Shown here: piece after piece, positions 1 to 64,000 of the stretch
Layout: every line of letters starts with the position of its first letter
Numbering within the stretch: position 1 is the stretch's first letter
Assembly: GCF_014279595.1 (NCBI RefSeq)
Contig: NZ_CP047943.1
Location: forward strand, 1,920,422-1,984,421
DNA from: Synechococcus sp. RS9909
GTDB lineage: Bacteria > Cyanobacteriota > Cyanobacteriia > PCC-6307 > Cyanobiaceae
Reading direction: 5' to 3'
DNA length: 64,000 bases
The notes under the pieces: generated by a model
The model's database searches: none
The model's input: only the letters and a program-made list of their open reading frames with translations
What the model was told of the DNA's origin: nothing
Made by a program: the position numbers and the translations under genes

Positions 1-479
1 CCTCCCTCCAGCAGGCGCATCCCTTCCGGCAGGGCAGGGCCCACAAGCGCAGCAGCCTCGCCACTGATCTGCTGACTCATCTGCTGACTGATCCGCTGCC
101 AGCGACTGGTGGGTGAGGCCGAACGGAACCCCCAGCCGGCGTAATCCTCAATCCGGTTGATCGCGGCTTCCAGACCCACGCAGGGGAGATCGGCGAGATG
201 GTCGAGGGCGTGCTGCCAGAGCTGTCGCCCATACCCCCGCCCCCGGTGCTCAGGCACCACGATGTACAACCCGATGAAGCCGTACGCGAGGTTGTACTTG
301 ACGCCAGCGATGCAGCCAACCGGCTCGCTGCCCAGCCAACCGATCCAGAGCCCCTGACGGTCGGTATGGCGGTAGATCTCCACATCGCCCAGGCCTGGCG
401 CGAAACCCTCACGCCGGGCCCAATCCGTGAGCCGATCCACCTGATTGGGCTGGAGGGGCCGGATCTGCAACGTTGACAT
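1..479 (-). CDS. GNAT-family N-acetyltransferase (C-terminal end outside window)
   Basis: This is the N-terminal part of a GNAT fold enzyme, which moves an acetyl group from acetyl-CoA to an amine on an unknown substrate. The translation begins MSTLQIRPLQ and reaches the diagnostic motif A, EHRGRGYG, at residues 77-84, preceded by the beta-4 strand GLYIVVP. The frame stays open to base 1, so the 3' end is missing from the window. The ATG at 479 is the first in frame and gives the normal GNAT N-terminus. The substrate cannot be told from sequence. Confidence 0.85.
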   Translation of the reverse strand, partial: MSTLQIRPLQPNQVDRLTDWARREGFAPGLGDVEIYRHTDRQGLWIGWLGSEPVGCIAGVKYNLAYGFIGLYIVVPEHRGRGYGRQLWQHALDHLADLPCVGLEAAINRIEDYAGWGFRSASPTSRWQRISQQMSQQISGEAAALVGPALPEGMRLLEG

Positions 480-572
480 CCAACGGCGCCCAAGCGATCA
501 CCCATTCAGGCATGCGCGCACTCAAGCGCACGACCTGCCAGGATTGGTCAAGAAATACAACGCATCATTGAC

Positions 573-680
573 ATGACCACGGAATCTCTTCTCACCCTCA
601 TGCTCGGCTTCGGAGCTGCGGCCACCAGCCTTGCCTTCTGGAAGATCAGCCAGGCTGGATCGAGCTCCAGCGAAGGCTGA
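573..680 (+). CDS. Small single-span membrane peptide, 35 aa
   Basis: A 35-codon frame starts MTTESLLTLM. It has one hydrophobic helix (about residues 5-24) rich in Gly, Ala and Leu, followed by a polar tail with several serines. It lies 29 bp upstream of an HLIP gene on the same strand and may be cotranscribed with it. The size and single helix resemble the small subunits of thylakoid complexes, but I do not recognise it as any named Psa, Psb, Pet or Ndh subunit. It could be a chance frame. The codon use and the position directly before the HLIP gene favour a real gene. Confidence 0.5.
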   Translation: MTTESLLTLMLGFGAAATSLAFWKISQAGSSSSEG

Positions 681-709
681 ATAAGCTCCCAGCATCCGAC
701 CTCGCTCCG

Positions 710-931
710 ATGCCTCCTGATCCTTACCTCTACGAGCCGCTGGAGAGCTTCGGGGAGAGCCTCAGCTCCCGGAAGCCATGGAACACCTCCGCCCTGATCG
801 CAGTTGAGCGACTCAATGGACGTGTCGCCATGCTCGGCTTCGTCGCCGCCCTGATCGGTGAATGGATCAGCGGAGTGGGGCCGGCCGGTCAGGTGATGGC
901 ACTGCTGCGCTGGTATCTCAGCCTCGGGTGA
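710..931 (+). CDS. High-light-inducible protein (HLIP), chlorophyll a/b-binding-like
   Basis: This 73-residue single-helix protein carries the HLIP signature E-R-L-N-G-R-V-A-M-L-G-F at residues 33-44. The Glu and Asn of this motif ligate chlorophyll in the family, and the Arg pairs with a Glu of the partner helix. The rest of the helix (VAALIGEWI) would span the thylakoid membrane. HLIPs bind chlorophyll and carotenoid and protect assembling or damaged photosystems under high light. The stop codon abuts the ATG of the next gene at 932, so the two are probably cotranscribed. A second HLIP gene lies at 42003-42227. Confidence 0.93.
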   Translation: MPPDPYLYEPLESFGESLSSRKPWNTSALIAVERLNGRVAMLGFVAALIGEWISGVGPAGQVMALLRWYLSLG

Positions 932-1411
932 ATGATGCATCCACCCAGCAGCAGTGAGCTGCTCAAGCTTGAGCAACAAGTCCGCCGTGAGGGAACTGGC
1001 ATCAGAAGTTCCGACCTGCAGGGATCCTGGCGCCTACAGAGTGTCTGGTCTCGCAGCGGCACGGAAACCAGCGCTGTCACCAGCTGGATGCTGCGCCTTA
1101 TCAACGCCCGACTGGAACTGAGCGAGACGGGTGATGGATCGCTCTCCATCAGCAACGCGGTGAATCTGGGAGCTCTGGAGCTTCGTTTTCGAGGCATCGC
1201 TCAACTCCATGGCCAACGGCCCCTCTTGCGCTTTCAGTTCGACAACCTCTCCCTGAGCTTCAGCAATCAAACGCTGCTGCAGCGCCCACTCAACCCAACA
1301 ACAGAGCCACGTCGTCAACCCTTTTTTGCCCTGATCCGGCGTGATCCCTCCGGCTGGCTGGCCGCCCGCGGTCGGGGTGGTGGATTGGCGCTTTGGAGCC
1401 TCAAGGGTTGA
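932..1411 (+). CDS. Conserved protein, possibly PAP/fibrillin-like
   Basis: The gene starts directly after the HLIP stop codon (ATGATG, so codon 1 or 2 may be the start) and encodes 159 residues without membrane spans. The order of elements resembles plastid-lipid-associated (fibrillin) domains: an LQGSWRL strand near residue 29, a middle part alternating hydrophobic and polar residues, and a C-terminal GWLAARGRGGG segment. Fibrillins are thylakoid or plastoglobule-associated lipid-binding proteins, which would fit a partnership with an HLIP. The family call is tentative. The 3' end overlaps the convergent PNPOx-like gene by 11 bp. Confidence 0.55.
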   Translation: MMHPPSSSELLKLEQQVRREGTGIRSSDLQGSWRLQSVWSRSGTETSAVTSWMLRLINARLELSETGDGSLSISNAVNLGALELRFRGIAQLHGQRPLLRFQFDNLSLSFSNQTLLQRPLNPTTEPRRQPFFALIRRDPSGWLAARGRGGGLALWSLKG

Positions 1412-1979
1412 GGTGCTGTTCCGGCCAACCCTGATCCCGCAACCAGCAGCGACGGCGATGGGGGTGGGGTTTGAGATCGAGCTGCTCCACCCGCTCCAGT
1501 TGCACTCTGATCAAAGCAAACACGTCCGGCTGGGGGACACCATCAGGGATCTGCTCAGGCCAGGGGCCCTCCGTCTTGAAGGGGCCTCCTGGCTGGGGCC
1601 AGTCCCAGACTGCACGCCCCCGAGGCGTGAGCCGCTGCCAGTGATGCTCAAGGGCCTCGTGATCCTGCTCGCCATCGATGACCCGGGCGAGGCCGCGCAG
1701 ACGAAATTGCTCGCGGGTTTTGCGAAACAGCCAGCACAGTTCCACCCTGGGCTGATGCCGAAGGTCGTTGGGCTTCTCACTGCGCGTATCGGTGAGCAAC
1801 TCCAGCTCCCCTTGGGCACTCCAGCCGCGAAACACCAACGTCCTCACCCGAGGACAGCCCTCCGCGGACACCGTGGCCAGTTGCAGCCAACCAGCCCCAG
1901 GGGCGCGACCCTCCCGTTGCCGAGCGGCACGCAGGAGGGGGCGCCAGGGAGGTAATGCCCCAAGCGCCCCGTCGGCCAT
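1401..1979 (-). CDS. Pyridoxamine-5'-phosphate-oxidase-like flavin protein (Alr4036 type)
   Basis: The protein has the split-barrel FMN-binding fold of the PNPOx family. It contains a WLQLATV strand, PRVRTLVFRGW (typical FMN-contacting segment), a T-D-T-R-S-E-K stretch, and a C-terminal WQRLTPRGRAVWDWP block typical of cyanobacterial Alr4036-like proteins. The substrate is unknown; some relatives reduce flavin or deazaflavin-dependent substrates rather than oxidise pyridoxamine phosphate. I chose the ATG at 1979, which follows the upstream stop codon as TGAGATG. An ATG at 1994 (MQQLE) is an alternative that would overlap the upstream gene by 14 bp. It is almost certainly cotranscribed with the thioredoxin-fold gene at 1981-2721. 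Confidence 0.8.
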   Translation of the reverse strand: MADGALGALPPWRPLLRAARQREGRAPGAGWLQLATVSAEGCPRVRTLVFRGWSAQGELELLTDTRSEKPNDLRHQPRVELCWLFRKTREQFRLRGLARVIDGEQDHEALEHHWQRLTPRGRAVWDWPQPGGPFKTEGPWPEQIPDGVPQPDVFALIRVQLERVEQLDLKPHPHRRRCWLRDQGWPEQHLNP

Positions 1980-1980
1980 C

Positions 1981-2721
1981 TCAAGCTGCTGCATCAGCCT
2001 GCAACCAGGGATCAAGGAACGCCAGGGGCCGATGCATGGTGGCCGAGAAGCCGAGGATCCCCCTATCCCGGTGGACGTAAAGCGGGGAGTCATCGGCAGC
2101 CAACAGAAACGTTCCACCCCGTTGAGTGATGAAACGGTCATCGGGCACATAGGTGCGCCAGCGACGCAACACCTCGTTCATGTTGCGCAAACGCACAGTG
2201 GCCAATTCGAACGGACGCTGAAAGCCATGGCCGCCAGCACGTCGAAAGAGAGCTGCAGGAAACGCTGGCAACACCCCGGTTTCAACCACCGCCTCGTCAT
2301 CGAAGCACTGCGGTGCTCTGCGATCCCCGGTGTAACCACGCACCACCTCAGCCAGCGTTCCGGGCGAACCGATGCCCGCGCACATCAGGAACAAAGCAGG
2401 CCAAGGGCCTCCCGGCAGCTGCAGGCCGGGAGAGCATCCCAGGGCACGATGCAGGGAGGCATCCGCCTCAACCTGAAGTCGTTCGCGGGGGAAGCCTGTG
2501 AAAGCGCAGAAGCGATCGGCGCCGGCGCCGTCTCCAATGGCGATCGCCAGAACCTGGATGCCGACCCGGTCAAGCTGAGGCAGAACCGGCACCAGCGCCT
2601 GGGCGTATTCGAGAGAATCAAAGTCCCCAAGCTGGCTGAGCAGGAGCACGAGTCGGGGTGCCCCAGCTTCCATGCCAGGAACCGCTGCCAGGCGCGACAA
2701 CAACGGCTGCAGATCGATCAT
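1981..2721 (-). CDS. AhpC/TSA-like thioredoxin-fold protein lacking the usual active-site cysteine
   Basis: The 246-residue protein resembles the cyanobacterial AhpC/TSA-like (PRXL2-type) family. It has a strand-helix unit LVLLLSQLGDFDS near residue 25, a second strand IQVLAIAIGDGAGADRF, and a C-terminal block with LRLRNM, WRTYVPDDRFITQRGGTFL and a terminal HRDRGILGFS segment. In true peroxiredoxins the peroxidatic Cys follows the first strand; here that position reads QLGDFDS and no CxxC occurs anywhere. A redox role is therefore doubtful, and a structural or substrate-binding role is possible. The start overlaps the stop of the 54-residue upstream gene (ATGA), which indicates an operon. Confidence 0.7.
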   Translation of the reverse strand: MIDLQPLLSRLAAVPGMEAGAPRLVLLLSQLGDFDSLEYAQALVPVLPQLDRVGIQVLAIAIGDGAGADRFCAFTGFPRERLQVEADASLHRALGCSPGLQLPGGPWPALFLMCAGIGSPGTLAEVVRGYTGDRRAPQCFDDEAVVETGVLPAFPAALFRRAGGHGFQRPFELATVRLRNMNEVLRRWRTYVPDDRFITQRGGTFLLAADDSPLYVHRDRGILGFSATMHRPLAFLDPWLQADAAA

Positions 2722-2882
2722 CCCAGGGGCGGCAGCAACTCAGGCTCCGGGGTCGCCAGGGCTGCACAGGGTTCAACAGCGGCCACGTCAACCTGAAAAG
2801 CGAACTCCTGCAATTCCGCATCCAACTCCAGCAGCATCAGGGCCAACGACTGAGCCAGATCTCTGCTGAAGGTTCGCGACAT
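2718..2882 (-). CDS. Small conserved-looking acidic protein, 54 aa
   Basis: This short frame starts MSRTFSRDLA and contains an amphipathic helix (QSLALMLLELDAELQEF) followed by a proline-rich acidic tail ending PELLPPLG. Its stop overlaps the ATG of the thioredoxin-fold gene by 4 bp, the classic sign of translational coupling. An ATG 12 bases upstream (at 2894) would add four residues. No family is recognised. Confidence 0.55.
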   Translation of the reverse strand: MSRTFSRDLAQSLALMLLELDAELQEFAFQVDVAAVEPCAALATPEPELLPPLG

Positions 2883-2983
2883 GCCAGGTCTCATGCGGGA
2901 CTCATCCCTTGTAGAAGGCCGGCAGCCACCGCCGTGGCTGCCGTCGCAGCTCAAACACAAAACGTGCCGGAGCCGCGGATCGA

Positions 2984-3157
2984 TCACTGGTGCTCTCGCT
3001 GCCAGCGGGTCAGATTCGCTGGAGAAAACCTGTGACCGTGACGGAGCGCAACCTTGGCAACACAGGTGTTGTCGGTGCCGCAGCTCTCCACTTCACGACG
3101 GATCGTGTCGTTGCTTTGAGCCTTGGCGAGGAAGGTCTCCAGTTGTTTCATCGACAT
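2984..3157 (-). CDS. Nif11-domain peptide without a core peptide, 57 aa
   Basis: The peptide MSMKQLETFLAKAQ... follows the Nif11-like leader pattern: an N-terminal helix with F-L-x-K-x-Q, a middle helix with paired polar residues, then A-x-x-x-G-x-x-F-S-x-x-x-L (RHGHRFSPANL). Nif11 domains serve as leader peptides for ribosomally made, modified peptides in cyanobacteria. Here the domain ends with TRWQREHQ, with no double-glycine cleavage site and no Cys/Ser/Thr-rich core. Two cysteines lie inside the domain (C-G-T-D-N-T-C). No lanthipeptide synthetase or peptidase-transporter is nearby. The start was set at MSMK because the upstream extension does not fit the family. Confidence 0.75.
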   Translation of the reverse strand: MSMKQLETFLAKAQSNDTIRREVESCGTDNTCVAKVALRHGHRFSPANLTRWQREHQ

Positions 3158-3714
3158 GGGCAAGCCGGCGATGGGACTCCCCACCGCTAGGCACCAACCC
3201 GTGGGTATGGAGCGACACATCGCTTTTTCTTCGGCTATGGGGCGCTGGGAGCTAATCCCAGAAGCCTGGCCAAGAGGCGCTTAACCCCAGCATGGGCCCC
3301 GTCGAACCGGCGATGTCGACCAACTACGAGATATCAATGCCCGCCCTGGCTTGGGCACCACTCAACGACAGCGGCATAGGTCATGACCCATGAGCCACTG
3401 AAGGAATCGAAAACGAGATAGAGGTGTTCTCAGATGGGGTGAGGGATGACCTTCTGCAACAGCGCGAAGAGAGCAGATGTGAATCGCTGCCTCTAACTGA
3501 CAAAGCTACTGGCGAATTGCCGATCCAGGAACTGAATCCGCTATGCATACAACCCATAAAGCTGCTCACGCCAGTGGCGGGCAGGGTTCAAAAATTCAGG
3601 GTAGTACCGCAGAGGCTAAGTGAGCGATTATGAACAGCAGGCCAACAAGCAAGGACGAACGCATAGACAACACCAAGCGAAGCCGCTAGAAATCCACTAG
3701 CCCTAAACCTCACA
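3158..3714. other. 557-bp stretch with no convincing gene
   Basis: Between the Nif11 peptide and the 904-residue gene I find only short frames without a ribosome binding site or recognisable motif, for example a 69-codon frame at 3424-3633. Base composition falls towards the 3' side, which is rich in AAG, GAA and ATA runs and reads unlike the flanking core genes. The region may hold the promoter of the large gene and eroded remnants of older genes. No inverted repeats or transposase remnants were recognised. Confidence 0.5.
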
Positions 3715-6429
3715 ATGAGCACCATTGCGTGGCCTGAGGATTATGTCACTTCCGATGGCAGCGGCCTCAATACAACAGCACTATTGAGTGATTTCAAGAG
3801 CAGCACAGGCCTCGGAGATCTCACAGAGAATGAGAGAAAGATATTCGATGCGACCCTGGAGGCCACGATCTGGTCCTATCCGCTGAATGAGACCCATAGA
3901 TTATTTTCACTTAATACGATCAGCGAGGCACCCAGAAACAGATTATTTAAACCAGACTATATAACCAGCTGGTTGAACAAAAACTCGACACCGGCACCTG
4001 ATGCGTCTGTGTACTACATGACTGCATGGCTGGATCTCAACCGGATCGACGGCCGGGACCATGGGGAACAGGTTCTGCAACTTCCAGCCAACCCTGATGG
4101 GCTCTATTACATTCTCGCCGTTCTCGATAGCTACATCAACACGAATGGATCTCTTGGCCCCAGGACCGCTGCAGAGATCAATAGCACATCTCCCCAATAC
4201 ATCCTCCTGGCTGGCCCTGACAGCCCTCACTACAAGGGCAGTCACACGACAGTGACGATCGCGGGTAGCAAACTCAACATTCTCCGCATCGACACCCCAC
4301 GAGCCTGGATCACAGCGCGCTTCGCCACGAACACGCTGGATGCAGAAGCCATGGCGGCAACCCGTGCCTTCATCAACGGATCAAGGTCTGAACCAGGTAG
4401 CGGCTTCCAGATCACCACATTAAAGGATTTCAAATCCACAGGAACAGTCCCGCACCGAAGACCAAAACACGAACCCAATGAAGGAATCCGAGTTGAAGTT
4501 GCACGCGATCTATACGGGAGCACTCCACAACGGGCCGAACATTACTTCAAACAAGTATCGGAAGCCCTCACGCTTAATCCCATTCCAGATACCCGCACCA
4601 ATTCCTTTCAACCTCCTGCTTACCAGGTCTGGATCCACAATCAAAACAGTGTTCAGGACCAACAGAAAAACCCCAACACCATCTACCAACCCCCTTCCGC
4701 ACTCTCTTCTCGTCGAAAAAACGATCTCAATGAGCGCTTTGCAGCCATCGGCCTCAATCTAGAAGAGGGCTTTCAGCAGCCTGCCAACTGGACAACACAA
4801 GAGCGCCAGATCTTTCAAGAGTCCTATCGTTTTGCCCTAAATTTTCTCCAAAAAGCTACCGACGACGCTTCCAAGGGCATTCCACTCCTACACCACGGGT
4901 GGCACATCACGAACAACCACATCGGGGTCTATCCCAATACCTGGAAATCGTGGCTAGTCCGCGCCGGGGCCGCCGTGGAAGGGGGAGCGGCCAATATCCC
5001 CAATGACGCTGTTTACCCCACGACGCAGCGCGATAGCGACGGACTTCAGCTCACGAGTACTTACAACTACCGAATCACCCTCCCTGCCACAGCCAATCAA
5101 CAGTCCATCGCAGCATATGCACCGGCTCAGGGTTTCTGGTCATTCACGATTTATCAACCAAACCCCGGAAATGCATACCAGCCCTTCCTGATCGAGAACG
5201 CCATCCAGAACACCGCTTACACACCCATCGATGAGACGGCCACGCTCACAGCCGACGGCAGGATCAAAACGAGTAAGCCACCGAACTGGAATGACAGCAC
5301 TGCCTTAGGAACAGCATTATTAACAGGCAAAGAAAAGCCATCCATTGAGGGAATGGAAAAAGACACGATATATTACGTCTACAGCGCAGAAGAAGTTGGC
5401 AACAGCATCTTACTAAAGCTGGCCTCAGATTATCAGCCTACATATAGCAACGGAATCCCAGTTGGAGGAGAGGGATCACCCACCCAGCCGGTCTCCCTTA
5501 AGGGCTCAGCCGGCAGCACCCTGTCATTTGGTTGGATCAATCCTGTGGCCCAACTCGGTTCCAGCCAACTGCCGGGAGAGACGAATGCAACCACCACACT
5601 TGCCACCGAAAGCGACGGAAGCATCAACCTTCTTCTTTCCAATCTGGCACCAGACACCAACCGGCAGAATTGGCTCCCCACACCTCTGGTCACCAACGCA
5701 GGTTCCGGCCATCCCAGAAAAGCCCATGAATTTGAGGTCATGGCTCGCTACTATTGGCCAACCGAGGGTGATCCCTCCATTCTCGACAAAAAACATTCAC
5801 CAGGATTTTATAAACCTCCAGCAATCGAAAGACTGGGCCTGAATCGCATCAAAACCTGGGATTTACTTTCTCAATCGGCGCGTCAACTCGCCTTGCAAAG
5901 TGACGCCAATTTCGACTCCATTAACCCATTAAACTCGACATCCCCCTTTAACGACGAAGTCGTGGGAGCCCTGCTGGATCTGCGCTTCCTTCCGGACTCC
6001 CTTGAGGGAAGAAAGACCACGGTGAACTACAGCTATTCCCGCAACGCCGACTACACCAATCAACTCTTCTTTTACGCCATTGATGACGTGACTGGCAGCA
6101 TCAATGGTCTCCCACCCTCAGACAGCGAGTACCTCAACGAGGCCTGGTCACGCAGGCTGCAGCCAGACGCGCCGATTGTTGCCGATTTTGATTCCACCAG
6201 CAAAGGATCAATCCAACTCACAGCCGGCCAACTTTTTGCTCCGATCATCAACAACGGCAAAGGCCAGATGTTGACCGCTTTCGACAGTGCCAATGCCAGG
6301 GACTATCGCCATTTCGATCTGCTCAGCGGTAGCAGCTTCGCCTTTGAAGATCTGCTCAATGGCGGCAATGAACATGACCGGAACGACGGCATCTTCACCA
6401 TCACCTCGATCGACCTCTCAGCTCCCTGA
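3715..6429 (+). CDS. 904-aa DUF1254-DUF1214-DUF4114 protein, possibly exported
   Basis: Three domains can be read. Residues about 45-240 resemble DUF1254 (WSYPLNETHRLFSLN, then NPDGLYYILAVLDSY). Residues about 430-580 resemble DUF1214 (TYNYRITLP and APAQGFWSFTIYQPN). Residues about 770-900 resemble DUF4114 (QLFFYAIDDVTGSI ... GGNEHDRNDGIFTI), a domain found at the ends of secreted repeat proteins. There is no N-terminal signal peptide, so a C-terminal type I secretion signal is conceivable. Ordinary DUF1254/DUF1214 proteins are roughly half this length. Codon use is visibly more AT-rich (TTA, ATA, AGA) than in the neighbours, suggesting acquisition. The enzymatic role of the DUF1254/1214 unit is not established. 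The 3' end overlaps the convergent M32 gene by 12 bp. Confidence 0.75.
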   Translation: MSTIAWPEDYVTSDGSGLNTTALLSDFKSSTGLGDLTENERKIFDATLEATIWSYPLNETHRLFSLNTISEAPRNRLFKPDYITSWLNKNSTPAPDASVYYMTAWLDLNRIDGRDHGEQVLQLPANPDGLYYILAVLDSYINTNGSLGPRTAAEINSTSPQYILLAGPDSPHYKGSHTTVTIAGSKLNILRIDTPRAWITARFATNTLDAEAMAATRAFINGSRSEPGSGFQITTLKDFKSTGTVPHRRPKHEPNEGIRVEVARDLYGSTPQRAEHYFKQVSEALTLNPIPDTRTNSFQPPAYQVWIHNQNSVQDQQKNPNTIYQPPSALSSRRKNDLNERFAAIGLNLEEGFQQPANWTTQERQIFQESYRFALNFLQKATDDASKGIPLLHHGWHITNNHIGVYPNTWKSWLVRAGAAVEGGAANIPNDAVYPTTQRDSDGLQLTSTYNYRITLPATANQQSIAAYAPAQGFWSFTIYQPNPGNAYQPFLIENAIQNTAYTPIDETATLTADGRIKTSKPPNWNDSTALGTALLTGKEKPSIEGMEKDTIYYVYSAEEVGNSILLKLASDYQPTYSNGIPVGGEGSPTQPVSLKGSAGSTLSFGWINPVAQLGSSQLPGETNATTTLATESDGSINLLLSNLAPDTNRQNWLPTPLVTNAGSGHPRKAHEFEVMARYYWPTEGDPSILDKKHSPGFYKPPAIERLGLNRIKTWDLLSQSARQLALQSDANFDSINPLNSTSPFNDEVVGALLDLRFLPDSLEGRKTTVNYSYSRNADYTNQLFFYAIDDVTGSINGLPPSDSEYLNEAWSRRLQPDAPIVADFDSTSKGSIQLTAGQLFAPIINNGKGQMLTAFDSANARDYRHFDLLSGSSFAFEDLLNGGNEHDRNDGIFTITSIDLSAP

Positions 6430-7962
6430 CAGCGCCAGCGACAAACGGCTGAGCTTTGCCTCGAGGTAGGCCAGAAACGGCTCGGCCGACAGGGGGCTTC
6501 CACTCACCTGCTCCACCAGCTGCTCCGCATTGAGGGCACGGCCGATCGGATGCACGTGCTCGCGCAACCAGGCGAGCATGCCGCCGAGATCACCACGGGC
6601 GATGTGGTCTTCCGGGGCGCCGATCGCCGCGGTCATCGCTTCACTCAACTGGGCACTGATGAGATGGCCGAGCAGATAGGAGGGGAAGTAACCGAACAAG
6701 CCCTCGCTCCAGTGCACATCCTGCAAACACCCCTCGGCGTCATCAGCGGGCTTGACCCCAAGCAGCTCTTCGTAGCGACGGTTCCATTCCTGCGGCAGAT
6801 CGTCCACTGCCAGCCCCTGCTCCAGCAGGGCCAGCTCCAGATCCGTGCGGATCATGATGTGTAGCCCGTAGCTGAGTTCATCCGCCTCGACGCGATTGCA
6901 GCCCGGCGCCATCGGATTCATCGCCTGCCAAAACTCCCGCGCTGAACCCAGCGGGGCACCCGCCGCCGCAAATCGCTGCCACCAGCGTTCGGCGAAGGGG
7001 AGGCTGCGGGCCACCCGGTTTTCCCAGAACAGCGACTGGCTCTCGTGCACGGCCATCGACGTGGCCTGCCCCAGGGGCCAGGCAAACCACTGATGGCTCG
7101 CGGTGGGCAACCCCTGCTCATAAAGCGAATGCCCCCATTCATGGGCCGTGGCCAGGAAACAGGAGAGGGGCTGACCGGCCACCACCCGGGTGGTGATCCG
7201 GAAATCCCTGGGGCCAAGGGTGATCGAGAACGGATGCGGGGATGCGGCCACGCAGGTGAGCGCCGGATCCTGGCCCCAGTCGGTGAGCAGCTGATCACAG
7301 AGCTGCTGCTGAGTCGCGGCAGGCAGATCCCAACTGAGGGATGTGGGCCTCGGACCGCTGCGCAGCTGATCCAGCAGTTCCGGCAACCGCTTGCGCAAGG
7401 GCGCAAACAACTGCTGAAGTCGCTCCAGGCTGAGATCGGGCTCGAAAGGCTGGGCCAGGGTCTCCCAACAACTGCGCGGTTCCGCCAGCTGGCGGGCCTG
7501 CTCCTGTCGCAGGGCGACCATTCGGGCCAGAGCCGGCGCGAACAGGCTGAAATCGGCGCTGGCTTTGGCCTGCTGCCAGCGGTCGTAGCCCTCAGCCTTG
7601 GCCGTGGCCAGGGCACTGACCAGATCGGGATCGAGGGCCTGCTGGCGGCGCAGATCCTGCTCCAGAAGATCGAGATTGCGGCCGCGGGCCACCAGATCGG
7701 GATTGGCCGCAGCGCCCGCTGCCGCGATGGCGACACGCCAATCCTGCCGAGCTTCGGCGATCAGGTCGGCATAGGAGGCAGCGCTCTGGCGGGCATGGAG
7801 CTGACGCGCCAGCAGGGCCAGCTGCTCACCACGCCAGGCGGCTCCCCCGCTGGGCATGCGTGTGTTCTGATCCCAGTAGAGCGTGCTCTGGATCGAACCG
7901 AGCAGATTGGTTTCCCTCAGATGGCGACCCAGTTGCTCCCAGGCTGTGTCTCCAGCGCCCAT
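6418..7962 (-). CDS. M32 family carboxypeptidase (Taq type)
   Basis: This 514-residue zinc metallopeptidase belongs to family M32, which removes C-terminal residues from peptides in the cytoplasm. The zinc motif HEWGH lies at about residues 273-277, within ATAHEWGHSLYEQGLP, and the third ligand region follows with AVHESQSLFWEN. The N-terminal LLGSIQSTLYWDQNTRMP and the C-terminal DVHWSEGLFGYFPSYLLG segments are family hallmarks. The ATG at 7962 gives the usual M32 start; upstream codons would run into the preceding small gene. Length is normal for the family. Confidence 0.95.
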   Translation of the reverse strand: MGAGDTAWEQLGRHLRETNLLGSIQSTLYWDQNTRMPSGGAAWRGEQLALLARQLHARQSAASYADLIAEARQDWRVAIAAAGAAANPDLVARGRNLDLLEQDLRRQQALDPDLVSALATAKAEGYDRWQQAKASADFSLFAPALARMVALRQEQARQLAEPRSCWETLAQPFEPDLSLERLQQLFAPLRKRLPELLDQLRSGPRPTSLSWDLPAATQQQLCDQLLTDWGQDPALTCVAASPHPFSITLGPRDFRITTRVVAGQPLSCFLATAHEWGHSLYEQGLPTASHQWFAWPLGQATSMAVHESQSLFWENRVARSLPFAERWWQRFAAAGAPLGSAREFWQAMNPMAPGCNRVEADELSYGLHIMIRTDLELALLEQGLAVDDLPQEWNRRYEELLGVKPADDAEGCLQDVHWSEGLFGYFPSYLLGHLISAQLSEAMTAAIGAPEDHIARGDLGGMLAWLREHVHPIGRALNAEQLVEQVSGSPLSAEPFLAYLEAKLSRLSLALSGS

Positions 7963-7972
7963 GCCATGCCCT

Positions 7973-8149
7973 TTAACGGGGCACGTTACGGGTGCGACGG
8001 CGGGCTTGCTGCTCGCTGGTCCAGGCAGCCCAGTGGCGCCACTCCACTTCACTGGCGGGCTGCACAGCGGCCACCAGAGCGTTATCGGTCCAGTAGTCGG
8101 GCGAGTCGAGGGTGCCCAGATGGATCGGGCAGGAGGGTCCGGCTTTCAT
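7973..8149 (-). CDS. Small protein, 58 aa, unknown function
   Basis: A 58-codon frame begins MKAGPSCPIHLG and ends RTRNVPR, 10 bp upstream of the M32 carboxypeptidase start on the same strand. It contains a CPIH motif, two tryptophan-rich segments (YWTDN and WRHWAAW) and a basic tail. There is no signal peptide or membrane span. Position and spacing suggest cotranscription with the peptidase gene. No family recognised. Confidence 0.6.
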   Translation of the reverse strand: MKAGPSCPIHLGTLDSPDYWTDNALVAAVQPASEVEWRHWAAWTSEQQARRRTRNVPR

Positions 8150-8223
8150 GGCAGTTCTTTCGATTGTCTTAAGCTTGGCTCAGCTTGGGACGCATCGGCA
8201 AGGGGTGCAGCCCGCCGCAACCG

Positions 8224-8475
8224 TCAGTCGACCACCTCACCGTCGACGGTGATCTCAAAATCAATGCCGAAGCGGTGGGCGGTGGCGCGAAAACGCCGCG
8301 CCAGCTCGATGAACAGCTTCTTCACCAAGGCATCGTCGAAGTCGTAGATCTCGAGATTGGCCGTCTTGGCCACAGCCTGCAGAGCCTCGATCAGCTTCTC
8401 CACCCGCGGCGCGAACACCTTGCCGAAACGGGCGCGCTTCTCGGCGGCACTATTGAAATCAGGCGTTGCCGCCAT
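8224..8475 (-). CDS. Conserved hypothetical protein, 83 aa
   Basis: From the ATG at 8475 the protein starts MAATPDFNSAAEKRARFGKVF. It is a soluble, mostly helical protein rich in Lys, Arg and Glu, with a central IYDFDDALVKKLF segment and ending in FEITVDGEVVD. Such small cytoplasmic proteins of unknown function are common in picocyanobacteria. It is divergent from the hydrolase gene at 8541, with 65 bp between the starts that must hold both promoters. Function unknown. Confidence 0.65.
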   Translation of the reverse strand: MAATPDFNSAAEKRARFGKVFAPRVEKLIEALQAVAKTANLEIYDFDDALVKKLFIELARRFRATAHRFGIDFEITVDGEVVD

Positions 8476-8540
8476 CGCAGTCGGATTCCTGAGGGATCCG
8501 GGCAGTCTGGTGCACATCCTTCGCCTCGACAGAGCCGCCG

Positions 8541-9455
8541 GTGCCCCTGCCGATCGTCTACCACCCGCGCTACTCGACTCCACTGCCCAGCAGCCATCGC
8601 TTCCCGATGGCGAAATTCCGCCTCCTGCATGACCTGCTGCTGGAACGCGGCTGGATCAGGCCCGATGCGGTGAAACGGCCCGTGAGCATCGCCCGCCGCG
8701 ACCTCGAACGCATTCACGATCGCTCTTATCACCAGGCCTTCAGCCGAGGACAGCTCGGCCGGGCTGAACAACGCCGGATCGGGCTTCCGAACAGCCATGC
8801 CCTAGTGCAACGCACCTGGTTGGCGGTGGGCGGCACCCTGCTGACGGCGCGGCTGGCCTTGCGTCATGGCATCGCCTCCCACCTGGCCGGTGGCACCCAT
8901 CACGCCCATCCCGGCTATGGCAGCGGCTTCTGCATTTTCAACGACTGCGCTGTGACCGCCGCCGTGCTGCTGGCCGAGGGGGCCGTGAAGCGACTGATGG
9001 TGGTGGATCTGGATGTGCACCAGGGCGACGGCACCGCGGCCTGTTTCGCGACGGATCCCAGGGTGTTCACCCTCTCGGTGCACGCCCAGAGCAACTTTCC
9101 GCTCCGCAAGGGCCGCAGTGACCTGGATCTGCCCCTGGCCGACGGCACGGACGATGCGACCTACCTCAGCACGATCGGCGATCGCCTTCCCGATCGGCTC
9201 GACACCGTCCGCCCCGATCTGGTGCTGTACAACGCCGGTGTGGATCCCCACAGAAACGACCGACTCGGGCGCCTGGCTCTCAGCGATGAAGGACTGCTGC
9301 ATCGCGATCGGCTCGTCCTCGATGCCTGCCTGCGCCGCAACATTCCAGTGGCAACGGTGATCGGCGGTGGATATGACGCACTCGAGCCCTTGGTGCAACG
9401 GCACGCCCTGATCATTCGCGCCGCGCTCGAGCAGGCCCGTTTACACGGACTCTGA
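8541..9455 (+). CDS. Histone-deacetylase-family hydrolase
   Basis: This 304-residue protein has the arginase/deacetylase fold shared by histone deacetylases, acetoin-utilisation proteins and polyamine deacetylases. The general base pair HHAH lies at residues 120-123, the zinc ligands in DLDVHQGDGT at 156-165, and a third ligand in NAGVDPH near residue 230; a GGGY motif follows near the end. All catalytic residues appear intact. In bacteria the substrate is usually a small acetylated amine or an acetylated protein lysine; sequence does not decide. The start is a GTG at 8541, giving MPLPIVYHPRYS, the usual N-terminus of this family. Confidence 0.9.
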   Translation: MPLPIVYHPRYSTPLPSSHRFPMAKFRLLHDLLLERGWIRPDAVKRPVSIARRDLERIHDRSYHQAFSRGQLGRAEQRRIGLPNSHALVQRTWLAVGGTLLTARLALRHGIASHLAGGTHHAHPGYGSGFCIFNDCAVTAAVLLAEGAVKRLMVVDLDVHQGDGTAACFATDPRVFTLSVHAQSNFPLRKGRSDLDLPLADGTDDATYLSTIGDRLPDRLDTVRPDLVLYNAGVDPHRNDRLGRLALSDEGLLHRDRLVLDACLRRNIPVATVIGGGYDALEPLVQRHALIIRAALEQARLHGL

Positions 9456-9465
9456 CGGGGGGCGT

Positions 9466-9711
9466 TCATTTTTTGCGGCAGTAGCCGCCTCCCACATTCA
9501 TCCAGCCACTCGGGCAGGCCTTGCCGTTGGTGGGCTGCACCGTGTAGCTCATCACACCCAGGGTGCTGCACTTGCCGTTGAAGGTGTCGACATACCCCAT
9601 CGGGCAGAGGTCGGCGATCTTGGGAACCACCCGCTGCGCCCGCGCCGAAGCAAACACAGAGGCAAGGCCGACGCCGACCAGCACAAGAGCGAGATTGCTT
9701 GGGCTCTTCAC
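9466..9711 (-). CDS. Small secreted protein with duplicated Cys motif, 81 aa
   Basis: A GTG start gives MKSPSNLAL..., a hydrophobic signal peptide with a likely cleavage after ASARA (residue 25). The mature part holds four cysteines in two similar units: C-P-M-G-Y...N-G-K-C and C-P-S-G-W...G-G-Y-C. Each unit would form a short disulfide loop in the periplasm or outside the cell. The protein ends with basic residues (RKK). It converges on the deacetylase-like gene, with 10 bp between the stops. No function is known to me. Confidence 0.7.
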
Positions 9712-9767
9712 ACCAGGCTGGGCGCAACGGCTTCAAGATTAAGGCTGAGATCCCGACAGACACAGCC

Positions 9768-10058
9768 ATGCTTGCCACCCTGCTGAGCCCTGAGGAGCGT
9801 GCGGCCCTGCGCACGGAGCTGCCCCTCTGGGCTGTGGTGGACGGACAGCTGGAACGGCGCTGGCAGTTCAGAGACTTCAACGAAGCCTGGGGCTTCATGA
9901 GCCGGGTGGCGCTCTTGGCTGAGGCGATGAACCATCACCCCGACTGGAGCAATGTGTACGCCACGGTGACGATCCGGCTGCACACCCACGATCTGGGAGG
10001 ACTGTCGACTCTCGATGTGGAGCTGGCGCAAGCGATCGATCGGCTCACGCCAGCCTGA
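9768..10058 (+). CDS. phhB: Pterin-4a-carbinolamine dehydratase
   Basis: The 96-residue protein has the family signature around the active-site histidines, N-H-H-P-D-W at 55-60 and T-H-D at 73-75. It dehydrates 4a-hydroxytetrahydropterin during recycling of tetrahydrobiopterin. Members in bacteria without phenylalanine hydroxylase are thought to act in other pterin pathways such as molybdopterin or folate. The ATG at 9768 yields the usual compact length. It lies 60 bp upstream of a COG0523 GTPase on the same strand. Confidence 0.9.
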
Positions 10059-10118
10059 CGCCCCGCACTCGCACCTGCCAGCATGGAGAGCTGTGGCCTG
10101 GCCTTCCCCGAATCGACC

Positions 10119-11222
10119 ATGACAGCCTCTACGACCAGCGGCGTTCCGGTGACCATCCTCACCGGCTTTCTGGGGGCCGGCAAAACCACCCTTCTGAATC
10201 ACATCCTCAGCAATCAAGACGGCGTCAAGACCGCCGTTCTGGTGAATGAATTCGGCGAGATCGGCATCGACAACGACCTGGTGGTGAGCACCGGTGACGA
10301 CATGGTGGAGCTGAGCAACGGCTGCATCTGTTGCTCGATCAACGGAGAACTGTTGGACGCGGTGGATCGCATCCTGGAGCGTCCGGACCCCATCGACTAC
10401 CTGGTCGTGGAAACCACGGGTCTGGCGGATCCACTCCCAGTGGCCATGACGTTTCTGGGCAGCGAGCTGCGGGATCAGACCCGGCTCGACTCGATCATCA
10501 CGCTCATCGACGCGGAGAATTTCGGTGCGGAGGTGCTCGAGACCGAAGTGGGCCGCTCGCAGGTGATCTACGGCGACATCCTGCTGCTCAACAAGACCGA
10601 TCTGGTGAGCGAAGAACGGCTGCAGGCGATTGAAGCCAGCCTGAAAGAGGTGAAGCAGGACGCCCGCATCCTGCGCGCTGTGAAAGGCGGTGTGCCGCTG
10701 CCCCTGCTCCTGAGCGTGGGGCTGTTCGAATCCGATCGGGTGGTGAACGCTGCCGATGATCCCAGCCTCGATCACAGCGCCTGCGACCACGACCATGGCC
10801 ACTGCAGCCATGACCACGAAGGCGACCAGGGGCACAACCATCACCATGGGCACAGTCATGAGCATGGACACAGTCATGACCATGGGCACAGCCATGATGC
10901 TGGCGACCATCTGGCGATCGAGGGGTTCACCTCTCTGTCCTTCAGCAGTGATGGGCCCTTCGCCCTGCGCAAATTTCAGAATTTCCTCGACAATCAGTTG
11001 CCGGCCTCCGTGTTCCGGGCCAAGGGCATCCTCTGGTTCAACGAAAGTGAACGCCGCCACGTGTTTCATCTGGCCGGCAAACGCTTCTCGATCGATGACA
11101 GTGACTGGCCTGGCGCCCGCAAGAACCAGCTGGTGCTGATCGGCCGTGATCTGGATCACGCCACCCTGCGCCGGCAACTCCAGGCCTGCGTGGCCAAGGA
11201 CGCCGGCCAGGGGTTCGCCTGA
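10119..11222 (+). CDS. COG0523 (CobW/YjiA/Zng1-like) metal-chaperone GTPase with His-rich stretch
   Basis: The 367-residue protein has a Walker A GFLGAGKTT at 16-24, the metal-binding C-x-C-C motif (GCICC, residues 68-72), a Walker B-like VETTGLADP and the guanine-specificity motif NKTD. Residues about 217-264 form a very His/Asp-rich linker with repeated G-H-S-H units, typical of zinc-handling members. A CobW C-terminal domain follows. COG0523 proteins deliver zinc or other metals to client enzymes. The nearby phhB encodes a known genomic companion of this family. No CobN or other late B12 gene is adjacent, so a zinc role is more likely than cobalt. I chose the ATG at 10119; a longer start at 10083 lacks family support. 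Confidence 0.88.
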   Translation: MTASTTSGVPVTILTGFLGAGKTTLLNHILSNQDGVKTAVLVNEFGEIGIDNDLVVSTGDDMVELSNGCICCSINGELLDAVDRILERPDPIDYLVVETTGLADPLPVAMTFLGSELRDQTRLDSIITLIDAENFGAEVLETEVGRSQVIYGDILLLNKTDLVSEERLQAIEASLKEVKQDARILRAVKGGVPLPLLLSVGLFESDRVVNAADDPSLDHSACDHDHGHCSHDHEGDQGHNHHHGHSHEHGHSHDHGHSHDAGDHLAIEGFTSLSFSSDGPFALRKFQNFLDNQLPASVFRAKGILWFNESERRHVFHLAGKRFSIDDSDWPGARKNQLVLIGRDLDHATLRRQLQACVAKDAGQGFA

Positions 11223-11292
11223 GATTCCGATGCAACAGGCACAGGCGAAAGGGCTCTGAGGTGATTAGGGTGACGGTTCAACGGGAGAGAGC

Positions 11293-11442
11293 ATGGTTGA
11301 AGTTCTCGCGGCAAGCACGCTTCTGACCGTGCTGGGGCTGGCCCTCTGGTTTCTGGCAGATTCCGATGACGACAACAGCGGCGGCGGCCTGATGGAACCC
11401 GCCCTGGTGCCGGTCCCTGTGCGGCATCAGGGCCGCTCCTGA
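11293..11442 (+). CDS. Small membrane protein, 49 aa
   Basis: A 49-codon frame starts MVEVLAASTL, contains one hydrophobic helix (residues 4-21) and then an acidic DSDDDN cluster followed by a glycine-rich and proline/valine tail. It sits between the metal chaperone gene and a clear terminator, so it is likely the end of that transcript or its own unit. Function unknown; the organisation (short helix plus acidic linker) is that of many thylakoid or plasma-membrane micropeptides. Confidence 0.6.
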   Translation: MVEVLAASTLLTVLGLALWFLADSDDDNSGGGLMEPALVPVPVRHQGRS

Positions 11443-11464
11443 GCAGGCCTTCGTGACTTCGCAA

Positions 11465-11487
11465 CCCCGCGAAAGCGGGGTTTTTTT
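11465..11487 (+). terminator. Rho-independent terminator
   Basis: A perfect 6-bp GC stem (CCCCGC/GCGGGG) with a GAAA tetraloop is followed by seven T residues. It ends the cobW-side transcript and insulates the iron transporter genes that start 60 bp further on. Confidence 0.92.
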
Positions 11488-11514
11488 AATGCCCACCCAC
11501 AGACGGCGAGCTAT

Positions 11515-11529
11515 TGCGTATCATTCTCA
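11515..11529. promoter_or_regulatory. Possible Fur box upstream of futA
   Basis: Read on the minus strand the site is TGAGAATGATACGCA, which matches about 10 of 14 informative bases of the 7-1-7 Fur consensus, with the left half-site nearly perfect. It lies 18 bp before the futA start codon, the expected place for repression by Fe-Fur. A chance match is possible given the weak right half. Confidence 0.45.
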
Positions 11530-11547
11530 GGCAATCGCCGCTCGCAA

Positions 11548-12585
11548 ATGCGGATCACTCGCAAAACCGCCGGTCGGAATGCCGGCCTGCTCGCCCTGCT
11601 CCTGGCATCGTCCGGCCTGCTCGCCGCCTGCACCACATCGGGCCGCCAAGAGATCGGCGTCTACTCCGGACGGCATTACAACACCGACAAGGCGCTTTAC
11701 GAGCAGTTCACAGCCGAAACCGGCATCAAGGTGAAGCTGCTGGAAGCCAAAGACGATGCCCTGATTGAGCGACTGCGCAATGAGGGCAGCAACTCGCCCG
11801 CCGACGTGTTGATCCTGGCCGACGCGGCGCGACTGGACCGCGCCGCCGACCTCGACCTGTTTCAAACCGTGGATTCAGCCGCGCTGGAAGCGGCTGTGCC
11901 AAGCGATCTGCGCGATCCAAACAACCGCTGGTTTGGCCTGACCCGGCGCCTGCGCGCGCCGATCATCAACCCTGCCCAGGTCACCCCCACCGAGGTGAAC
12001 AGCTACCGCAAGTTGGCGGACCCGGCCCTGCAAGGGCGACTCTGTCTGCGCAACCGTCGCAGCGTCTACAACCAGTCGTTGGTGGCCTTCATGATTGATC
12101 GCGTAGGGGAAGAGGCCACCGCCGACTGGATCAAAGGGATGGTGGCGAATCTCGCTCAGCCGATGTTCAGCAGCGACACGCCGATGATCCGCGCCGTTGC
12201 TCAGGGAAAATGCGGCGTCGCCCTGGCCAACACCTACTACCTGGGCCGTCTGCAGGCTGGGAAAAAAGGCGAAGAAGACCGCGCGCTCTCAAGCAAGGTG
12301 GCTGTGGTTTGGCCCGACCCAGTGCACGTCAACATCACCGGTGGCGGCGTTACCAGCAGCAGCTCGCGTCCCAAGGCGGCCCAACAATTCCTGGAATTTC
12401 TCGTCTCCAACAAATCCCAGGGGGGCTATGCCGCCGCGAACCATGAATACCCTTTGCGGGGCTTCGGCAATGATCCGATCGTGAGCGCCTGGGGACCGTT
12501 CCAGCAGGCGGACGTGTCGGCCGCCCGGCTCGGCGAACTGAACGGCAAGGCCCTCGATCTGATGACAGCCAACGGCTGGCAATGA
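11548..12585 (+). CDS. futA: Iron(III) ABC transporter substrate-binding lipoprotein
   Basis: This 345-residue protein binds ferric iron outside the inner membrane and passes it to the FutB permease. Residues 1-28 form a lipoprotein signal with lipobox LAAC (Cys28). The mature part starts with the family strand EIGVYSGRHYNTD, and the tyrosine pair of the iron site occurs in NTYYLGR near residue 230. It ends NDPIVSAWGPFQ..., like IdiA/FutA proteins. The stop overlaps the futB ATG by 4 bp. No ATPase gene (futC) is adjacent, as is common in cyanobacteria where it lies elsewhere. Confidence 0.93.
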   Translation: MRITRKTAGRNAGLLALLLASSGLLAACTTSGRQEIGVYSGRHYNTDKALYEQFTAETGIKVKLLEAKDDALIERLRNEGSNSPADVLILADAARLDRAADLDLFQTVDSAALEAAVPSDLRDPNNRWFGLTRRLRAPIINPAQVTPTEVNSYRKLADPALQGRLCLRNRRSVYNQSLVAFMIDRVGEEATADWIKGMVANLAQPMFSSDTPMIRAVAQGKCGVALANTYYLGRLQAGKKGEEDRALSSKVAVVWPDPVHVNITGGGVTSSSSRPKAAQQFLEFLVSNKSQGGYAAANHEYPLRGFGNDPIVSAWGPFQQADVSAARLGELNGKALDLMTANGWQ

Positions 12586-14150
12586 GTGTTTCCCCCCTGG
12601 CAGCCGGCGACCGCCCGACCTGGCAACCAGGGCGGCGCCTGCTCAGCGGCGTCGCCCTGCTGCTCGCCCTGCTCGCTCTCTGGCCGATCGGAGGGCTTCT
12701 GGGTGAAGGCCTTCAGGGACTGCTGAACGGCTCTGCCCAACTGGGGCCTGACGGCGGCGCCCAGCTGCGCGGCACGACCCTGCTGTTGCTGGGCACCGCC
12801 CTGCTCGGTGGTGCCCTCGGTACCGCCAACGGCTGGCTTCTCGCCAACTGCCGCTTCCCGGGCCGGCGCCTGCTCCGCGTTGCCCAGCTGCTCCCCCTGG
12901 CCAGTCCCTCCTATCTCCTGGCCGCCACACTGGTCGACCTCGGCAGCCGTCAGGGGCTACGCATTCACGGCCTCGGCTGGGGGGTGCTGGTGATGGCCCT
13001 GAGCACCTACCCCTATGTGTTTCTGTTGAGCACCGAAAGTTTCACCATCTGCGGCAGGCGACAGCTGGAAGCATGCCGCTGCCTCGGCGTGGGGCCCTGG
13101 AACAGCTTTCGGCGCATCGCCCTGCCCCTCGCTCTGCCTGCGATCGGTGCCGGCATCGCCCTGATGGGGATGGAGGTGGTGAATGAACTGGGCGCCGTGC
13201 AGTTGCTCGGCATCCCCAGCCTGTCGGACGGCATCCTCCAGGCTTGGCAGGCCGAAGGCAATCCCGCCGGGGCCGTCGGCCTCGCCCTGATCACGCTGTG
13301 CATCGTGATGGTGCTGCTGGTAGGGGAACGCCGGCTGCGCCGGCGCAGCCGGCGCTGGACTGAGGGGGTGGCCGGGGGTGAATCACCGGCCTGGCCCCTG
13401 CAGGGGCAACGGGCTCTTGGCGCCCAGGTCCTTGGCTTCGTGCCGCCTCTGCTCAGCCTCGGCATTCCCCTGCTCTGGACCGCCCGCAACCTGGACCAAC
13501 TCCGAGCCGGATTCAGCGGGGAATTGCTGCAGCTCACCGTCCGCAGCCTCGGGCTCGGCCTGGCGGCCGCGGGGCTGGCGGTGGCCGCCGCACTCGTGCT
13601 GGCGATCGCCAAACGCTGGAGCAGCGCAGCCTGGTTGCGCAGCCTCACCTTTCTCGCTGGCGTCGGCTACGCCGTTCCCGGCGCGGTGCTCGCCCTGGCC
13701 CTGCTCCTGCTCGGCTCCCCCTGGCGGCTGGCCCCCTTGCTGCTGCTGCTCTGGGGCTACAGCGATCGCTTCCTCGCCGTAGCCAAGGGGGGCTTGGACG
13801 CCGCGCTGGAGCGGTTATCACCCAGCCTGGATGAGGCGGCCACCGGGCTGGGTTGCCGTTGGCCCGCCGTGCTGCAGCGCATCCACCTTCCCCTGCTGCG
13901 CGGCCCTTTGGCGGTGGGCGCCCTGCTGGTGTTCGTCGACACCGTGAAGGAACTGCCCCTCACCTTCGCCCTGCGTCCCTTCGACTTCGACACCCTGTCG
14001 GTGCGGGTGTTCCAGTACGCCAGCGATGAACGCCTGGCCGCCGCCCTCTGGCCAGCGCTGATGATCCTGACGCTTGGACTCATCGCCGCCCTGGCCCTGA
14101 TCCCTGGCCTGGAGCGACAGGGCCGGGATCAAGCACCCAGCAGGGGCTGA
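12582..14150 (+). CDS. futB: Iron(III) ABC transporter permease, two-module
   Basis: The 522-residue protein contains two fused permease modules of the binding-protein-dependent type, each with about six membrane helices. Each module has the cytoplasmic EAA-type loop that contacts the ATPase: EACRCLGVGPWNSFRRIALPLA in outline near residue 165, and DEAATGLGCRWPAVLQRIHLP in outline near residue 415. The central loop (about 245-270) is strongly basic. Translation is coupled to futA through the ATGA overlap. The 3' end overlaps the convergent PhoX-like gene by 22 bp. Confidence 0.92.
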   Translation: MSVSPLAAGDRPTWQPGRRLLSGVALLLALLALWPIGGLLGEGLQGLLNGSAQLGPDGGAQLRGTTLLLLGTALLGGALGTANGWLLANCRFPGRRLLRVAQLLPLASPSYLLAATLVDLGSRQGLRIHGLGWGVLVMALSTYPYVFLLSTESFTICGRRQLEACRCLGVGPWNSFRRIALPLALPAIGAGIALMGMEVVNELGAVQLLGIPSLSDGILQAWQAEGNPAGAVGLALITLCIVMVLLVGERRLRRRSRRWTEGVAGGESPAWPLQGQRALGAQVLGFVPPLLSLGIPLLWTARNLDQLRAGFSGELLQLTVRSLGLGLAAAGLAVAAALVLAIAKRWSSAAWLRSLTFLAGVGYAVPGAVLALALLLLGSPWRLAPLLLLLWGYSDRFLAVAKGGLDAALERLSPSLDEAATGLGCRWPAVLQRIHLPLLRGPLAVGALLVFVDTVKELPLTFALRPFDFDTLSVRVFQYASDERLAAALWPALMILTLGLIAALALIPGLERQGRDQAPSRG

Positions 14151-16270
14151 CCATTGCGCCGCTGCACCGCCACCACACCCGGGCGAGGTGGCCGTCCCGG
14201 CGCCTGGGACGGCCAGTTCGACCCCAGCGGCACCCGGCGCAACTGCTCGATCGTGCCCCCCTGCCGATCCTGCAGGCGATGGGCCTGAAACTCCTCCGAG
14301 CCCGGCTGGCGCCGGCCCTGCACCTCGCCGGGATGCTGCACCGCCAGGAACAGGGCCCGCTCCTGCTGATCGAGGCTCACGCCGCAGAGCTCGCATTCCA
14401 TCGGGCCGGTGGCAAAACAGGCGGCTGTCTCCCCATCCCCAGCACGGGGCACGAACCAGCAACTGTTGTTGCCGAACTGGTCGCTGGCCGCTGACTTGGC
14501 GGAACGGTCCGTGACGATCCAGAGGTTGCCCTGCCGGTCGATCGCCAGGTTGTCGGGATTGGTGAAGCCAAGCCCTCCAGCCCAGGGTTCACCACCGGTG
14601 ACAGCCATGCGCCAGCGAAAACCACGGCCTGGGACTGGATCGTCACTCAGGCGCATGACCCAGCCATGCGCCCAGCTGGCTTCACCGGAAGGGCCACGGA
14701 AAATGGCCGGATCAGCTCCACCACGGCTGCCGGGTGCCCCGGAGGTGAACGCCACCAGCAGGTCGCCGCTCACCGGATCAATCTCGGTGTCCTCCGGTCG
14801 GGCCGTGGGCGTTGCGCCAGCGGCGGAGGCCGCCAGATGGGCATCGATCAGGATCGCCCCCTGCAACGCTTCGCCGTCTCCGCGATACAGGGCCGCCAGG
14901 GTTGGAAAGCGCTTGGCGTAGGCGATCACGGCCGCATCGTCGCGAAACAGTTCCCCTCCCGCCTGCAGTCGATCGGAATGGGGCAAATCCACCGGGCAGG
15001 AGAGCCCGGCCGCCTGATAACGGCCGGGACGGAACGGCTGCACGGGGGTCTCTGGACGCAGGGGCAACCACTCGCCGGTGCCATTGGCGGCGAAACGGGC
15101 CACCTGCAGCTCACCGGCTTCGAGCAGTCGGGAATTGGCGGGATCCTCCGGCCGGCTCACCCGGCCGGAGCTGACGAATCGATAGAGATGGCCGCCGCGG
15201 CGATCGCAGCCGGAATACACCACGAGGGGCGCACCGGCGACCGCGCGCACAGCCACCGCCTCATGGCGAAAACGGCCGAGAGCGCTGTGCTTCCGCACCG
15301 GGGCCGCCGGATCCTTCGGATCGATTTCCACCATCCAACCGTATTTGTTTCCAGCCAACCCATAGGGATTGCCGAGACCGGCCAGGGTCGTGGCCCGGCA
15401 CACGAAGGGCAGGGTCGACGGGGGAGCAGCACTGCCATCGGCAAACACCGCCTCCGGCACCTGCGATTGGAAATTCTCCTCAGCGCTGAGCACCGTGCCC
15501 CAGGGGGTGGTGCCGCCGGCACAGTTGGCGAATGTACCCACCACCGCCGCACCCAGGCCATCGGCATAGCCCAGGCACTGCGGCGCCATGAACACCGCCG
15601 TGGCGGGGCCTGTGATCGGCAGACGCGCCCCGGGGTCGCGCCAACCGGCCAGACCATCCACGCGCCGCTCGCGCCGGTCGGGCGTCCGCTGCCAGATGCC
15701 GCTGCCCTGGCGCTGCAGGTGAATCACCCCAAGCCCGAGATCGGCCATGGCCTGAGCGCTGACAGCCCGGATCGTCGCCAGCAGAGGATCGTTGGCCGGC
15801 AGGCTGCTGCAGTCGATCACCCCCTGGCGTGACGCCAGAGCCGCCACAAGCTCGCCCCAGGGCAGGGGCTGACCCACCACCTCCGCGAAACCGTCGCTCC
15901 AGGGGATCGGACTGATGTATTCGAAATTGACGCTGAGCAGGGCCTCGTTCAAGCCGAGGGGAACAAAGCCGAGGTAATCGTTGTTGAAGCCGAAACGCCC
16001 CGTCGCCAGGGGATCCCCCCAGGCAGCCAGCAGGTCACTGCGGAAGCCCTCCGGAACGACCAGCCGATCCTCCACCGCCACCTCGCGATAGGCACGCTGT
16101 TGCTGGGCCGCCGACAGGCCATCGCTGTTGACGGGCAGCGGTGTGGCCACGGGTTGAAACGGCCAGGGCCCTGCCTCCTGGGCTGAAGCCGCCAGCCCAT
16201 CGGCGGCGCGGCTGGCGATCCAACCGGCACCTCCAAGGCCGAGGAGGCTGAGCACGGAGCGGCGGCGCAT
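14129..16270 (-). CDS. PhoX-like (DUF839) alkaline phosphatase family protein, probably Tat-exported
   Basis: This 713-residue protein starts MRRRSVLSLLGLGG, a twin-arginine-type signal with a hydrophobic core and AxA-like cleavage region (GLAAS). The body has DUF839/PhoX hallmarks: DRLVVPEGFRSDLLAAWGDP in outline near residue 48, FGFNNDYLGFVPL near 93, the acidic NCAGGTTPWGTVLSAEEN segment near 252, and NPDNLAIDRQGNLWIVTD near 575. PhoX enzymes are calcium-iron phosphatases that release phosphate from organic esters in the periplasm. The tatC gene at 46601 supplies the export system. It follows the esterase-like gene by 28 bp and is probably cotranscribed with it. Confidence 0.85.
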   Translation of the reverse strand: MRRRSVLSLLGLGGAGWIASRAADGLAASAQEAGPWPFQPVATPLPVNSDGLSAAQQQRAYREVAVEDRLVVPEGFRSDLLAAWGDPLATGRFGFNNDYLGFVPLGLNEALLSVNFEYISPIPWSDGFAEVVGQPLPWGELVAALASRQGVIDCSSLPANDPLLATIRAVSAQAMADLGLGVIHLQRQGSGIWQRTPDRRERRVDGLAGWRDPGARLPITGPATAVFMAPQCLGYADGLGAAVVGTFANCAGGTTPWGTVLSAEENFQSQVPEAVFADGSAAPPSTLPFVCRATTLAGLGNPYGLAGNKYGWMVEIDPKDPAAPVRKHSALGRFRHEAVAVRAVAGAPLVVYSGCDRRGGHLYRFVSSGRVSRPEDPANSRLLEAGELQVARFAANGTGEWLPLRPETPVQPFRPGRYQAAGLSCPVDLPHSDRLQAGGELFRDDAAVIAYAKRFPTLAALYRGDGEALQGAILIDAHLAASAAGATPTARPEDTEIDPVSGDLLVAFTSGAPGSRGGADPAIFRGPSGEASWAHGWVMRLSDDPVPGRGFRWRMAVTGGEPWAGGLGFTNPDNLAIDRQGNLWIVTDRSAKSAASDQFGNNSCWFVPRAGDGETAACFATGPMECELCGVSLDQQERALFLAVQHPGEVQGRRQPGSEEFQAHRLQDRQGGTIEQLRRVPLGSNWPSQAPGRPPRPGVVAVQRRNGQPLLGA

Positions 16271-16298
16271 GGGAAGCGAAAGAGCGAGGAGCGGAGGG

Positions 16299-17306
16299 TC
16301 AGGACGGGTTCGGAGCCGGGGTGGTCTGATCCGGGCACCTGGCCTGACGACGCGGCGCCAGCACCGCCACCCAGCTTCGCTGACGCGGATTGAAATTGTC
16401 GTCGCTCACGAGCACAAGCGTCGAACGTCCATCCGCCAGCCCTGGCCCCCAGGTCATGCCCTCCCAGTTGTCGGCCGGCAGCCCAACCCGAAGCAGATCC
16501 CAGCCAGCCAGAGGACGCAACGGCGGCTGCGCGCTTCCCTCGGGCCAGGGCAGCCACTGGAGCTGAGCCGTCCACTCCCCTGGCGGGGTGTAGCTGCGGA
16601 GCAGCGCCAGCACACCGCGGGAGGGGTTCAGACTGAGCAGCTCGGTGAGGCCCTGGGAGCGGACCAGGGCGCTACCGGCCGGACCGATCACCACCCGGCC
16701 GGCCTCGGCCATTGCGCCGTCGGCCGTGCGGATCGCGAGCCGCACCACATCGCCATCATCACCGGACACGTCCTGTCGCAGTGGCGCTTCCGCCGCCAGC
16801 AGCAGACTGCCGGCAGGCCCGGCAGTGAGGGATTCCGGCCCCTTGTTTGACGCCAGACCGCGACCGGGGCCAAAGCGCCAAGCCTGAGGCAGCGCTTGCT
16901 CGGCCTGCTGACGACCACTCCGCAGCGAAAAGCGGAGCAACTGGGGCGGCCGTTGGGCCCCCAACCGCCTGTTGCGCCGTCCTTCACTCACGATCCAGGC
17001 CTGATCGCCGTTGAGCACCAGACCCTCGCCGTCGAAGCGCGCCGGCAGAAGCTGCCCGGCTCCATCCCGCAGGAGCAGCCGGGGCCCAGGCGCAAGCGGC
17101 GCCGTTCCCGTCAGCCATGGCGTCACACCCGCCAGAGGCACGAGATGCCCCTGGGGCGCATCGCTGAGCAACCAGAGCCGGTCGGCCGACCGCTCGTAAG
17201 CCACAGCCGAAAAGCCCCCGAGCGGGCGGCCATCCTCGGCTCGGCGGGGCAGCTCCTGACGGCGGATCAGCTCCCAGCCGGCATCTGGCGGACAGGGAAG
17301 CATCAT
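16299..17306 (-). CDS. Phytase-like esterase (beta-propeller) protein
   Basis: The 335-residue protein matches the esterase-like-activity-of-phytase family: a LGGFSAVAYERSADRLWLLSDA block near residue 30, DGEGLVLNGDQAWIVSEG near 93, GPESLTAGPAGSLLLAAEA near 155, and a C-terminal DNWEGMTWGPGLADGRSTLVLVSDDNF-like block near 275 (each quoted in part). Such proteins form calcium-dependent beta-propellers and may hydrolyse phosphoesters. No signal peptide is visible from either ATG (17306 or 17303), which is unusual for a partner of an exported PhoX; the first residues PCPPDAGWELI suggest the true secretion signal may be lost. It sits just upstream of the PhoX-like gene. Confidence 0.75.
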   Translation of the reverse strand: MMLPCPPDAGWELIRRQELPRRAEDGRPLGGFSAVAYERSADRLWLLSDAPQGHLVPLAGVTPWLTGTAPLAPGPRLLLRDGAGQLLPARFDGEGLVLNGDQAWIVSEGRRNRRLGAQRPPQLLRFSLRSGRQQAEQALPQAWRFGPGRGLASNKGPESLTAGPAGSLLLAAEAPLRQDVSGDDGDVVRLAIRTADGAMAEAGRVVIGPAGSALVRSQGLTELLSLNPSRGVLALLRSYTPPGEWTAQLQWLPWPEGSAQPPLRPLAGWDLLRVGLPADNWEGMTWGPGLADGRSTLVLVSDDNFNPRQRSWVAVLAPRRQARCPDQTTPAPNPS

Positions 17307-17427
17307 GAAAGCAAAGGCCGGTGAACGTGAGCCATCATCACCACCACGCCAGTCACGCCTTTCGCTGGACCGTCACTGCACGTTCCAGCTGGAGAGCCAC
17401 TCCTGCGGTTGAAGACCGGTGCTGAAT

Positions 17428-18870
17428 TCAGATGCTCTCCATGTCGCGGCCCTTGGGCTCGATCCGGTAGATCCAGGTGACCACGGCACCCAGCAGGGAT
17501 GTCACCACCAGCACCATCAACAACTTCTCCGTGCCCCACACCTGCAGCAGAGTGGGGAAGAAGAAGGCGGTCAAGACGGCACCCACCTTGCCACTGGCCG
17601 CAGCGAAACCAGCGCCGAGGCCACGGATCTTGGTGGGGAACACCTCGCCCGCCAACAGATAGGTGGTGGCGTTGGGGCCGAAGTTGGTCATGAACTGGAA
17701 CAGCAGGAAGCCTGCAACCACCAGCGGCAGGCTGATGCTGGAGCCGCTGCCACCGAGGCCGGCGATGAAGAGTCCGGCCGCACAACCGATGAACCCCGTC
17801 ACCTGCAGCGGGATGCGGCCCCAGCGATCAGCCAGCAGGATCGCCACGGCGATGCCCACCAGGAAGCCCACATCAATCAACGCCGTGCCCCGGGCCCCGA
17901 TCATGTCGTTGTGGATGAGAGCCGACACCGTCTGCTCATGGCTCTGGGCACCGAAGGCGGTGGCGATGATCACCGGGGTGAAGATGCCGATCCCGTAGGT
18001 GGAGAGATCCTGCAGGAACCAGGGCACCGAGGTGAGGATCGTGGAGCGGAGATATTTGCCACGAAACAGCTTCGACCAGTCGTTGCTGCGCTGCTCAGCG
18101 TCGATTTCCTCCAGACGATCCACTCCAGCAAGGGTGAGGTTCTGGCGATTGAGCAGTTTGCGTAGCTGCTTCTCCGCCTTCTCCGGCAGACCGCGACTCA
18201 CCAGCCAATGACTGCTCTCCGGCAGGAAGAGCCTTCCCCAGATCACGGCCGCCACCGGCACCACCGGCACCAGGAAGAAAATCCGCCAGGCATCGAGGGC
18301 CTGCGGCGAGGAGGCCATGCTGCTCAGCACCACCGAAGCAATCGCCGTGCCGAGCACGGCACCGATCGCCTGGAAGCTGAAAGCACCCAACACCAGCCGG
18401 CCGCGGATCGCGGCCGGGATGCTCTCGGAGATCACCAAATGGGCCGTGGGGTAGTCGGCCCCCAGCGCCAGACCGATCACGAACAGGCTCAGGATCAAGA
18501 CCCCCTTGGAGGGAGCGGCTGCCGCCACCAGCAGAGCCACCAACAGCAGCACCATCTCACCGATGAACACCGGTTTGCGTCCGAGCCGATCGGCCAGACC
18601 GCCGAGGAAAAGGGCACCGAAAAGGATGCCGGCCAGGGTGGCCGCGGTCACCAGTCCCTTGTCGAAGTCGGTGAGGGAGAACTCGCGGGTGATCAGGGGA
18701 AGGCCCACCCCCTGCATGAACACGATCATGCCCTCGAAGAATTTGCCGGCGGTGGCCAGGGCCCACACCAACCACTGCATGCCAGAAAGCGGTGCATGGG
18801 CGAGGGGAGAGCCGTCATCCCAGACCGGGATGTCCTCAATGTAGGCCTGGACGGAGTGCTTGTGCTTCAC
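17428..18870 (-). CDS. MFS transporter of the sugar/metabolite porter type
   Basis: The 480-residue protein has twelve predicted membrane helices and both signature loops of the major facilitator superfamily: GGLADRLGRKPVF after helix 2 and ADRWGRIPLQ after helix 8. The GADYPTAHLVISES segment in helix 4 and FPTKIRGLGAGF after helix 10 are typical of sugar-porter and phosphate/organic-ion symporters. The N-terminus (KHSVQAYIEDIPVWDDG) and the loop in the middle (RKLLNRQNL) are cytoplasmic. The substrate cannot be assigned. It faces the same way as the P-ester genes downstream, but 121 bp separate them. Confidence 0.88.
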   Translation of the reverse strand: MKHKHSVQAYIEDIPVWDDGSPLAHAPLSGMQWLVWALATAGKFFEGMIVFMQGVGLPLITREFSLTDFDKGLVTAATLAGILFGALFLGGLADRLGRKPVFIGEMVLLLVALLVAAAAPSKGVLILSLFVIGLALGADYPTAHLVISESIPAAIRGRLVLGAFSFQAIGAVLGTAIASVVLSSMASSPQALDAWRIFFLVPVVPVAAVIWGRLFLPESSHWLVSRGLPEKAEKQLRKLLNRQNLTLAGVDRLEEIDAEQRSNDWSKLFRGKYLRSTILTSVPWFLQDLSTYGIGIFTPVIIATAFGAQSHEQTVSALIHNDMIGARGTALIDVGFLVGIAVAILLADRWGRIPLQVTGFIGCAAGLFIAGLGGSGSSISLPLVVAGFLLFQFMTNFGPNATTYLLAGEVFPTKIRGLGAGFAAASGKVGAVLTAFFFPTLLQVWGTEKLLMVLVVTSLLGAVVTWIYRIEPKGRDMESI

Positions 18871-18900
18871 AAGGTGCGAAACAGATCCCCCGAATGCTGA

Positions 18901-19881
18901 TCACACGCCGCCGGGCTGTCGGAAACGGGCGGTTAAGGATTGGCGTTGATCCAGCACCACGGCACCGGCCGCAAGGGCATCAGCGCCCGTGACAATCAAC
19001 CGGTAGGTGAGCGCCACCGCCAGCAGGGGCGCCTCCGGCACCAGCGCACCGAGCCGCAGGATCAGCACCGCCTCAAACACGCCGAGGCCTCCGGGCGCGG
19101 CGGGCACCACCAAACCAACGGCCCAGGCGAGGGCAAAGCCGGCCAACCAGAAGCCGGGCGCATGGCTGAGGCCCAGGCCGAAGGCCTGCACGCAACACCA
19201 GAAACCGGCGAAACGGCAGCACACAAAGAGCATTTCCATGCCCAGGGGCGCCCAGGGGTAACCACTGCGGCCACTGCCCAGGTGCTCAGGATCGGGAGCC
19301 TCCAGGCCTTCGGCACCGAAAAAGCGCTGAAGCTGCTTCCATTTGCCCCGCTCCAGCCGCTGCAACAACGGCTCGCGCCAACGGGGAAGCAGCAGCAGGG
19401 CGGGAAGGGGCGCCAGCAGAGCAACGCCGGCCTGCCAGCCACCAGCGGGCAGCCAGAGCAGGGCGGCCACGACCATCAGCAGGGGCTCCAGCAGCACCGA
19501 GACAAGGGCCCGATTCGTGCCGATCCGAGGCTGCAGCTCCCGCAGGCGATCGACGAAATGCCAGACGCCGCCGGGGAGGTATTTGAGGAGGTTGCTGCGC
19601 AGATGCAAGGCCACCAGATCCACAGCCTCGGCGCCATGGCCCAACCAGGCGATCAGCACGCGCCAGGCCAGGGCGTTGACCACCAGGCTGGCCCAGCTCA
19701 GTCCCAAACCCAGAAGAAGCCACCACCAACCGCGCCCATCGAGCGAAAGCTGTTGAAGACCGCTGAGATGGCCCGCCAGCGCCCAGGCCACAAAGGCCAG
19801 GCTCGCCAGGGTGATCCACAGGCGCAGCCCGCCCGGAAGCGCCGGCCTCCAATCTCGCGGTTTCCACCTCACCATCGCCAC
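18901..19881 (-). CDS. UPF0104/LPG-synthase-type membrane protein
   Basis: This 326-residue polytopic protein belongs to the family of lysylphosphatidylglycerol-synthase-like membrane domains (UPF0104, AglD type). Diagnostic pieces are NLLKYLPGGVWHFVDR near residue 96, VVPAAPGGLGVFEAVLILRLGA near 255 (quoted in part) and LTYRLIVTGADAL near the end. Six to eight helices are likely. Members act in lipid or glycolipid transfer or flipping; the standalone domain here lacks the aminoacyltransferase part. The start overlaps the larC stop by 13 bp, so the gene is cotranscribed with larC. The start may be the ATG at 19881 or 19875. Confidence 0.8.
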   Translation of the reverse strand: MAMVRWKPRDWRPALPGGLRLWITLASLAFVAWALAGHLSGLQQLSLDGRGWWWLLLGLGLSWASLVVNALAWRVLIAWLGHGAEAVDLVALHLRSNLLKYLPGGVWHFVDRLRELQPRIGTNRALVSVLLEPLLMVVAALLWLPAGGWQAGVALLAPLPALLLLPRWREPLLQRLERGKWKQLQRFFGAEGLEAPDPEHLGSGRSGYPWAPLGMEMLFVCCRFAGFWCCVQAFGLGLSHAPGFWLAGFALAWAVGLVVPAAPGGLGVFEAVLILRLGALVPEAPLLAVALTYRLIVTGADALAAGAVVLDQRQSLTARFRQPGGV

Positions 19882-21113
19882 GCCTCCGTCGCCTCAAAAC
19901 GCGACGCCTCGGCCAGCACGGTCAGGCGCACCCGATCGATCGCCTGACCGGCGGCCTGGCTCAGCCGCTGCAACTCATCGTGTTCCACCTTCACGGTGCA
20001 CTCCCCCCCCGGGCGCCGCACCTGCTTGACGCGCACCGGGCCCCAGGGGGAAGGGCAATGCCCAACGCGGCGCGGCAACACCCAACGGCCCTGGCGACGC
20101 TCCCGCACCCCAAGGGTGGGGCTGCGAGCCAGCCAGATCCGCCGCAGGGCCTCCACATCCTGCGGCCAGAGAAGAGCCGACAGGGCCAGGCCCTGACGCC
20201 CCTTCTGCATCAGCACCGGCGTGGTGGTCACCTCCAGGGCCCCGGCCTGACGCAGCGACTCCGCCAGGGCGGCGACATCTTCAGGGCTGGCATCGTCGAG
20301 CCAGGCCTCCTGCAGCACCAACTCCTGCCAGTGAGCCTCCGCTGCATCCATCAACGGCGGCAGCGGCGGCTCCAGCCGCACGGCTCGATCACTGCGGATC
20401 AACCGCAGCAGGTTGGGGCGGTCCAGCTGCCGGTGGCCGAGCCCGACCCCCAGACCATCCACCGCAAAGGACGGCCAGGGAGCAAAGCTGTCGGCAAGAA
20501 CCGCCATCAACGCCAGCCCGGTGGGGGTGGTGAGCTCTCCCTCCGGCTGATCTTCACCCCCCCGGAAGGGCAGACGATGCTGACGGGCGAGCTCCAGGAC
20601 GGCGGGAACAGGCACCGGCAACATGCCATGGGCGGTGGCCACCGTCCCCCGGCCAGCGGGTGGCGGCTGACACAGCAACCGATCCGGAGCCAGATGGGTG
20701 ATGGCCGCGCAGACCCCCACCACGTCCACCAGGCTGTCGATCGCACCCACTTCATGGAAATGCACCGCCTCTTCGGGCATGCCATGCACCCGCGCTTCTG
20801 CCGCTGCAAGGGCAGCGAAGACGCGCAACACCCGTTGCCGCAACGGTTCCGCCAGGGCGGCCGCCTCGAGCTGGGCGCGCAGGTCGCCCCAACGGCGATG
20901 GGGCTGGCGGTCGCCGCTGGCCGCCACCTGCAGGCGCAGACCACGCAAGCCGCCACTGCTGGCCTCCTCCACCGTCAATTGATACGCCCCCGCCAAGCCC
21001 AGCGAAGCCAGGGGCTCCTCCACCACCGCCCTGGGCACACCCAGGTCGAAACAGGCCGCCAGCAGCATGTCTCCAGCCAGGCCGGTCGGGCAATCGACCA
21101 GCAGATCAGCCAT
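19869..21113 (-). CDS. larC: Nickel-pincer cofactor biosynthesis protein LarC
   Basis: The 414-residue protein starts MADLLVDCPTGLAGDMLLAA, the LarC N-terminus, followed by VHFHEVGAIDSLVDVVG near residue 117 and ELTTPTGLALM near 193. In lactic acid bacteria LarC inserts nickel into the pyridinium dithiocarboxylate made by LarB and LarE, giving the cofactor of LarA-type racemases. The usual conserved blocks appear intact, and length is normal. Neither larA, larB nor larE is in the window. It overlaps the upstream M41-like gene by 8 bp and the downstream membrane protein gene by 13 bp. Confidence 0.92.
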   Translation of the reverse strand: MADLLVDCPTGLAGDMLLAACFDLGVPRAVVEEPLASLGLAGAYQLTVEEASSGGLRGLRLQVAASGDRQPHRRWGDLRAQLEAAALAEPLRQRVLRVFAALAAAEARVHGMPEEAVHFHEVGAIDSLVDVVGVCAAITHLAPDRLLCQPPPAGRGTVATAHGMLPVPVPAVLELARQHRLPFRGGEDQPEGELTTPTGLALMAVLADSFAPWPSFAVDGLGVGLGHRQLDRPNLLRLIRSDRAVRLEPPLPPLMDAAEAHWQELVLQEAWLDDASPEDVAALAESLRQAGALEVTTTPVLMQKGRQGLALSALLWPQDVEALRRIWLARSPTLGVRERRQGRWVLPRRVGHCPSPWGPVRVKQVRRPGGECTVKVEHDELQRLSQAAGQAIDRVRLTVLAEASRFEATEAWRW

Positions 21114-21738
21114 GGGCCGCCTCCGTCAGCAGCTGATCACGCAACTGCTCGAGCTGGTCGCGCTCCCGCCGCAGCTGCTGATCCACCTCCCGCCTGGCGC
21201 GCCGCTGCTCGCGCTGGGCCGTGGGCACATCATGGCCGGAGAGTCCCCAGAGCCGGCCGAGCAGGGCCCGATCATCGGCGCCACCGCGGGCCTGGCCATA
21301 CACCAGGGTCTCCGCCGCCATGCCCGCCTGGAGCACCCGGCTCCAGCGGCGCAGATCCTCGAGCGACAGGCGCACGGAATCAGGAAGCTCGAATTCCGTG
21401 GCACCGTTGCTGCGCAGCCCGGCCTGCAAGCAGGCCTTCGTGCCCACCAGCACACGCCGAACGGGCATCGCCTCAGCCTGGGCCACCAGCAGGTGCCCCG
21501 CTTCGTGGCAGGCGATGCGCTGCAGACGGGCCCGGCCACCCGGCAGGGTTTCCGCCAGAAGGTGGCCGCCCAGCCCCTGCCATTGAGAAGCATCCAGGGT
21601 GAGCCCGAGCAATCCGGCCCCGAGCCCCAGGGCAATCCAGGCTGGCGACAGACCAAGCAAAGGACCGAACACGGCCAGGACGGTGGCTCCGGCCACCGCG
21701 AAGCCCGCACTGGTGGCAGACACGGGCGATGAGGCCAT
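21106..21738 (-). CDS. Membrane-bound M41-like (FtsH-related) zinc protease without AAA domain
   Basis: The 210-residue protein starts with two hydrophobic helices (about residues 11-48) and then carries the zinc motif HEAGH at 78-82 in RIACHEAGHLLVA. The following GTKACLQAGL region and the MAAETLVYG segment match the FtsH-like peptidase domain. There is no AAA ATPase domain. The C-terminal third is a strongly charged helix (QREQRRARREVDQQLRRERD in part), probably a coiled coil. Related ATPase-free proteins occur in cyanobacteria and chloroplasts. Substrate unknown. It overlaps larC by 8 bp and abuts the upstream gene (TGATG). Confidence 0.85.
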   Translation of the reverse strand: MASSPVSATSAGFAVAGATVLAVFGPLLGLSPAWIALGLGAGLLGLTLDASQWQGLGGHLLAETLPGGRARLQRIACHEAGHLLVAQAEAMPVRRVLVGTKACLQAGLRSNGATEFELPDSVRLSLEDLRRWSRVLQAGMAAETLVYGQARGGADDRALLGRLWGLSGHDVPTAQREQRRARREVDQQLRRERDQLEQLRDQLLTEAAHG

Positions 21739-22367
21739 CAGGCGCGAGCCTGCGGGCGACTGCTGCGCCCGCCCCCTTTGCGAGCCCCACCTCTCCCCTT
21801 GCCACCGCGGGTGGGCATGGGTGCGATCAGCTCATGGGACTCCACGTGCAGCTCCTGCCCCTGACGCCGCACATTGAAGCTGACGAAATGACGCAGCTGA
21901 TCCAGGGGGATCTCCCCTTTGAGCTGCAGCTTGAACGGCAGGGGGCGACTGCCATCCGCCCTTGGCTTCTGACGCACTTTCACCACCAGATCACCCGTCT
22001 CCGGGCGGGTGTAGATCAACTCGCCGCGAATCGAGAAATAGTCATCGCCCTCAGGCAGCGCATCGTCTGGAGCCCCTGGCTGCAGAGTGCTCGGCTCCCA
22101 GATCCCCGTGATCTGCAGATGGAGATGGCCCGCATCCCGGCAGCGGGGGTACACCACCCACAGATGGGGTGCATCCATGGCGAGATGGCGACGCATGAGC
22201 GTGAGCATGCGACCCAGCACCACCGCCTCCAGCTCCTGGCCTTCGGCGTCGACCAGCACACCACGGGTGAACTGGTCGGCATCCTCTGGCCTGTAGGTGC
22301 CGCGCACGACACCGATGGCCCGGTATTGGAGCGGCTCGGTGACCGGGGGAATCGGATGGTCGCGCAT
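21738..22367 (-). CDS. Conserved cyanobacterial protein of unknown function
   Basis: From the ATG at 22367 the protein starts MRDHPIPPVTEPLQYRAIGVV, the form I recall in other cyanobacteria; ATGs at 22382 and 22430 would extend it. It is soluble, with alternating beta strands (LWVVYPRCRD, LVVKVRQKPR) and a C-terminal basic tail rich in Gly, Arg and Lys (GGKGRGGARKGGG) that could bind nucleic acid. The family is restricted to cyanobacteria as far as I know. Its stop overlaps the ATG of the M41-like gene by one base, so it heads the larC operon. Confidence 0.65.
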   Translation of the reverse strand: MRDHPIPPVTEPLQYRAIGVVRGTYRPEDADQFTRGVLVDAEGQELEAVVLGRMLTLMRRHLAMDAPHLWVVYPRCRDAGHLHLQITGIWEPSTLQPGAPDDALPEGDDYFSIRGELIYTRPETGDLVVKVRQKPRADGSRPLPFKLQLKGEIPLDQLRHFVSFNVRRQGQELHVESHELIAPMPTRGGKGRGGARKGGGRSSRPQARA

Positions 22368-22461
22368 CAGGAAAAGGGGCATCCACAAGCCCGGATCAAC
22401 TGTAGCCAGGCCGAGGTGACCATCCCACACTGGTTGGCGTCAGCGATGCGAATCAACCGTT

Positions 22462-23316
22462 GTGGCAGGAGGGAGTGGGCGGACGCGTGCATGGAGCCGC
22501 TGGATGCTGGTGGCTGGCCTGGCGATCGCCGCTGGCGGTGGCTGGTTGCTCCTCCAGATGGTTCACCCCCCGTCCCTGCAATCCGCGCAATCCGCCACCC
22601 GGGCCCAGCTCGACCAGCAGGTGCAGGAGCAGCTGCGACGTCGACGCCGCAACGCCCTGCCTCCGGACGAGGAACGGCGCTTGCTGGAGCGCCTGATCGC
22701 GCTGGGCCGGAGCCGCGACGGCATCGCACTGGTGCAAGACCAGCTCAAGCAGCAGCCAAAAGATTGGCGCTGGCGCCTGCTGCTCAGTGAGCTGATGCGA
22801 CGCTCCGGACAGCAGAACGCTGCCGACCGCGAACTGGCCCTGCTGCTGCGCCTGCACCCTGAGCAGGAAGAGGTTCTCAAGGTGGCGTCTTTGAACGATC
22901 TCAACCGCGGCCGCAGCAAGGTGGCGATCGAACGGGTGAAGCGCCGCTTCGACGCCCGCCCCCCAGGGCAACGCCTCAAACTCGGGCTGCTGCTGGCGGA
23001 TCTGCAGCGCCAATCCGGTCAGGTGAAGGACGCCACCACGACCTATCAGCAGTTAGCCAAAGAGAATGGTTTGGATCCACGGCCACTCCTGGCCCTGGCC
23101 TTGATCCGTCAGGAACAGGGCCAGGGCGCGGCAGCCCAGGAGCTTCTGGCTCAGGCGCAACGGCGGCAGAGCCCCGAGCAAGCTTCCCAACGCCCCTTAG
23201 CCGGGCTGGCCGCTCGCTGGGCCCTGCTGTCGGCACGGAGCACCACGAACCTGAAGGCGCTCAAGGCTGGGGCAACGGACCAGGCTGGGCAGGCGCCTCC
23301 GTCTGATACCCCTTGA
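22462..23316 (+). CDS. Membrane-anchored TPR-like protein
   Basis: A GTG start gives a short basic N-terminus, a single hydrophobic anchor (about residues 15-34, MLVAGLAIAAGGGWLLLQMV) and then a long helical region (about 45-260) made of tetratricopeptide-like units, with repeated L-A-x-L-x-x-x-x-G patterns such as LLSELMRRSGQQNAA and LLLADLQRQSGQVKDA. It probably scaffolds a complex outside or at the membrane surface. The 3' end overlaps the convergent secreted-protein gene by 56 bp. No partner is evident from the context. Confidence 0.65.
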   Translation: MAGGSGRTRAWSRWMLVAGLAIAAGGGWLLLQMVHPPSLQSAQSATRAQLDQQVQEQLRRRRRNALPPDEERRLLERLIALGRSRDGIALVQDQLKQQPKDWRWRLLLSELMRRSGQQNAADRELALLLRLHPEQEEVLKVASLNDLNRGRSKVAIERVKRRFDARPPGQRLKLGLLLADLQRQSGQVKDATTTYQQLAKENGLDPRPLLALALIRQEQGQGAAAQELLAQAQRRQSPEQASQRPLAGLAARWALLSARSTTNLKALKAGATDQAGQAPPSDTP

Positions 23317-23587
23317 GGGCGGCATCGATCGCGTCGGCGGGATCGGTGGCATCACTCATGGAGGTGGCCCGCCGCAGACGGTTGATCAGATCCATCGGAT
23401 TGGTGGCATCCAGCGGACTGGTGCTGTCGTTTTGCCCGGGAACCGTGTTGTAGATCTCCCGTTCCTGCGGCGTCTGATAACCACCCATGGGGCTCTGGGC
23501 ATGGGCGGCCTCCATGACAACAAGCAGTCCTGTCACAGCCAGTCCCAGGAGCATGCCGGTCCTGGGCAGCATCTGAACGGCGCGCAT
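23261..23587 (-). CDS. Secreted hypothetical protein, 108 aa
   Basis: An N-terminal signal peptide (about residues 1-30, ending AAHAQ) precedes a polar, probably unstructured mature part with the pieces GGYQTPQEREIYNTVPG and DLINRLRRATSMSD, ending in a proline-rich tail. Cyanobacterial genomes hold many proteins of this style with no known role. The stop lies inside the end of the convergent TPR-like gene. Confidence 0.65.
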   Translation of the reverse strand: MRAVQMLPRTGMLLGLAVTGLLVVMEAAHAQSPMGGYQTPQEREIYNTVPGQNDSTSPLDATNPMDLINRLRRATSMSDATDPADAIDAALKGYQTEAPAQPGPLPQP

Positions 23588-23645
23588 GGTTCTCTGCTTC
23601 AGGAGCCGCTAAATGCTAAGGGTCAACCACTGAATCTGAACCTCC

Positions 23646-24476
23646 GTGCGGATCGCCAGCTGGAACGTCAATTCCTTGCGCACCCGCCTCGACCATGTCC
23701 TGAACTGGTTGAACGCAGCCCAGCCCGATCTGCTCTGCCTGCAGGAAACGAAAGTGGCCGACCCCCAGTTCCCGCTGGAGGCCTTCACAAGCCGCGGCTG
23801 GCAGGCGACCGTTCATGGCCAAAAGGCCTACAACGGCGTCGCCCTGGTGAGCCGGACGCCCCTCGAGGATGTGCGCCTCGGCTTCTCCGGTGAACTGGCT
23901 GACGAGGAGGCCGAGGAGCTCGGCACGCAGAAACGGGTGATCAGCGCGCTGCTCGATGGCGTGCGCGTGGTGAATCTGTATGTGCCGAATGGATCAAGTC
24001 TCAAATTGGAGAAATACCCCTACAAACTGCGTTGGCTCGCCTGCCTGCAGCGCTATCTCCAGCGGCCGCAGGAACGGGGTGAGCCCCTCTGCGTGGTCGG
24101 CGACTTCAACATCGCCCTCGAATCGCGCGACATGCACGACCCGGATCGGCTCACCGGCGGAATCATGGCGAGTGAACCGGAGCGGGCCGCCCTCAAAGCC
24201 GCCCTCGGCGACACCCTGCACGATGTCTTCCGGGTGTTTGAACCCGACACGGGGCACTGGAGCTGGTGGGATTACCGCAGCGGTGCCTGGGATCGCGACC
24301 GGGGCTGGCGCATCGATCATATTTATCTCTGCGACGAGCTGCTCGCCCGGGCCCGGGGCTGCCTGATCCACAAACAGGAGCGGGGGCGGGATCAGCCCAG
24401 TGACCATGCCCCGGTGGTGGCGGATCTCTGCTGGCCTCCAGAGGAGGACGGCGACAGCGATGAATGGAACCTCTAG
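23646..24476 (+). CDS. xthA: Exodeoxyribonuclease III (AP endonuclease)
   Basis: The 276-residue enzyme repairs abasic sites in DNA. The GTG start gives MRIASWNVNSLRTR with Asn8, the metal-binding Glu34 in CLQETK, the catalytic GDFNIAL near residue 150, and the terminal SDHAPVVAD catalytic Asp-His near residue 257. All active-site blocks of the exonuclease III/endonuclease-exonuclease-phosphatase family are present. Length is normal. It converges with glcD 11 bp downstream. Confidence 0.95.
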   Translation: MRIASWNVNSLRTRLDHVLNWLNAAQPDLLCLQETKVADPQFPLEAFTSRGWQATVHGQKAYNGVALVSRTPLEDVRLGFSGELADEEAEELGTQKRVISALLDGVRVVNLYVPNGSSLKLEKYPYKLRWLACLQRYLQRPQERGEPLCVVGDFNIALESRDMHDPDRLTGGIMASEPERAALKAALGDTLHDVFRVFEPDTGHWSWWDYRSGAWDRDRGWRIDHIYLCDELLARARGCLIHKQERGRDQPSDHAPVVADLCWPPEEDGDSDEWNL

Positions 24477-24487
24477 GCCTGAAACCT

Positions 24488-25972
24488 CTAGAAAGCGACG
24501 AGATTCGGATCCGTGATCGTCAGCTCCACCCGGCGTCGGGCCGACTCCGCGCAGCTGATGGGGGTGGGAAAGATCTTGCCAGGGTTGGCCAGCCCACAGG
24601 GATCGAAGGCCAGGCGCACCCGGCGCATCGTTGCCAGATCATCCGGGCTGAACATCCAATCGAGATAGCAGCGCTTGTCGGCGCCGACGCCATGCTCTCC
24701 GGTGATGCTGCCTCCAACATCCAGGCAGGCCCTCAGGATCGCCGCCGCCAGCTCCTTGACGCGGCCCCTGACACCGGGCTCATCGCGTTTGTAGAGGATC
24801 AACGGATGGAGATTGCCATCGCCCGCGTGGAACACGTTGGCCACCGGCAGGTCATGGTCACGACTGAGGGCACCAATCGCCGCCAGCACGGCGGGCAGGC
24901 TGCTGCGAGGCACGACACCATCCTGCACGTAATAGGTGGGAGAGATCTGGCCGACGGCGGCAAACGCTGATTTACGCCCCTTCCACAGCTGGGCGCGATC
25001 GGCCGCGTCGTCAGCCCGACGCACGCCACGGGCCCCCGCCTGACGGCAGAGCGCGGAGGCTCGCTCCGCCGCCACGGCCACCTCGGCAGCCTGACCATCG
25101 AGCTCGATCAGGAGCACCGCCGCCGCATCGCGGGGGTATTCGTCATGGCCGAACAGGTCATTGACGGCCTGAATCATGAAGTTATCCATGATCTCCATGC
25201 CCGCCGGCAGAACGCCCGTCGCCGTCACCTGCCGCACCGCTTCCCCGGCCGCCTCGGTGGTGGAGAAATCCGCCAACAGCACACACACCGTTTCCGGTGC
25301 CCGCAACAGGCGCAGGGTGATCGCCGTGGCAATCCCAAGCGTGCCCTCACTGCCGATGAAGGCTCCGCGCAAATCCAACTCCGCCGCCTCCACCAGGCCA
25401 TGGCCCAGATGGGTGAGCGTGCCATCGGGAAGCACCACCTCCAGCCCGAGCACGTGATTGCTGGTGACGCCGTATTTGAGGCAATGCACCCCACCGGAGT
25501 TCTCCGCCACGTTGCCGCCGATGCTGCACACCACCTGGCTGGAGGGATCGGGCGCGTAATAGAAGCCATCGCCGGCCACCGCCCGGGTCACCCAGCTGTT
25601 GATCACGCCCGGTTCCACCGTGATCGTCTGATTGGCCAGATCCACCGCAAGAATGCGACGCATGCGGCTGGTGATCACCAGCAGCGCCTCCTCCTCCACG
25701 AGAGCGCCGCCGGAGAGACCGGTGCCACTGCCCCGGGCCACAAAGGGAATGCGGTGGTGGTGGCAGCAGGCCAGGATCTCGGCCACCTCCTCCCGGGTAC
25801 GCGGCAAGACGGCCAGGGGCGGAGCATGGCGATCCAGCGTCAGCCCGTCGCAGTCGTAGGCGAGGAGCTCCTGCCGGCGTCGAACCACAGCATTGGCGGG
25901 AAGCCGACGGCTGAGATCACGGTCCAGGGCAGCCCAGTCGTGCGGCAAGGACGTCACCGATGTCTGGCTCAA
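24488..25972 (-). CDS. glcD: Glycolate dehydrogenase/oxidase subunit GlcD
   Basis: This 494-residue FAD enzyme oxidises glycolate to glyoxylate in cyanobacterial photorespiration. The PCMH-type FAD domain shows [14 protein letters not shown] near residue 77, then [21 protein letters not shown] in outline near 147 and [10 protein letters not shown] near 208. The C-terminal cap domain ends with [14 protein letters not shown]. Length matches GlcD. The glcE and glcF partners are not adjacent; in many cyanobacteria they are scattered or one is absent. It is transcribed away from hemL, whose start lies 113 bp beyond. Confidence 0.94.
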
Positions 25973-26084
25973 CTTAAGGAGAAGCGCGACCGCCGAGCCA
26001 GGTCTCAGTCACAGATCGGACGCATCTGTCCGTTTTGGGTCAGGATGGCGCACGGTTTGCATCAGCCCTTTGGCTCCCGTCCCC

Positions 26085-27386
26085 GTGACAGCTCCCACCC
26101 TGAACACCTCCCGCTCCCAGGCCATCTTCAGCGCCGCCCAGGCCCTGATGCCCGGTGGCGTGAGCTCTCCGGTGCGGGCGTTCAAGTCGGTGGGCGGCCA
26201 GCCAATCGTGTTCGATCGGGTGAAGGGCTCCTACGCCTGGGACGTGGACGGCAACAAATACATCGATTACATCGGCAGTTGGGGGCCAGCCATCTGCGGC
26301 CATGCCCACCCCGAGGTGATCAGTGCCCTTCAGGAAGCGATCGAGAAGGGCACCAGTTTCGGAGCCCCCTGCGAACTGGAGAACACCCTGGCGTCCAGGG
26401 TGATCGATGCTGTACCCAGCGTTGAAATGGTGCGCTTCGTGAACAGCGGCACCGAGGCCTGCATGGCGGTGCTGCGGCTGATCCGCGCCTTCACTGGACG
26501 CGACAAGGTGATCAAGTTTGAAGGCTGCTACCACGGCCATGCCGACATGTTCCTGGTGAAGGCCGGCTCAGGTGTGGCCACCCTGGGCCTTCCCGATTCC
26601 CCGGGGGTGCCGCGCAGCACGACAGCCAACACCCTCACCGCCCCTTACAACGACCTGGAAGCGGTCAAGCAGCTGTTTGCGGAGAACCCTGAGGCCATTG
26701 CCGGCGTGATCCTTGAGCCGATCGTCGGCAATGCCGGCTTCATCACGCCGGAGCCCGGATTTCTGGAAGGTCTGCGCGAAATCACCAAGGAGCACGGTGC
26801 TCTGCTTGTGTTCGATGAAGTGATGACCGGCTTCCGCATCAGCTACGGCGGTGCCCAGGCCCACTTCGGCGTCACACCCGACCTCACGACCATGGGCAAG
26901 GTGATCGGTGGTGGGCTTCCGGTCGGTGCCTACGGCGGCCGTCGGGAGATCATGGAGATGGTGGCTCCCGCAGGCCCGATGTATCAGGCGGGCACCCTCA
27001 GTGGCAACCCTCTGGCGATGACCGCCGGCATCAAGACCCTCGAGCTGTTGAAGCAACCCGGCAGCTACGAGAAGCTCGCTGCCACCACAGAGCGCCTGAT
27101 CAGCGGGATCATCGAGGCCGCTGGTGCTGCCGGCCTGCCGATCACCGGTGGCAGCGTCAGCGCCATGTTCGGGTTCTTCCTCTGTGATGGGCCCGTGCGC
27201 AACTTCGAAGAAGCGAAAACCGCCGATACCGAGCGTTTCGGTCGCCTCCACCGAGCCATGCTCCAACGCGGTGTGTATCTGGCACCCAGCGCCTTTGAAG
27301 CCGGTTTCACCTCGCTGGCCCACAGCGAAGCCGACATCGATGCCACCCTGCAGGCCTTCCGCGAAACTTTTGCGGAAATCGCCTGA
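26085..27386 (+). CDS. hemL: Glutamate-1-semialdehyde 2,1-aminomutase
   Basis: The 433-residue PLP enzyme makes 5-aminolevulinate, the first dedicated precursor of chlorophyll, heme, bilins and B12. It has the substrate-binding N-terminal [12 protein letters not shown], the [10 protein letters not shown] helix, FDEVMTGFR with the PLP-contacting Asp, and the PLP lysine in [15 protein letters not shown] at about residue 272. The GTG at 26085 gives the length typical for the family; an earlier in-frame start at 25893 would overlap the glcD coding region and is unlikely. Confidence 0.96.
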
Positions 27387-27426
27387 CACCTGACATCCTG
27401 GCGCTGCCCTGTTGCCGATCTGAGGC

Positions 27427-28680
27427 ATGCGCCGCCTGCTGACCCGCCTTCTGGCATCGACTTCAGTGGGCTTTCTCAGCCTGCTCAGCCCTGCCCAAGC
27501 CGGTCCAATCCAGACGCTGCTGGGCCTGCCCGACTGGGTCGACTTCAGTGTCGACTACACCACCGAACCGATGGGCGGCCTGATGGGGGGGCTCGAACCC
27601 TCTGCCGCCACCTGGTTCCAGGAGACCGTTGTCGGCCTGTCTATTGGTAGTGGCCTGAACAAACCAGAGGCGAACTGGCAGGAAATTGATCACTGGCAGG
27701 TGAATCTGGAACTCACTAATGCGGCTGGAGACCCGAATCTCAACACGGAGCTGGGATCCGCCTTCACCCTGCAGACCCTGGTGATTCCAGTCGGCACCTG
27801 GATCACGGAAGCCAACATCAGCCGAGATCGCGGTGACAGCTGGTGGAGCGCCCAGGCCGGCCTGATGTCAATGGATCCGGAATTTCTCGTCGCTCCTGCC
27901 TACAACAACTACATCAACTCCACCCTGAACAACACCCTCAACCTGCTGGTGGTGGGGCTGCCGATCAATCCCTTCGTGACGCCGGGCGTGACCGTGGCCG
28001 CCCACAGCGCGTCTCTCGGAGAGCTGCGCTACGGCTACTTCTATCTCAATCCTGAGACCAGCATTGCCGCCAGTTTGGGCACGGATCCAGAGCAGCCAGA
28101 CGTGGAGGGCGGGATGCAGGCACTGCAATGGCAGATCAACCCGTTGCGCAAACGCCAGGATCTGTTTGAGCCCATCAAGATCCGCAACAGCAAGGTCACC
28201 GTGGCTCGTCAGTTGCCGCTGCCACTGATGCAGCTCGGTGGCTATTTCGCATCCACCAAGCTGATGGTGAATGATGCCGGCACGATTGGCAATGGCATCA
28301 ACCGCGGCATCTACGGTTCACTCACCTGGCCGATTGAGTTTCCGGTGGGTCTCGACAACCGGGTATGGATAGCCGGCTCCCTTGGACTGGATCCCGACAA
28401 CAACCCGGTTCCTACCTATGGCGCCGGGGGCTGGCTGTCCCAGGGTGTGCTGCCCAACCGCCCCCTGGATGTGCTCGCCCTGGGCCTGACCCGCAGCAGC
28501 TTCAGCCCCACACTCACACCTGGAGTGACCTATGAAGGCGTCATCGAACTGAATTATTCGATCTACATCTCCGATGTGGTGCAGGTTCAGCCTGTGATGC
28601 AATGGCTGATCAATCCATCTGGCAGCGGCGAGGTTCCGGGAGTCTGGGCCGGCGGCGTGCAGATCAACTTGAATCTGTAG
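27427..28680 (+). CDS. Carbohydrate-selective porin (OprB-like)
   Basis: The 417-residue protein starts with a signal peptide cleaved near SPAQA-GP (residue 25-26) and then shows the pattern of an outer-membrane beta barrel of the OprB family: alternating hydrophobic strands such as WQVNLELTN, LRYGYFYL and VWIAGSLGLDP, ending with VWAGGVQINLNL, whose last residue class (aromatic or Leu) is typical of barrel ends. Unlike major cyanobacterial porins it lacks an N-terminal SLH domain. It probably passes small solutes through the outer membrane. It lies 40 bp after hemL. Confidence 0.82.
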   Translation: MRRLLTRLLASTSVGFLSLLSPAQAGPIQTLLGLPDWVDFSVDYTTEPMGGLMGGLEPSAATWFQETVVGLSIGSGLNKPEANWQEIDHWQVNLELTNAAGDPNLNTELGSAFTLQTLVIPVGTWITEANISRDRGDSWWSAQAGLMSMDPEFLVAPAYNNYINSTLNNTLNLLVVGLPINPFVTPGVTVAAHSASLGELRYGYFYLNPETSIAASLGTDPEQPDVEGGMQALQWQINPLRKRQDLFEPIKIRNSKVTVARQLPLPLMQLGGYFASTKLMVNDAGTIGNGINRGIYGSLTWPIEFPVGLDNRVWIAGSLGLDPDNNPVPTYGAGGWLSQGVLPNRPLDVLALGLTRSSFSPTLTPGVTYEGVIELNYSIYISDVVQVQPVMQWLINPSGSGEVPGVWAGGVQINLNL

Positions 28681-28688
28681 GGCTCGAG

Positions 28689-29186
28689 TCAGCGATAGTT
28701 CTCAAACTGCAGGGGCACATCCAGTTCCTCTTCCTTTGTTTTGAGCAACTGAATCGCCTGTTGCAAGTCGTCTTTGCTTTTGCCGGTGATGCGCAGACTT
28801 TCCCCCTGAATTGCCACCGTCACCTTCTTGAGCTCATCGCGCACGATCTTGCTGAGCTTCTTGGCAAGCTCCTGGCTGAGCCCCTTGCGCAGCTTCACCA
28901 CCTGCTTCACCCGATTTCCACCCACGGCCTCCGGCGTCTGGAAATCAAAGATCTTGAGAGACAGAGTCCGCTTCGTTGCTTTGGTACGCAGCACATCCTC
29001 TACCGCCTGCAGGGTCATGTCGCTGGCTGTGGTGATCACCACTTCGGTTTCCTCCAGCTCGATCTCCGTTCCGGAATCCTTGAGGTCGTAGCGCTGACTC
29101 ACATCCCGCCGCACCTGATCCAGGGTGTTCACCAGCTCCTGACGGTCGAAATCCGAAACCACGTCGAAGGAGTAGGTGCTGGCCAT
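28689..29186 (-). CDS. YajQ-family nucleotide-binding protein (UPF0234)
   Basis: The 165-residue protein starts MASTYSFDVVSDFDRQELVN and contains the family blocks VRRDVSQRYDLKDSG and KQVVKLRKGLSQELAKKLSK (in part). YajQ proteins bind RNA or cyclic di-GMP and have been linked to RNA handling and regulation in other bacteria; the role in cyanobacteria is unknown. The ATG at 29186 gives the canonical start; the open frame continues upstream but without family support. Confidence 0.93.
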   Translation of the reverse strand: MASTYSFDVVSDFDRQELVNTLDQVRRDVSQRYDLKDSGTEIELEETEVVITTASDMTLQAVEDVLRTKATKRTLSLKIFDFQTPEAVGGNRVKQVVKLRKGLSQELAKKLSKIVRDELKKVTVAIQGESLRITGKSKDDLQQAIQLLKTKEEELDVPLQFENYR

Positions 29187-29240
29187 GGCGTCTGTACCGG
29201 TTGCCCGCAGCTTAGAAAAGGGCACTGCAGCTGGCTGCCG

Positions 29241-29693
29241 ATGGCTTTGATCAACCTGTTCACCGCGTCCGATGCGGCCCCGTTCGCCTGGTCTCTGGTG
29301 CTCGCCGGAGCCGTGGTGGTGCTGAGCATCGTGCCCCTGGGCGCCGCCCGCTCCCAGGCGGATTTCACCATGGCCGACATGGGTGCTCCCCGGGCGATGT
29401 TTGACCGCCTCCCCGCCTGGGGACAACGGGCCAGCTGGGCCCATCAAAACAGCTTCGAAGCCTTCAGCCTCCACGCCCCCGCAGCCCTGCTCGCCCTGAT
29501 CGCCGCCCTGCACACTGGCCCACTTCCGGTCGTCGCCATCGGCGCTGCAGTGCTGCAACCGCTGCTGCGGCTCCTCTACATCGGCGCCTACGTGGGCAAT
29601 GTGCCCCCCCTGCGAGGGCTCTGCTGGGCCAGCGCCCTCTTCTGCACAGGTCTGCTCTATGTGGAGGGGCTCAGGGCTCTGATCCAGGCCTAA
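29241..29693 (+). CDS. MAPEG-family membrane protein
   Basis: The 150-residue protein has four hydrophobic helices and the MAPEG pattern: a loop ending in WGQRASWAHQNSFEAFSLHAPAAL in outline near residues 62-85 (the R-x-x-x-x-H-x-N-x-x-E region binds glutathione in the eukaryotic enzymes), and a C-terminal LYIGAYVGNVPPLRGLCW segment. Bacterial members may act on lipid or glutathione conjugates; no substrate can be named. It converges on the SPFH gene with a 4-bp overlap. Confidence 0.85.
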   Translation: MALINLFTASDAAPFAWSLVLAGAVVVLSIVPLGAARSQADFTMADMGAPRAMFDRLPAWGQRASWAHQNSFEAFSLHAPAALLALIAALHTGPLPVVAIGAAVLQPLLRLLYIGAYVGNVPPLRGLCWASALFCTGLLYVEGLRALIQA

Positions 29694-30604
29694 CTCTGAC
29701 CTTGCTGAAACTGCTTCAGGGCTGCGAGCAAGGACGCCGGTGACTGGGGATCCACCATCAGCACACTGCCGGCGGGGGCGTCGGCCAGCTGTTCACCCAT
29801 GGCCATCCAGTCTTTGGCGAGCATCAGACGCATCGCCTCCGCCGCCTTGGGATTCGCCTCCAGGGCACGGGCGAGCTCCAACGCCGCCTCCGCCTTGGCC
29901 TTTGCAAGAAGTTCCTGCTGTTTCACCTGGGCCTCCGACTCCAGAAGCAACGCCTCCTTCTGGGCTCTGGCAGCCAACACCAGCGCCTCCGCCCGGCCGC
30001 GCGCTTCGTTCAACTGGGCTTCCTTTTCCCCCTCGGAGCGCAGAATCGCCGCCCGTTTCTCCCGCTCCGCCGTCATCTGCGCCTCCATCGCCTGCTGCAC
30101 TCCCGCTGACGGATTGATGTCGCGCATCTCCACGCGGGTCACCTTCACCCCCCAGGGATCGGTCGCCTCATCCAGCTCCTTCAGCAGCAGCTCATTCACC
30201 TCACTGCGCGTTGTGAAGGTCTGATCGAGATCGAGCTTGCCCATTTCGGCACGGATCTGGGTCAACACCAGATTCACCATGGCCGCCTGCAGATTGTCGA
30301 CGGCGTAATACGCCCGGGCGTGCTCCAGGAGCTGCCAGTACACCACGGCATCCACCTCGATCGAGACGTTGTCGCGGGTGATGCAGAGCTGGGGAGGGAT
30401 GTCCAGCACCCGCTCCTTGAGCGATTCATGGCTCACCACCTTCTCCACCACGGGCAACACGAAGGAGAGGCCCGGTTGCAGCTCGCGGTCGTATTTGCCC
30501 AACCGCTCCACCAACCTGGAGCGTCCGCCGCTGGTGACCTTCACGCTGCCGCCACCGAGCAGAGCAAGCAGCACCAGGGCGGGCAATCCCAAAAAGACGT
30601 CCAT
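29690..30604 (-). CDS. SPFH/band-7 (stomatin-like) membrane protein
   Basis: The 304-residue protein has an N-terminal membrane anchor (FLGLPALVLLALLG), then the SPFH domain (GGRSRLVERLGKYDRELQPGL, DNVSIEVDAVVYW, VTRVEMRDINP; quoted in part) and a long alanine/glutamate-rich coiled coil. Such proteins oligomerise into membrane microdomains and often work with NfeD proteins. The start was placed at the ATG 30604 because a GGAG sits six bases upstream, inside the codons following the alternative ATG at 30616. The divergent gene at 30712 encodes an NfeD-like protein. Confidence 0.9.
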   Translation of the reverse strand: MDVFLGLPALVLLALLGGGSVKVTSGGRSRLVERLGKYDRELQPGLSFVLPVVEKVVSHESLKERVLDIPPQLCITRDNVSIEVDAVVYWQLLEHARAYYAVDNLQAAMVNLVLTQIRAEMGKLDLDQTFTTRSEVNELLLKELDEATDPWGVKVTRVEMRDINPSAGVQQAMEAQMTAEREKRAAILRSEGEKEAQLNEARGRAEALVLAARAQKEALLLESEAQVKQQELLAKAKAEAALELARALEANPKAAEAMRLMLAKDWMAMGEQLADAPAGSVLMVDPQSPASLLAALKQFQQGQS

Positions 30605-30711
30605 CACGCGCTCCATCCGTATCCGGACCCTACGGATGGCATCGCGCCGGGGCAACTGCCTGCCGATCGCTGCCCCAGGCAGCAGAGTGTGAAGGTCTGG
30701 CTCCCCTCTCA

Positions 30712-31164
30712 ATGGCTGCGTTCTGGGTGCCCCTGATCTGGCTGCTGCTGGCCGGTGTGCTGCTGATCCTGGAATTGGTGCAACCCAGCTTCGATGGACT
30801 GATGTTTGCCGCCCTGGCGGCACTGCTGCTCTCACTGCTCACCGCACTGGCCTCCGTGCCCATCGGGATCCAGATCGGACTGTTCGTGCTGTTCACCGTG
30901 ATCGGCACCGTGTGGCTGAGCCGCTGGTCGGCCCGGCGCAATCCCCGCCCGGGGCAGGCACGGCAACGGGAGGATCTGGCTGAAGTGATCACGCCGTTCC
31001 CGGCCGGCGGTGAAGGGCGCGTGCGCTGGCATGGCCAGAGCTGGGCCGCCAGCTCCCTCGACCTCGACCGACCGATCGCCCTGGGCGAACACGTGGTGGT
31101 GGCCGGCCGCGACGGCAACCGACTTCAGGTGATGGCCCACCTGCCGAGGCTCTCAGACCCCTGA
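30712..31164 (+). CDS. NfeD-like membrane protein
   Basis: The 150-residue protein has three to four hydrophobic helices (residues about 5-70, including LAGVLLILELVQPSFDG and LTALASVPIGIQ) followed by a basic linker and a C-terminal OB-fold-like domain (GEGRVRWHGQSWAASSLD). This is the short NfeD1b-type layout, whose usual partner is a stomatin/SPFH protein. The partner gene is directly adjacent but points the other way, with 107 bp between the two starts. Confidence 0.88.
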   Translation: MAAFWVPLIWLLLAGVLLILELVQPSFDGLMFAALAALLLSLLTALASVPIGIQIGLFVLFTVIGTVWLSRWSARRNPRPGQARQREDLAEVITPFPAGGEGRVRWHGQSWAASSLDLDRPIALGEHVVVAGRDGNRLQVMAHLPRLSDP

Positions 31165-31165
31165 A

Positions 31166-31684
31166 TCAATCGAAGAAGAGAAGACTCACCACCTTGCCCA
31201 TGTCTTCCGCACTGCGGCAGCTGTTGAGCAGGGTCTCGCTGTCGTGAAACGCCAGGCAGATCAATTGATCGCAGCGGCTGATGATGTCTTGATTGCAGCG
31301 ACTGCTCGCCATCGGCAGAGGCAGATCATCGTGTTCCGGTTTCTCAATGAGATGGAGCACCCGGTCGAGCTGATCACGAATCTCGGGGGCCTGCCTCTCC
31401 AGGCTCTGAGGCAGCAGCACGGTGAGACGGGCCGGATCCACCTCAAGCACGCCGCGGATCACAGCCGCATTCACCCCCTGGGCCCCGGACGTGATCAGGG
31501 AATGACCTTCCTGTGCCAGGGAACGGGCGATCAATTCGATCAGATGGATGGCCACCACCGGCACATGACGGCTGCCGAGGATGGCGATCCGACGTTTGCC
31601 CTTGTCCTGAAGCAGGGCCAGTTCCTGGGCGAGGGTGTCAACCCGATCGAGGGCAGGAAGGTCTAGGGAGCGGCTCAATGACAT
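31166..31684 (-). CDS. SLOG/DprA-like Rossmann-fold protein
   Basis: The 172-residue protein has a Rossmann-like nucleotide-binding core: strand KRRIAILGSRHVP near residue 31, then EGHSLITSGAQGVNAAVIRG near 59 (in outline) resembling the SMF/DprA and TIR-lysine-decarboxylase group, and a C-terminal DQLICLAFHDSETL. The SLOG superfamily binds nucleotides or DNA ends. The full DprA domains are not present, so a role in competence is only a guess. It lies 30 bp downstream of the Pta-N/DRTGG protein gene on the same strand. Confidence 0.7.
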   Translation of the reverse strand: MSLSRSLDLPALDRVDTLAQELALLQDKGKRRIAILGSRHVPVVAIHLIELIARSLAQEGHSLITSGAQGVNAAVIRGVLEVDPARLTVLLPQSLERQAPEIRDQLDRVLHLIEKPEHDDLPLPMASSRCNQDIISRCDQLICLAFHDSETLLNSCRSAEDMGKVVSLLFFD

Positions 31685-31714
31685 CCCGCCGATGTGAATC
31701 TGAAGCTAGCAGTG

Positions 31715-32809
31715 TCAGCGGGATGGCAAGCCAAGGGCGGAGCACATCTGCTCGAGCTGACAATGCTCTTCCACGAGACGGAAGGCATAGGTGGCCTTGA
31801 CCGCCTCATGCAAACGCACATGCCCAAAGGCCTGCTCGATCACTTCCACAGTGGCCAGGGTGTCGTGGTCGACCTTCAGCAAGGGCACTTCGAGCTCATC
31901 GGCACGACTGATCAACTGGGGCAGAGGTTCGCCCGCACCGGTGAGGATCAGGCACTGGGTGGAGGCCTCCAAGGCCGCCAGCTGAATATCAGTGCGATCA
32001 GCGCCGGTCACCACCGCCATGTTGCGACGACGCCGGAAAAACTCCATCGCTGAATTCACGTTCATGGCGCCGATGCTCAGCGTCTCGACCAACAGCTCCA
32101 GGCGCTCCTCACAACAGATCACCCGCGCATCAAGGCGGCGCACCAACTCGCCCACTGTGACACTGCGCAGCAGCGGCGATCGGGGCATCACCCCGAACAC
32201 CACAAGCCCCAGCGCTTGCAGTGCTGGCACCACATGACGCTGCAGCTCGTCCACCTCATCGGGGGTCACCGCATTGAGCACGATGCCCACCAGGCGATCA
32301 CCCAACTGCTCCCGGGCGGCGAGCAACGCCTCCACACTGCGGCTGTCCTGCCAGAGATGCACCAACACCACCGGAGCTTCAAGGCCATGGGCCAGTTGCA
32401 CAAGGCTGAGCCCGTAGAGCAGGCCCTCATGAAGGCTTCCGGCCGCTTCGAGCAAGGTCACAGCCTCGCCGCACTGGGCCAGATCCTGCCGGAGCCGCTG
32501 GAAGCCCTCGCCCGCATCGAGCTCCGCCTGAGCGAGGCGAGACTCGGCAGTGAGAGGTGAGAGCAGGTGGAGCGAGGGAATGAGCTGATCCTCTGCCAAA
32601 CCGAGCGTGCTGCCCACGAAGCGCACGTCGTCGTCAATCAAGGGGTCGGGCAGGGGCCCATCGGCCGGAGTCCAGTCGAAGCTGGTGGCCAGTGGCTTGC
32701 CGAAACGGACGGGATGGCCGCCGGCGGCCAGGTGTCGGGCCAGACCCAGCACCAGGGCTGACTTGCCGCTGAAGGGCTCACAGGATCCGATCAGCAAGGT
32801 GTTGCCCAT
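31715..32809 (-). CDS. P-loop and DRTGG-domain protein (phosphotransacetylase N-terminal-like)
   Basis: The 364-residue protein has an N-terminal P-loop related to BioD/Pta-N (GSCEPFSGKSALVLGLA, Walker A at about residues 8-17), a central TLLEAAGSLHEG switch-like region, and a C-terminal DRTGG-type domain (about 215-330, with SAMEFFRRRRNMAVVTGADRTDIQLAALEAS in outline). The catalytic transacetylase domain of full-length Pta is missing. The DRTGG domain is regulatory in Pta and in CBS proteins, and the protein may sense a nucleotide or acetyl-phosphate state. This is a common standalone form in cyanobacteria. Confidence 0.8.
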   Translation of the reverse strand: MGNTLLIGSCEPFSGKSALVLGLARHLAAGGHPVRFGKPLATSFDWTPADGPLPDPLIDDDVRFVGSTLGLAEDQLIPSLHLLSPLTAESRLAQAELDAGEGFQRLRQDLAQCGEAVTLLEAAGSLHEGLLYGLSLVQLAHGLEAPVVLVHLWQDSRSVEALLAAREQLGDRLVGIVLNAVTPDEVDELQRHVVPALQALGLVVFGVMPRSPLLRSVTVGELVRRLDARVICCEERLELLVETLSIGAMNVNSAMEFFRRRRNMAVVTGADRTDIQLAALEASTQCLILTGAGEPLPQLISRADELEVPLLKVDHDTLATVEVIEQAFGHVRLHEAVKATYAFRLVEEHCQLEQMCSALGLPSR

Positions 32810-32842
32810 GACCGGCCCCAGATGTGCATTCAGCCCGTCAAT

Positions 32843-33280
32843 TTAATGGGCCTGTGGGGCTTCGTTCCGTTCAACAAGGCTGGAATCAGCCAGGCCGCGT
32901 TCCAGCGAAGCCTCCAGAAGCAGCCACTGCCAGAATTGATCGGAGAGGTCGGGCGCTCCGTCGCCTTCGGATTGGAGCTCCATCAACCAGACGATGAGCT
33001 GATGGGCCGCCAGATTGAAGCGAAACCAACGGGGTGGCTCGACCTGCAGCGTCAGGGTGCAGGCGCTGATCAGCAGGGGAGCCTCCACCACCTGCCACTG
33101 GAGCCGAAAGTGATGACCGGGCGCCCCCACCAGCGGCCGAATCCCGTTGACATGACCACTGGGCCACAGCTCCAGGGCCCTGCGCAACTCGCGTTCCACA
33201 CGGCGACCGCCGCAATAGGGCGCATACAGCGCGACCTGGGCTTCGATCGAAGGGGTGAGCAAGGATTCCGCCAATCCCAC
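32843..33280 (-). CDS. Conserved protein of unknown function, 145 aa
   Basis: A GTG at 33280 gives a start MGLAESLLTPSIEAQVALYAP; a TTG at 33328 would add 16 residues but overlap the divergent gene. The protein is soluble with a conserved-looking arrangement: VERELRRALELWPSGHVNG, then strands around FRLQWQVVEAPLLISACTLTL and a helical end rich in Leu, Trp and Glu. I do not recognise the family, though it reads as a genuine cyanobacterial gene (codon pattern matches its neighbours). Lies 33 bp upstream of the Pta-N/DRTGG gene and may share its operon. Confidence 0.65.
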   Translation of the reverse strand: MGLAESLLTPSIEAQVALYAPYCGGRRVERELRRALELWPSGHVNGIRPLVGAPGHHFRLQWQVVEAPLLISACTLTLQVEPPRWFRFNLAAHQLIVWLMELQSEGDGAPDLSDQFWQWLLLEASLERGLADSSLVERNEAPQAH

Positions 33281-33303
33281 AAAGCATGCCCCAAGCTGGA
33301 GTG

Positions 33304-34050
33304 ATGGCCCAGAGCGATGCCGCCCCAATCTCCCAACACCAGCGGCGCTGGCAGGGCCGAAGGGTGGGCATCACCGGCGCCCGCGGCGCCCTCGGTCAGG
33401 CCCTGGCCCGGCGCTTCCGCGCCCGCGGCGCCCATGTGGTGGGCCTGACCCACAGTGAACCACCCTCCCAGCCAGAGCAGGAATGGGTGCGCTGGCAATG
33501 CGGCCAGGAGGAGGCACTCCTGCCTGTGCTGCGCGACCTGGACGTGCTGGTGCTCAACCACGGAATCAATCCCGGGGGAGATCAAAGCAAGGCCAGCCTG
33601 AACAGCAGCCTGGAGATCAATGCCCTCAGCAGCTGGCGACTGCTGGAGCTCTTCGAAGCGAGTGCCGCTGAAGTTGGTGCCACGCCGCGGCCGCGGGAGC
33701 TCTGGGTGAACACCTCGGAAGCTGAGATTCAGCCGGCCCTCAGTCCAGCCTATGAACTGAGCAAACGCCTGATCGGACAGTTGGTGAGCCTGCGCTGGAG
33801 TGCGTATCGGCGCCAGCCCCAGTCGAACCTGATTCTGCGCAAGTTGGTGCTCGGCCCGTTCCGATCCGAGCTCAATCCGATCGGCCTGATGTCGGCCGAC
33901 TGGGTCGCCGGCCAGATCCTTGCCCAATCCGAGCTGGGCCTGCGGCTGGTGATCGTGACCCCAAATCCGCTCACTTACCTGGTCATGCCCCTCAGTGAAC
34001 TGGGGCGGGCGGTTTACAACCGCCTGGTCAGCTCTCCCCCCGATCGGTGA
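33304..34050 (+). CDS. Short-chain dehydrogenase/reductase family protein
   Basis: The 248-residue protein has a dinucleotide site [14 protein letters not shown] at residue 23-36 (spacing GxxGxxG rather than the classic TGxxxGxG), an NHGIN strand in place of NNAG near 85, and the active-site Y-E-L-S-K (YxxxK) near 153 with an upstream serine in NTSEAEIQ. It is therefore a likely active NAD(P)-dependent oxidoreductase of an atypical SDR group, related in my memory to the SDR half of cyanobacterial sterol-desaturase/SDR proteins. The ATG at 33304 was preferred over 33286. The 3' end overlaps map by 23 bp. Confidence 0.78.
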
Positions 34051-34888
34051 GGATCTCGCAGCCGTCGGAGGTCACCACGATGGTGTGCTCCCACTGGGCG
34101 GAGAGGCTGCCGTCCCGGGTGACCACGGTCCAACGATCCTTGAGGGTGCGGCAGCGTTTGCTGCCTGCGTTGAGAATCGGCTCCACCGCGAGGGTCATGC
34201 CGGGCCGCAGGGTGACATTCGGCAGATCGTTGGTGCGGAAATTGAACACCGACGGTTCTTCGTGGAGATTGCGACCGACGCCATGGCCGGTGTAGTCCTC
34301 CACCACGCTGTAGCCATGCGCTTTGACGTGATCTTCCACAGCGCCGGCGATATCCAGCAGCGTGTTGCCCGCTTTGATCTGTCCCAGGCCGGCCATCAGA
34401 GACTCCTGCGCCACCCGGCTCAGGGTGCGGGCTTCTTCCGGTACGTCGCCAACGCAGATCGTGACGCAACTGTCACCGTGGTAGCCGTCGAAATAGGCAC
34501 CCGTGTCGACCTTGAGCAGATCACCCGAGCGGATGACGCGCCTGGCACTGGGGATGCCGTGCACCACCTCATCGTTGATGCTGGCGCAGATGCTCGCGGG
34601 GAAACCGTGATACCCCTTGAAGCTGGGGGTGGCTCCCATGGCGCGAATGCGACTCTCGGCGATGGCATCGAGGTCGGCGGTGGTCTGGCCTGGCTCCACG
34701 GCCGCCATGATCTCCCGGAGCACCGTGGCGACGATCTTGCTGGCCTGGGCCATGATCTTGAGTTCCCTCGCCGACTTCACTTCCACTCCACGACGCTGCT
34801 GAATGCGGGGACCGGTGGCTGTGGCTTTTGCACGGGCAGGTGCTTGCGCTCCGTTGGACGCCGCCAGAAGGTCTGCAAACAGATTCAT
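34028..34888 (-). CDS. map: Methionine aminopeptidase type I
   Basis: The 286-residue enzyme removes the initiator methionine from nascent proteins. Metal ligands are visible in [32 protein letters not shown] and the final [10 protein letters not shown]. Upstream of the core is a 40-residue Ala/Arg-rich extension ([21 protein letters not shown] in part), often seen in cyanobacterial MetAPs and perhaps binding the ribosome. The ATG at 34888 ([13 protein letters not shown]) is preferred; the earlier start at 34954 is unlikely. map lies close to rplS, hcp and gltX, matching a conserved picocyanobacterial neighbourhood. Confidence 0.94.
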
Positions 34889-34965
34889 CAAGACGCAGGT
34901 GGTGGGGTCTCGGCAGAGTCGCCTTGGCGTCACGCTATCAATGTCGACGACCAACGTGACTGGTG

Positions 34966-35283
34966 ATGGCCTGGCTCAAGCACGTGCGTCAGTGGCACCG
35001 CTGGCTGGCACCGTTCGTGCTGCTGCCCCTGCTGCTCACCCTCAGTTCGGGGATGGCGTATCGGCTCGCCCGCGACTGGGGTGGGGCGAGCAGGGATCAG
35101 GTGCACTGGCTGATGGCCCTGCATGAGGGGGAGTGGCTCGGCGCCGATCTGGAGCCCTTCGTGGTGCTGCTCAACGCCCTCGGCCTTCTCTGGATGCTCG
35201 TCACGGGCGCCACCCTTCTGCTTCAGAGCTGGAAGCGACAGTCGCCACCACGAGCCACCAGGGCTGGAGGCACGAAAGGGTAA
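34966..35283 (+). CDS. Small PepSY-associated-like membrane protein, 105 aa
   Basis: The protein starts [25 protein letters not shown] (in outline) and has two hydrophobic helices (about residues 13-32 and 68-87) flanking a soluble loop [19 protein letters not shown]. The HRW at the start and the LHEGxWLG loop recall PepSY-TM proteins, which are usually larger and regulate peptidases or carry heme/iron redox functions. Only one such unit is present. It lies 33 bp upstream of rplS and may be cotranscribed. Confidence 0.65.
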
Positions 35284-35316
35284 GCTGGTTGTTTGGCGTG
35301 ATTACCCGGAGCTGGG

Positions 35317-35826
35317 ATGGCAGCGGACCCTAACGAGACCACCGCACAGGAGACAGCCGCCGAGGTGGCAACAGCGGCAAGCGAAGCAAGCGCGACCGCT
35401 GGAGATCAAAGCGGGGCTGAGGCCCCTGCACCGAAGGCTGAAACCCCTGCAGCAGCAGCCGTCGCCAAGCTGGGTCCTGAAGCTCTGATTCGGGAATTTG
35501 AAGCCGCGCAGCTCAAATCCGATTTACCCGATCTCTACGTCGGCGATACCGTGCGGGTCGGGGTTCGCATCAGCGAGGGCAATAAAGAACGCGTCCAGCC
35601 CTACGAGGGTGTGGTGATCGCCAAGCGTCACGGTGGCATCAACGCCACGATCACCGTGCGCCGCATCTTCCAAGGAATTGGTGTGGAGCGGGTGTTCATG
35701 TTGCATAGCCCTCAGGTGGCCTCCATCAAGGTGGAGCGCCGGGGTAAAGTGCGCAGGGCGAAGCTTTTTTATCTGCGGGAACGGGTGGGCAAGGCCACCC
35801 GCGTGAAGCAGCGCTTCGATCGCTGA
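35317..35826 (+). CDS. rplS: 50S ribosomal protein L19
   Basis: The C-terminal 115 residues are standard L19 ([30 protein letters not shown] in outline, [16 protein letters not shown], and [13 protein letters not shown]). They bridge the two ribosomal subunits near the peptidyl-transferase side. In front lies an unusual extension of about 50 residues rich in Ala, Glu and Thr ([17 protein letters not shown]), giving 169 residues instead of about 115-120. The extension is of low complexity and its function is unknown. The ATG at 35317 gives this form; an internal start cannot be excluded but none is obvious. Confidence 0.96.
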
Positions 35827-35888
35827 GGTTTCGGCCTCGTTCAATCCAGTGCCATCACCTCGATGATGGTCGAGGGGTCCATCGCCTT

Positions 35889-35961
35889 GCGCCGTTAGTT
35901 CAGTTGGTAGAACGCAGGTCTCCAAAACCTGATGTCGGGGGTTCGAGTCCTCCACGGCGCG
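35889..35961 (+). tRNA. tRNA-Trp (anticodon CCA)
   Basis: A full cloverleaf can be drawn: acceptor stem GCGCCGT/ACGGCGC with discriminator G35961, D arm AGTTCAGTTGGTAGAAC, anticodon stem CAGGT/ACCTG with loop CTCCAAA (anticodon CCA), and T arm with GGTTCGAGTCC. The 3' CCA is not encoded (TCC follows). Lies between rplS and hcp. Confidence 0.97.
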
Positions 35962-35997
35962 TCCGATGCCCCCTCATGCAGTTTCCCGGTTTTGAGC

Positions 35998-36186
35998 ATG
36001 GAGTTGGATCTTCAACCTGGTGATGTCGTCAAGGTGCTCGAGTCAGCCGCCCTCGGCTGGGTTCGTGCCCGTGTGATCCGTGTCAAATCCGGAGGTCGCG
36101 TGGTGGTGCAAAGCGACCAAGGTCGTGAGTTCACAGCCCGTGGCAATCAGGTGCGTTTGATTGAACCGGCAGGATTTCGTCCCTGA
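35998..36186 (+). CDS. hcp: Hyperconserved picocyanobacterial protein (Hcp), 62 aa
   Basis: The 62-residue protein MELDLQPGDVVKVLESAALG... reads as a compact SH3-like beta barrel with alternating basic and hydrophobic residues (WVRARVIRVKSGGRVVV). Its exact length and its location between rplS/tRNA-Trp and tRNA-Asp/gltX match the picocyanobacterial protein called hyperconserved in the literature, as far as I remember. Its function is unknown; the fold and basic surface suggest nucleic-acid or ribosome binding. The ATG at 35998 sits 36 bp after tRNA-Trp. A hairpin terminator follows at 36214. Confidence 0.85.
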   Translation: MELDLQPGDVVKVLESAALGWVRARVIRVKSGGRVVVQSDQGREFTARGNQVRLIEPAGFRP

Positions 36187-36213
36187 GATTCCGGTTGAGC
36201 GTCATTGCGATCC

Positions 36214-36242
36214 ATCCTGCTCTTGTCGGGCAGGATTTTTTA
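36214..36242 (+). terminator. Rho-independent terminator after hcp
   Basis: Inverted repeat ATCCTGC/GCAGGAT (7 bp) with a 9-nt loop is followed directly by a run of T (TTTTTAT). It lies 28 bp after the hcp stop and closes the rplS-tRNA-Trp-hcp transcript. Confidence 0.85.
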
Positions 36243-36511
36243 TGCCGAGGTGTGGGCTGTCGCGACCTGGGCCAAGCGGCACCAGGCCCGCATGCCGTTC
36301 CGACAGGTCCCGGTCGTAGTTCAGCGGCGTCAAGCCGCGCCAGAGTGCAAGGCCCAGACAGTTGGCGTAGGTCAGCGTCACCTGGTCCTGCGTACCGGCG
36401 CCGCCCAGCCCATCAGTTGACGGAGGGCAGGGCGGAGGTTGATACTACTTTGGTCGCGCAGGCGACACAGGTCAGCTGCTCAAAGCCAGACGCTTTGCTG
36501 TTGGTCAGCCT
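36243..36511. other. Intergenic stretch between hcp terminator and tRNA-Asp
   Basis: About 270 bp without a convincing gene. On the minus strand a 59-codon frame (GTG at 36381 to stop at 36202) has balanced codon use (LALWRGLTPLNYDRDLSER within it), but it would run through the hcp terminator and I do not recognise it. No promoter for tRNA-Asp could be singled out. Confidence 0.4.
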
Positions 36512-36585
36512 GGGACCGTAGTTCAATTGGTTAGAGCACCGCCCTGTCACGGCGGAAGTTGCGGGTTCGAGCCCCGTCGGTCCCG
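36512..36585 (+). tRNA. tRNA-Asp (anticodon GTC)
   Basis: Acceptor stem GGGACCG/CGGTCCC with discriminator G36585, D arm with AATTGGTTAGAG, anticodon stem CCGCC/GGCGG around loop CTGTCAC (anticodon GTC) and T arm GGGTTCGAGCCC. CCA is not encoded. It lies 20 bp upstream of gltX; in picocyanobacteria this tRNA-synthetase pairing is common. Confidence 0.97.
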
Positions 36586-36605
36586 TTCCAGTTCCCACTC
36601 CAGCC

Positions 36606-38042
36606 GTGTCGGTTCGCGTTCGCCTCGCCCCGAGTCCGACAGGAACCCTGCACATCGGCACGGCCCGTACGGCCGTCTTCAACTGGCTCTTTGCCAGGCG
36701 CATGGGTGGAGCCTTCCTACTGCGCATTGAGGACACCGATCGGGAACGATCGAAACCGGAATTCACCGCCAACATCCTCGAGGGGCTGCGCTGGCTGGGT
36801 CTCGCTTGGGATGAAGAACCGGTGGTGCAGAGCGAACGACTGGATGCACACCGGGAAGCGATCCAGACCCTGCTCGACCGCGGCCTGGCCTATCGCTGTT
36901 ACACCAGCGAGGACGAACTCAACGCCCTGCGCGATCAACAACGCGCCTCGGGCCAGGCCCCCCGTTATGACAACCGTCACCGCGATCTGAGTCCTGAGCA
37001 GGAGGCCGCCTTCCAGGCGGAGGGGCGTACGGCGGTGATCCGCTTCCGCATCGACGATCAGGCAAGCATCACCTGGTCTGACATGGTGCGCGGTGCCATG
37101 CGCTGGAGTGGTTCCGATCTGGGTGGCGACATGGTGATCGCCCGCCGGGCCGCCGCTGATGCCATCGGCGACCCCCTCTACAACCTGGTGGTGGTGGTGG
37201 ACGATGCGGCCATGGCCATCACCCACGTGATCCGCGGCGAAGACCACATCGCCAACACGGCCAAGCAACTGCTGCTCTACGAAGCCCTCGGCCTCAGCGC
37301 ACCCCAGTTCGCCCATACCCCCCTGATCCTCAATGCCGAGGGGCGCAAACTCTCCAAACGTGATGGCGTCACCTCGATCAGCGACTTTCGCGCCATGGGC
37401 TACACCGCCGAAGCGCTCGCCAACTACATGACCCTGCTCGGCTGGTCGGTGCCCGAGGGGATGGAGGAGCGCTTCAGCCTCACCGAAGCGGCTGCCGCGT
37501 TCAGCTTTGAGCGGGTGAACAAGGCCGGCGCCCGTTTCGACTGGGACAAACTCAACTGGCTGAACGCCCAGGTCTTGCACGGCTGGGATGCCGAGCAGCT
37601 GCTGATGGCACTCCAGCCCCTCTGGCAGCAGGAAGGCTGGAGCCTGCCTGGCGACGACGGCAGCTGGGGCAGGGACCTGGCCACTCTGCTGGGTCCTTCC
37701 CTCACCCTGGTGAATGATGGCGTGGAGCAGGCGCGCCCGTTCTTCGAGGAACCGGCGCTGGAAAGCGATGGTCTGCAGCAACTGGACCAGGACGGTGCCA
37801 GGGCGGCCCTTCAGGCCCTGAACAGCCTGCTGGAGTCTTCTCCCTGGGATGGCACCGATAACGGGCGCGGCCAGGAGCTGCTGAAACAGGCGGTGGAGCA
37901 GGCCGGTGTGAAAAAGGGGCTGATGATGAAAAGTCTTCGTGCCGCCCTGCTCGGTCGCCTGCAGGGGCCAGACCTGATGACCACCTGGGGCCTACTGGCT
38001 CGAATCGGCCACGACCGGCAACGGATCCACCGCTGTTGCTGA
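36606..38042 (+). CDS. gltX: Glutamyl-tRNA synthetase
   Basis: The 478-residue class I synthetase charges tRNA-Glu, which in cyanobacteria also feeds tetrapyrrole synthesis. The HIGH-type motif is [12 protein letters not shown] (residues 9-20) and the KMSKS-type motif is KLSKRDG near 248. [11 protein letters not shown] and IRGEDHI blocks are also present. A GTG start at 36606 gives [13 protein letters not shown]. The last 51 bp overlap the end of the convergent antiporter gene. hemL at 26085 acts two steps later in the same route. Confidence 0.96.
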
Positions 38043-39278
38043 TCCGTCAGGCGCCTCCCCAGCCCCTGGGGCGTCATCGCCCTCGTCGGCAGCAATCAAA
38101 CCGAGCCAGTGAGCCAGAGGCTGGGCCGTCAATCCCTGCAGGCCCACCGTCATCAAAATCGTGAGAAACACCAGGCCCTGAAGGCGGCCCGCCCCAAGCA
38201 CACCCGCCTGCTCCAGACGAATCGCGAACAGCGAAGCCACCGCAGCGGTGACGATGCCCCGTGGCGCCAACCAACCGAGAAACAGGCGCTGACGCCAGTC
38301 CAGGGGCAAGCCGATCGTGGCGACACTCACCGCCACCGGTCGCACGAACACCATCAGCACCAACACACAACTGATCCCACCCCAACCGAGCGGACTCAGT
38401 TCCGCCCAGGACACATCGGCCGCCAGCAGGGGGAAGAGCATGGTGATCGCCAGTCGAGCCAGTTCCCTGATCAGTTCATCCAGCTGCGCCGCATCAGTGG
38501 AGGGGCGACGACCCACCACCACGCCAGCTGCCACCGACGCCGGCAACCCCGACTCGGGCAACAACCACTCACAGGCGCCGAACATCAGGAACAACACCCC
38601 GAGGGTGAGCTGCAAGCGCAACCCGACCGATGGATCGGCCTTGAGGCGTCGCAGGGCCTCGGAAAGCAGCCAGCCGCAGGCCAGGCCGATCAGCACCCCG
38701 CCGCCGAGGCGCGAGAGCAGACCGATCGCCAGACCCCGCCAGCCATGCAGATCGCCCAGCAGCAATTCGAGCAGCAATAACGCGAGCACCGCCCCCACAG
38801 GCTCCAGCACCAGCCCCTCCGCTTCCAGCACATCCCCCAGCGGTGGGGCCAGACGGATCTGCTGCACCAGAGGGGTGACCACCGTGGGCCCTGTCGCGAG
38901 CACGATCGCGCTGTACACCGCCGCCACCGACCAGCCCAGCCCAGCAAGCCAATGGGCCGCCAACAGACCGGCGGCGAGAGACAGCAACAACCGGATCAAC
39001 AAGATCCGCAGCACCGTCGCCTTGATCGTGTCACCCGGTAAGCGCAGATTCAGGCCACCGTCGAAGAGCACCAGGCTCACGAGCAACCCCACCACCGTCT
39101 CCAGGCCCTGGCCGAGATCCAGGGGCTCCACCAGGCCCAGGCCGGAGCGACCGATCAACAAGCCCGCCAGAAGCAGCAGCACCACCCCCGGCAAACCGGA
39201 CAAGGCCGCCAGCAAACGCGCACTGGCGCCGGCAAACACGGTGACGCCCCAGAGCAGTCCCAGCCGCTCAGGTGTCAT
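37992..39278 (-). CDS. Cation:proton antiporter (NhaP-like, CPA1)
   Basis: The 428-residue protein has about 12 membrane helices. Hallmarks are [13 protein letters not shown] (helix 3), a conserved acidic helix end in [13 protein letters not shown], and [16 protein letters not shown] near residue 335. It probably exchanges Na+ or K+ for protons at the plasma membrane. The C-terminus is a short acidic tail ([17 protein letters not shown]). It overlaps the upstream 81-residue gene by 11 bp and the convergent gltX by 51 bp. Confidence 0.9.
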
Positions 39279-39513
39279 CGAGGGACGCGAATTGAGGTTC
39301 CACGCGCAAACCGGTCACCGCATCGGGCCGCACCACCAGATATTCCCCATCCAGTTCACCGAGGGGAACGTTGATGAAACCGCCCTGGCTCGGCGCATTG
39401 ACCAATCCCTGATACCACTGCTGGAACTGATCCAATGTGGAGAAATGCACCAGTTCCGTCTGTCCGCCCACCAGATGGAGCGACACGGCATAGCGGCGGG
39501 GTTGGCGAGTCAT
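39268..39513 (-). CDS. Conserved hypothetical protein, 81 aa
   Basis: A small soluble protein starting MTRQPRRYAVSLHLVGGQTE with a mixed alpha/beta pattern (LVHFSTLDQFQQWYQGL, INVPLGELDGEYLVVRPD). No family recognised. It overlaps the antiporter gene start by 11 bp and follows wecB by 60 bp, suggesting a wecB-orf-antiporter transcript. Confidence 0.65.
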   Translation of the reverse strand: MTRQPRRYAVSLHLVGGQTELVHFSTLDQFQQWYQGLVNAPSQGGFINVPLGELDGEYLVVRPDAVTGLRVEPQFASLDDT

Positions 39514-39573
39514 GGGCGAACCGTACCTCCCGGGGGCATCCCGTCAGGATGACGGTTCAAGGCGGCCGTGTCT

Positions 39574-40686
39574 TCAGGCCTCCAGCAGGGCCAGTGATGC
39601 CTCCAGGATCCGCTGACTGGCCTGGCCATCACCAAAGGGATTCACGGCGCGCGCCATGACGTCATAGGCCTGGGGGTCATCCAACAGGCGCGAGGCCTCG
39701 GCTGCGATGGTGGCGGGGTCGGTGCCGACCAAACGGGCGGTTCCCGCATCAACCGCCTCGGGCCGCTCCGTCGTCCGTCGCAACACGAGCACGGGTTTCC
39801 CGAGGGCGGGCGCCTCTTCCTGCAGGCCGCCGGAGTCGGTGAGCAAGAGGGTGCACCCCTTCATCGCCGCCACGAGGCGGTCGTAATCCAGGGGCTCGGT
39901 GAGCACAACCCGGGGGTGGTCGCCCAGCAAGGCCTGCAGGGGTTCGCGCACGGTGGGATTGCGGTGCAGGGGCAGCAGCAGAGCGGTGTCGGGATGGGAG
40001 TCGAGCACCCGCAGCATGCCTTCGGCGATCAGGGCCAGACGCTCACCCCAGTTCTCACGCCGATGCACCGTGGCCAGAATCACCCTCTGCCCCGACCAAT
40101 CGAGGGGCAGATCCGTGAGCGGTGCCGCCTGTTCCGCCATATGCAGCAGGGCATCAATCACCGTGTTGCCGGTGACCATCACCCGGCCCACCACACCCGA
40201 CGCCTGAAGATTGGCCTCCGAGCGGGCGGTTGGAGCGAAATGCAGCTGGGCAATCTGGGAGATGAGGCGGCGGTTGGCCTCCTCCGGGAAGGGGTCATAG
40301 AGGTTGTCGGTGCGCAGACCGGCCTCCACATGGCCCACGGGAATCTGCTCGTAGAACGCCGCCAGAGCGGCGGCGAAGGCCGTGGTGGTGTCTCCCTGCA
40401 CCAGCACCAGAGAGGGCGGGAAGGCCTGAAAGTCGTCACGCAAGCCCTGGAGCGCAGCACAGGTGACATGCGTGAGGGTCTGGCGCGGGGCCATCAGGTT
40501 GAGATCCTGATCAGCGCGGAGCCCGAACAACTGCATCACCTGCTGCACCATCTCCCGATGCTGCCCGGTGAGCACCACACGGGTCTGCAACCGATCACTG
40601 GCCTGGAAGGCCTGAATCACCGGTGCCAGCTTGATGGCCTCCGGTCGCGTTCCCAGAACGATCGTGACCCGCGGCTGGCCAGACAT
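39574..40686 (-). CDS. wecB: UDP-N-acetylglucosamine 2-epimerase
   Basis: The 370-residue enzyme interconverts UDP-GlcNAc and UDP-ManNAc for cell-surface polysaccharides. Conserved blocks are GTRPEAIKLAPVI at the start, HVEAGLRT near residue 118, ATVHRRENWG near 205 and DSGGLQEEAPALGKPVLVLRRTTERPEA (in outline) near 285. Length is normal. nanE at 61195, acting on ManNAc-6-phosphate, also lies in this window but far away. Confidence 0.95.
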   Translation of the reverse strand: MSGQPRVTIVLGTRPEAIKLAPVIQAFQASDRLQTRVVLTGQHREMVQQVMQLFGLRADQDLNLMAPRQTLTHVTCAALQGLRDDFQAFPPSLVLVQGDTTTAFAAALAAFYEQIPVGHVEAGLRTDNLYDPFPEEANRRLISQIAQLHFAPTARSEANLQASGVVGRVMVTGNTVIDALLHMAEQAAPLTDLPLDWSGQRVILATVHRRENWGERLALIAEGMLRVLDSHPDTALLLPLHRNPTVREPLQALLGDHPRVVLTEPLDYDRLVAAMKGCTLLLTDSGGLQEEAPALGKPVLVLRRTTERPEAVDAGTARLVGTDPATIAAEASRLLDDPQAYDVMARAVNPFGDGQASQRILEASLALLEA

Positions 40687-40877
40687 ACAGCGAGAGGCGG
40701 CTGATCTGGCCGGATCCTAGGGGTGATCTCGTCGCGCCCCCTCGATCACCCTTGCCAGATCCCCACCTGCAGCGAAGCTGATGAAGTGCCGCCTGCCGTC
40801 GCCCTTTGACCGATTCGGTTCTGCCGCCGGGATTGGCCCGGTCGCTCCCCACAGCCCGCCGCCCGGAGTCCACGCCC

Positions 40878-41987
40878 ATGCCCACGCCGGTGGGCAGTAG
40901 TCCCGCGCCAGAGACCGGCAGCGCCCCCTCGTTGCAGGAGATTGTGAAATGCGCCCACGAGCGAGGCCATTCCGATGTGCATCTGGGGGTGGGGGAGAAG
41001 CCCCGCTTCCGGGCCCGCGGCGAGATGGTCCTCACCGACTGGCCCTGCACCGACAGGGCCGTGTTCCAGGGCTGGCTCCGCGAAATCCTCACGCCCCATC
41101 AGATCGATTCGTTTCAACGCAGCAAGGAATTCGATGGCTCCCACGCCTTTCCCTTCGTGCGGGTGCGCATCAATCTGCTCGACAGCCTCCACGGGCCGGC
41201 GATGGTGCTGCGCCTGATTCCCAAGACGATCCTCAGCCTGGATGATCTGCAACTGCCACCGGTGCTGCGGGAGCTGGCATCGCGGCCGAAGGGCCTGGTG
41301 CTGGTGACTGGCCCGACCGGATCCGGCAAGAGCACCACCCTGGCCGCCATGATCGATTGGATTAATCGGAACCAGGCCCGACACATCCTCACGATTGAAG
41401 ACCCGGTGGAATTCGTGCACGGGAGTCAACGCTCTCTGGTCCGCCACAGGGAGGTTGGACAGCACACACTGAAATTTCACAATGCCCTGCGGGCAGCTCT
41501 ACGAGAGGACCCCGATGTGATTCTCGTGGGAGAAATTCGCGATCGGGAGACGCTGAGCACGGCCATGGAAGCCTCCCAGACCGGTCACCTGGTGTTCGGG
41601 ACTCTGCACACCACTTCAGCCGTGAAAACGGTGGAGCGGGTGCTCGGCATGTATGACCCCGACGAGCAGGACAGCGTGCGTCGCGGGTTCTCCGAAGCGC
41701 TGCTGGGGGTGATCGCCCAGGGATTGATCCGCACCACTGACGGCCAACGTGCTGCGTATCACGACATCCTGATCAATTCCGATGCTTGCCGTGACTACAT
41801 CCAGCGGGGGGATCTCGATGAGGTGGAAGAGATCATGAGCCGCAGTGGCTTCGAGGGCATGATCACCCTCAACCAATCCTTGCAGACCCTGGTGGAAGCG
41901 GGCCGGGTGGAAGCGGATCAGGCCGTCGCTGTGAGCCTGAAGCCGAATGAGCTGGCCCAGACCCTGCGCGGGCGGAATGGGACGTGA
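40878..41987 (+). CDS. pilT: PilT-type type IV pilus retraction ATPase
   Basis: The 369-residue ATPase contains Walker A GPTGSGKSTT near residue 145, an Asp box, Walker B DVILVGEIRD near 212 and the His box GHLVFGTLHTTSA near 235. PilT drives retraction of type IV pili. The ATG at 40878 (MPTPVGSSPAPETG) is preferred; a TTG at 40806 would add 24 residues. It is divergent from wecB, with about 190 bp between them. No other pil genes are in the window. Confidence 0.9.
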   Translation: MPTPVGSSPAPETGSAPSLQEIVKCAHERGHSDVHLGVGEKPRFRARGEMVLTDWPCTDRAVFQGWLREILTPHQIDSFQRSKEFDGSHAFPFVRVRINLLDSLHGPAMVLRLIPKTILSLDDLQLPPVLRELASRPKGLVLVTGPTGSGKSTTLAAMIDWINRNQARHILTIEDPVEFVHGSQRSLVRHREVGQHTLKFHNALRAALREDPDVILVGEIRDRETLSTAMEASQTGHLVFGTLHTTSAVKTVERVLGMYDPDEQDSVRRGFSEALLGVIAQGLIRTTDGQRAAYHDILINSDACRDYIQRGDLDEVEEIMSRSGFEGMITLNQSLQTLVEAGRVEADQAVAVSLKPNELAQTLRGRNGT

Positions 41988-42002
41988 CGAGGACCGCCTG
42001 AA

Positions 42003-42227
42003 TCAGGAAGGGCTGTCACCGAAGAGGCGCACCAGGAGCAGGGTGGCGAGACCCACGGAGAGACCCAGCATCGCCAGGCGTCCATTCCAGATTTCCGCCT
42101 GGGGGGTGAAGCCGCGCCTCCAGGCATTCAGTTCACCACTTGCAACCGGTTGCCGCGCTGCACGCTGCGAACCGGACTCAGAAGACGTGGCCGCAGCAGC
42201 GGTTGTGGTTCCCGATTCGGAGGCCAT
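42003..42227 (-). CDS. High-light-inducible protein (HLIP), 74 aa
   Basis: The C-terminal half carries the HLIP helix with E-I-W-N-G-R-L-A-M-L-G-L (residues about 50-61), the chlorophyll-binding signature, followed by a hydrophobic end VGLATLLLVRLF. The N-terminal half is Ala/Ser/Thr-rich and polar. The ATG at 42227 gives 74 residues; an upstream start at 42320 would fall inside the tsaD gene end. It ends 16 bp from the convergent pilT stop. Confidence 0.92.
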   Translation of the reverse strand: MASESGTTTAAAATSSESGSQRAARQPVASGELNAWRRGFTPQAEIWNGRLAMLGLSVGLATLLLVRLFGDSPS

Positions 42228-42268
42228 GCCGTTGCGACAGAAGAATTTCAATTCTAAGAATTTCAACC

Positions 42269-43354
42269 TCAGAACGGTGCCACGGTCGACACCAAAGCCT
42301 CGGCCTGCTCCAGGGGCCAACGGGCTGACACTCCAAGGCGAAGCGAACTGAAGCCCTGCGCCCCTCGGAGACGCTGCAGTGCAGCCGCACCCACCATGGC
42401 GGCATTATCGGTGCAGAATTCCAAGGGTGCGATCTGAACCTGCACCCCGCAGGCGGCGGCCCGCTGGCTCATTTCTCGGCGCAAGCGGAGATTGGCTGCC
42501 ACGCCACCCACAAGCACCAAGTGGTGCAGCCCCGCATCCCGGCAGCAGCGCAGGCTCCGCTCCACCAGCACATCCGCCACCACCTGCTCAAAACTGGCGG
42601 CAAGATCGGCCCAGACGGCGGCTGCCGCATCGCCATCCACCAGCTCGGCCTTGCAGGCATCCACCTGGCGCAACATCGCTGTTTTCAAGCCACTGAACGA
42701 GAAGTCGTAGGGGTGGAAGCCCCCCTCCCGCCGCGACACCCGCCCCTTCGGCAGGGAGAACCGGGAGGCATCACCCTGGGCCGCCAGGGCCTGAATCGCC
42801 GGACCGCCCGGGTAAGGGAGGCCAAGCAGCCTTGCCACTTTGTCGAACGCCTCTCCCGCCGCGTCGTCGTGGCTGCGCCCAAGCCGGGTCATCGCACCAT
42901 CCGCCGCCACCTGGATCAGCTCCGTGTGTCCGCCGCTGACGAGAAGCACCAGGTAAGGAGGCGTTGGAGGGGTGGCGCCCAACAGCACCGAGGCGAGATG
43001 TCCCTCCAGGTGGTGCACCCCCAGAAAGGGCTTGCCATGCAGTGCCGCCAGGGTGCGGGCGCTCACCGAACCCACCATCAGAGCGCCCACCAGGCCAGGC
43101 GCCACGGTGGCGGCCACGGCATCAAGCGCATCGATTCCAAGCCCGGAGTGTTCGAGAACCTCATCCACCAGCGTGGGCAACGCCTCCACATGGCGGCGGG
43201 AGGCGATCTCCGGCACAACCCCACCCCACTGGGCATGCTCCTCCACCTGAGAAGCGATGCGGTGAGCGAGCACCTCAAGGCGGCTGCCGTTCTGCCGCAC
43301 GACGGCCGCCGCCGACTCGTCACAACTTGTTTCGAGCGCCAGCACTGTCGGCAT
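42269..43354 (-). CDS. tsaD: tRNA N6-threonylcarbamoyladenosine transferase TsaD
   Basis: The 361-residue enzyme adds the threonylcarbamoyl group to A37 of ANN-decoding tRNAs. It starts [19 protein letters not shown], has the metal site VHHLEGH near residue 113-119, then [10 protein letters not shown], and a later DNAAMVGAA block near the C-terminus. All TsaD hallmarks are present. Lies 41 bp upstream of the HLIP gene on the same strand. Confidence 0.96.
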
Positions 43355-43430
43355 CGCTTTCCACAGCCTCCCCTACTGTCCGTTTGTGACATCCTGCCGT
43401 CCGGGGCAGGCCTAATCAGGAATCGATCCG

Positions 43431-43910
43431 ATGCGTCGTCTCTTCGCCCTTGCGCTTTCGGCCCTGCTCATCGTCGGCTTCGCTCCCGTTGCCAAGGCGG
43501 ACGTGGCCGGCCTCACCCCCTGCGCTGAAAGTGCTCGCTTCCAGCAGCGTGCAGCTGCTGCCACCACACCTCAGGCCAAAGCTCGTTTCGAGATGTACAG
43601 CGAAGCTGTGTGTGGCGACGATGGTTTGCCCCACCTGATCGTGGATGGTCGCTGGAGCCATGCCGGTGATTTCGTCTATCCCGGTCTGATGTTCCTTTAT
43701 GTGGCTGGTTGCATCGGCTGGGCTGGTCGTGAGTATCTCAAGGCCACCCGCGGCACCAAAGAGCAATACACCAAGGAAATTCAGATCGATCTCCCCCTCG
43801 CCCTGAAGAGCTGCATTGCAGCAGCCACCTGGCCCCTGGCAGCATTCGGTGAATTCACGAGCGGCAAGCTTCTTGAAAGCGACAACAAAGTCACTGTGTC
43901 GCCCCGCTGA
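43431..43910 (+). CDS. psaF: Photosystem I subunit III PsaF
   Basis: The 159-residue precursor has a cleavable signal (about 1-23, ending AKA) that sends the N-terminal domain into the thylakoid lumen. The mature part starts [21 protein letters not shown] (in part), contains the conserved Cys pair (Cys in LTPC and in AVCGD), and the membrane helix [20 protein letters not shown]. PsaF docks the electron donor cytochrome c6 or plastocyanin and stabilises the PsaA/B edge. An AGGA ribosome-binding site lies about nine bases before the ATG. psaJ follows 35 bp downstream. Confidence 0.97.
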
Positions 43911-43945
43911 GACCTTTTCACCCTCCACGTTTCTTCTCACTTCCC

Positions 43946-44065
43946 ATGCAGAAATTCCTGACCACCGCCCCTGTGGTTGCCGCGATCTGGTTCACCCTCA
44001 CCGCCGGCATTCTGATCGAGTGGAATCGCTTTTTCCCCGATCTGCTCTTTCACCCGATGGGTTGA
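43946..44065 (+). CDS. psaJ: Photosystem I subunit IX PsaJ
   Basis: This 39-residue single-helix subunit ([20 protein letters not shown] in outline, then [19 protein letters not shown]) sits beside PsaF in photosystem I and binds chlorophyll. The psaF-psaJ order and spacing are the standard operon of cyanobacteria. Confidence 0.97.
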
Positions 44066-44090
44066 TCCCTTCGCCATCAATGAAGCAACA

Positions 44091-44116
44091 AGAGGGCTTG
44101 AGGCCCTCTTTTTTAT
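44091..44116 (+). terminator. Rho-independent terminator of psaFJ
   Basis: Stem AGAGGGC/GCCCTCT (7 bp) with loop TTGAG is followed by a run of six Ts and ATT. It lies 26 bp after the psaJ stop. The stop codon of the convergent gmk is only 3 bp further, and the hairpin could work in both directions. Confidence 0.9.
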
Positions 44117-44118
44117 TG

Positions 44119-44688
44119 TCAAGCCACCAGACCCATCAAACGCTCCAGCTCGGCAAGGGCGCGATCGAGGTCATCATTCACCACCACGGCGTCGAATTCC
44201 GACTGGGCCGCCAGCTCGATGCGCGCCCGCTCGAGGCGACGCTGAATCGCCGCCTCTGCATCCGTTCCCCGACCACGGATCCGACGCTCCAACTCCTCAA
44301 AACTGGGCGGCGCCAGGAAGATCTGCTTCGCCGTGGGGAAGGTGCGACGCACCTGACGGGCACCTTCGAGCTCGATCTCCAGCAACACCGGCGTGTCAGC
44401 AGCGAGACGCTCCTGCACCGGCTGCCGCGGCGTGCCGTAACAGTTGCCGGCGAATTCAGCCCACTCGAGCAAGCCCCCTTGCCGCACCAGGGCATCGAAC
44501 TGATCGCGACCGTGAAAGAAATAGTGCTCTCCCTCCCTCTCCCCGGCCCGGGGGGCACGGGTCGTGGCAGACACCGAGAGCCAGACCCGGGGATGGCGCT
44601 CCAGCAGTCGGGCCACCAGCGTGCCTTTGCCGACACCGCTCGGGCCGGTGAGCACCGTGAGTCCGGCGGTGGCTGGGGAAGAACCCAT
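44119..44688 (-). CDS. gmk: Guanylate kinase
   Basis: The 189-residue enzyme phosphorylates GMP to GDP. P-loop GPSGVGKGT at 15-23, the GMP-binding block [21 protein letters not shown] in outline near 39-59, and [14 protein letters not shown] near 125. Length and domains are standard. The ATG at 44688 is preferred because the much longer open frame upstream has no family similarity. The gene diverges from the NFACT gene at 44789. Confidence 0.95.
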
Positions 44689-44788
44689 GCATTGCGTCCG
44701 ATCGACCTGCAGGGTAGGAAGACACCTCGCCTGCCAAGCCATCCCCGCCATGGACCTGCCCCCCCGGGATCGTCCCTCAGCCCAGGGG

Positions 44789-46498
44789 ATGGATGTCACC
44801 ACCGTGCGGGCGGTGGTCAGCGATCTGCGGCGTTGCCTGCTGCCCAGCCGTTTTGAAAAGGCACAACAACCCGATCCCCACAGCCTGCAGCTGGGATTCC
44901 GCACCCTGACGGGAATGCTGTGGCTGGAACTGAGCTGGCAAGCCGATCTGCCACGGCTGGTTCTAATCCCTCCACCGCGCCGGAAGGGGGGGGGCAGCAC
45001 GCTGGCGCAGCAGGTCCAGCACAGCCTGCGACAACTGGCTCTCGTGCAGATCGAGCAACAGGGTTTCGAACGGGTGGTGAGTTTCGCACTCGCCACGCGA
45101 CCGGGAGACCCGATCCAGCGCCGACTGGTGCTGGAACTGATGGGGCGACACAGCAACCTGATGCTGCTGGATCCGGACCAGCGGATCATCGCCATCGGAC
45201 GTCAGGTGCGGGACCACCAGTCGCGCGTCCGACCGATCAGCACCGGCGATCTCTACGTGGATCCCCCTGGGCTGCAGGGACAGATCCCCAGCCTGGAGGA
45301 GTCGTTCGATCGCTGGAAGCAACGCCTGACCCTTCTGCCGATTCCCCTCGGCAAAGCGCTGAGACAGACCTATCAAGGCATCAGCCCCAGCCTGAGCCTG
45401 CAGCTGGCCCACGAGGAACGGAGCCCAGCCGAGCAACTGCTCAGCACGCCGGTCGAGGCGCTGCACACCCCCGACTGGCTCGCGCTGCATGCGCGCTGGC
45501 AACTCTGGTTGCAGCAGCTTGAGGCAGGGAGCTTCCGACTCCGTTTTGACGGCCCCACCCCCTACCGGGTCTGGGCCCCCGACGTTGACGGCGAAGCGCC
45601 GGAAGCCGACTGCCTCAGCCTCAGCCTTGGTCTCCACTACCGGCACCACAACAGCCAACGCCGGATCGAGCGCCAGGCGAGGGAGCTGCGTCTCCGCCTG
45701 GAGCACTGGCGGCAACGGGAACAACGCCAGCTGGAGGATCAGGAGCGCCGACTGCACGACACCGACCAAGCACAAGCCCTGCAGCAGGAAGCCGATGGGC
45801 TGCTATGCCACGCCTCCCCCAGCCGCGAGCAGATCGATCGCGCCCAGAAGCTGTATCAGCGGGCTCGCAAGCTGCGGCGAGCCGAGCCGCTTCTTGAGGA
45901 GCGCCGGCGCTATCACCAACAGCGTCTGCAGCTGATCGAAGGAAGCGAAGCCTTTCTGGACAACCTGCTCGACGCCCCGTCCGCTGCAGCAGGCGATGGC
46001 CTGGATGACACACCCGAGCGCCTTCAGGAGCTGCGCGGCGAACTGGATGAGCTGTTGATGCCGCAGCGGCGGCGCAACCGGGCGGACGAACGACGACACC
46101 GCCAGGAGGGACCGCAACCCCTACAACTGCGCAGCCCCAACGGACTGATGATCCAGGTCGGTCGGAACCATCGCCAGAATGACTGGATCAGCCTGCGCCA
46201 GGCGCGCCCCGGCGATCTGTGGTTCCACGCGCAGGAATGTCCGGGGAGTCACGTGGTGCTCAAGGCTTCCAGCGGTCTGGCCTCCGAGGAGGACTTGGTG
46301 CTGGCTGCCGATCTCGCGGCTCACTTCAGTCGTGCGCGCCGGAATCGCAAGGTGGCCGTGGTGATGGTGCCGGTGGAGCAGCTGCAGCGGATCGCGGGCG
46401 CGGCCCCAGGCACGGTGCGTCACCGCGGCGGCGACGTGCGCTGGGCCGAACCGGAACGGATCGCCCAACAACTGCACAGCGGAGGACTCCTAGCCTGA
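44789..46498 (+). CDS. NFACT-family (RqcH/Rqc2/FbpA-type) ribosome quality-control protein
   Basis: The 569-residue protein has the N-terminal NFACT-N domain ([22 protein letters not shown] in part), a middle charged coiled coil (about residues 295-450, with [20 protein letters not shown] in part) and the C-terminal NFACT-R RNA-binding domain ([19 protein letters not shown], then [20 protein letters not shown] in part, near 455-505). In Bacillus RqcH binds stalled 50S subunits and recruits tRNA-Ala to add alanine tails. The ATG at 44789 has a good AGGGG in front and gives the family start; an ATG at 44750 adds 13 residues. Confidence 0.9.
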
Positions 46499-46600
46499 AC
46501 ACTGCTTGGTCACAGCCCCCTGGAACCACCGCCGCCGATTCGCATCCCCAGAGCCACGGCCTCCCAGCCGCCGGGTGATGCACCGCCGGCCGACCGGGAC

Positions 46601-47335
46601 ATGCCCCTGGTGGATCACCTGGAGGAGCTGCGCCAACGGGTGTTGCGCAGCCTGCTGGCCGTTGTGCTGGCTGCCCTCGGCTGCCTCCTGGCCGTCAAAC
46701 CCCTGGTGACCCTGCTGGAGCGCCCTGCCGGCTCGATTCATTTTCTGCAGCTGGCACCAGGCGAATTTCTGTTTGTGTCGTTCAAGGTGGCCGGCTATGC
46801 CGGCCTCACCCTGGCCTTGCCCTATGTGCTTTACGAGGGCCTTGCCTTCGTGCTTCCGGGCCTCACTCGAAGGGAACGCCGCCTGATCGCGCCTGCCGTG
46901 GCCGGATCGGCTTGCCTGTTTCTCGCCGGTATCGCCTTCGCCTGGTGGGCCCTCGTGCCTGCGGCCCTGCGTTTTCTGGTGAGTTACGGCGCCGATGTGG
47001 TCGAACCGCTGTGGTCGATCGAGCGCTACCTGGATTTTGTGCTTCTGCTGATGCTGGCCACCGGACTGGCCTTTCAACTGCCGGTGCTGCAGCTGCTTCT
47101 GGGGCTGTTCGGACTGATCACCTGGCGACGGATGCTGGCGGCCTGGCGCTGGGTGGTGCTGGCTGCGGCCCTGGCGGGGGCCGTGCTCACCCCCTCGACG
47201 GATCCGATCACCATGCTGCTGCTGGCTGGAGCGATCACCGCCCTGTTTCTGATCGGGGTGGGCCTAGTCGCCCTCACCCAGGGGTTCAAAGCAGAAACTC
47301 CTCCAGACGCTCCGCCCCCTGCAGCTGCAGACTGA
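46601..47335 (+). CDS. tatC: Twin-arginine translocase subunit TatC
   Basis: The 244-residue protein has six membrane helices and the conserved N-terminal motif PLVDHLEELRQRVLRSL, where the Glu binds the twin-arginine signal. The FVSFKVAGYAG and YEGLAFVLPGL segments and the block FQLPVLQLLLGLFGLI are typical. TatC receives folded proteins; two likely clients in the window are the PetC Rieske protein and the PhoX-like phosphatase. The region between 46499 and 46601 is open in frame but lacks a good start. The 3' end overlaps the DUF3067 gene by 50 bp. Confidence 0.95.
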   Translation: MPLVDHLEELRQRVLRSLLAVVLAALGCLLAVKPLVTLLERPAGSIHFLQLAPGEFLFVSFKVAGYAGLTLALPYVLYEGLAFVLPGLTRRERRLIAPAVAGSACLFLAGIAFAWWALVPAALRFLVSYGADVVEPLWSIERYLDFVLLLMLATGLAFQLPVLQLLLGLFGLITWRRMLAAWRWVVLAAALAGAVLTPSTDPITMLLLAGAITALFLIGVGLVALTQGFKAETPPDAPPPAAAD

Positions 47336-47630
47336 GAGCCTTGCCGAGCCGGGGCCGATCCCGGGTGGAGGCCAACCACTGCCGCACCGCATCGGCCTGA
47401 GCCAAGCGGTTCACCACCTCGAGCACCTCAGCGAGATGGTGCCGATACGCCGTCTCATCCATGGGGAAGGACTGCTGCTCGAGATAGGCCCACATCACCT
47501 GCAGATACAAACGGCCTTGCCTAACGACGAGCTGAAGGTCGTAACTCGCCTGCCAGCGCTGCTGAAGACAGGCGATCACCTCCTCCACAGTCAGGGGCTC
47601 AGGCACGGTGGCGGGTGAATCAACAAGCAC
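47286..47630 (-). CDS. DUF3067 family protein
   Basis: The 114-residue protein matches the cyanobacterial and plant DUF3067 family (LYLQVMWAYLEQQSFPMDET in part near residue 47), preceded by YDLQLVVRQG. Members are found across oxygenic phototrophs; their role is not known. The gene converges on tatC with a 50-bp overlap and lies between tatC and petC. Confidence 0.85.
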   Translation of the reverse strand: MLVDSPATVPEPLTVEEVIACLQQRWQASYDLQLVVRQGRLYLQVMWAYLEQQSFPMDETAYRHHLAEVLEVVNRLAQADAVRQWLASTRDRPRLGKALSLQLQGAERLEEFLL

Positions 47631-47732
47631 GAAAACAGGCTATGGCGGGAGGTTAAAGCCCAGTCGTTGCAAAGCGTGATGGGCCCTTCAACGTCCATAA
47701 TGGTCCCCATTCAGTGACGGTTGCCCTCCGCC

Positions 47733-48269
47733 ATGACCCAAGCCTCCTCGAGCGATGTGCCCGGAATGGGTCGTCGGCAGTTCATGAATCTGCTGACCTT
47801 TGGATCCGTAACCGGCGTCGCCCTTGGTGCGCTCTACCCGGTTGTGAACTACTTCATCCCCCCGCGGGCCGCCGGTAGTGGCGGCGGCACCGCAGCCAAG
47901 GATGAGCTGGGCAATCCCATCACCGCCACCGGCTGGCTGAGCAACCACCCCAGCGGTGACCGCAGCCTGGTGCAGGGCCTCAAGGGTGATCCCACCTATC
48001 TGATCGTCGATGGCGACGACGCCATCGGCAGCTATGGCATCAACGCCATCTGCACCCACCTGGGTTGCGTGGTGCCCTGGAACAGCGGTGCCAACAAGTT
48101 CATGTGCCCCTGCCACGGCAGCCAGTACGACGCCACCGGCAAAGTGGTGCGTGGGCCGGCCCCCCTGTCGCTTGCGCTTGCCAACGTCAGCGTTGAGGAC
48201 GACAACGTGTTTGTGAGTCAGTGGACCGACACCGATTTCCGCACGGGCGAGAAGCCCTGGTGGGTCTGA
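47733..48269 (+). CDS. petC: Cytochrome b6f Rieske iron-sulfur protein PetC
   Basis: The 178-residue protein has an uncleaved Tat-type N-terminal anchor ([20 protein letters not shown], residues about 13-32) and the 2Fe-2S binding motifs CTHLGC at about 108-113 and CPCHGSQY at about 126-133. It passes electrons from plastoquinol to cytochrome f. The ATG at 47733 gives the usual 178 residues. petA follows 46 bp downstream. The tatC gene nearby encodes the translocase that inserts this protein. Confidence 0.97.
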
Positions 48270-48315
48270 GCCACACCCAGCCTGTCCCTCCTTCCCACCC
48301 GCCGTTCCGCCACCG

Positions 48316-49248
48316 ATGCGTCGCCTTCTCTCCCCTCTCCTCGCCGCCCTCATCGTCGGCGTTTCCGTGTTCACCGCCCCGACAGCCAGCTGGGCCTACC
48401 CCTTCTGGGCCCAGCAGAACTACGACTCTCCCCGTGAGGCCACCGGCAAGATCGTTTGCGCCAACTGCCACCTGGCCAAGAAACTCACCCAGGCGGAGGT
48501 GCCCCAATCGGTTCTTCCCGACAGCGTCTTCAAGGCTGTGGTGAAGATCCCCTACGACACCAGCGTTCCGGAGATTGGCGCCGACGGCAGCGACGTGCCC
48601 CTGCAGGTGGGTGCGGTGGTGATGCTTCCCGATGGCTTCAGCCTCGCCCCCCAGGACCGCTGGACTGATGACATCAAGGAAGAAACCGAAGGGGTGTATT
48701 TCACCCAGTACAGCGACGATCAGCCCAACGTGATCCTCGTCGGTCCGATCCCAGGCGATCAGCATCAGGAGATTGTCTTCCCGATCCTTTCACCCGATCC
48801 CGCCACGGATAGCAACATCCACTTCGGCAAATATTCCATCCACGTGGGCGGCAACCGTGGCCGTGGCCAGGTCTATCCCACCGGTGACAAGAGCAACAAC
48901 ACCGTGTTCACCGCGCCTGGAGCTGGCCGGATCAGCGCCATTGAGGCAGGTGACAATGGTGCCAGCGTCGTAACGATCACGGCTGCCGATGGAAGCGAAG
49001 TCAGCGAAACCATTCCCGTCGGTCCTCAACTTCTTGTCGCCATTGGCGATGAGGTGGAGGCGGGTGCTGCACTCACCAATGATCCCAATGTGGGTGGTTT
49101 TGGCCAGCTCGATACGGAAGTGGTTCTCCAGAATCCGGTGCGCATCTATGGCCTGCTCGCCTTCTTCGCTGCGGTTGCCCTGGCCCAGATCATGCTGGTG
49201 TTGAAGAAAAGACAGATCGAGAAAGTGCAGGCAGCTGAGGGCGTTTGA
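48316..49248 (+). CDS. petA: Cytochrome f PetA
   Basis: The 310-residue precursor has a signal peptide cleaved before the N-terminal Tyr of the mature protein ([15 protein letters not shown]), whose amine is the axial heme ligand in this family. The heme is bound at CANCH. The C-terminal helix ([20 protein letters not shown]) with a basic stop-transfer end KKRQIEK anchors it in the thylakoid. Together with PetC it forms the petCA operon. Confidence 0.97.
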
Positions 49249-49268
49249 TCACCGTGTCCCTCGTTGCC

Positions 49269-50120
49269 ATGTTCACCTCCCCTGGGCCCGAGCTTGTGCA
49301 GCTCGGGCCTTTTGTCTTGCGGTGGTACGGGCTGCTGATCGCCCTGGCGGTGCTGATCGGGCTCAACCTCTCCAGCTGGCTCGCCAAACAACGCCATCTG
49401 GAGCAGGGGCTGATTAGCGATCTGCTGCCGATTCTGGTGCTGGCGGCGGTCGTAGGCGCCCGCCTGTATTACGTCGCCTTTGAATGGCGCAACTATCAGG
49501 GAGCCTGGTGGGAAGCCTTCGCCATCTGGCGCGGCGGCATCGCAATCCACGGCGCCCTGCTCGCCGGTACTGTCGCTGTGATCCTGTTCTGCCGCTGGCG
49601 GCGCCAACCACTCTGGGATGTGCTGGATGTGCTTGTTCCGTCGGTGGTCCTCGGGCAGGCGATTGGTCGCTGGGGCAACTTCTTCAACTCCGAAGCCTTC
49701 GGTGTGCCCACCGATTTACCCTGGAAATTGTTCATTGCCTACCCCAACCGGCCGGCCGTCTTCGCCGATGCCGAGTTCTTCCATCCCACCTTTCTGTATG
49801 AATCTGTCTGGAATCTGGGGGTGTTCGGCCTCTTGATGGTCCTGTTCGTGCGTGGCCATCGCGGTCGTCTCGTGCTTCCCGCCGGTGCTCTCAGTTGCCT
49901 TTACCTGCTCACCTACAGCCTTGGCCGCTTCTGGATCGAAGGCCTGCGCATCGACCCCCTCTGCCTCAGGGGCCTTCCCCCCTTTTGCGATGGAGGCCTG
50001 CGCATGGCGCAATTGATGAGCCTCGCCCTGATCGCTCTGGCCGGCGTGGGGCTGTGGTGGCTCTACGGGCGGAAGCGTCCCCTGCCTGATCCCTGCGGAC
50101 ATCGAAGAGAAGCTGCATGA
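49269..50120 (+). CDS. lgt: Prolipoprotein diacylglyceryl transferase
   Basis: The 283-residue membrane enzyme attaches a diacylglyceryl group to the lipobox cysteine of lipoproteins such as FutA. Hallmarks are [15 protein letters not shown] near residue 18, [18 protein letters not shown] near 85 and the signature [17 protein letters not shown] near 131. Seven membrane helices are likely. The ATG at 49269 gives the family-like start [14 protein letters not shown]; a TTG at 49245 overlapping petA is less likely. The stop overlaps cobM by 4 bp (ATGA). Confidence 0.95.
49285..49316 (+). terminator. Strong terminator-like hairpin inside the 5' end of lgt
   Basis: A perfect 9-bp stem GGCCCGAGC/GCTCGGGCC with a 7-nt loop (TTGTGCA) is followed by TTTTGTCTT. 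It lies 36 bp after the petA stop and 16 bp after the chosen lgt ATG, so it encodes part of [13 protein letters not shown]. It is placed to terminate petCA transcripts but is also translated as the first part of Lgt. Confidence 0.85.
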
Positions 50121-50884
50121 CCCAAACCGATGCTCTGGTTTCCATCGTGGGAGCCGGTCCAGGTGCTCCCGATCTGCTCACCAGACGCGCCGAAGACCGC
50201 ATCCGCTCCGCCGATGTGCTGATCTGGACCGATTCACTCGTTTCGCCCGAAATCGCCGCCCTGGCAGGGCCGGATTGCGAACGGATCCGCAGCAGCACCC
50301 TGACCCTCGAGGATGTGGTGCCCCTGATGATCGATCGCGTCCGGCAGGGCCTGCGCGTGGTGCGTCTTCACGATGGCGATCCCTGTCTGTATGGCGCTCT
50401 TACGGAACAGATCTGCGGGCTGGCCGATGCCGGCATCGATACGGAGGTGGTGCCGGGCCTCAGCGCCTACCAGGCGACGGCCTCCGCGCTGAAGGCGGAA
50501 CTCACCATCCCTGGCCTGGTGCAAACAATCGTGCTCAGCCGGGCCGGGGGTCGCACCGGTGTGCCGGAGACCGAGACGCTCGAGCAGCTGGCGCGGTTAA
50601 GGGCCTCGCTCTGCCTCTATCTGAGTGCTCGCCATGTCGAGGAAGTGCAGGCGACCCTTCTGGAGCACTATCCCGCCGACACCCCCGTCGCCATCGGCTA
50701 CAGGGTCAGCTGGCCCGACCAATGGCTGCAGGTGGTGCCGCTGGAGCGCATGGCGCAGACTTCACAGGAGCGGGGATTGATTCGTACAACCCTGTACGCG
50801 ATCAGCCCAGCGCTGACGGCCCACGGCCATCGCTCCAAGCTCTATTCACCGGAACACGACCACCTCTTCCGTCCGCAGCGCTGA
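50117..50884 (+). CDS. cobM: Precorrin-4 C11-methyltransferase
   Basis: The 255-residue SAM-dependent methyltransferase acts in cobalamin (pseudo-B12) synthesis. The N-terminal [15 protein letters not shown], the middle GDPCLYGAL and the [21 protein letters not shown] (in part) segments mark the CobM/CbiF branch of the tetrapyrrole methylase family. It is translationally coupled to lgt. No other cob genes are here; in picocyanobacteria the pathway is scattered. Confidence 0.92.
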
Positions 50885-50910
50885 CGGCTCGGGGGCTGCC
50901 GATGGTGGTT

Positions 50911-50916
50911 TAAGAT
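50911..50916 (+). promoter_or_regulatory. Possible -10 element of tRNA-Val
   Basis: TAAGAT lies 11 bp before the tRNA start, a spacing expected for a tRNA promoter. No clear -35 hexamer was found. Confidence 0.35.
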
Positions 50917-50926
50917 TCCGTTGTAC

Positions 50927-50998
<72 letters not shown>

Positions 50999-51108
50999 TG
51001 TCTTGATCAACGATCGACTGATCGGTTCGCCACGATCCCATCATGATTGTTGACGATGACAGAACAGGTCACTGCATTTAAGGTTAGAGGCCTTTGCTTT
51101 GGGTCTTC

Positions 51109-51954
51109 ATGGGAGCGAGTCATGGCCATGATTCCTCCATGCTCACCTCTGCTGAGGAGGCTGATTCGACAGCCGCTGATTCAACAGCCACAGTCACCGG
51201 TCTCACTGCTGCTGGTTTGGCCCTGCGGCAGGCTCGCGAGGCCCGGAGCCTGAGCCTCCACGATCTGGCAGGCAACCTGCGCATGGGCGAAGAGCAGCTG
51301 GCAGCTCTGGAGGCCGGCGACCGCGCCAATCTGCCTGAAGCGGTGTTCATCAAGGCGATGGTGCGACGCGTCGCCGACAAACTTGGACTGGAGCCCGACG
51401 CGCTCGTCAGGGGCCTCACCGATCTTGATCAGGAGCGCTCCCGAACCAAGGAGACCCCCTCCAGATCCATTGCCGCGCCGCGCAGCAAGAGCCAGGCGCG
51501 CCCGACGCCACAACGCCGACCCGGATGGCTGGGGCTCGCGACCCTGTCGGGGTTGATTGCCATCGCAGCCGTGATCGCCGGGCTGTTCAGCCTGAACAGG
51601 ATCACCCCGGAACCCTCCACCGCCGCCCAACCAAGCGAAGCCACAGCGGTCGAGCCACCGACGCCCCCCCAGCCTCCGGCAGCAGTCCCCACCGTGACGG
51701 TCACATCCCAGGAGCCCAGCTGGCTGATGATCCGCAACGCCAAAGGCGCCATCCTCTTTGAGGGCATGCTGAAAAGCAGCACCACCCTGCGTGGTGAGCG
51801 GGGGGTTGAAATCTATGCCGGACGGCCTGATCTGGTGAAGGTGAGCACCGGAGAGGGAAACAACGCCTCCACAGCCCGGACCCTCGGGAAGATCGATGAC
51901 GTGCGCTGGTATCGGGTCACTGCTGAACCATCACCGTCAGATTCAGCCCTGTGA
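51109..51954 (+). CDS. RodZ-like HTH protein with periplasmic DUF4115 domain
   Basis: The 281-residue protein has an N-terminal Xre-type helix-turn-helix (about residues 30-95, LRQAREARSLSLHDLAG... MGEEQLAALEAGD), a basic proline-rich linker, one membrane helix (WLGLATLSGLIAIAAVIAGL) near 145, a Pro/Thr/Ala-rich spacer and a C-terminal DUF4115 domain (SWLMIRNAKGAILFEG). This is the layout of RodZ, which links MreB to the cell wall; cyanobacterial forms are common. The start may be the ATG at 51109 or 51139. The 3' end overlaps ppx by 38 bp. Confidence 0.82.
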   Translation: MGASHGHDSSMLTSAEEADSTAADSTATVTGLTAAGLALRQAREARSLSLHDLAGNLRMGEEQLAALEAGDRANLPEAVFIKAMVRRVADKLGLEPDALVRGLTDLDQERSRTKETPSRSIAAPRSKSQARPTPQRRPGWLGLATLSGLIAIAAVIAGLFSLNRITPEPSTAAQPSEATAVEPPTPPQPPAAVPTVTVTSQEPSWLMIRNAKGAILFEGMLKSSTTLRGERGVEIYAGRPDLVKVSTGEGNNASTARTLGKIDDVRWYRVTAEPSPSDSAL

Positions 51955-53578
51955 TCTCACGGAGCACCGGGGCACAGCTCTCCAGACTCCATTGCTCCAG
52001 GCTGATGTTCTGATTCACGCGCTCGGGAATCAGGCCGAGCTGGAGCTCTTGGCCCGTAACCTCGGCCTGAATCGAGGCCACCACAGGCTCCGGGCGACGG
52101 TCGAGCGCTGCCGCCAGGCGCAGCAACAGGGCCATCTCCGACACCGTGGTGCGATTGGCACGAGACTGCAGCGCCTGCCAGGCTTCATGCCGTTTCTTCG
52201 GCAGGCTGCGGCGGTGATAACGGGCAATGGCAGCCACCATCAAGTGCTCCGCCTCTGAGTAACCCAGCAATTCGCCGTGGCGAATCAGATACCAGGAATG
52301 CTTGTGGTAGGCACTGAGATTGATGTGTTGGCCGCAGGTGTGGAGCATGGCGGCCGCCCAGAGCAGATCACGGCCAGGCCCCTCATCACGATGCAGGCGG
52401 CCACGGGTGGCGTCATAGAGGCTGAGAGCATGGGAAGCGACCCGTTCGGCCCGCAGCTGATTGACGGCGAACCGCTGCACCTGATGGATGACGGTGCGCT
52501 GGCGGATGCTGCTCTGAAAACTGAAGCGATCCTCGAGCAAGCCATGCCGGAGCATCCAGTCGACGATCAACCCCTCCCGGAGCGCCCGCTCGCTGAGCAC
52601 CAGCTCCTGGACGGCGAGCATCTGCATGGTGGTCTGCAGGATCAGCGCACCCGGCACGATGATTTCGGCGCGGCGGTCGTTGATTGGAGCCAGGGCGCGG
52701 CGCTGCTCCGGTGACATGTCGACCAGTTTGTCGACGACGCGATCCAGCCTCTGCCTGGAGATGCGATACCCATGCAGCTTCAGCGGGGGTCGCTCCTCCT
52801 CACTGGCAGCGAGCGCCCCGATGGCCATGGCGGTGCCACTGGTGGCCACCATCACGGGGGTCTCACCGGGCTTGATCCGCCGCCGCACCTTGTCGACCGC
52901 CGGCTCCAGCGATCCCTGAATGAACGCCTGCAGGAAGGCCCGCCTCTGGGCCGGCATCGGATCGTGCTTCACGAAATCCCGCTGCAGGCGCACAGCACCC
53001 ACCCGGGTGCTGGTGAGCGCCCGGGCATCACGGCCATCAGCAAGGATCAACTCCGTGGAGCCACCGCCGATATCCAGGAGCAGGTGGGGACGGTCCCCGA
53101 ATGGCATCCCCGACAACACACCCAGGTAAATCAGCCGCGCCTCCTCCGGGCCACTGACCAGATCCACCTCCAGATCCAGCTCCTCCTTCACCATCTGAAG
53201 AAACTCCCGGCCGTTGGGTGCTTCCCGCACGGCACTGGTGGCGGCTGTCACCACCTGCTCCACCTGATGGCTGGCGGCGAGGTCGCGGAAGCGCCGCAGC
53301 GTTTCCAGGGCCCTGGCCATCGCCGCATCGGTGAGCTTACCGCTGTCGGGATCACGCTCACCCAGCCGGGTAGTGGATTTCTCCGCCAGTTCGATGCTGA
53401 AAGTGTGCAGGCTGGGATCAACGGCAGCCACCAGAAGGTGGGTGGAATTGGTGCCGATATCGATCGCCGCCACCTGGCGAAGCCGGCGGCCATTGCGCAG
53501 CACTCCCTGGGGGGAAGGGGCCGCCTCCATCTCGGCCGTCACTGGCTCGCGCAGCGCGGAGGGGTCGGCACCCGCCAT
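51917..53578 (-). CDS. ppx: Exopolyphosphatase (Ppx/GppA family)
   Basis: The 553-residue enzyme removes phosphate from polyphosphate or pppGpp. The two actin-like domains carry AAIDIGTNSTHLLVA at residues about 37-51 and LLLDIGGGSTELIL near 165. The C-terminal HD-like region follows, with YSEAEHLMVAAIARYHRR and an added domain. The ATG at 53578 (MAGADPSALRE) is chosen. It diverges from ubiA, with 75 bp between them. Confidence 0.93.
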   Translation of the reverse strand: MAGADPSALREPVTAEMEAAPSPQGVLRNGRRLRQVAAIDIGTNSTHLLVAAVDPSLHTFSIELAEKSTTRLGERDPDSGKLTDAAMARALETLRRFRDLAASHQVEQVVTAATSAVREAPNGREFLQMVKEELDLEVDLVSGPEEARLIYLGVLSGMPFGDRPHLLLDIGGGSTELILADGRDARALTSTRVGAVRLQRDFVKHDPMPAQRRAFLQAFIQGSLEPAVDKVRRRIKPGETPVMVATSGTAMAIGALAASEEERPPLKLHGYRISRQRLDRVVDKLVDMSPEQRRALAPINDRRAEIIVPGALILQTTMQMLAVQELVLSERALREGLIVDWMLRHGLLEDRFSFQSSIRQRTVIHQVQRFAVNQLRAERVASHALSLYDATRGRLHRDEGPGRDLLWAAAMLHTCGQHINLSAYHKHSWYLIRHGELLGYSEAEHLMVAAIARYHRRSLPKKRHEAWQALQSRANRTTVSEMALLLRLAAALDRRPEPVVASIQAEVTGQELQLGLIPERVNQNISLEQWSLESCAPVLREITGLNLTVMVQQ

Positions 53579-53653
53579 GGAGCAGCAGTCGTCAATCCGC
53601 CCCACTCTGCCACCGCTTCCCCAGCCGCTTCCGACTGCGGCCCTGGTCACGCG

Positions 53654-54580
53654 ATGCCTATGGTTTCGCAGTCGCAGAGCGTCGTGAGCAGCGCCTTGTC
53701 CCGTTCCGACCTCACCGCCTGGATCCAGCTGCTGCGTTGGAACAAACCCACGGGTCGCCTGATCCTGCTGATTCCGGCGGGCTGGAGTTTGTGGCTGGCA
53801 CCCACCGCCCCACCCTCTCCCTCCCTGGTGCTGTGGATCGTGCTGGGGGGCGTGGCCATCAGTGGCGCCGGCTGCATCGCCAACGACCTCTGGGATCGAC
53901 GCTTCGATCGAGAGGTGGCCCGCACCCGAAACCGCCCCCTGGCCCAGGGGAAGCTCTCGCTCACCTCGGCGTTTGCTGCGCTGGTGCTGCTGCTGCTGCT
54001 CGGCCTGGCGGTGGTGCTGGCGTTGCCGGCGACCAGCCGACTGACCTGTCTGCTGCTGGCGATTCTGGCCTTACCCCCGATCCTTCTCTATCCATCAGCG
54101 AAACGCTGGCTTGCCTATCCCCAGGCGGTTCTCGCCCTCTGCTGGGGATTCGCCGTCCTGATTCCCTGGGCCGCCAGCGGTGCCAGCCTGCAGGCCTCCT
54201 GGCCTTTACTCGGCTGCTGGATGGCCACCCTGCTCTGGACCTTCGGGTTCGACACCGTTTATGCCATGGCAGACCGGCCTGACGATGCCCGTCTGGGCCT
54301 GAACAGCAGCGCCCTGAGCCTGGGCCATCGCGCCGTGCGCGTGGTGCGCATCAGCTACGCCCTCACCAGCCTCTGCCTGGCGATCGCCGCCTGGCAGGGT
54401 GGGCTGGGCTGGCCGTTCTGGCCCTGCTGGCTCCTCGCCAGCGTTGGCATGCAGCGCGCTGCGGGCGAGCTGCGCGGCGATCAGTCCCAGCCGATGGCCC
54501 TCTTCGGACGCCATTTCCAGCAGCAGGTCTGGCTCGGATCCCTACTGCTCCTGGGTCTGATCCTGGGCAGGATCAGCTGA
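53654..54580 (+). CDS. ubiA: 4-hydroxybenzoate polyprenyltransferase (UbiA family)
   Basis: The 308-residue membrane enzyme attaches a polyprenyl chain to 4-hydroxybenzoate, an early step of plastoquinone synthesis in cyanobacteria. Both Asp-rich diphosphate-binding motifs are present: NDLWDRRFDREVARTRNRPL near residue 75 and DTVYAMADRPDD near 205. About eight helices. The ATG at 53654 (MPMVSQ) is used; the much longer upstream frame lies antisense to ppx and is not coding. Confidence 0.94.
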   Translation: MPMVSQSQSVVSSALSRSDLTAWIQLLRWNKPTGRLILLIPAGWSLWLAPTAPPSPSLVLWIVLGGVAISGAGCIANDLWDRRFDREVARTRNRPLAQGKLSLTSAFAALVLLLLLGLAVVLALPATSRLTCLLLAILALPPILLYPSAKRWLAYPQAVLALCWGFAVLIPWAASGASLQASWPLLGCWMATLLWTFGFDTVYAMADRPDDARLGLNSSALSLGHRAVRVVRISYALTSLCLAIAAWQGGLGWPFWPCWLLASVGMQRAAGELRGDQSQPMALFGRHFQQQVWLGSLLLLGLILGRIS

Positions 54581-54598
54581 CCCATCGCCGCAACCACC

Positions 54599-55504
54599 TT
54601 GGCTCCTCGCCCCGATCACCGGGCTGTGCTGCCGCCCCCCCAACCCTTGCAGCAGGGTGATGGCGTCGCCGTGGTGGCCGCCAGTTCCGCCCTTGACGAT
54701 CCCAGTGCCCTTCAGGCCGGCCTCGATCTGCTGACGTCCTGGGGATTGGAGGTGAGACCGCACAAGACAAGCGGGCGCCGCTGGGGCTATCTGGCCGGGA
54801 CGGATCAAGAGCGCCGCGCCGATCTCACGCCCACGCTCCCCGCCCGGCTGCTGGCCTGTGCCCGTGGCGGCTGGGGGGCAGCCCGGCTGCTGGAGGAGCC
54901 GCTGCACTGGACTCCGGGATGGCTGCTGGGTTTCTCCGATGTGACCGCCCTGCTCTGGGCCCGCTTGGCCGCCGGCATCCCCGGCGGCGTGCATGGCCCC
55001 CTGCTCACCACACTGGCCAGCTAACCGGGCTGGAGCCAGCAGCGCCTGCGCGATCTGTTGTTTGGTCAGCCCATTCCCCCCCTGCAGGGCTGCAGCTGGC
55101 GCGGTGGCCGGGGCCGCGGCCCCCTGGTGGTAGCGAATCTCACAGTGGCCAGTCACCTGCTCGGCAGCAGCCACGTTCCCCAACTCGACGGGGCGATTCT
55201 GGTGCTGGAAGACGTTGGCGAAGCGCCCTATCGGCTCGATCGCATGCTCACCCACTGGCGGCTGCTTGGCCTGCTGCAGAACCTGGCCGGCCTTGGCTTC
55301 GGTCGCTTCAGCGGCTGCGATGAACGGGACGGGGAGCGCTCCGGCTTCCAGCTGGAGGACGTGTTGCGGGAGCGGACGGCCGACCTGGCCATCCCGCTGC
55401 TGGGCGAGCTGCCCGTGGGCCACGGTGCGGGCGGCAATGCGGCGCTGCCCCTGGGCCGGATGGCGGAACTCGATGGCGATCGGGGCCTGCTCAGCCTGCT
55501 CTGA
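54599..55504 (+). pseudogene. ldcA: LD-carboxypeptidase (S66 family) broken by an in-frame TAA
   Basis: Two parts in the same frame make a full muramoyltetrapeptide LD-carboxypeptidase. The first (54599-55024) has RGGWGAARLLE and the nucleophile region GFSDVTALLW; the second (from about 55025) has VLEDVGEAPYRLDRML and the C-terminal GHGAGGNAALPLG with the catalytic His. Between them a TAA at 55022-55024 interrupts ...LLTTLAS-stop-PGWSQQRLRD. Apart from the stop the sequence reads as intact. One base change from GAA or CAA would explain it, as would a sequencing error. The enzyme recycles peptidoglycan peptides. Start is TTG 54599 or GTG 54626. Confidence 0.85.
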
Positions 55505-56168
55505 GCGCCAGCACCGCCTCCGCCACGGTGAGATCAAAGGGCGTCGTGACCTTGATGTTGGCGGGGCCGGCCTCCAGCACGCGCACCTGCCAGCCCAGCC
55601 GTTCATACAGCGAGGCATCGTCGGTGACAGTCCAGCCCTGCTCGAGCGCTTGGCGGTGCCCCTGCCGCAGCTGCTCCACGGCAAACCCCTGGGGAGTCTG
55701 CGCCGCCCAGAGGCTGGAGCGATCCGGCGTTGCTGTGATCCGCCCCGCCGCATCCACACGCTTGATCGTGTCGGTCACGGGGGTGGCGGCAATCACCGCT
55801 TCTCCCGCCTTCACCGCTGAAGCACAGCGATTGAACAGCTCCGGCTCCACCAGGCAACGCGCTCCGTCGTGAATGAGCACATGCACGGCCTCCGCCGGCA
55901 GGGCTGCCAGACCTCGCTCCACAGACTGCTGGCGGGTGCTGCCCCCCTCGATCCAGATCACCGGCTTGGCCGTGTCGCGCATCAGCGGGGCGATGGCGAC
56001 CTGATCCACCGGTTGGCCAACGATGCCGATCCAGGAAATGGACGAGGCCTGCAACGCCGCCTCCAGGGTCCAGGCCAGCACCGGCCTCCCGGCCAATGGC
56101 AGGAGCAGCTTGTTGCACTCGGCACCCATGCGACGTCCACTGCCTGCGGCGGCGATCAACAGATGCAC
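55491..56168 (-). CDS. ispD: 2-C-methyl-D-erythritol 4-phosphate cytidylyltransferase
   Basis: The 225-residue enzyme of the MEP isoprenoid pathway shows the nucleotide-binding start [13 protein letters not shown], then [32 protein letters not shown] near residue 103 and [17 protein letters not shown] at the end. The GTG at 56168 is preceded by GAGGAG at the right distance, so it is preferred over ATGs further upstream. It converges on ldcA with a 14-bp overlap. Confidence 0.94.
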
Positions 56169-56241
56169 AAGCGACTCCTCGGACCAGCGGGCGGAAACGG
56201 CCTCCATACAATCAGCTCGCACCGTTCTGTGCTGCTGGTTC

Positions 56242-57077
56242 ATGCGTGTTCTTGCCCTCAGTCCGGGGAGTGTTCAGCAGCAACTCCAACGCCTACCGGC
56301 CCTGGCGGCGGTGGCGGAGCAACTGGGCGGCACGCTGCAGGTGGCGGCACCCGCCGCCAGCCGCGAGGTGTGGACGCTGCTTCCCGCCATGGAGAAGCTG
56401 ATTCCCTTCCCTTTCGAGGCAGCGCCAACGCTCGCCGACTGGGCCAACCTGCTGGGCTCCGTGCGCGAGCCGGATTTTCAGGTGTGCCTCAATTTTGCGG
56501 AGGGGCGTCAGGTGAATCTGATGCTGTCGATGAGTCACATCCCCACCCGCATCGCCAGCAGCGGCTTCGCCAGCACGGCCATCGCCAGGCCCACAGAGGG
56601 CTGGCCCGCTCAACAGCCGCAAGGCTTCCTCGCGGCCATCGGTTTGTCGCTCGATGCCAACAGCTTTCGCCTCTCCCTTCCAGCCACAGCACTGAACGAA
56701 GCCCGAGACCAGCAACCGGCCGGCGAGGGGCCGATGCTGCTGCTCGCTCCAGGCGGCGGAAGCCATGACTGGCCGGCGGAGCGTTGGCACAGCCTTCCCG
56801 ACACGATCCGCACCCGGCTGGCCAACCTGCGTTGCCATGCACTGCCACCGGGCGGGTCTCTGCTCAGCCGTGCGGCTTCGATCGCCAGCGCTGATGTGGT
56901 GCTCAGCAGCTGCCCGATCAGCCAGCTGCTCGCTGTTTATAGCGGCGTGCCTCTGGTGGCCCTTGGCGCCGACCCACAGCAGCTACCCGCCCGTGAAGGG
57001 CTCAAGGCCCTCCGAGCCCCTGCCGGCGGCCTGCCATCCCTCGATCCCCAGGATGTGCTGAGCGCGCTGGGCTTCTG

Positions 57078-57078
<1 letters not shown>
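56242..57078 (+). CDS. Glycosyltransferase family 9-like (heptosyltransferase-related) protein
   Basis: The 278-residue protein starts [22 protein letters not shown] (in part) like ADP-heptose:LPS heptosyltransferases. It has [17 protein letters not shown] near residue 175 and a C-terminal [21 protein letters not shown] segment in the donor-binding region. It is shorter than true WaaC/WaaF proteins (about 320-350), so the acceptor domain may be reduced. Substrate unknown. It overlaps the next gene by one base (TGATG), forming an operon. Confidence 0.72.
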
Positions 57079-58947
<1,869 letters not shown>

Positions 58948-58963
58948 TCGGGCCGCCCTCCTG

Positions 58964-59140
58964 TCAAGACTCCAGCGGTTGGCCCAGTTCATCGCGCAAT
59001 CGCCGGATCCTCTGGAGCAGCCGCAGCCGTCGGCTGCGGGCCGTGGCCGTGAGAAAAATGCGCAGTGGCACGTAGACGAGCGTCATGGCTCCGGCAAGAG
59101 CCGTGATCAGCACAAAGAACAGGGTGCCGGAATCACTCAT
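58964..59140 (-). CDS. Small membrane protein, 58 aa
   Basis: An ATG at 59140 gives MSDSGTLFFVLITALAGAMT (in part), a single helix (about residues 7-30) and then a strongly basic tail with regularly spaced Arg and Leu (RSRRLRLLQRIRRLRDELG) that would lie along the cytoplasmic membrane face. It converges on fabG. No family recognised. Confidence 0.65.
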   Translation of the reverse strand: MSDSGTLFFVLITALAGAMTLVYVPLRIFLTATARSRRLRLLQRIRRLRDELGQPLES

Positions 59141-59269
59141 AGACAAACGTTAACGAGCGTGCTCCGATCACACACGCTGAAGCGGCCCTTGATTCGGCTT
59201 TCCCCACCAAGGCGCTGATCCGGAAGACCGCCTCCCTGTGGGACATTGATCGACGGGATTCAGACCATC

Positions 59270-60934
59270 ATGGCCAAACTTCTTAGTTTTTCGGATGATT
59301 CGCGCGCCGCTCTCGAGCGGGGCATGAATGCCCTCGCCGATGCAGTGCGCGTGACCATCGGCCCGCGCGGTCGCAACGTTGTGCTGGAGAAGAGCTTCGG
59401 CGCACCCGACATCGTGAACGACGGCGACACGATCGCCAAGGAGATCAGCCTGGAGGATCCTTTTGAGAATCTGGGAGCCAAGCTGATTCAGCAGGTGGCG
59501 GCCAAAACGAAAGACAAGGCCGGCGATGGCACCACCACCGCCACCGTTCTCGCCCAGGCCATGGTGGAGGAGGGTCTGCGTAACACCGCCGCCGGCGCCA
59601 GCCCGATCGAACTGCGTCGCGGCATGGAAAAGGCCGTGGCCCAGGTGGTGGCTGGTCTCGACCAGCGCAGCCAGAGCGTCAGCGGTGATGCCATCCGTCA
59701 GGTGGCCACGGTGAGCTCCGGCGGCGATGAAGAAGTGGGCCGGATGGTGGCGGAAGCGATGGACCGGGTCAGCGTGGATGGCGTGATCACGGTTGAGGAA
59801 TCGAAATCCCTGGCCACCGAACTGGAAGTCACCGAAGGCATGGCATTCGACCGTGGCTATTCCTCCCCCTACTTCGTCACCGATGGCGATCGCCAGGTTT
59901 GTGAGTTTGAGAATGCCCTGCTGCTGCTCACCGACCGCAAGGTCAGCGCTGTGGCCGACCTCGTGCCTGTTCTCGAAAGCGTCCAGTCGTCTGGCTCACC
60001 CCTGGTGATCCTGGCGGAAGAAGTGGATGGTGAAGCCTTGGCCACGCTGGTGGTGAACAAGAACCGCGGTGTGCTCCAGGTGGCAGCGGTGCGTGCTCCT
60101 TCCTTCGGAGAGAGGCGGAAAGCCGCCCTGGCTGACATCGCCGTGCTCACCGGTGGCACGGTGATCAGCGAAGACAGGGCAATGACCCTCGACAAGGTGA
60201 CGCTGGCCGACCTGGGCCGCGCCCGTCGGATCACGATCACCAAAGACAGCACCACGATCGTGGCCAATGATGATCATCGGGATGCTGTGTCAGCTCGGGT
60301 GGCTTCGATTCGTCGCGAGCTGGAGAACACCGACTCCGACTATGACCGTGAAAAGCTGAACGAGCGGATCGCCAAGCTGGCTGGTGGCGTTGCGGTGATC
60401 AAGGTGGGAGCGCCCACCGAAACCGAACTGAAGAATCGCAAACTGCGGATCGAAGATGCCCTCAATGCCACGCGCGCTGCCGTGGAAGAAGGGATCGTCG
60501 CTGGTGGCGGCTGCACCCTGCTGCAGCTCGCTGCTGAACTGGAAGACCTCGCCAACACCCTTCAGGGGGATCAGCGCACTGGTGTGGCGATTGTGCAGCG
60601 GGCCCTGGCAGCCCCCCTGCGCCAGATTGCGATCAATGCTGGCGCCAACGGCGATGTGGTGATCGATGAAGTGCGCCGCAGCGGCCAAGGTTTCAATGCC
60701 ATGACCGGCGGTTATGAAGATCTGCTCCAGGCCGGCATTCTCGATGCGGCCAAGGTATTGCGCCTCGCCCTTCAGGATGCGGTGTCGATCGCGTCCCTGC
60801 TCGTCACCACTGAGGTGGTGATTGCCGACAAGCCTGAACCTCCGGCGCCGGCGGCGCCTGGCGGTGGTGATCCCATGGGTGGCATGGGCGGAATGGGCGG
60901 CATGGGCGGCATGGGCATGCCCGGCATGATGTGA
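59270..60934 (+). CDS. groEL: 60-kDa chaperonin GroEL (groES-less copy)
   Basis: The 554-residue chaperonin has the ATP-binding [10 protein letters not shown] near residue 85, [19 protein letters not shown] (in part) near 28, and [13 protein letters not shown] near 405, and ends with the usual GGM repeat tail. There is no groES upstream, so this is the monocistronic copy (groEL2 in cyanobacteria), often adapted to stress roles; the operon copy must be elsewhere. No CIRCE element is visible in the 129 bp upstream. The ATG at 59270 ([10 protein letters not shown]) is standard. Confidence 0.95.
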
Positions 60935-60965
60935 AGCGCCTGCCGCCTGGTGGTTCAGGCGCTTC
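60933..60965. repeat. Inverted repeat (hairpin) between groEL and the convergent gene
   Basis: GAAGCGCCTG and CAGGCGCTTC form a perfect 10-bp inverted repeat with a 13-nt loop right at the groEL stop. No T-tract follows on either strand, so it may be a weak bidirectional terminator or an mRNA 3'-end stabiliser. Confidence 0.6.
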
Positions 60966-61164
60966 AGAGCGCACGCACCAGGCGGGCATGCAGGCGACAA
61001 ACGGTGAGAGCCTCGCGGGGTGGGCGTCGGCACAGACGCCCCAACTCCGCATTCAGAGCCTGCAATTCACCCATCGGCAGCCCGGCGATCGGCATGCCGA
61101 GCAACATGCCACCGAGAAGAAGCGGCGCAAAGAAGCGATGGGCCACAGATCCTATGCGTCTCAA
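60964..61164 (-). CDS. Small secreted-type hypothetical protein, 66 aa
   Basis: The frame starts MRRIGSVAHRFFAPLLLGGM (in part) with a hydrophobic signal (about residues 10-30) and then a short polar mature part with two cysteines (LGRLCRRPP and LTVCRLHARL). Predicted to be exported. Function unknown. Its stop lies inside the hairpin that also ends groEL. Confidence 0.5.
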   Translation of the reverse strand: MRRIGSVAHRFFAPLLLGGMLLGMPIAGLPMGELQALNAELGRLCRRPPREALTVCRLHARLVRAL

Positions 61165-61194
61165 CCCATTCTGAACACGCGACGATCGCGCGGA

Positions 61195-61917
61195 TCATGC
61201 GCTTGACGCTGCTTGACCTCGACGATGCTCCTCTAAAGCACGGCCGTAGGCCTGCACCTGAAGGTCAACGCCAGTGATGGCCGTCCCGACAACCACCAGG
61301 TCAGCGCCTCGGGCGACCGCGTCCACCGCCACAGGGGCGGAAGCGATGCCTCCCTCGCAGATCAACGCCACCGACGCCGGCAGCTGCTGCCGCAGGGGTT
61401 GCAGCAGATCGAGGGCCGGTGGCCTGTCTCTGGATGTGGCTTCTGTGTAGCCGTAGAGGGTGGTGCCGACCCAGGCGCAACCGAGCGCTGCCGCCCGCAA
61501 GCCGTTAGCCACACTGTCGATGTCGGCCATCAGTGGAGCACCGAGCTCCTGCCCGGCACGGCTCACCAACACCTCAAGAGACTCGCCATCCGGTCGTAAA
61601 CGTTCGGTGGCATCGATCGCTACCACATCGGCTCCTGCGGCCCACACGGCGCGAATCTCCTGCCAACGCGGCGTGATGTAAACACTGCTGCCGGGGAAGG
61701 ATCGCTTCCACAAACCGATGATCAACGCCTCCGGGCAACGACGACGCACCGCGCCGATATGCTCCGGGCTCTCCAGGCGTACCCCCACCGCACCATTGCG
61801 CAGACTCGCTTCCGCCATCGCCGCGATCACCTCCGGATGGCGCATCGGCGAGGCTTCCGGAGCCTGCACCGATACGATCAGCCCACCGCGCAAAGCCTCC
61901 AGATCAAGGCGTTCCAT
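61195..61917 (-). CDS. nanE: N-acetylmannosamine-6-phosphate 2-epimerase NanE
   Basis: The 240-residue TIM-barrel enzyme converts ManNAc-6-P to GlcNAc-6-P in sialic-acid use or amino-sugar recycling. It has GLIVSVQAPEASPMRHPEV (in part) at the start, the catalytic lysine in IGLWKR (residue 71), VAIDATERLRP and the phosphate-binding ICEGGIASAP with catalytic Glu near residue 188. No other nan genes (nanA, nanK, nanT) are nearby. It lies 4 bp upstream-to-downstream with the 111-residue gene at 61921. Confidence 0.9.
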   Translation of the reverse strand: MERLDLEALRGGLIVSVQAPEASPMRHPEVIAAMAEASLRNGAVGVRLESPEHIGAVRRRCPEALIIGLWKRSFPGSSVYITPRWQEIRAVWAAGADVVAIDATERLRPDGESLEVLVSRAGQELGAPLMADIDSVANGLRAAALGCAWVGTTLYGYTEATSRDRPPALDLLQPLRQQLPASVALICEGGIASAPVAVDAVARGADLVVVGTAITGVDLQVQAYGRALEEHRRGQAASSA

Positions 61918-61920
61918 CGA

Positions 61921-62256
61921 TCAGGAGGCCTGAGGAAACGCGACGGTGTCGGCCGGAAGCCAGCGGCGCAGGCGGTGGAGACGGGGCGCCGGTGGGGGCG
62001 GAAGTTCGCTGTCCTGGTCCTGGCTGCGCCAGTCGAGCGTGGGGATCTCCGCTTCCTCCGCTTCCGTGACGGCAGCCACCCGATCCTCTGGCTGGTCGAT
62101 CGACCCATCGGGGAGCGAATCGACGCCATAGCGATGCACCCACTGCAATTCCAACAGGGCAGCTGCCCGGTGGTCACCGCGATCCCGGCACGAGGCCAGC
62201 AGGCGCTTGAGGGTGTCCTGACGCTGATGGGGTTGGCGAAACGGAGAATCGAGCAC
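61921..62256 (-). CDS. Hypothetical protein, 111 aa
   Basis: The protein starts MLDSPFRQPHQRQDTLKRLL (in part) with a basic helical N-terminal half (KRLLASCRDRGDHRAAALLELQ in part) and an acidic, proline-rich C-terminal half. It may be a small regulatory or scaffold protein; no family was recognised. It sits between the ABC permease and nanE, with 4-bp spacings on each side, so it belongs to the same transcript. Confidence 0.6.
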   Translation of the reverse strand: MLDSPFRQPHQRQDTLKRLLASCRDRGDHRAAALLELQWVHRYGVDSLPDGSIDQPEDRVAAVTEAEEAEIPTLDWRSQDQDSELPPPPAPRLHRLRRWLPADTVAFPQAS

Positions 62257-62260
62257 GGAA

Positions 62261-63088
62261 TCAGGCGAGCTTGCGGTTCAGGAGGGGGCGGATCAGCAGG
62301 AACAGCCCCAGGGTGAGGCCAGCGAGGACCAGCAGACAGGTGGTGCCACTGACGGGCCCATAGGGCGCCTCAAGCAACACACTGGACAGGTCGAGGGGAC
62401 CGGCGTAGGCGGCCCGAATTGGTTCAATCGCGAAGGTAAGCGGATTCAGGGCTGCAAGCCAGCCCATCCAGGTGGGCATGAAGGACAGTGGCGCCAGAGC
62501 AGTGCTCGCAAACAGCAGCGGCAGATTGGCCACGAAGATCACCGCGATCAACTCGATGTGCCCCGGCAGGGCGAACGCAAGACCCAGACTCAGGGCAGTG
62601 ACCGCAAACACCAGCATCAAAAGCGTGAGCATCACCAGCCCCAAGCCAGCCAGACCGGGCCAGCCATAGCCGAGGAAAGCGGCCATCAACATGATCGCCA
62701 GGCTCTGCACCATGCTCAGGGTGGTGATGTAAAGCACCGAGGCCAGCACAATCGAACTGCGGCTGCGCAGGGGAGCCACGAGCAGACGGTTGAGAAATCC
62801 GAATTCACGGTCAAACATCACCGGCAAACCGGCATTGAGGGCGCCACTGAAGGCGGTGAACACGATCACACCAGCTCCGAGAAAACGTCCATAACTCATG
62901 CCGCCGGGCAGCAACCCCTCCGGCGCGCGCGAAAACAGAGCCCCGAACAACACCAACCAGATCAGGGGCTGCAGGATCCCAGCCACCAGAGTGGAGGGTC
63001 TGCGCTGCAACTGCAGGAAGAGGCGACGGGTGAGGGCCGCCGTTTCCTGCGTGAGTTCAGAGAGAGCGGAGGGATCAGACGCGGTCAT
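62261..63088 (-). CDS. ABC-2 type exporter permease
   Basis: The 275-residue protein has six membrane helices and the ABC-2 pattern: LQRRPSTLVAGILQPLIWLV at the start, FDREFGFLNRLLVAPLRS between helices 2 and 3, and SFMPTWMGWLAALNPLTF near residue 210. It is the DrrB/NodJ-like half of a small-molecule or polysaccharide exporter, paired with the ATPase at 63140 on the same strand. The substrate is not evident. Confidence 0.9.
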   Translation of the reverse strand: MTASDPSALSELTQETAALTRRLFLQLQRRPSTLVAGILQPLIWLVLFGALFSRAPEGLLPGGMSYGRFLGAGVIVFTAFSGALNAGLPVMFDREFGFLNRLLVAPLRSRSSIVLASVLYITTLSMVQSLAIMLMAAFLGYGWPGLAGLGLVMLTLLMLVFAVTALSLGLAFALPGHIELIAVIFVANLPLLFASTALAPLSFMPTWMGWLAALNPLTFAIEPIRAAYAGPLDLSSVLLEAPYGPVSGTTCLLVLAGLTLGLFLLIRPLLNRKLA

Positions 63089-63139
63089 CGAAACAAGAGG
63101 AGAGGTGCGAAGGGGGAGAGAACACAGCGAGCTAGGCCG

Positions 63140-64000
63140 TCAACGCATGGCCTGCTTGCGCTCCAGCTTTGGATCACGCTGACCGGCCACAGCCAGTTCC
63201 GCATCCATCAAGGTGCGGCCAGTGGCCTGCAGATACACATCATCGAGACTCGGGCGGCTCTGGGCCAGGGCGAACACGGGGAGTCCGGCGGCGTCGAGCT
63301 CGGCACGCAGGCGCGGCAACACCTCCTCGCCATCCACCACCAGATTGAGCGAATACCCCTGGGAGCGATTGACCACGATCCGACGCACCCCCTCCAGGGG
63401 TTCCAACAGGGCACAGAGGTGGTTCGCCTCCGACGGATCACTGAATTCCCTTACGCGCAGGGTGACCCGATCCCCCCCCAGCGCCTGCTTCAGGGCCTCA
63501 GGCGAACCCTCCGCGATCACCCGCCCTGCATCGATGATCGCCATCTGATCGGCGAGCGCCTCCACCTCCTCGAGGTAGTGACTGCTGAGCAGCACGCTGG
63601 TGCCCTGATCCCGCAGATCCCGCAGCACCTGCCAAATCGCGGCCCGACTCTCGATATCCAGACCCACCGTCGGTTCATCGAGCACCAGCACCCGGGGACG
63701 GTGAAGGAGGCCGGAGGCCAGGTCGAGGCGACGGCGCATCCCGCCGGAGTACGTCCCACAGCGCCGGTCCACCCATGCCTCCATGCCCAGACCATTCACC
63801 AGTTCATCAATGCGCCTGTCCCGCTCCCGCCTTGGCAGGTGGTAAAGATCGCCCTGCAGCTGAAGCAATTCGCGGCCGGTGAGGATCTTGTCGATCGCCA
63901 CCTCTTGGGCGACATAACCGAGCAGACGACGCACCGCGCGTGGATCGGTCAATGCATCAACCCCCGCCACCCGCACGCTGCCGCGATCAGGGGCCAGCAG
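63140..64000 (-). CDS. ABC exporter ATPase, DrrA/NodI-like (N-terminal part outside window)
   Basis: Partial: the Walker A region lies beyond base 64000. Within the window are the Q-loop region (LLGYVAQEVAIDKILTGREL in part), the signature YSGGMRRRLDLASGL, Walker B VLVLDEPTVGLD and the H-loop SSHYLEEVEAL, plus a C-terminal extension of about 100 residues with LKQALGGDRVTLRV and PSLDDVYLQATG, typical of drug or polyketide exporters. The frame stays open to the window end. It lies 51 bp upstream of the permease gene. Confidence 0.92.
   Translation of the reverse strand: MLAPDRGSVRVAGVDALTDPRAVRRLLGYVAQEVAIDKILTGRELLQLQGDLYHLPRRERDRRIDELVNGLGMEAWVDRRCGTYSGGMRRRLDLASGLLHRPRVLVLDEPTVGLDIESRAAIWQVLRDLRDQGTSVLLSSHYLEEVEALADQMAIIDAGRVIAEGSPEALKQALGGDRVTLRVREFSDPSEANHLCALLEPLEGVRRIVVNRSQGYSLNLVVDGEEVLPRLRAELDAAGLPVFALAQSRPSLDDVYLQATGRTLMDAELAVAGQRDPKLERKQAMR

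Follow-up and report, generated by a model that had tools for sequence, protein, structure and literature searches.

The open reading frame at positions 3715-6429 of the window (the whole stretch of 64,000 nucleotides that was analysed) lies on the forward strand and encodes a protein of 904 residues, named P0001. The following features were assigned at the locus:

3237..6418, no strand assigned: a 3182-bp segment missing in the close relative G018; it holds all bases of the gene except the last 11, and 478 bp upstream.
3715..6429, forward strand: P0001, a DUF1254-DUF1214-DUF4114 protein of 904 aa (ORF call, Pfam, relatives in six further genus genomes).
3982..4386, forward strand: DUF1254 domain, residues 90-224, with D-A-S-V (residues 96-99) where standard proteins have N-x-D-T (Pfam and column comparison).
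5008..5268, forward strand: first part of DUF1214, residues 432-518, profile positions 2-76 of 112 (Pfam); the 3' end of the stretch extends into the insert.
5212..5610, forward strand: beta-rich insert within DUF1214, approximately residues 500-632 (alignment and AlphaFold); among the loci examined, confined to the P0001 family.
5599..5763, forward strand: last part of DUF1214, approximately residues 629-683, profile positions 67-111 of 112 (Pfam with this fragment as the only query, 26.3 bits against a cut-off of 25).
5938..6426, forward strand: C-terminal module, residues 742-904 (about 160 in all), with DUF4114 within it (BLAST, trees); it also ends many other genus proteins.
6256..6405, forward strand: DUF4114 Pfam stretch, residues 848-897, sub-threshold (Pfam).

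The 904-residue frame of the preliminary description was confirmed as a genuine ORF. It was concluded that P0001 was not a product of chance, based on the ORF, the Pfam domains, the relatives at 45-63% identity and the dN/dS ratios of 0.18-0.27 obtained by segment for the pair G021-L029. The overall ratio was 0.22 for that pair and 0.33 for G025-G016, and the P0001 family was under purifying selection. The selective constraint on the core (0.22) resembled that on the remaining segments.

The same description had named three domains, and a Pfam search supported two of them directly: DUF1254 (PF06863) scored 38.8 bits against a cut-off of 22.2, and DUF1214 (PF06742) 49 bits in two stretches against a cut-off of 25. 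DUF4114 (PF13448) remained below its cut-off of 27, with 15.4 bits in the whole protein and 19.2 bits in the C-terminal fragment, yet the region was homologous to DUF4114 proteins by BLAST. Residues 746-900 matched a protein of the same genome encoded at 776068 (L077; 34%, E 2.8e-12), the DUF4114 domain of which scored 36.3 bits. The relative P0005 reached 26.6 bits, the highest value among the relatives scanned and still below 27. Hence, the DUF4114 label was correct, given the homology to L077 and the score of P0005. The putative calcium-site motif of P0001 reads GGNEHDRND, when other DUF4114 members carry, for example, GGGDxDFND; the first calcium-site aspartate was not conserved. No match to P0001 was found in NCBIfam. 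The protein has a pI of 5.21 and contains no cysteine; low cysteine was also seen in standard DUF1254 proteins.

A distance of about 300 residues between the DUF1254 and DUF1214 motifs had been taken as an oddity, which did not hold, as 268-313 residues separate the LDL and FW motifs in standard proteins (n = 29; 28 cyanobacterial and one alphaproteobacterial). The corresponding distance was 361-376 in the P0001 family (n = 7). The real anomaly of P0001 is a DUF1214 domain interrupted by an insert of about 125-135 residues, a size obtained from the 150-161 residues between the DUF1214 halves in the seven family members versus 23-27 in the 29 standard proteins. Neither the split DUF1214 nor the likely recent acquisition of the gene was part of the preliminary description.

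When the insert was searched for in the 31 genus genomes, only the seven family genomes matched, apart from a marginal match in G008 (E 0.04). The insert folded alone (AlphaFold, window 5200-5628, three sequences) gave a beta-rich model with a pLDDT of 71.3 for the best of five models, in which most of residues 8-113 were at about 85; the remaining four models scored 60, 38, 36 and 34. Foldseek found no match of the best model in the PDB (best E 0.31). Against a viral library, the ten best matches had probabilities of 0.72-1.00 and E values of 0.008-0.09, none at or below 0.001, and two of these ten were named tail fibre, one of them from a cyanophage. No sequence similarity of the insert to phages (tblastn) or to PHROGs was found. 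The likeness of the modelled insert to phage proteins is suggestive only and was regarded as a lead. An AlphaFold model of the whole chain from a four-row alignment was discarded (mean pLDDT 30.6).

Further, the core was compared with the standard proteins (COG5361). The Pfam domain order was the same. Columns at least 85% identical across 27 standard proteins (L031 and L051 left out) were counted as invariant, and 27 of these 45 were kept in P0001 compared to 44 of 296 less conserved columns; 18 of the 45 were lost. The residues kept include Y101, D107, R202, W396, Y434, D440, Y452, W475, Y480, N652, W653, R678 and Y680. P0001 differed from the standard proteins in the lack of a Sec-like N-terminus, the split DUF1214, the C-terminal module and a changed N-x-D-T signature. 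In the 27 standard proteins the N of this signature was present in 27/27, the D in 23/27 and the T in 27/27; it became [DN]-A-S-V, with D-A-S-V in P0001. The signature was altered in both tailed lineages described here, so the activity of the core may be altered or lost. We know of no established active site of DUF1254. The solved relative 3u07 (VPA0106) was matched by the A1 profile (E 8.6e-4, profile positions 45-153).

Published accounts of the DUF1254-DUF1214 proteins were of a limited kind in the parts of the papers available. Such proteins occur as mere entries in expression lists for Fur, NnrR and Listeria (PMC3751524, PMC6710368, PMC12791056) and are listed as pAgo neighbours (PMC6299218). 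For a Malassezia homologue, the role of a secreted glycosyl hydrolase was predicted via homology modelling (PMC4634964).

The surroundings of the gene were compared with those in G018. In that genome the sequences corresponding to window positions 2-3236 and 6419 onward were three bases apart, so that 3182 bp were absent, and the flanks were about 91-92% identical. The nearest relatives (G022, G025, G028) end in ...SIDL and P0001 in ...SIDLSAP; the more distant G004 and G021 have other C-terminal ends. SAP and the stop codon, minus the first base, are encoded by DNA that is also present in G018. The location of these codons in the shared flank favours an insertion here over a deletion in G018, and the P0001 gene was probably gained recently at this site, the direction being read from the sequence comparison. 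No clear target duplication was found at the site of the segment, and the repeats found did not coincide with its ends. The GC content was 0.526 for the gene and 0.646 for the window; core, insert and module were alike (0.50-0.55), so that either the gene came in whole or its composition has since become uniform.

Three kinds of gene context were observed within the family, including clpP/ilvC in G004, G021 and L029 and an FAD enzyme/SDR in G022, G025 and G028. The neighbour names (clpP, ilvC, cobD, FAD enzyme, SDR, ggt-like, M32 peptidase) were assigned by reading of translations. No conserved gene partners were found across the three contexts, no promoter or terminator above chance was found at the gene, and no tRNA was found in window 1-12000.

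Relatives of P0001 were present in seven of the 31 genus genomes, the own genome included; of the other six, five had a full-length relative and one a relative cut by a contig end. The same seven genomes, belonging to one of 59 genera, were the only ones recovered among 400 genomes of the taxonomic family (E 1e-20). A family-profile search of 386 sampled phylum genomes matched 42, with full-length matches in two, both within the genus; the remaining matches covered the C-terminal module, except four partial core matches. DUF1254 (PF06863) was found in at least 32 of the 386, a lower bound, since the survey overlooked the gene of the own genome. Genome contigs gave no match when searched with the P0001 sequence alone and three loci when searched with the family alignment. 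A Phycisphaerae origin of one locus (L029) was rejected: its contig looks misbinned, with the gene order of G004 and G021 and cyanobacterial-looking flanks. No relative was found in viral contigs or phages, and a plasmid search gave three records with partial matches only.

The preliminary description knew of no such three-part architecture in picocyanobacteria. In the paper library searched, no paper was found naming two of DUF4114, DUF1254 and DUF1214 together, and none pairing DUF4114 with 'type I secretion'. The architecture is, however, not restricted to one genome, given the seven of 31 genomes and a second version in G002. It is a new variant within a known family.

The C-terminal module was investigated across the genus. 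DUF4114 was present in 17 of 31 genomes, in 15 of them above the cut-off. A set of 69 proteins was compiled from 73 matches minus two fragments and three giant G007 frames, plus one weaker match of the own genome; this search did not retrieve the P0001 relatives in G025 and G028, which were placed in the module tree manually. In 65 of the 69 the module formed the chain end (at most 18 residues after the match), in frames of 226 to 5646 residues. The four exceptions comprised two multicopper-oxidase-like proteins, in which the module is close to the N-terminus, and two proteins in which it is followed by 45 and 63 residues. The frame of the protein with 63 residues extends beyond the stretch read. 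Of 18 loci retrieved from outside the genus, 17 ended in the motif; the remaining one, L214, was not resolved.

The N-terminal parts of the 69 proteins fell into 18 BLAST clusters. Pfam was run on 17 of the 69 and named a partner in nine and none in eight. The partners were DUF4347 with Ig/cadherin (L085), DUF4347 (L120), beta-helix, tyrosinase, multicopper oxidase, Peptidase_S8, Peptidase_C11, Big_12 and DUF1254-DUF1214. The DUF4114 proteins were acidic, with a median pI of 4.21 compared to 6.02 for standard DUF1254 proteins and 5.82 for neighbour genes, and the median share of basic residues in the last 60 was 3.3%, 8.3% and 11.7%, respectively. P0001 was similar to the cyanobacterial DUF4114 proteins in that the module was terminal and the chain signal-less in the genus proteins examined, and differed in its cargo. 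One DUF4114 protein, sll0723 of Synechocystis, was reported to be Zur-regulated (PMC12058595).

A second tailed lineage was represented by L155 of G002 (1016 aa), which contains DUF1254, an uninterrupted DUF1214 (profile 2-111) and DUF4114; 41-46 residues separate the DUF1214 halves in its group. The L155 core is common to G090, G007, G013 and G030, the proteins of which (open frames between 814 and 881 aa long) have other ends without DUF4114. In the core tree (41 rows), the P0001 family and the L155 group were sisters (99/98), both on long branches, and L155 was nested in its own group. In the module tree (84 rows), the L155 module grouped with modules from other genera of the taxonomic family, and constraining it together with the P0001-family modules was rejected (p-AU 0.00012). 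It follows from this tree and the AU rejection that there were two or more gains of the module, with differing source branches, and two independent gains are present in the DUF1254-DUF1214 lineage. L155 shares with P0001 the three domains, the lack of a Sec-like N-terminus and a sister core, and differs in its unsplit DUF1214, its module from another branch and its four core relatives without DUF4114.

Sec-like N-termini were scored by one rule at all in-frame starts, a home-made hydrophobicity heuristic with a preceding K/R (not SignalP) and a threshold of 1.9. Six of the 69 DUF4114 proteins, whose frames were open upstream, were excluded; one of the remaining 63 carried a Sec-like N-terminus compared to 21 of 29 standard DUF1254 proteins. 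P0001 scored 0.54 and had no K/R-preceded candidate at any in-frame start, so the absence of an N-terminal signal noted previously was borne out by this rule. One of the 21 flagged proteins, L068, was probably a false case with the segment inside the domain, and the standard proteins L040, L050, L051 and L064 were slightly below the threshold. When the K/R demand was dropped, three proteins of the 641-aa cluster nearly reached it (1.88). L069 was a tailless B-type protein. Cyanobacterial DUF1254-DUF1214 members thus mostly carry Sec-like signals, and P0001 does not.

A TolC/HlyB/HlyD system was sought in the own genome, as the preliminary description had suggested, and adjacent PpiC-type, ABC and HlyD genes as well as TolC-type proteins were found. 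The HlyD was under the TIGR01843 cut-off and passed Pfam HlyD_3. The exporter was present in 28 of the 31 genus genomes, with DUF4114 or not, and in all seven genomes with the P0001 family; a correlation between exporter and DUF4114 across the genus was hence dismissed as uninformative. G013 has DUF4114 and no exporter match; this genome is only 70% complete. In G004, G009 and G029 the exporter and a DUF4114 gene are some 10 kb apart. No operon linkage between the two was found, and in G004 and G009 (distance 9-10 kb) other genes intervene, housekeeping ones by reading of translations. RTX nonapeptide repeats (GGxGxDxUx) were absent from five family members and from 62 DUF4114 proteins. The earlier idea of a C-terminal type I export tail was therefore upheld in part: the terminal position, the rarity of Sec-like N-termini and the exporter genes agree with it, when the lack of RTX repeats and of operon linkage and an exporter present regardless of DUF4114 do not.

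It was proposed, at a probability of about 0.5, that P0001 is a Sec-independent exoprotein and that its DUF4114 module acts as a tail both for export, probably by the PpiC/ABC/HlyD type I operon, and for calcium-dependent attachment. The chain would be made in the cytosol, recognised via the C-terminal module as a cargo-independent export tail and threaded unfolded through the PpiC/ABC/HlyD and TolC machinery. Folding would follow outside the cell, with the fold stabilised by calcium in the DUF4114 motif, and the module may tether the protein to surface polysaccharide. The DUF1254-DUF1214 core would act outside, perhaps on carbohydrate, with the predicted beta-domain sitting in a DUF1214 loop. 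The gene would have been acquired as a single-gene cassette, probably recently. Export route, calcium binding, attachment and catalysis are what we infer for P0001. If export were confirmed, P0001 would resemble RTX/type I substrates such as SwmA in being Sec-independent and in having a signal at the C-terminus that is not cleaved, both properties of RTX proteins according to a review (PMC3034196). P0001 would differ from them in the lack of RTX nonapeptides, its export being a prediction.

A calcium-dependent fold outside the cell, possibly attaching to polysaccharide, may be proposed by analogy to PilY1.1 of Myxococcus xanthus, a type IV pilus protein that carries DUF4114 and its predicted calcium site towards the N-terminus (PMC9109919, PMC13190605). 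The D498A change at that site abolished colony-level motility, though active pili were assembled (PMC9109919, PMC13190605). Unlike in P0001, the domain is N-terminal of the PilY1 domain, and no DUF1254 or DUF1214 was mentioned in the available part of the paper (PMC9109919). The same findings would fit a module that is an extracellular calcium- and glycan-binding attachment domain and no export signal, with export via another Sec-independent route. This would also suit the position of the module close to the N-terminus in the two multicopper-oxidase-like proteins, as well as the signal-less chitinases of Synechococcus exoproteomes, predicted to be non-classically secreted (PMC4949707). It leaves the terminal position in 65/69 proteins and the missing Sec-like N-termini in 62/63 unexplained, however, and was considered rather doubtful compared to an export tail.

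Somewhat less likely still was a degenerate core serving as a scaffold, which would make P0001 a structural or adhesive surface protein and not an enzyme. The changed N-x-D-T in both tailed lineages, the lost invariant columns, the weak likeness of the insert model to phage proteins with two tail fibres among the ten best and the adhesin-like character of some module partners point in that direction. The polar invariants R202, D440, N652 and R678 were kept, however, and the core was constrained as the rest of the chain. A cytosolic P0001 with a tail of no targeting role was judged highly improbable. It would agree with the missing N-terminal signal, the export being predicted from sequence; the mostly Sec-like signals of standard family members, the acidic tail proteins and the mostly exoenzyme or adhesin types of the partners named in nine of 17 tail proteins argue against it. 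Secretion by means of the DUF4114 tail was the preferred reading.

A wider proposal was put forward more tentatively. The DUF4114 module of about 160 residues could be an unrecognised, RTX-free cyanobacterial export domain, mobile between genes, which would have replaced Sec signals, twice in the DUF1254-DUF1214 lineage from different branches, and would route exoenzymes and adhesins via a common type I exporter. To our knowledge, the export of signal-less exoproteins from picocyanobacteria is poorly understood, and a C-terminal module common to 18 cargo clusters provides a single testable hypothesis for it. The DUF1254 set, with Sec-type members, tailed members and one core both with and without the tail, represents a natural experiment. 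If the proposal were true, the module would allow exported proteins overlooked by signal-peptide predictors to be sought in proteomes. The DUF1254-DUF1214 pair itself looks like a part of an apparent tail-swapping protein set, and its being joined to what is probably a surface tail speaks for a role outside the cytoplasm, consistent with the prediction for the Malassezia homologue.

The segment that was missing from the near relative G018 included a part lying upstream of the 904-residue DUF1254-DUF1214-DUF4114 protein of the window:

window 3237-3714 (478 bp), preceding the gene within the segment missing from G018

No match to this part was found in the DNA preceding the genes of the other family members, and it contained no promoter-like sequence that exceeded chance expectation. 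A second indel between the window and G018 was also observed, consisting of about 775 bp that were present in G018 (4190-4965 of the compared locus, L224) and missing from the window at position 17373.

Clusters of neighbouring DUF1254 matches, whose frames measured about 525 aa and 380-400 aa, were recorded in G021, G024, G009, G029 and other genomes. Eight DUF1254 matches were counted in G021. DUF1254-type relatives of L155, the 1016-aa protein of G002 that gained its module independently, were found as open frames of 814-881 aa in G090, G007, G013 and G030 (L196-L199). However, their C-terminal tail differed from that of L155, and three of the four shared the MDYYSF-ELL motif as a common chain end.

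In other cyanobacterial families, more than one copy of the C-terminal module per chain was observed in the proteins L188 and L190, and a similar repetition may occur in L187 and L208. In contrast to almost all other DUF4114 proteins examined, DUF4114 was located close to the N-terminus in L118 of G002 and L119 of G022 (1744 and 1748 aa, respectively), the latter also containing multicopper-oxidase domains according to Pfam.

A close relative of the G021 family gene was encoded on PAFA01000068.1 (L029), a contig of a metagenome-assembled genome labelled Phycisphaerae. The gene order on this contig, which we take to be clpP/clpP/ilvC/cobD from the translations, matched that of G004 and G021. 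Based on this gene order and the close relative of the G021 gene, it was concluded that the contig was probably a misbinned cyanobacterial one.
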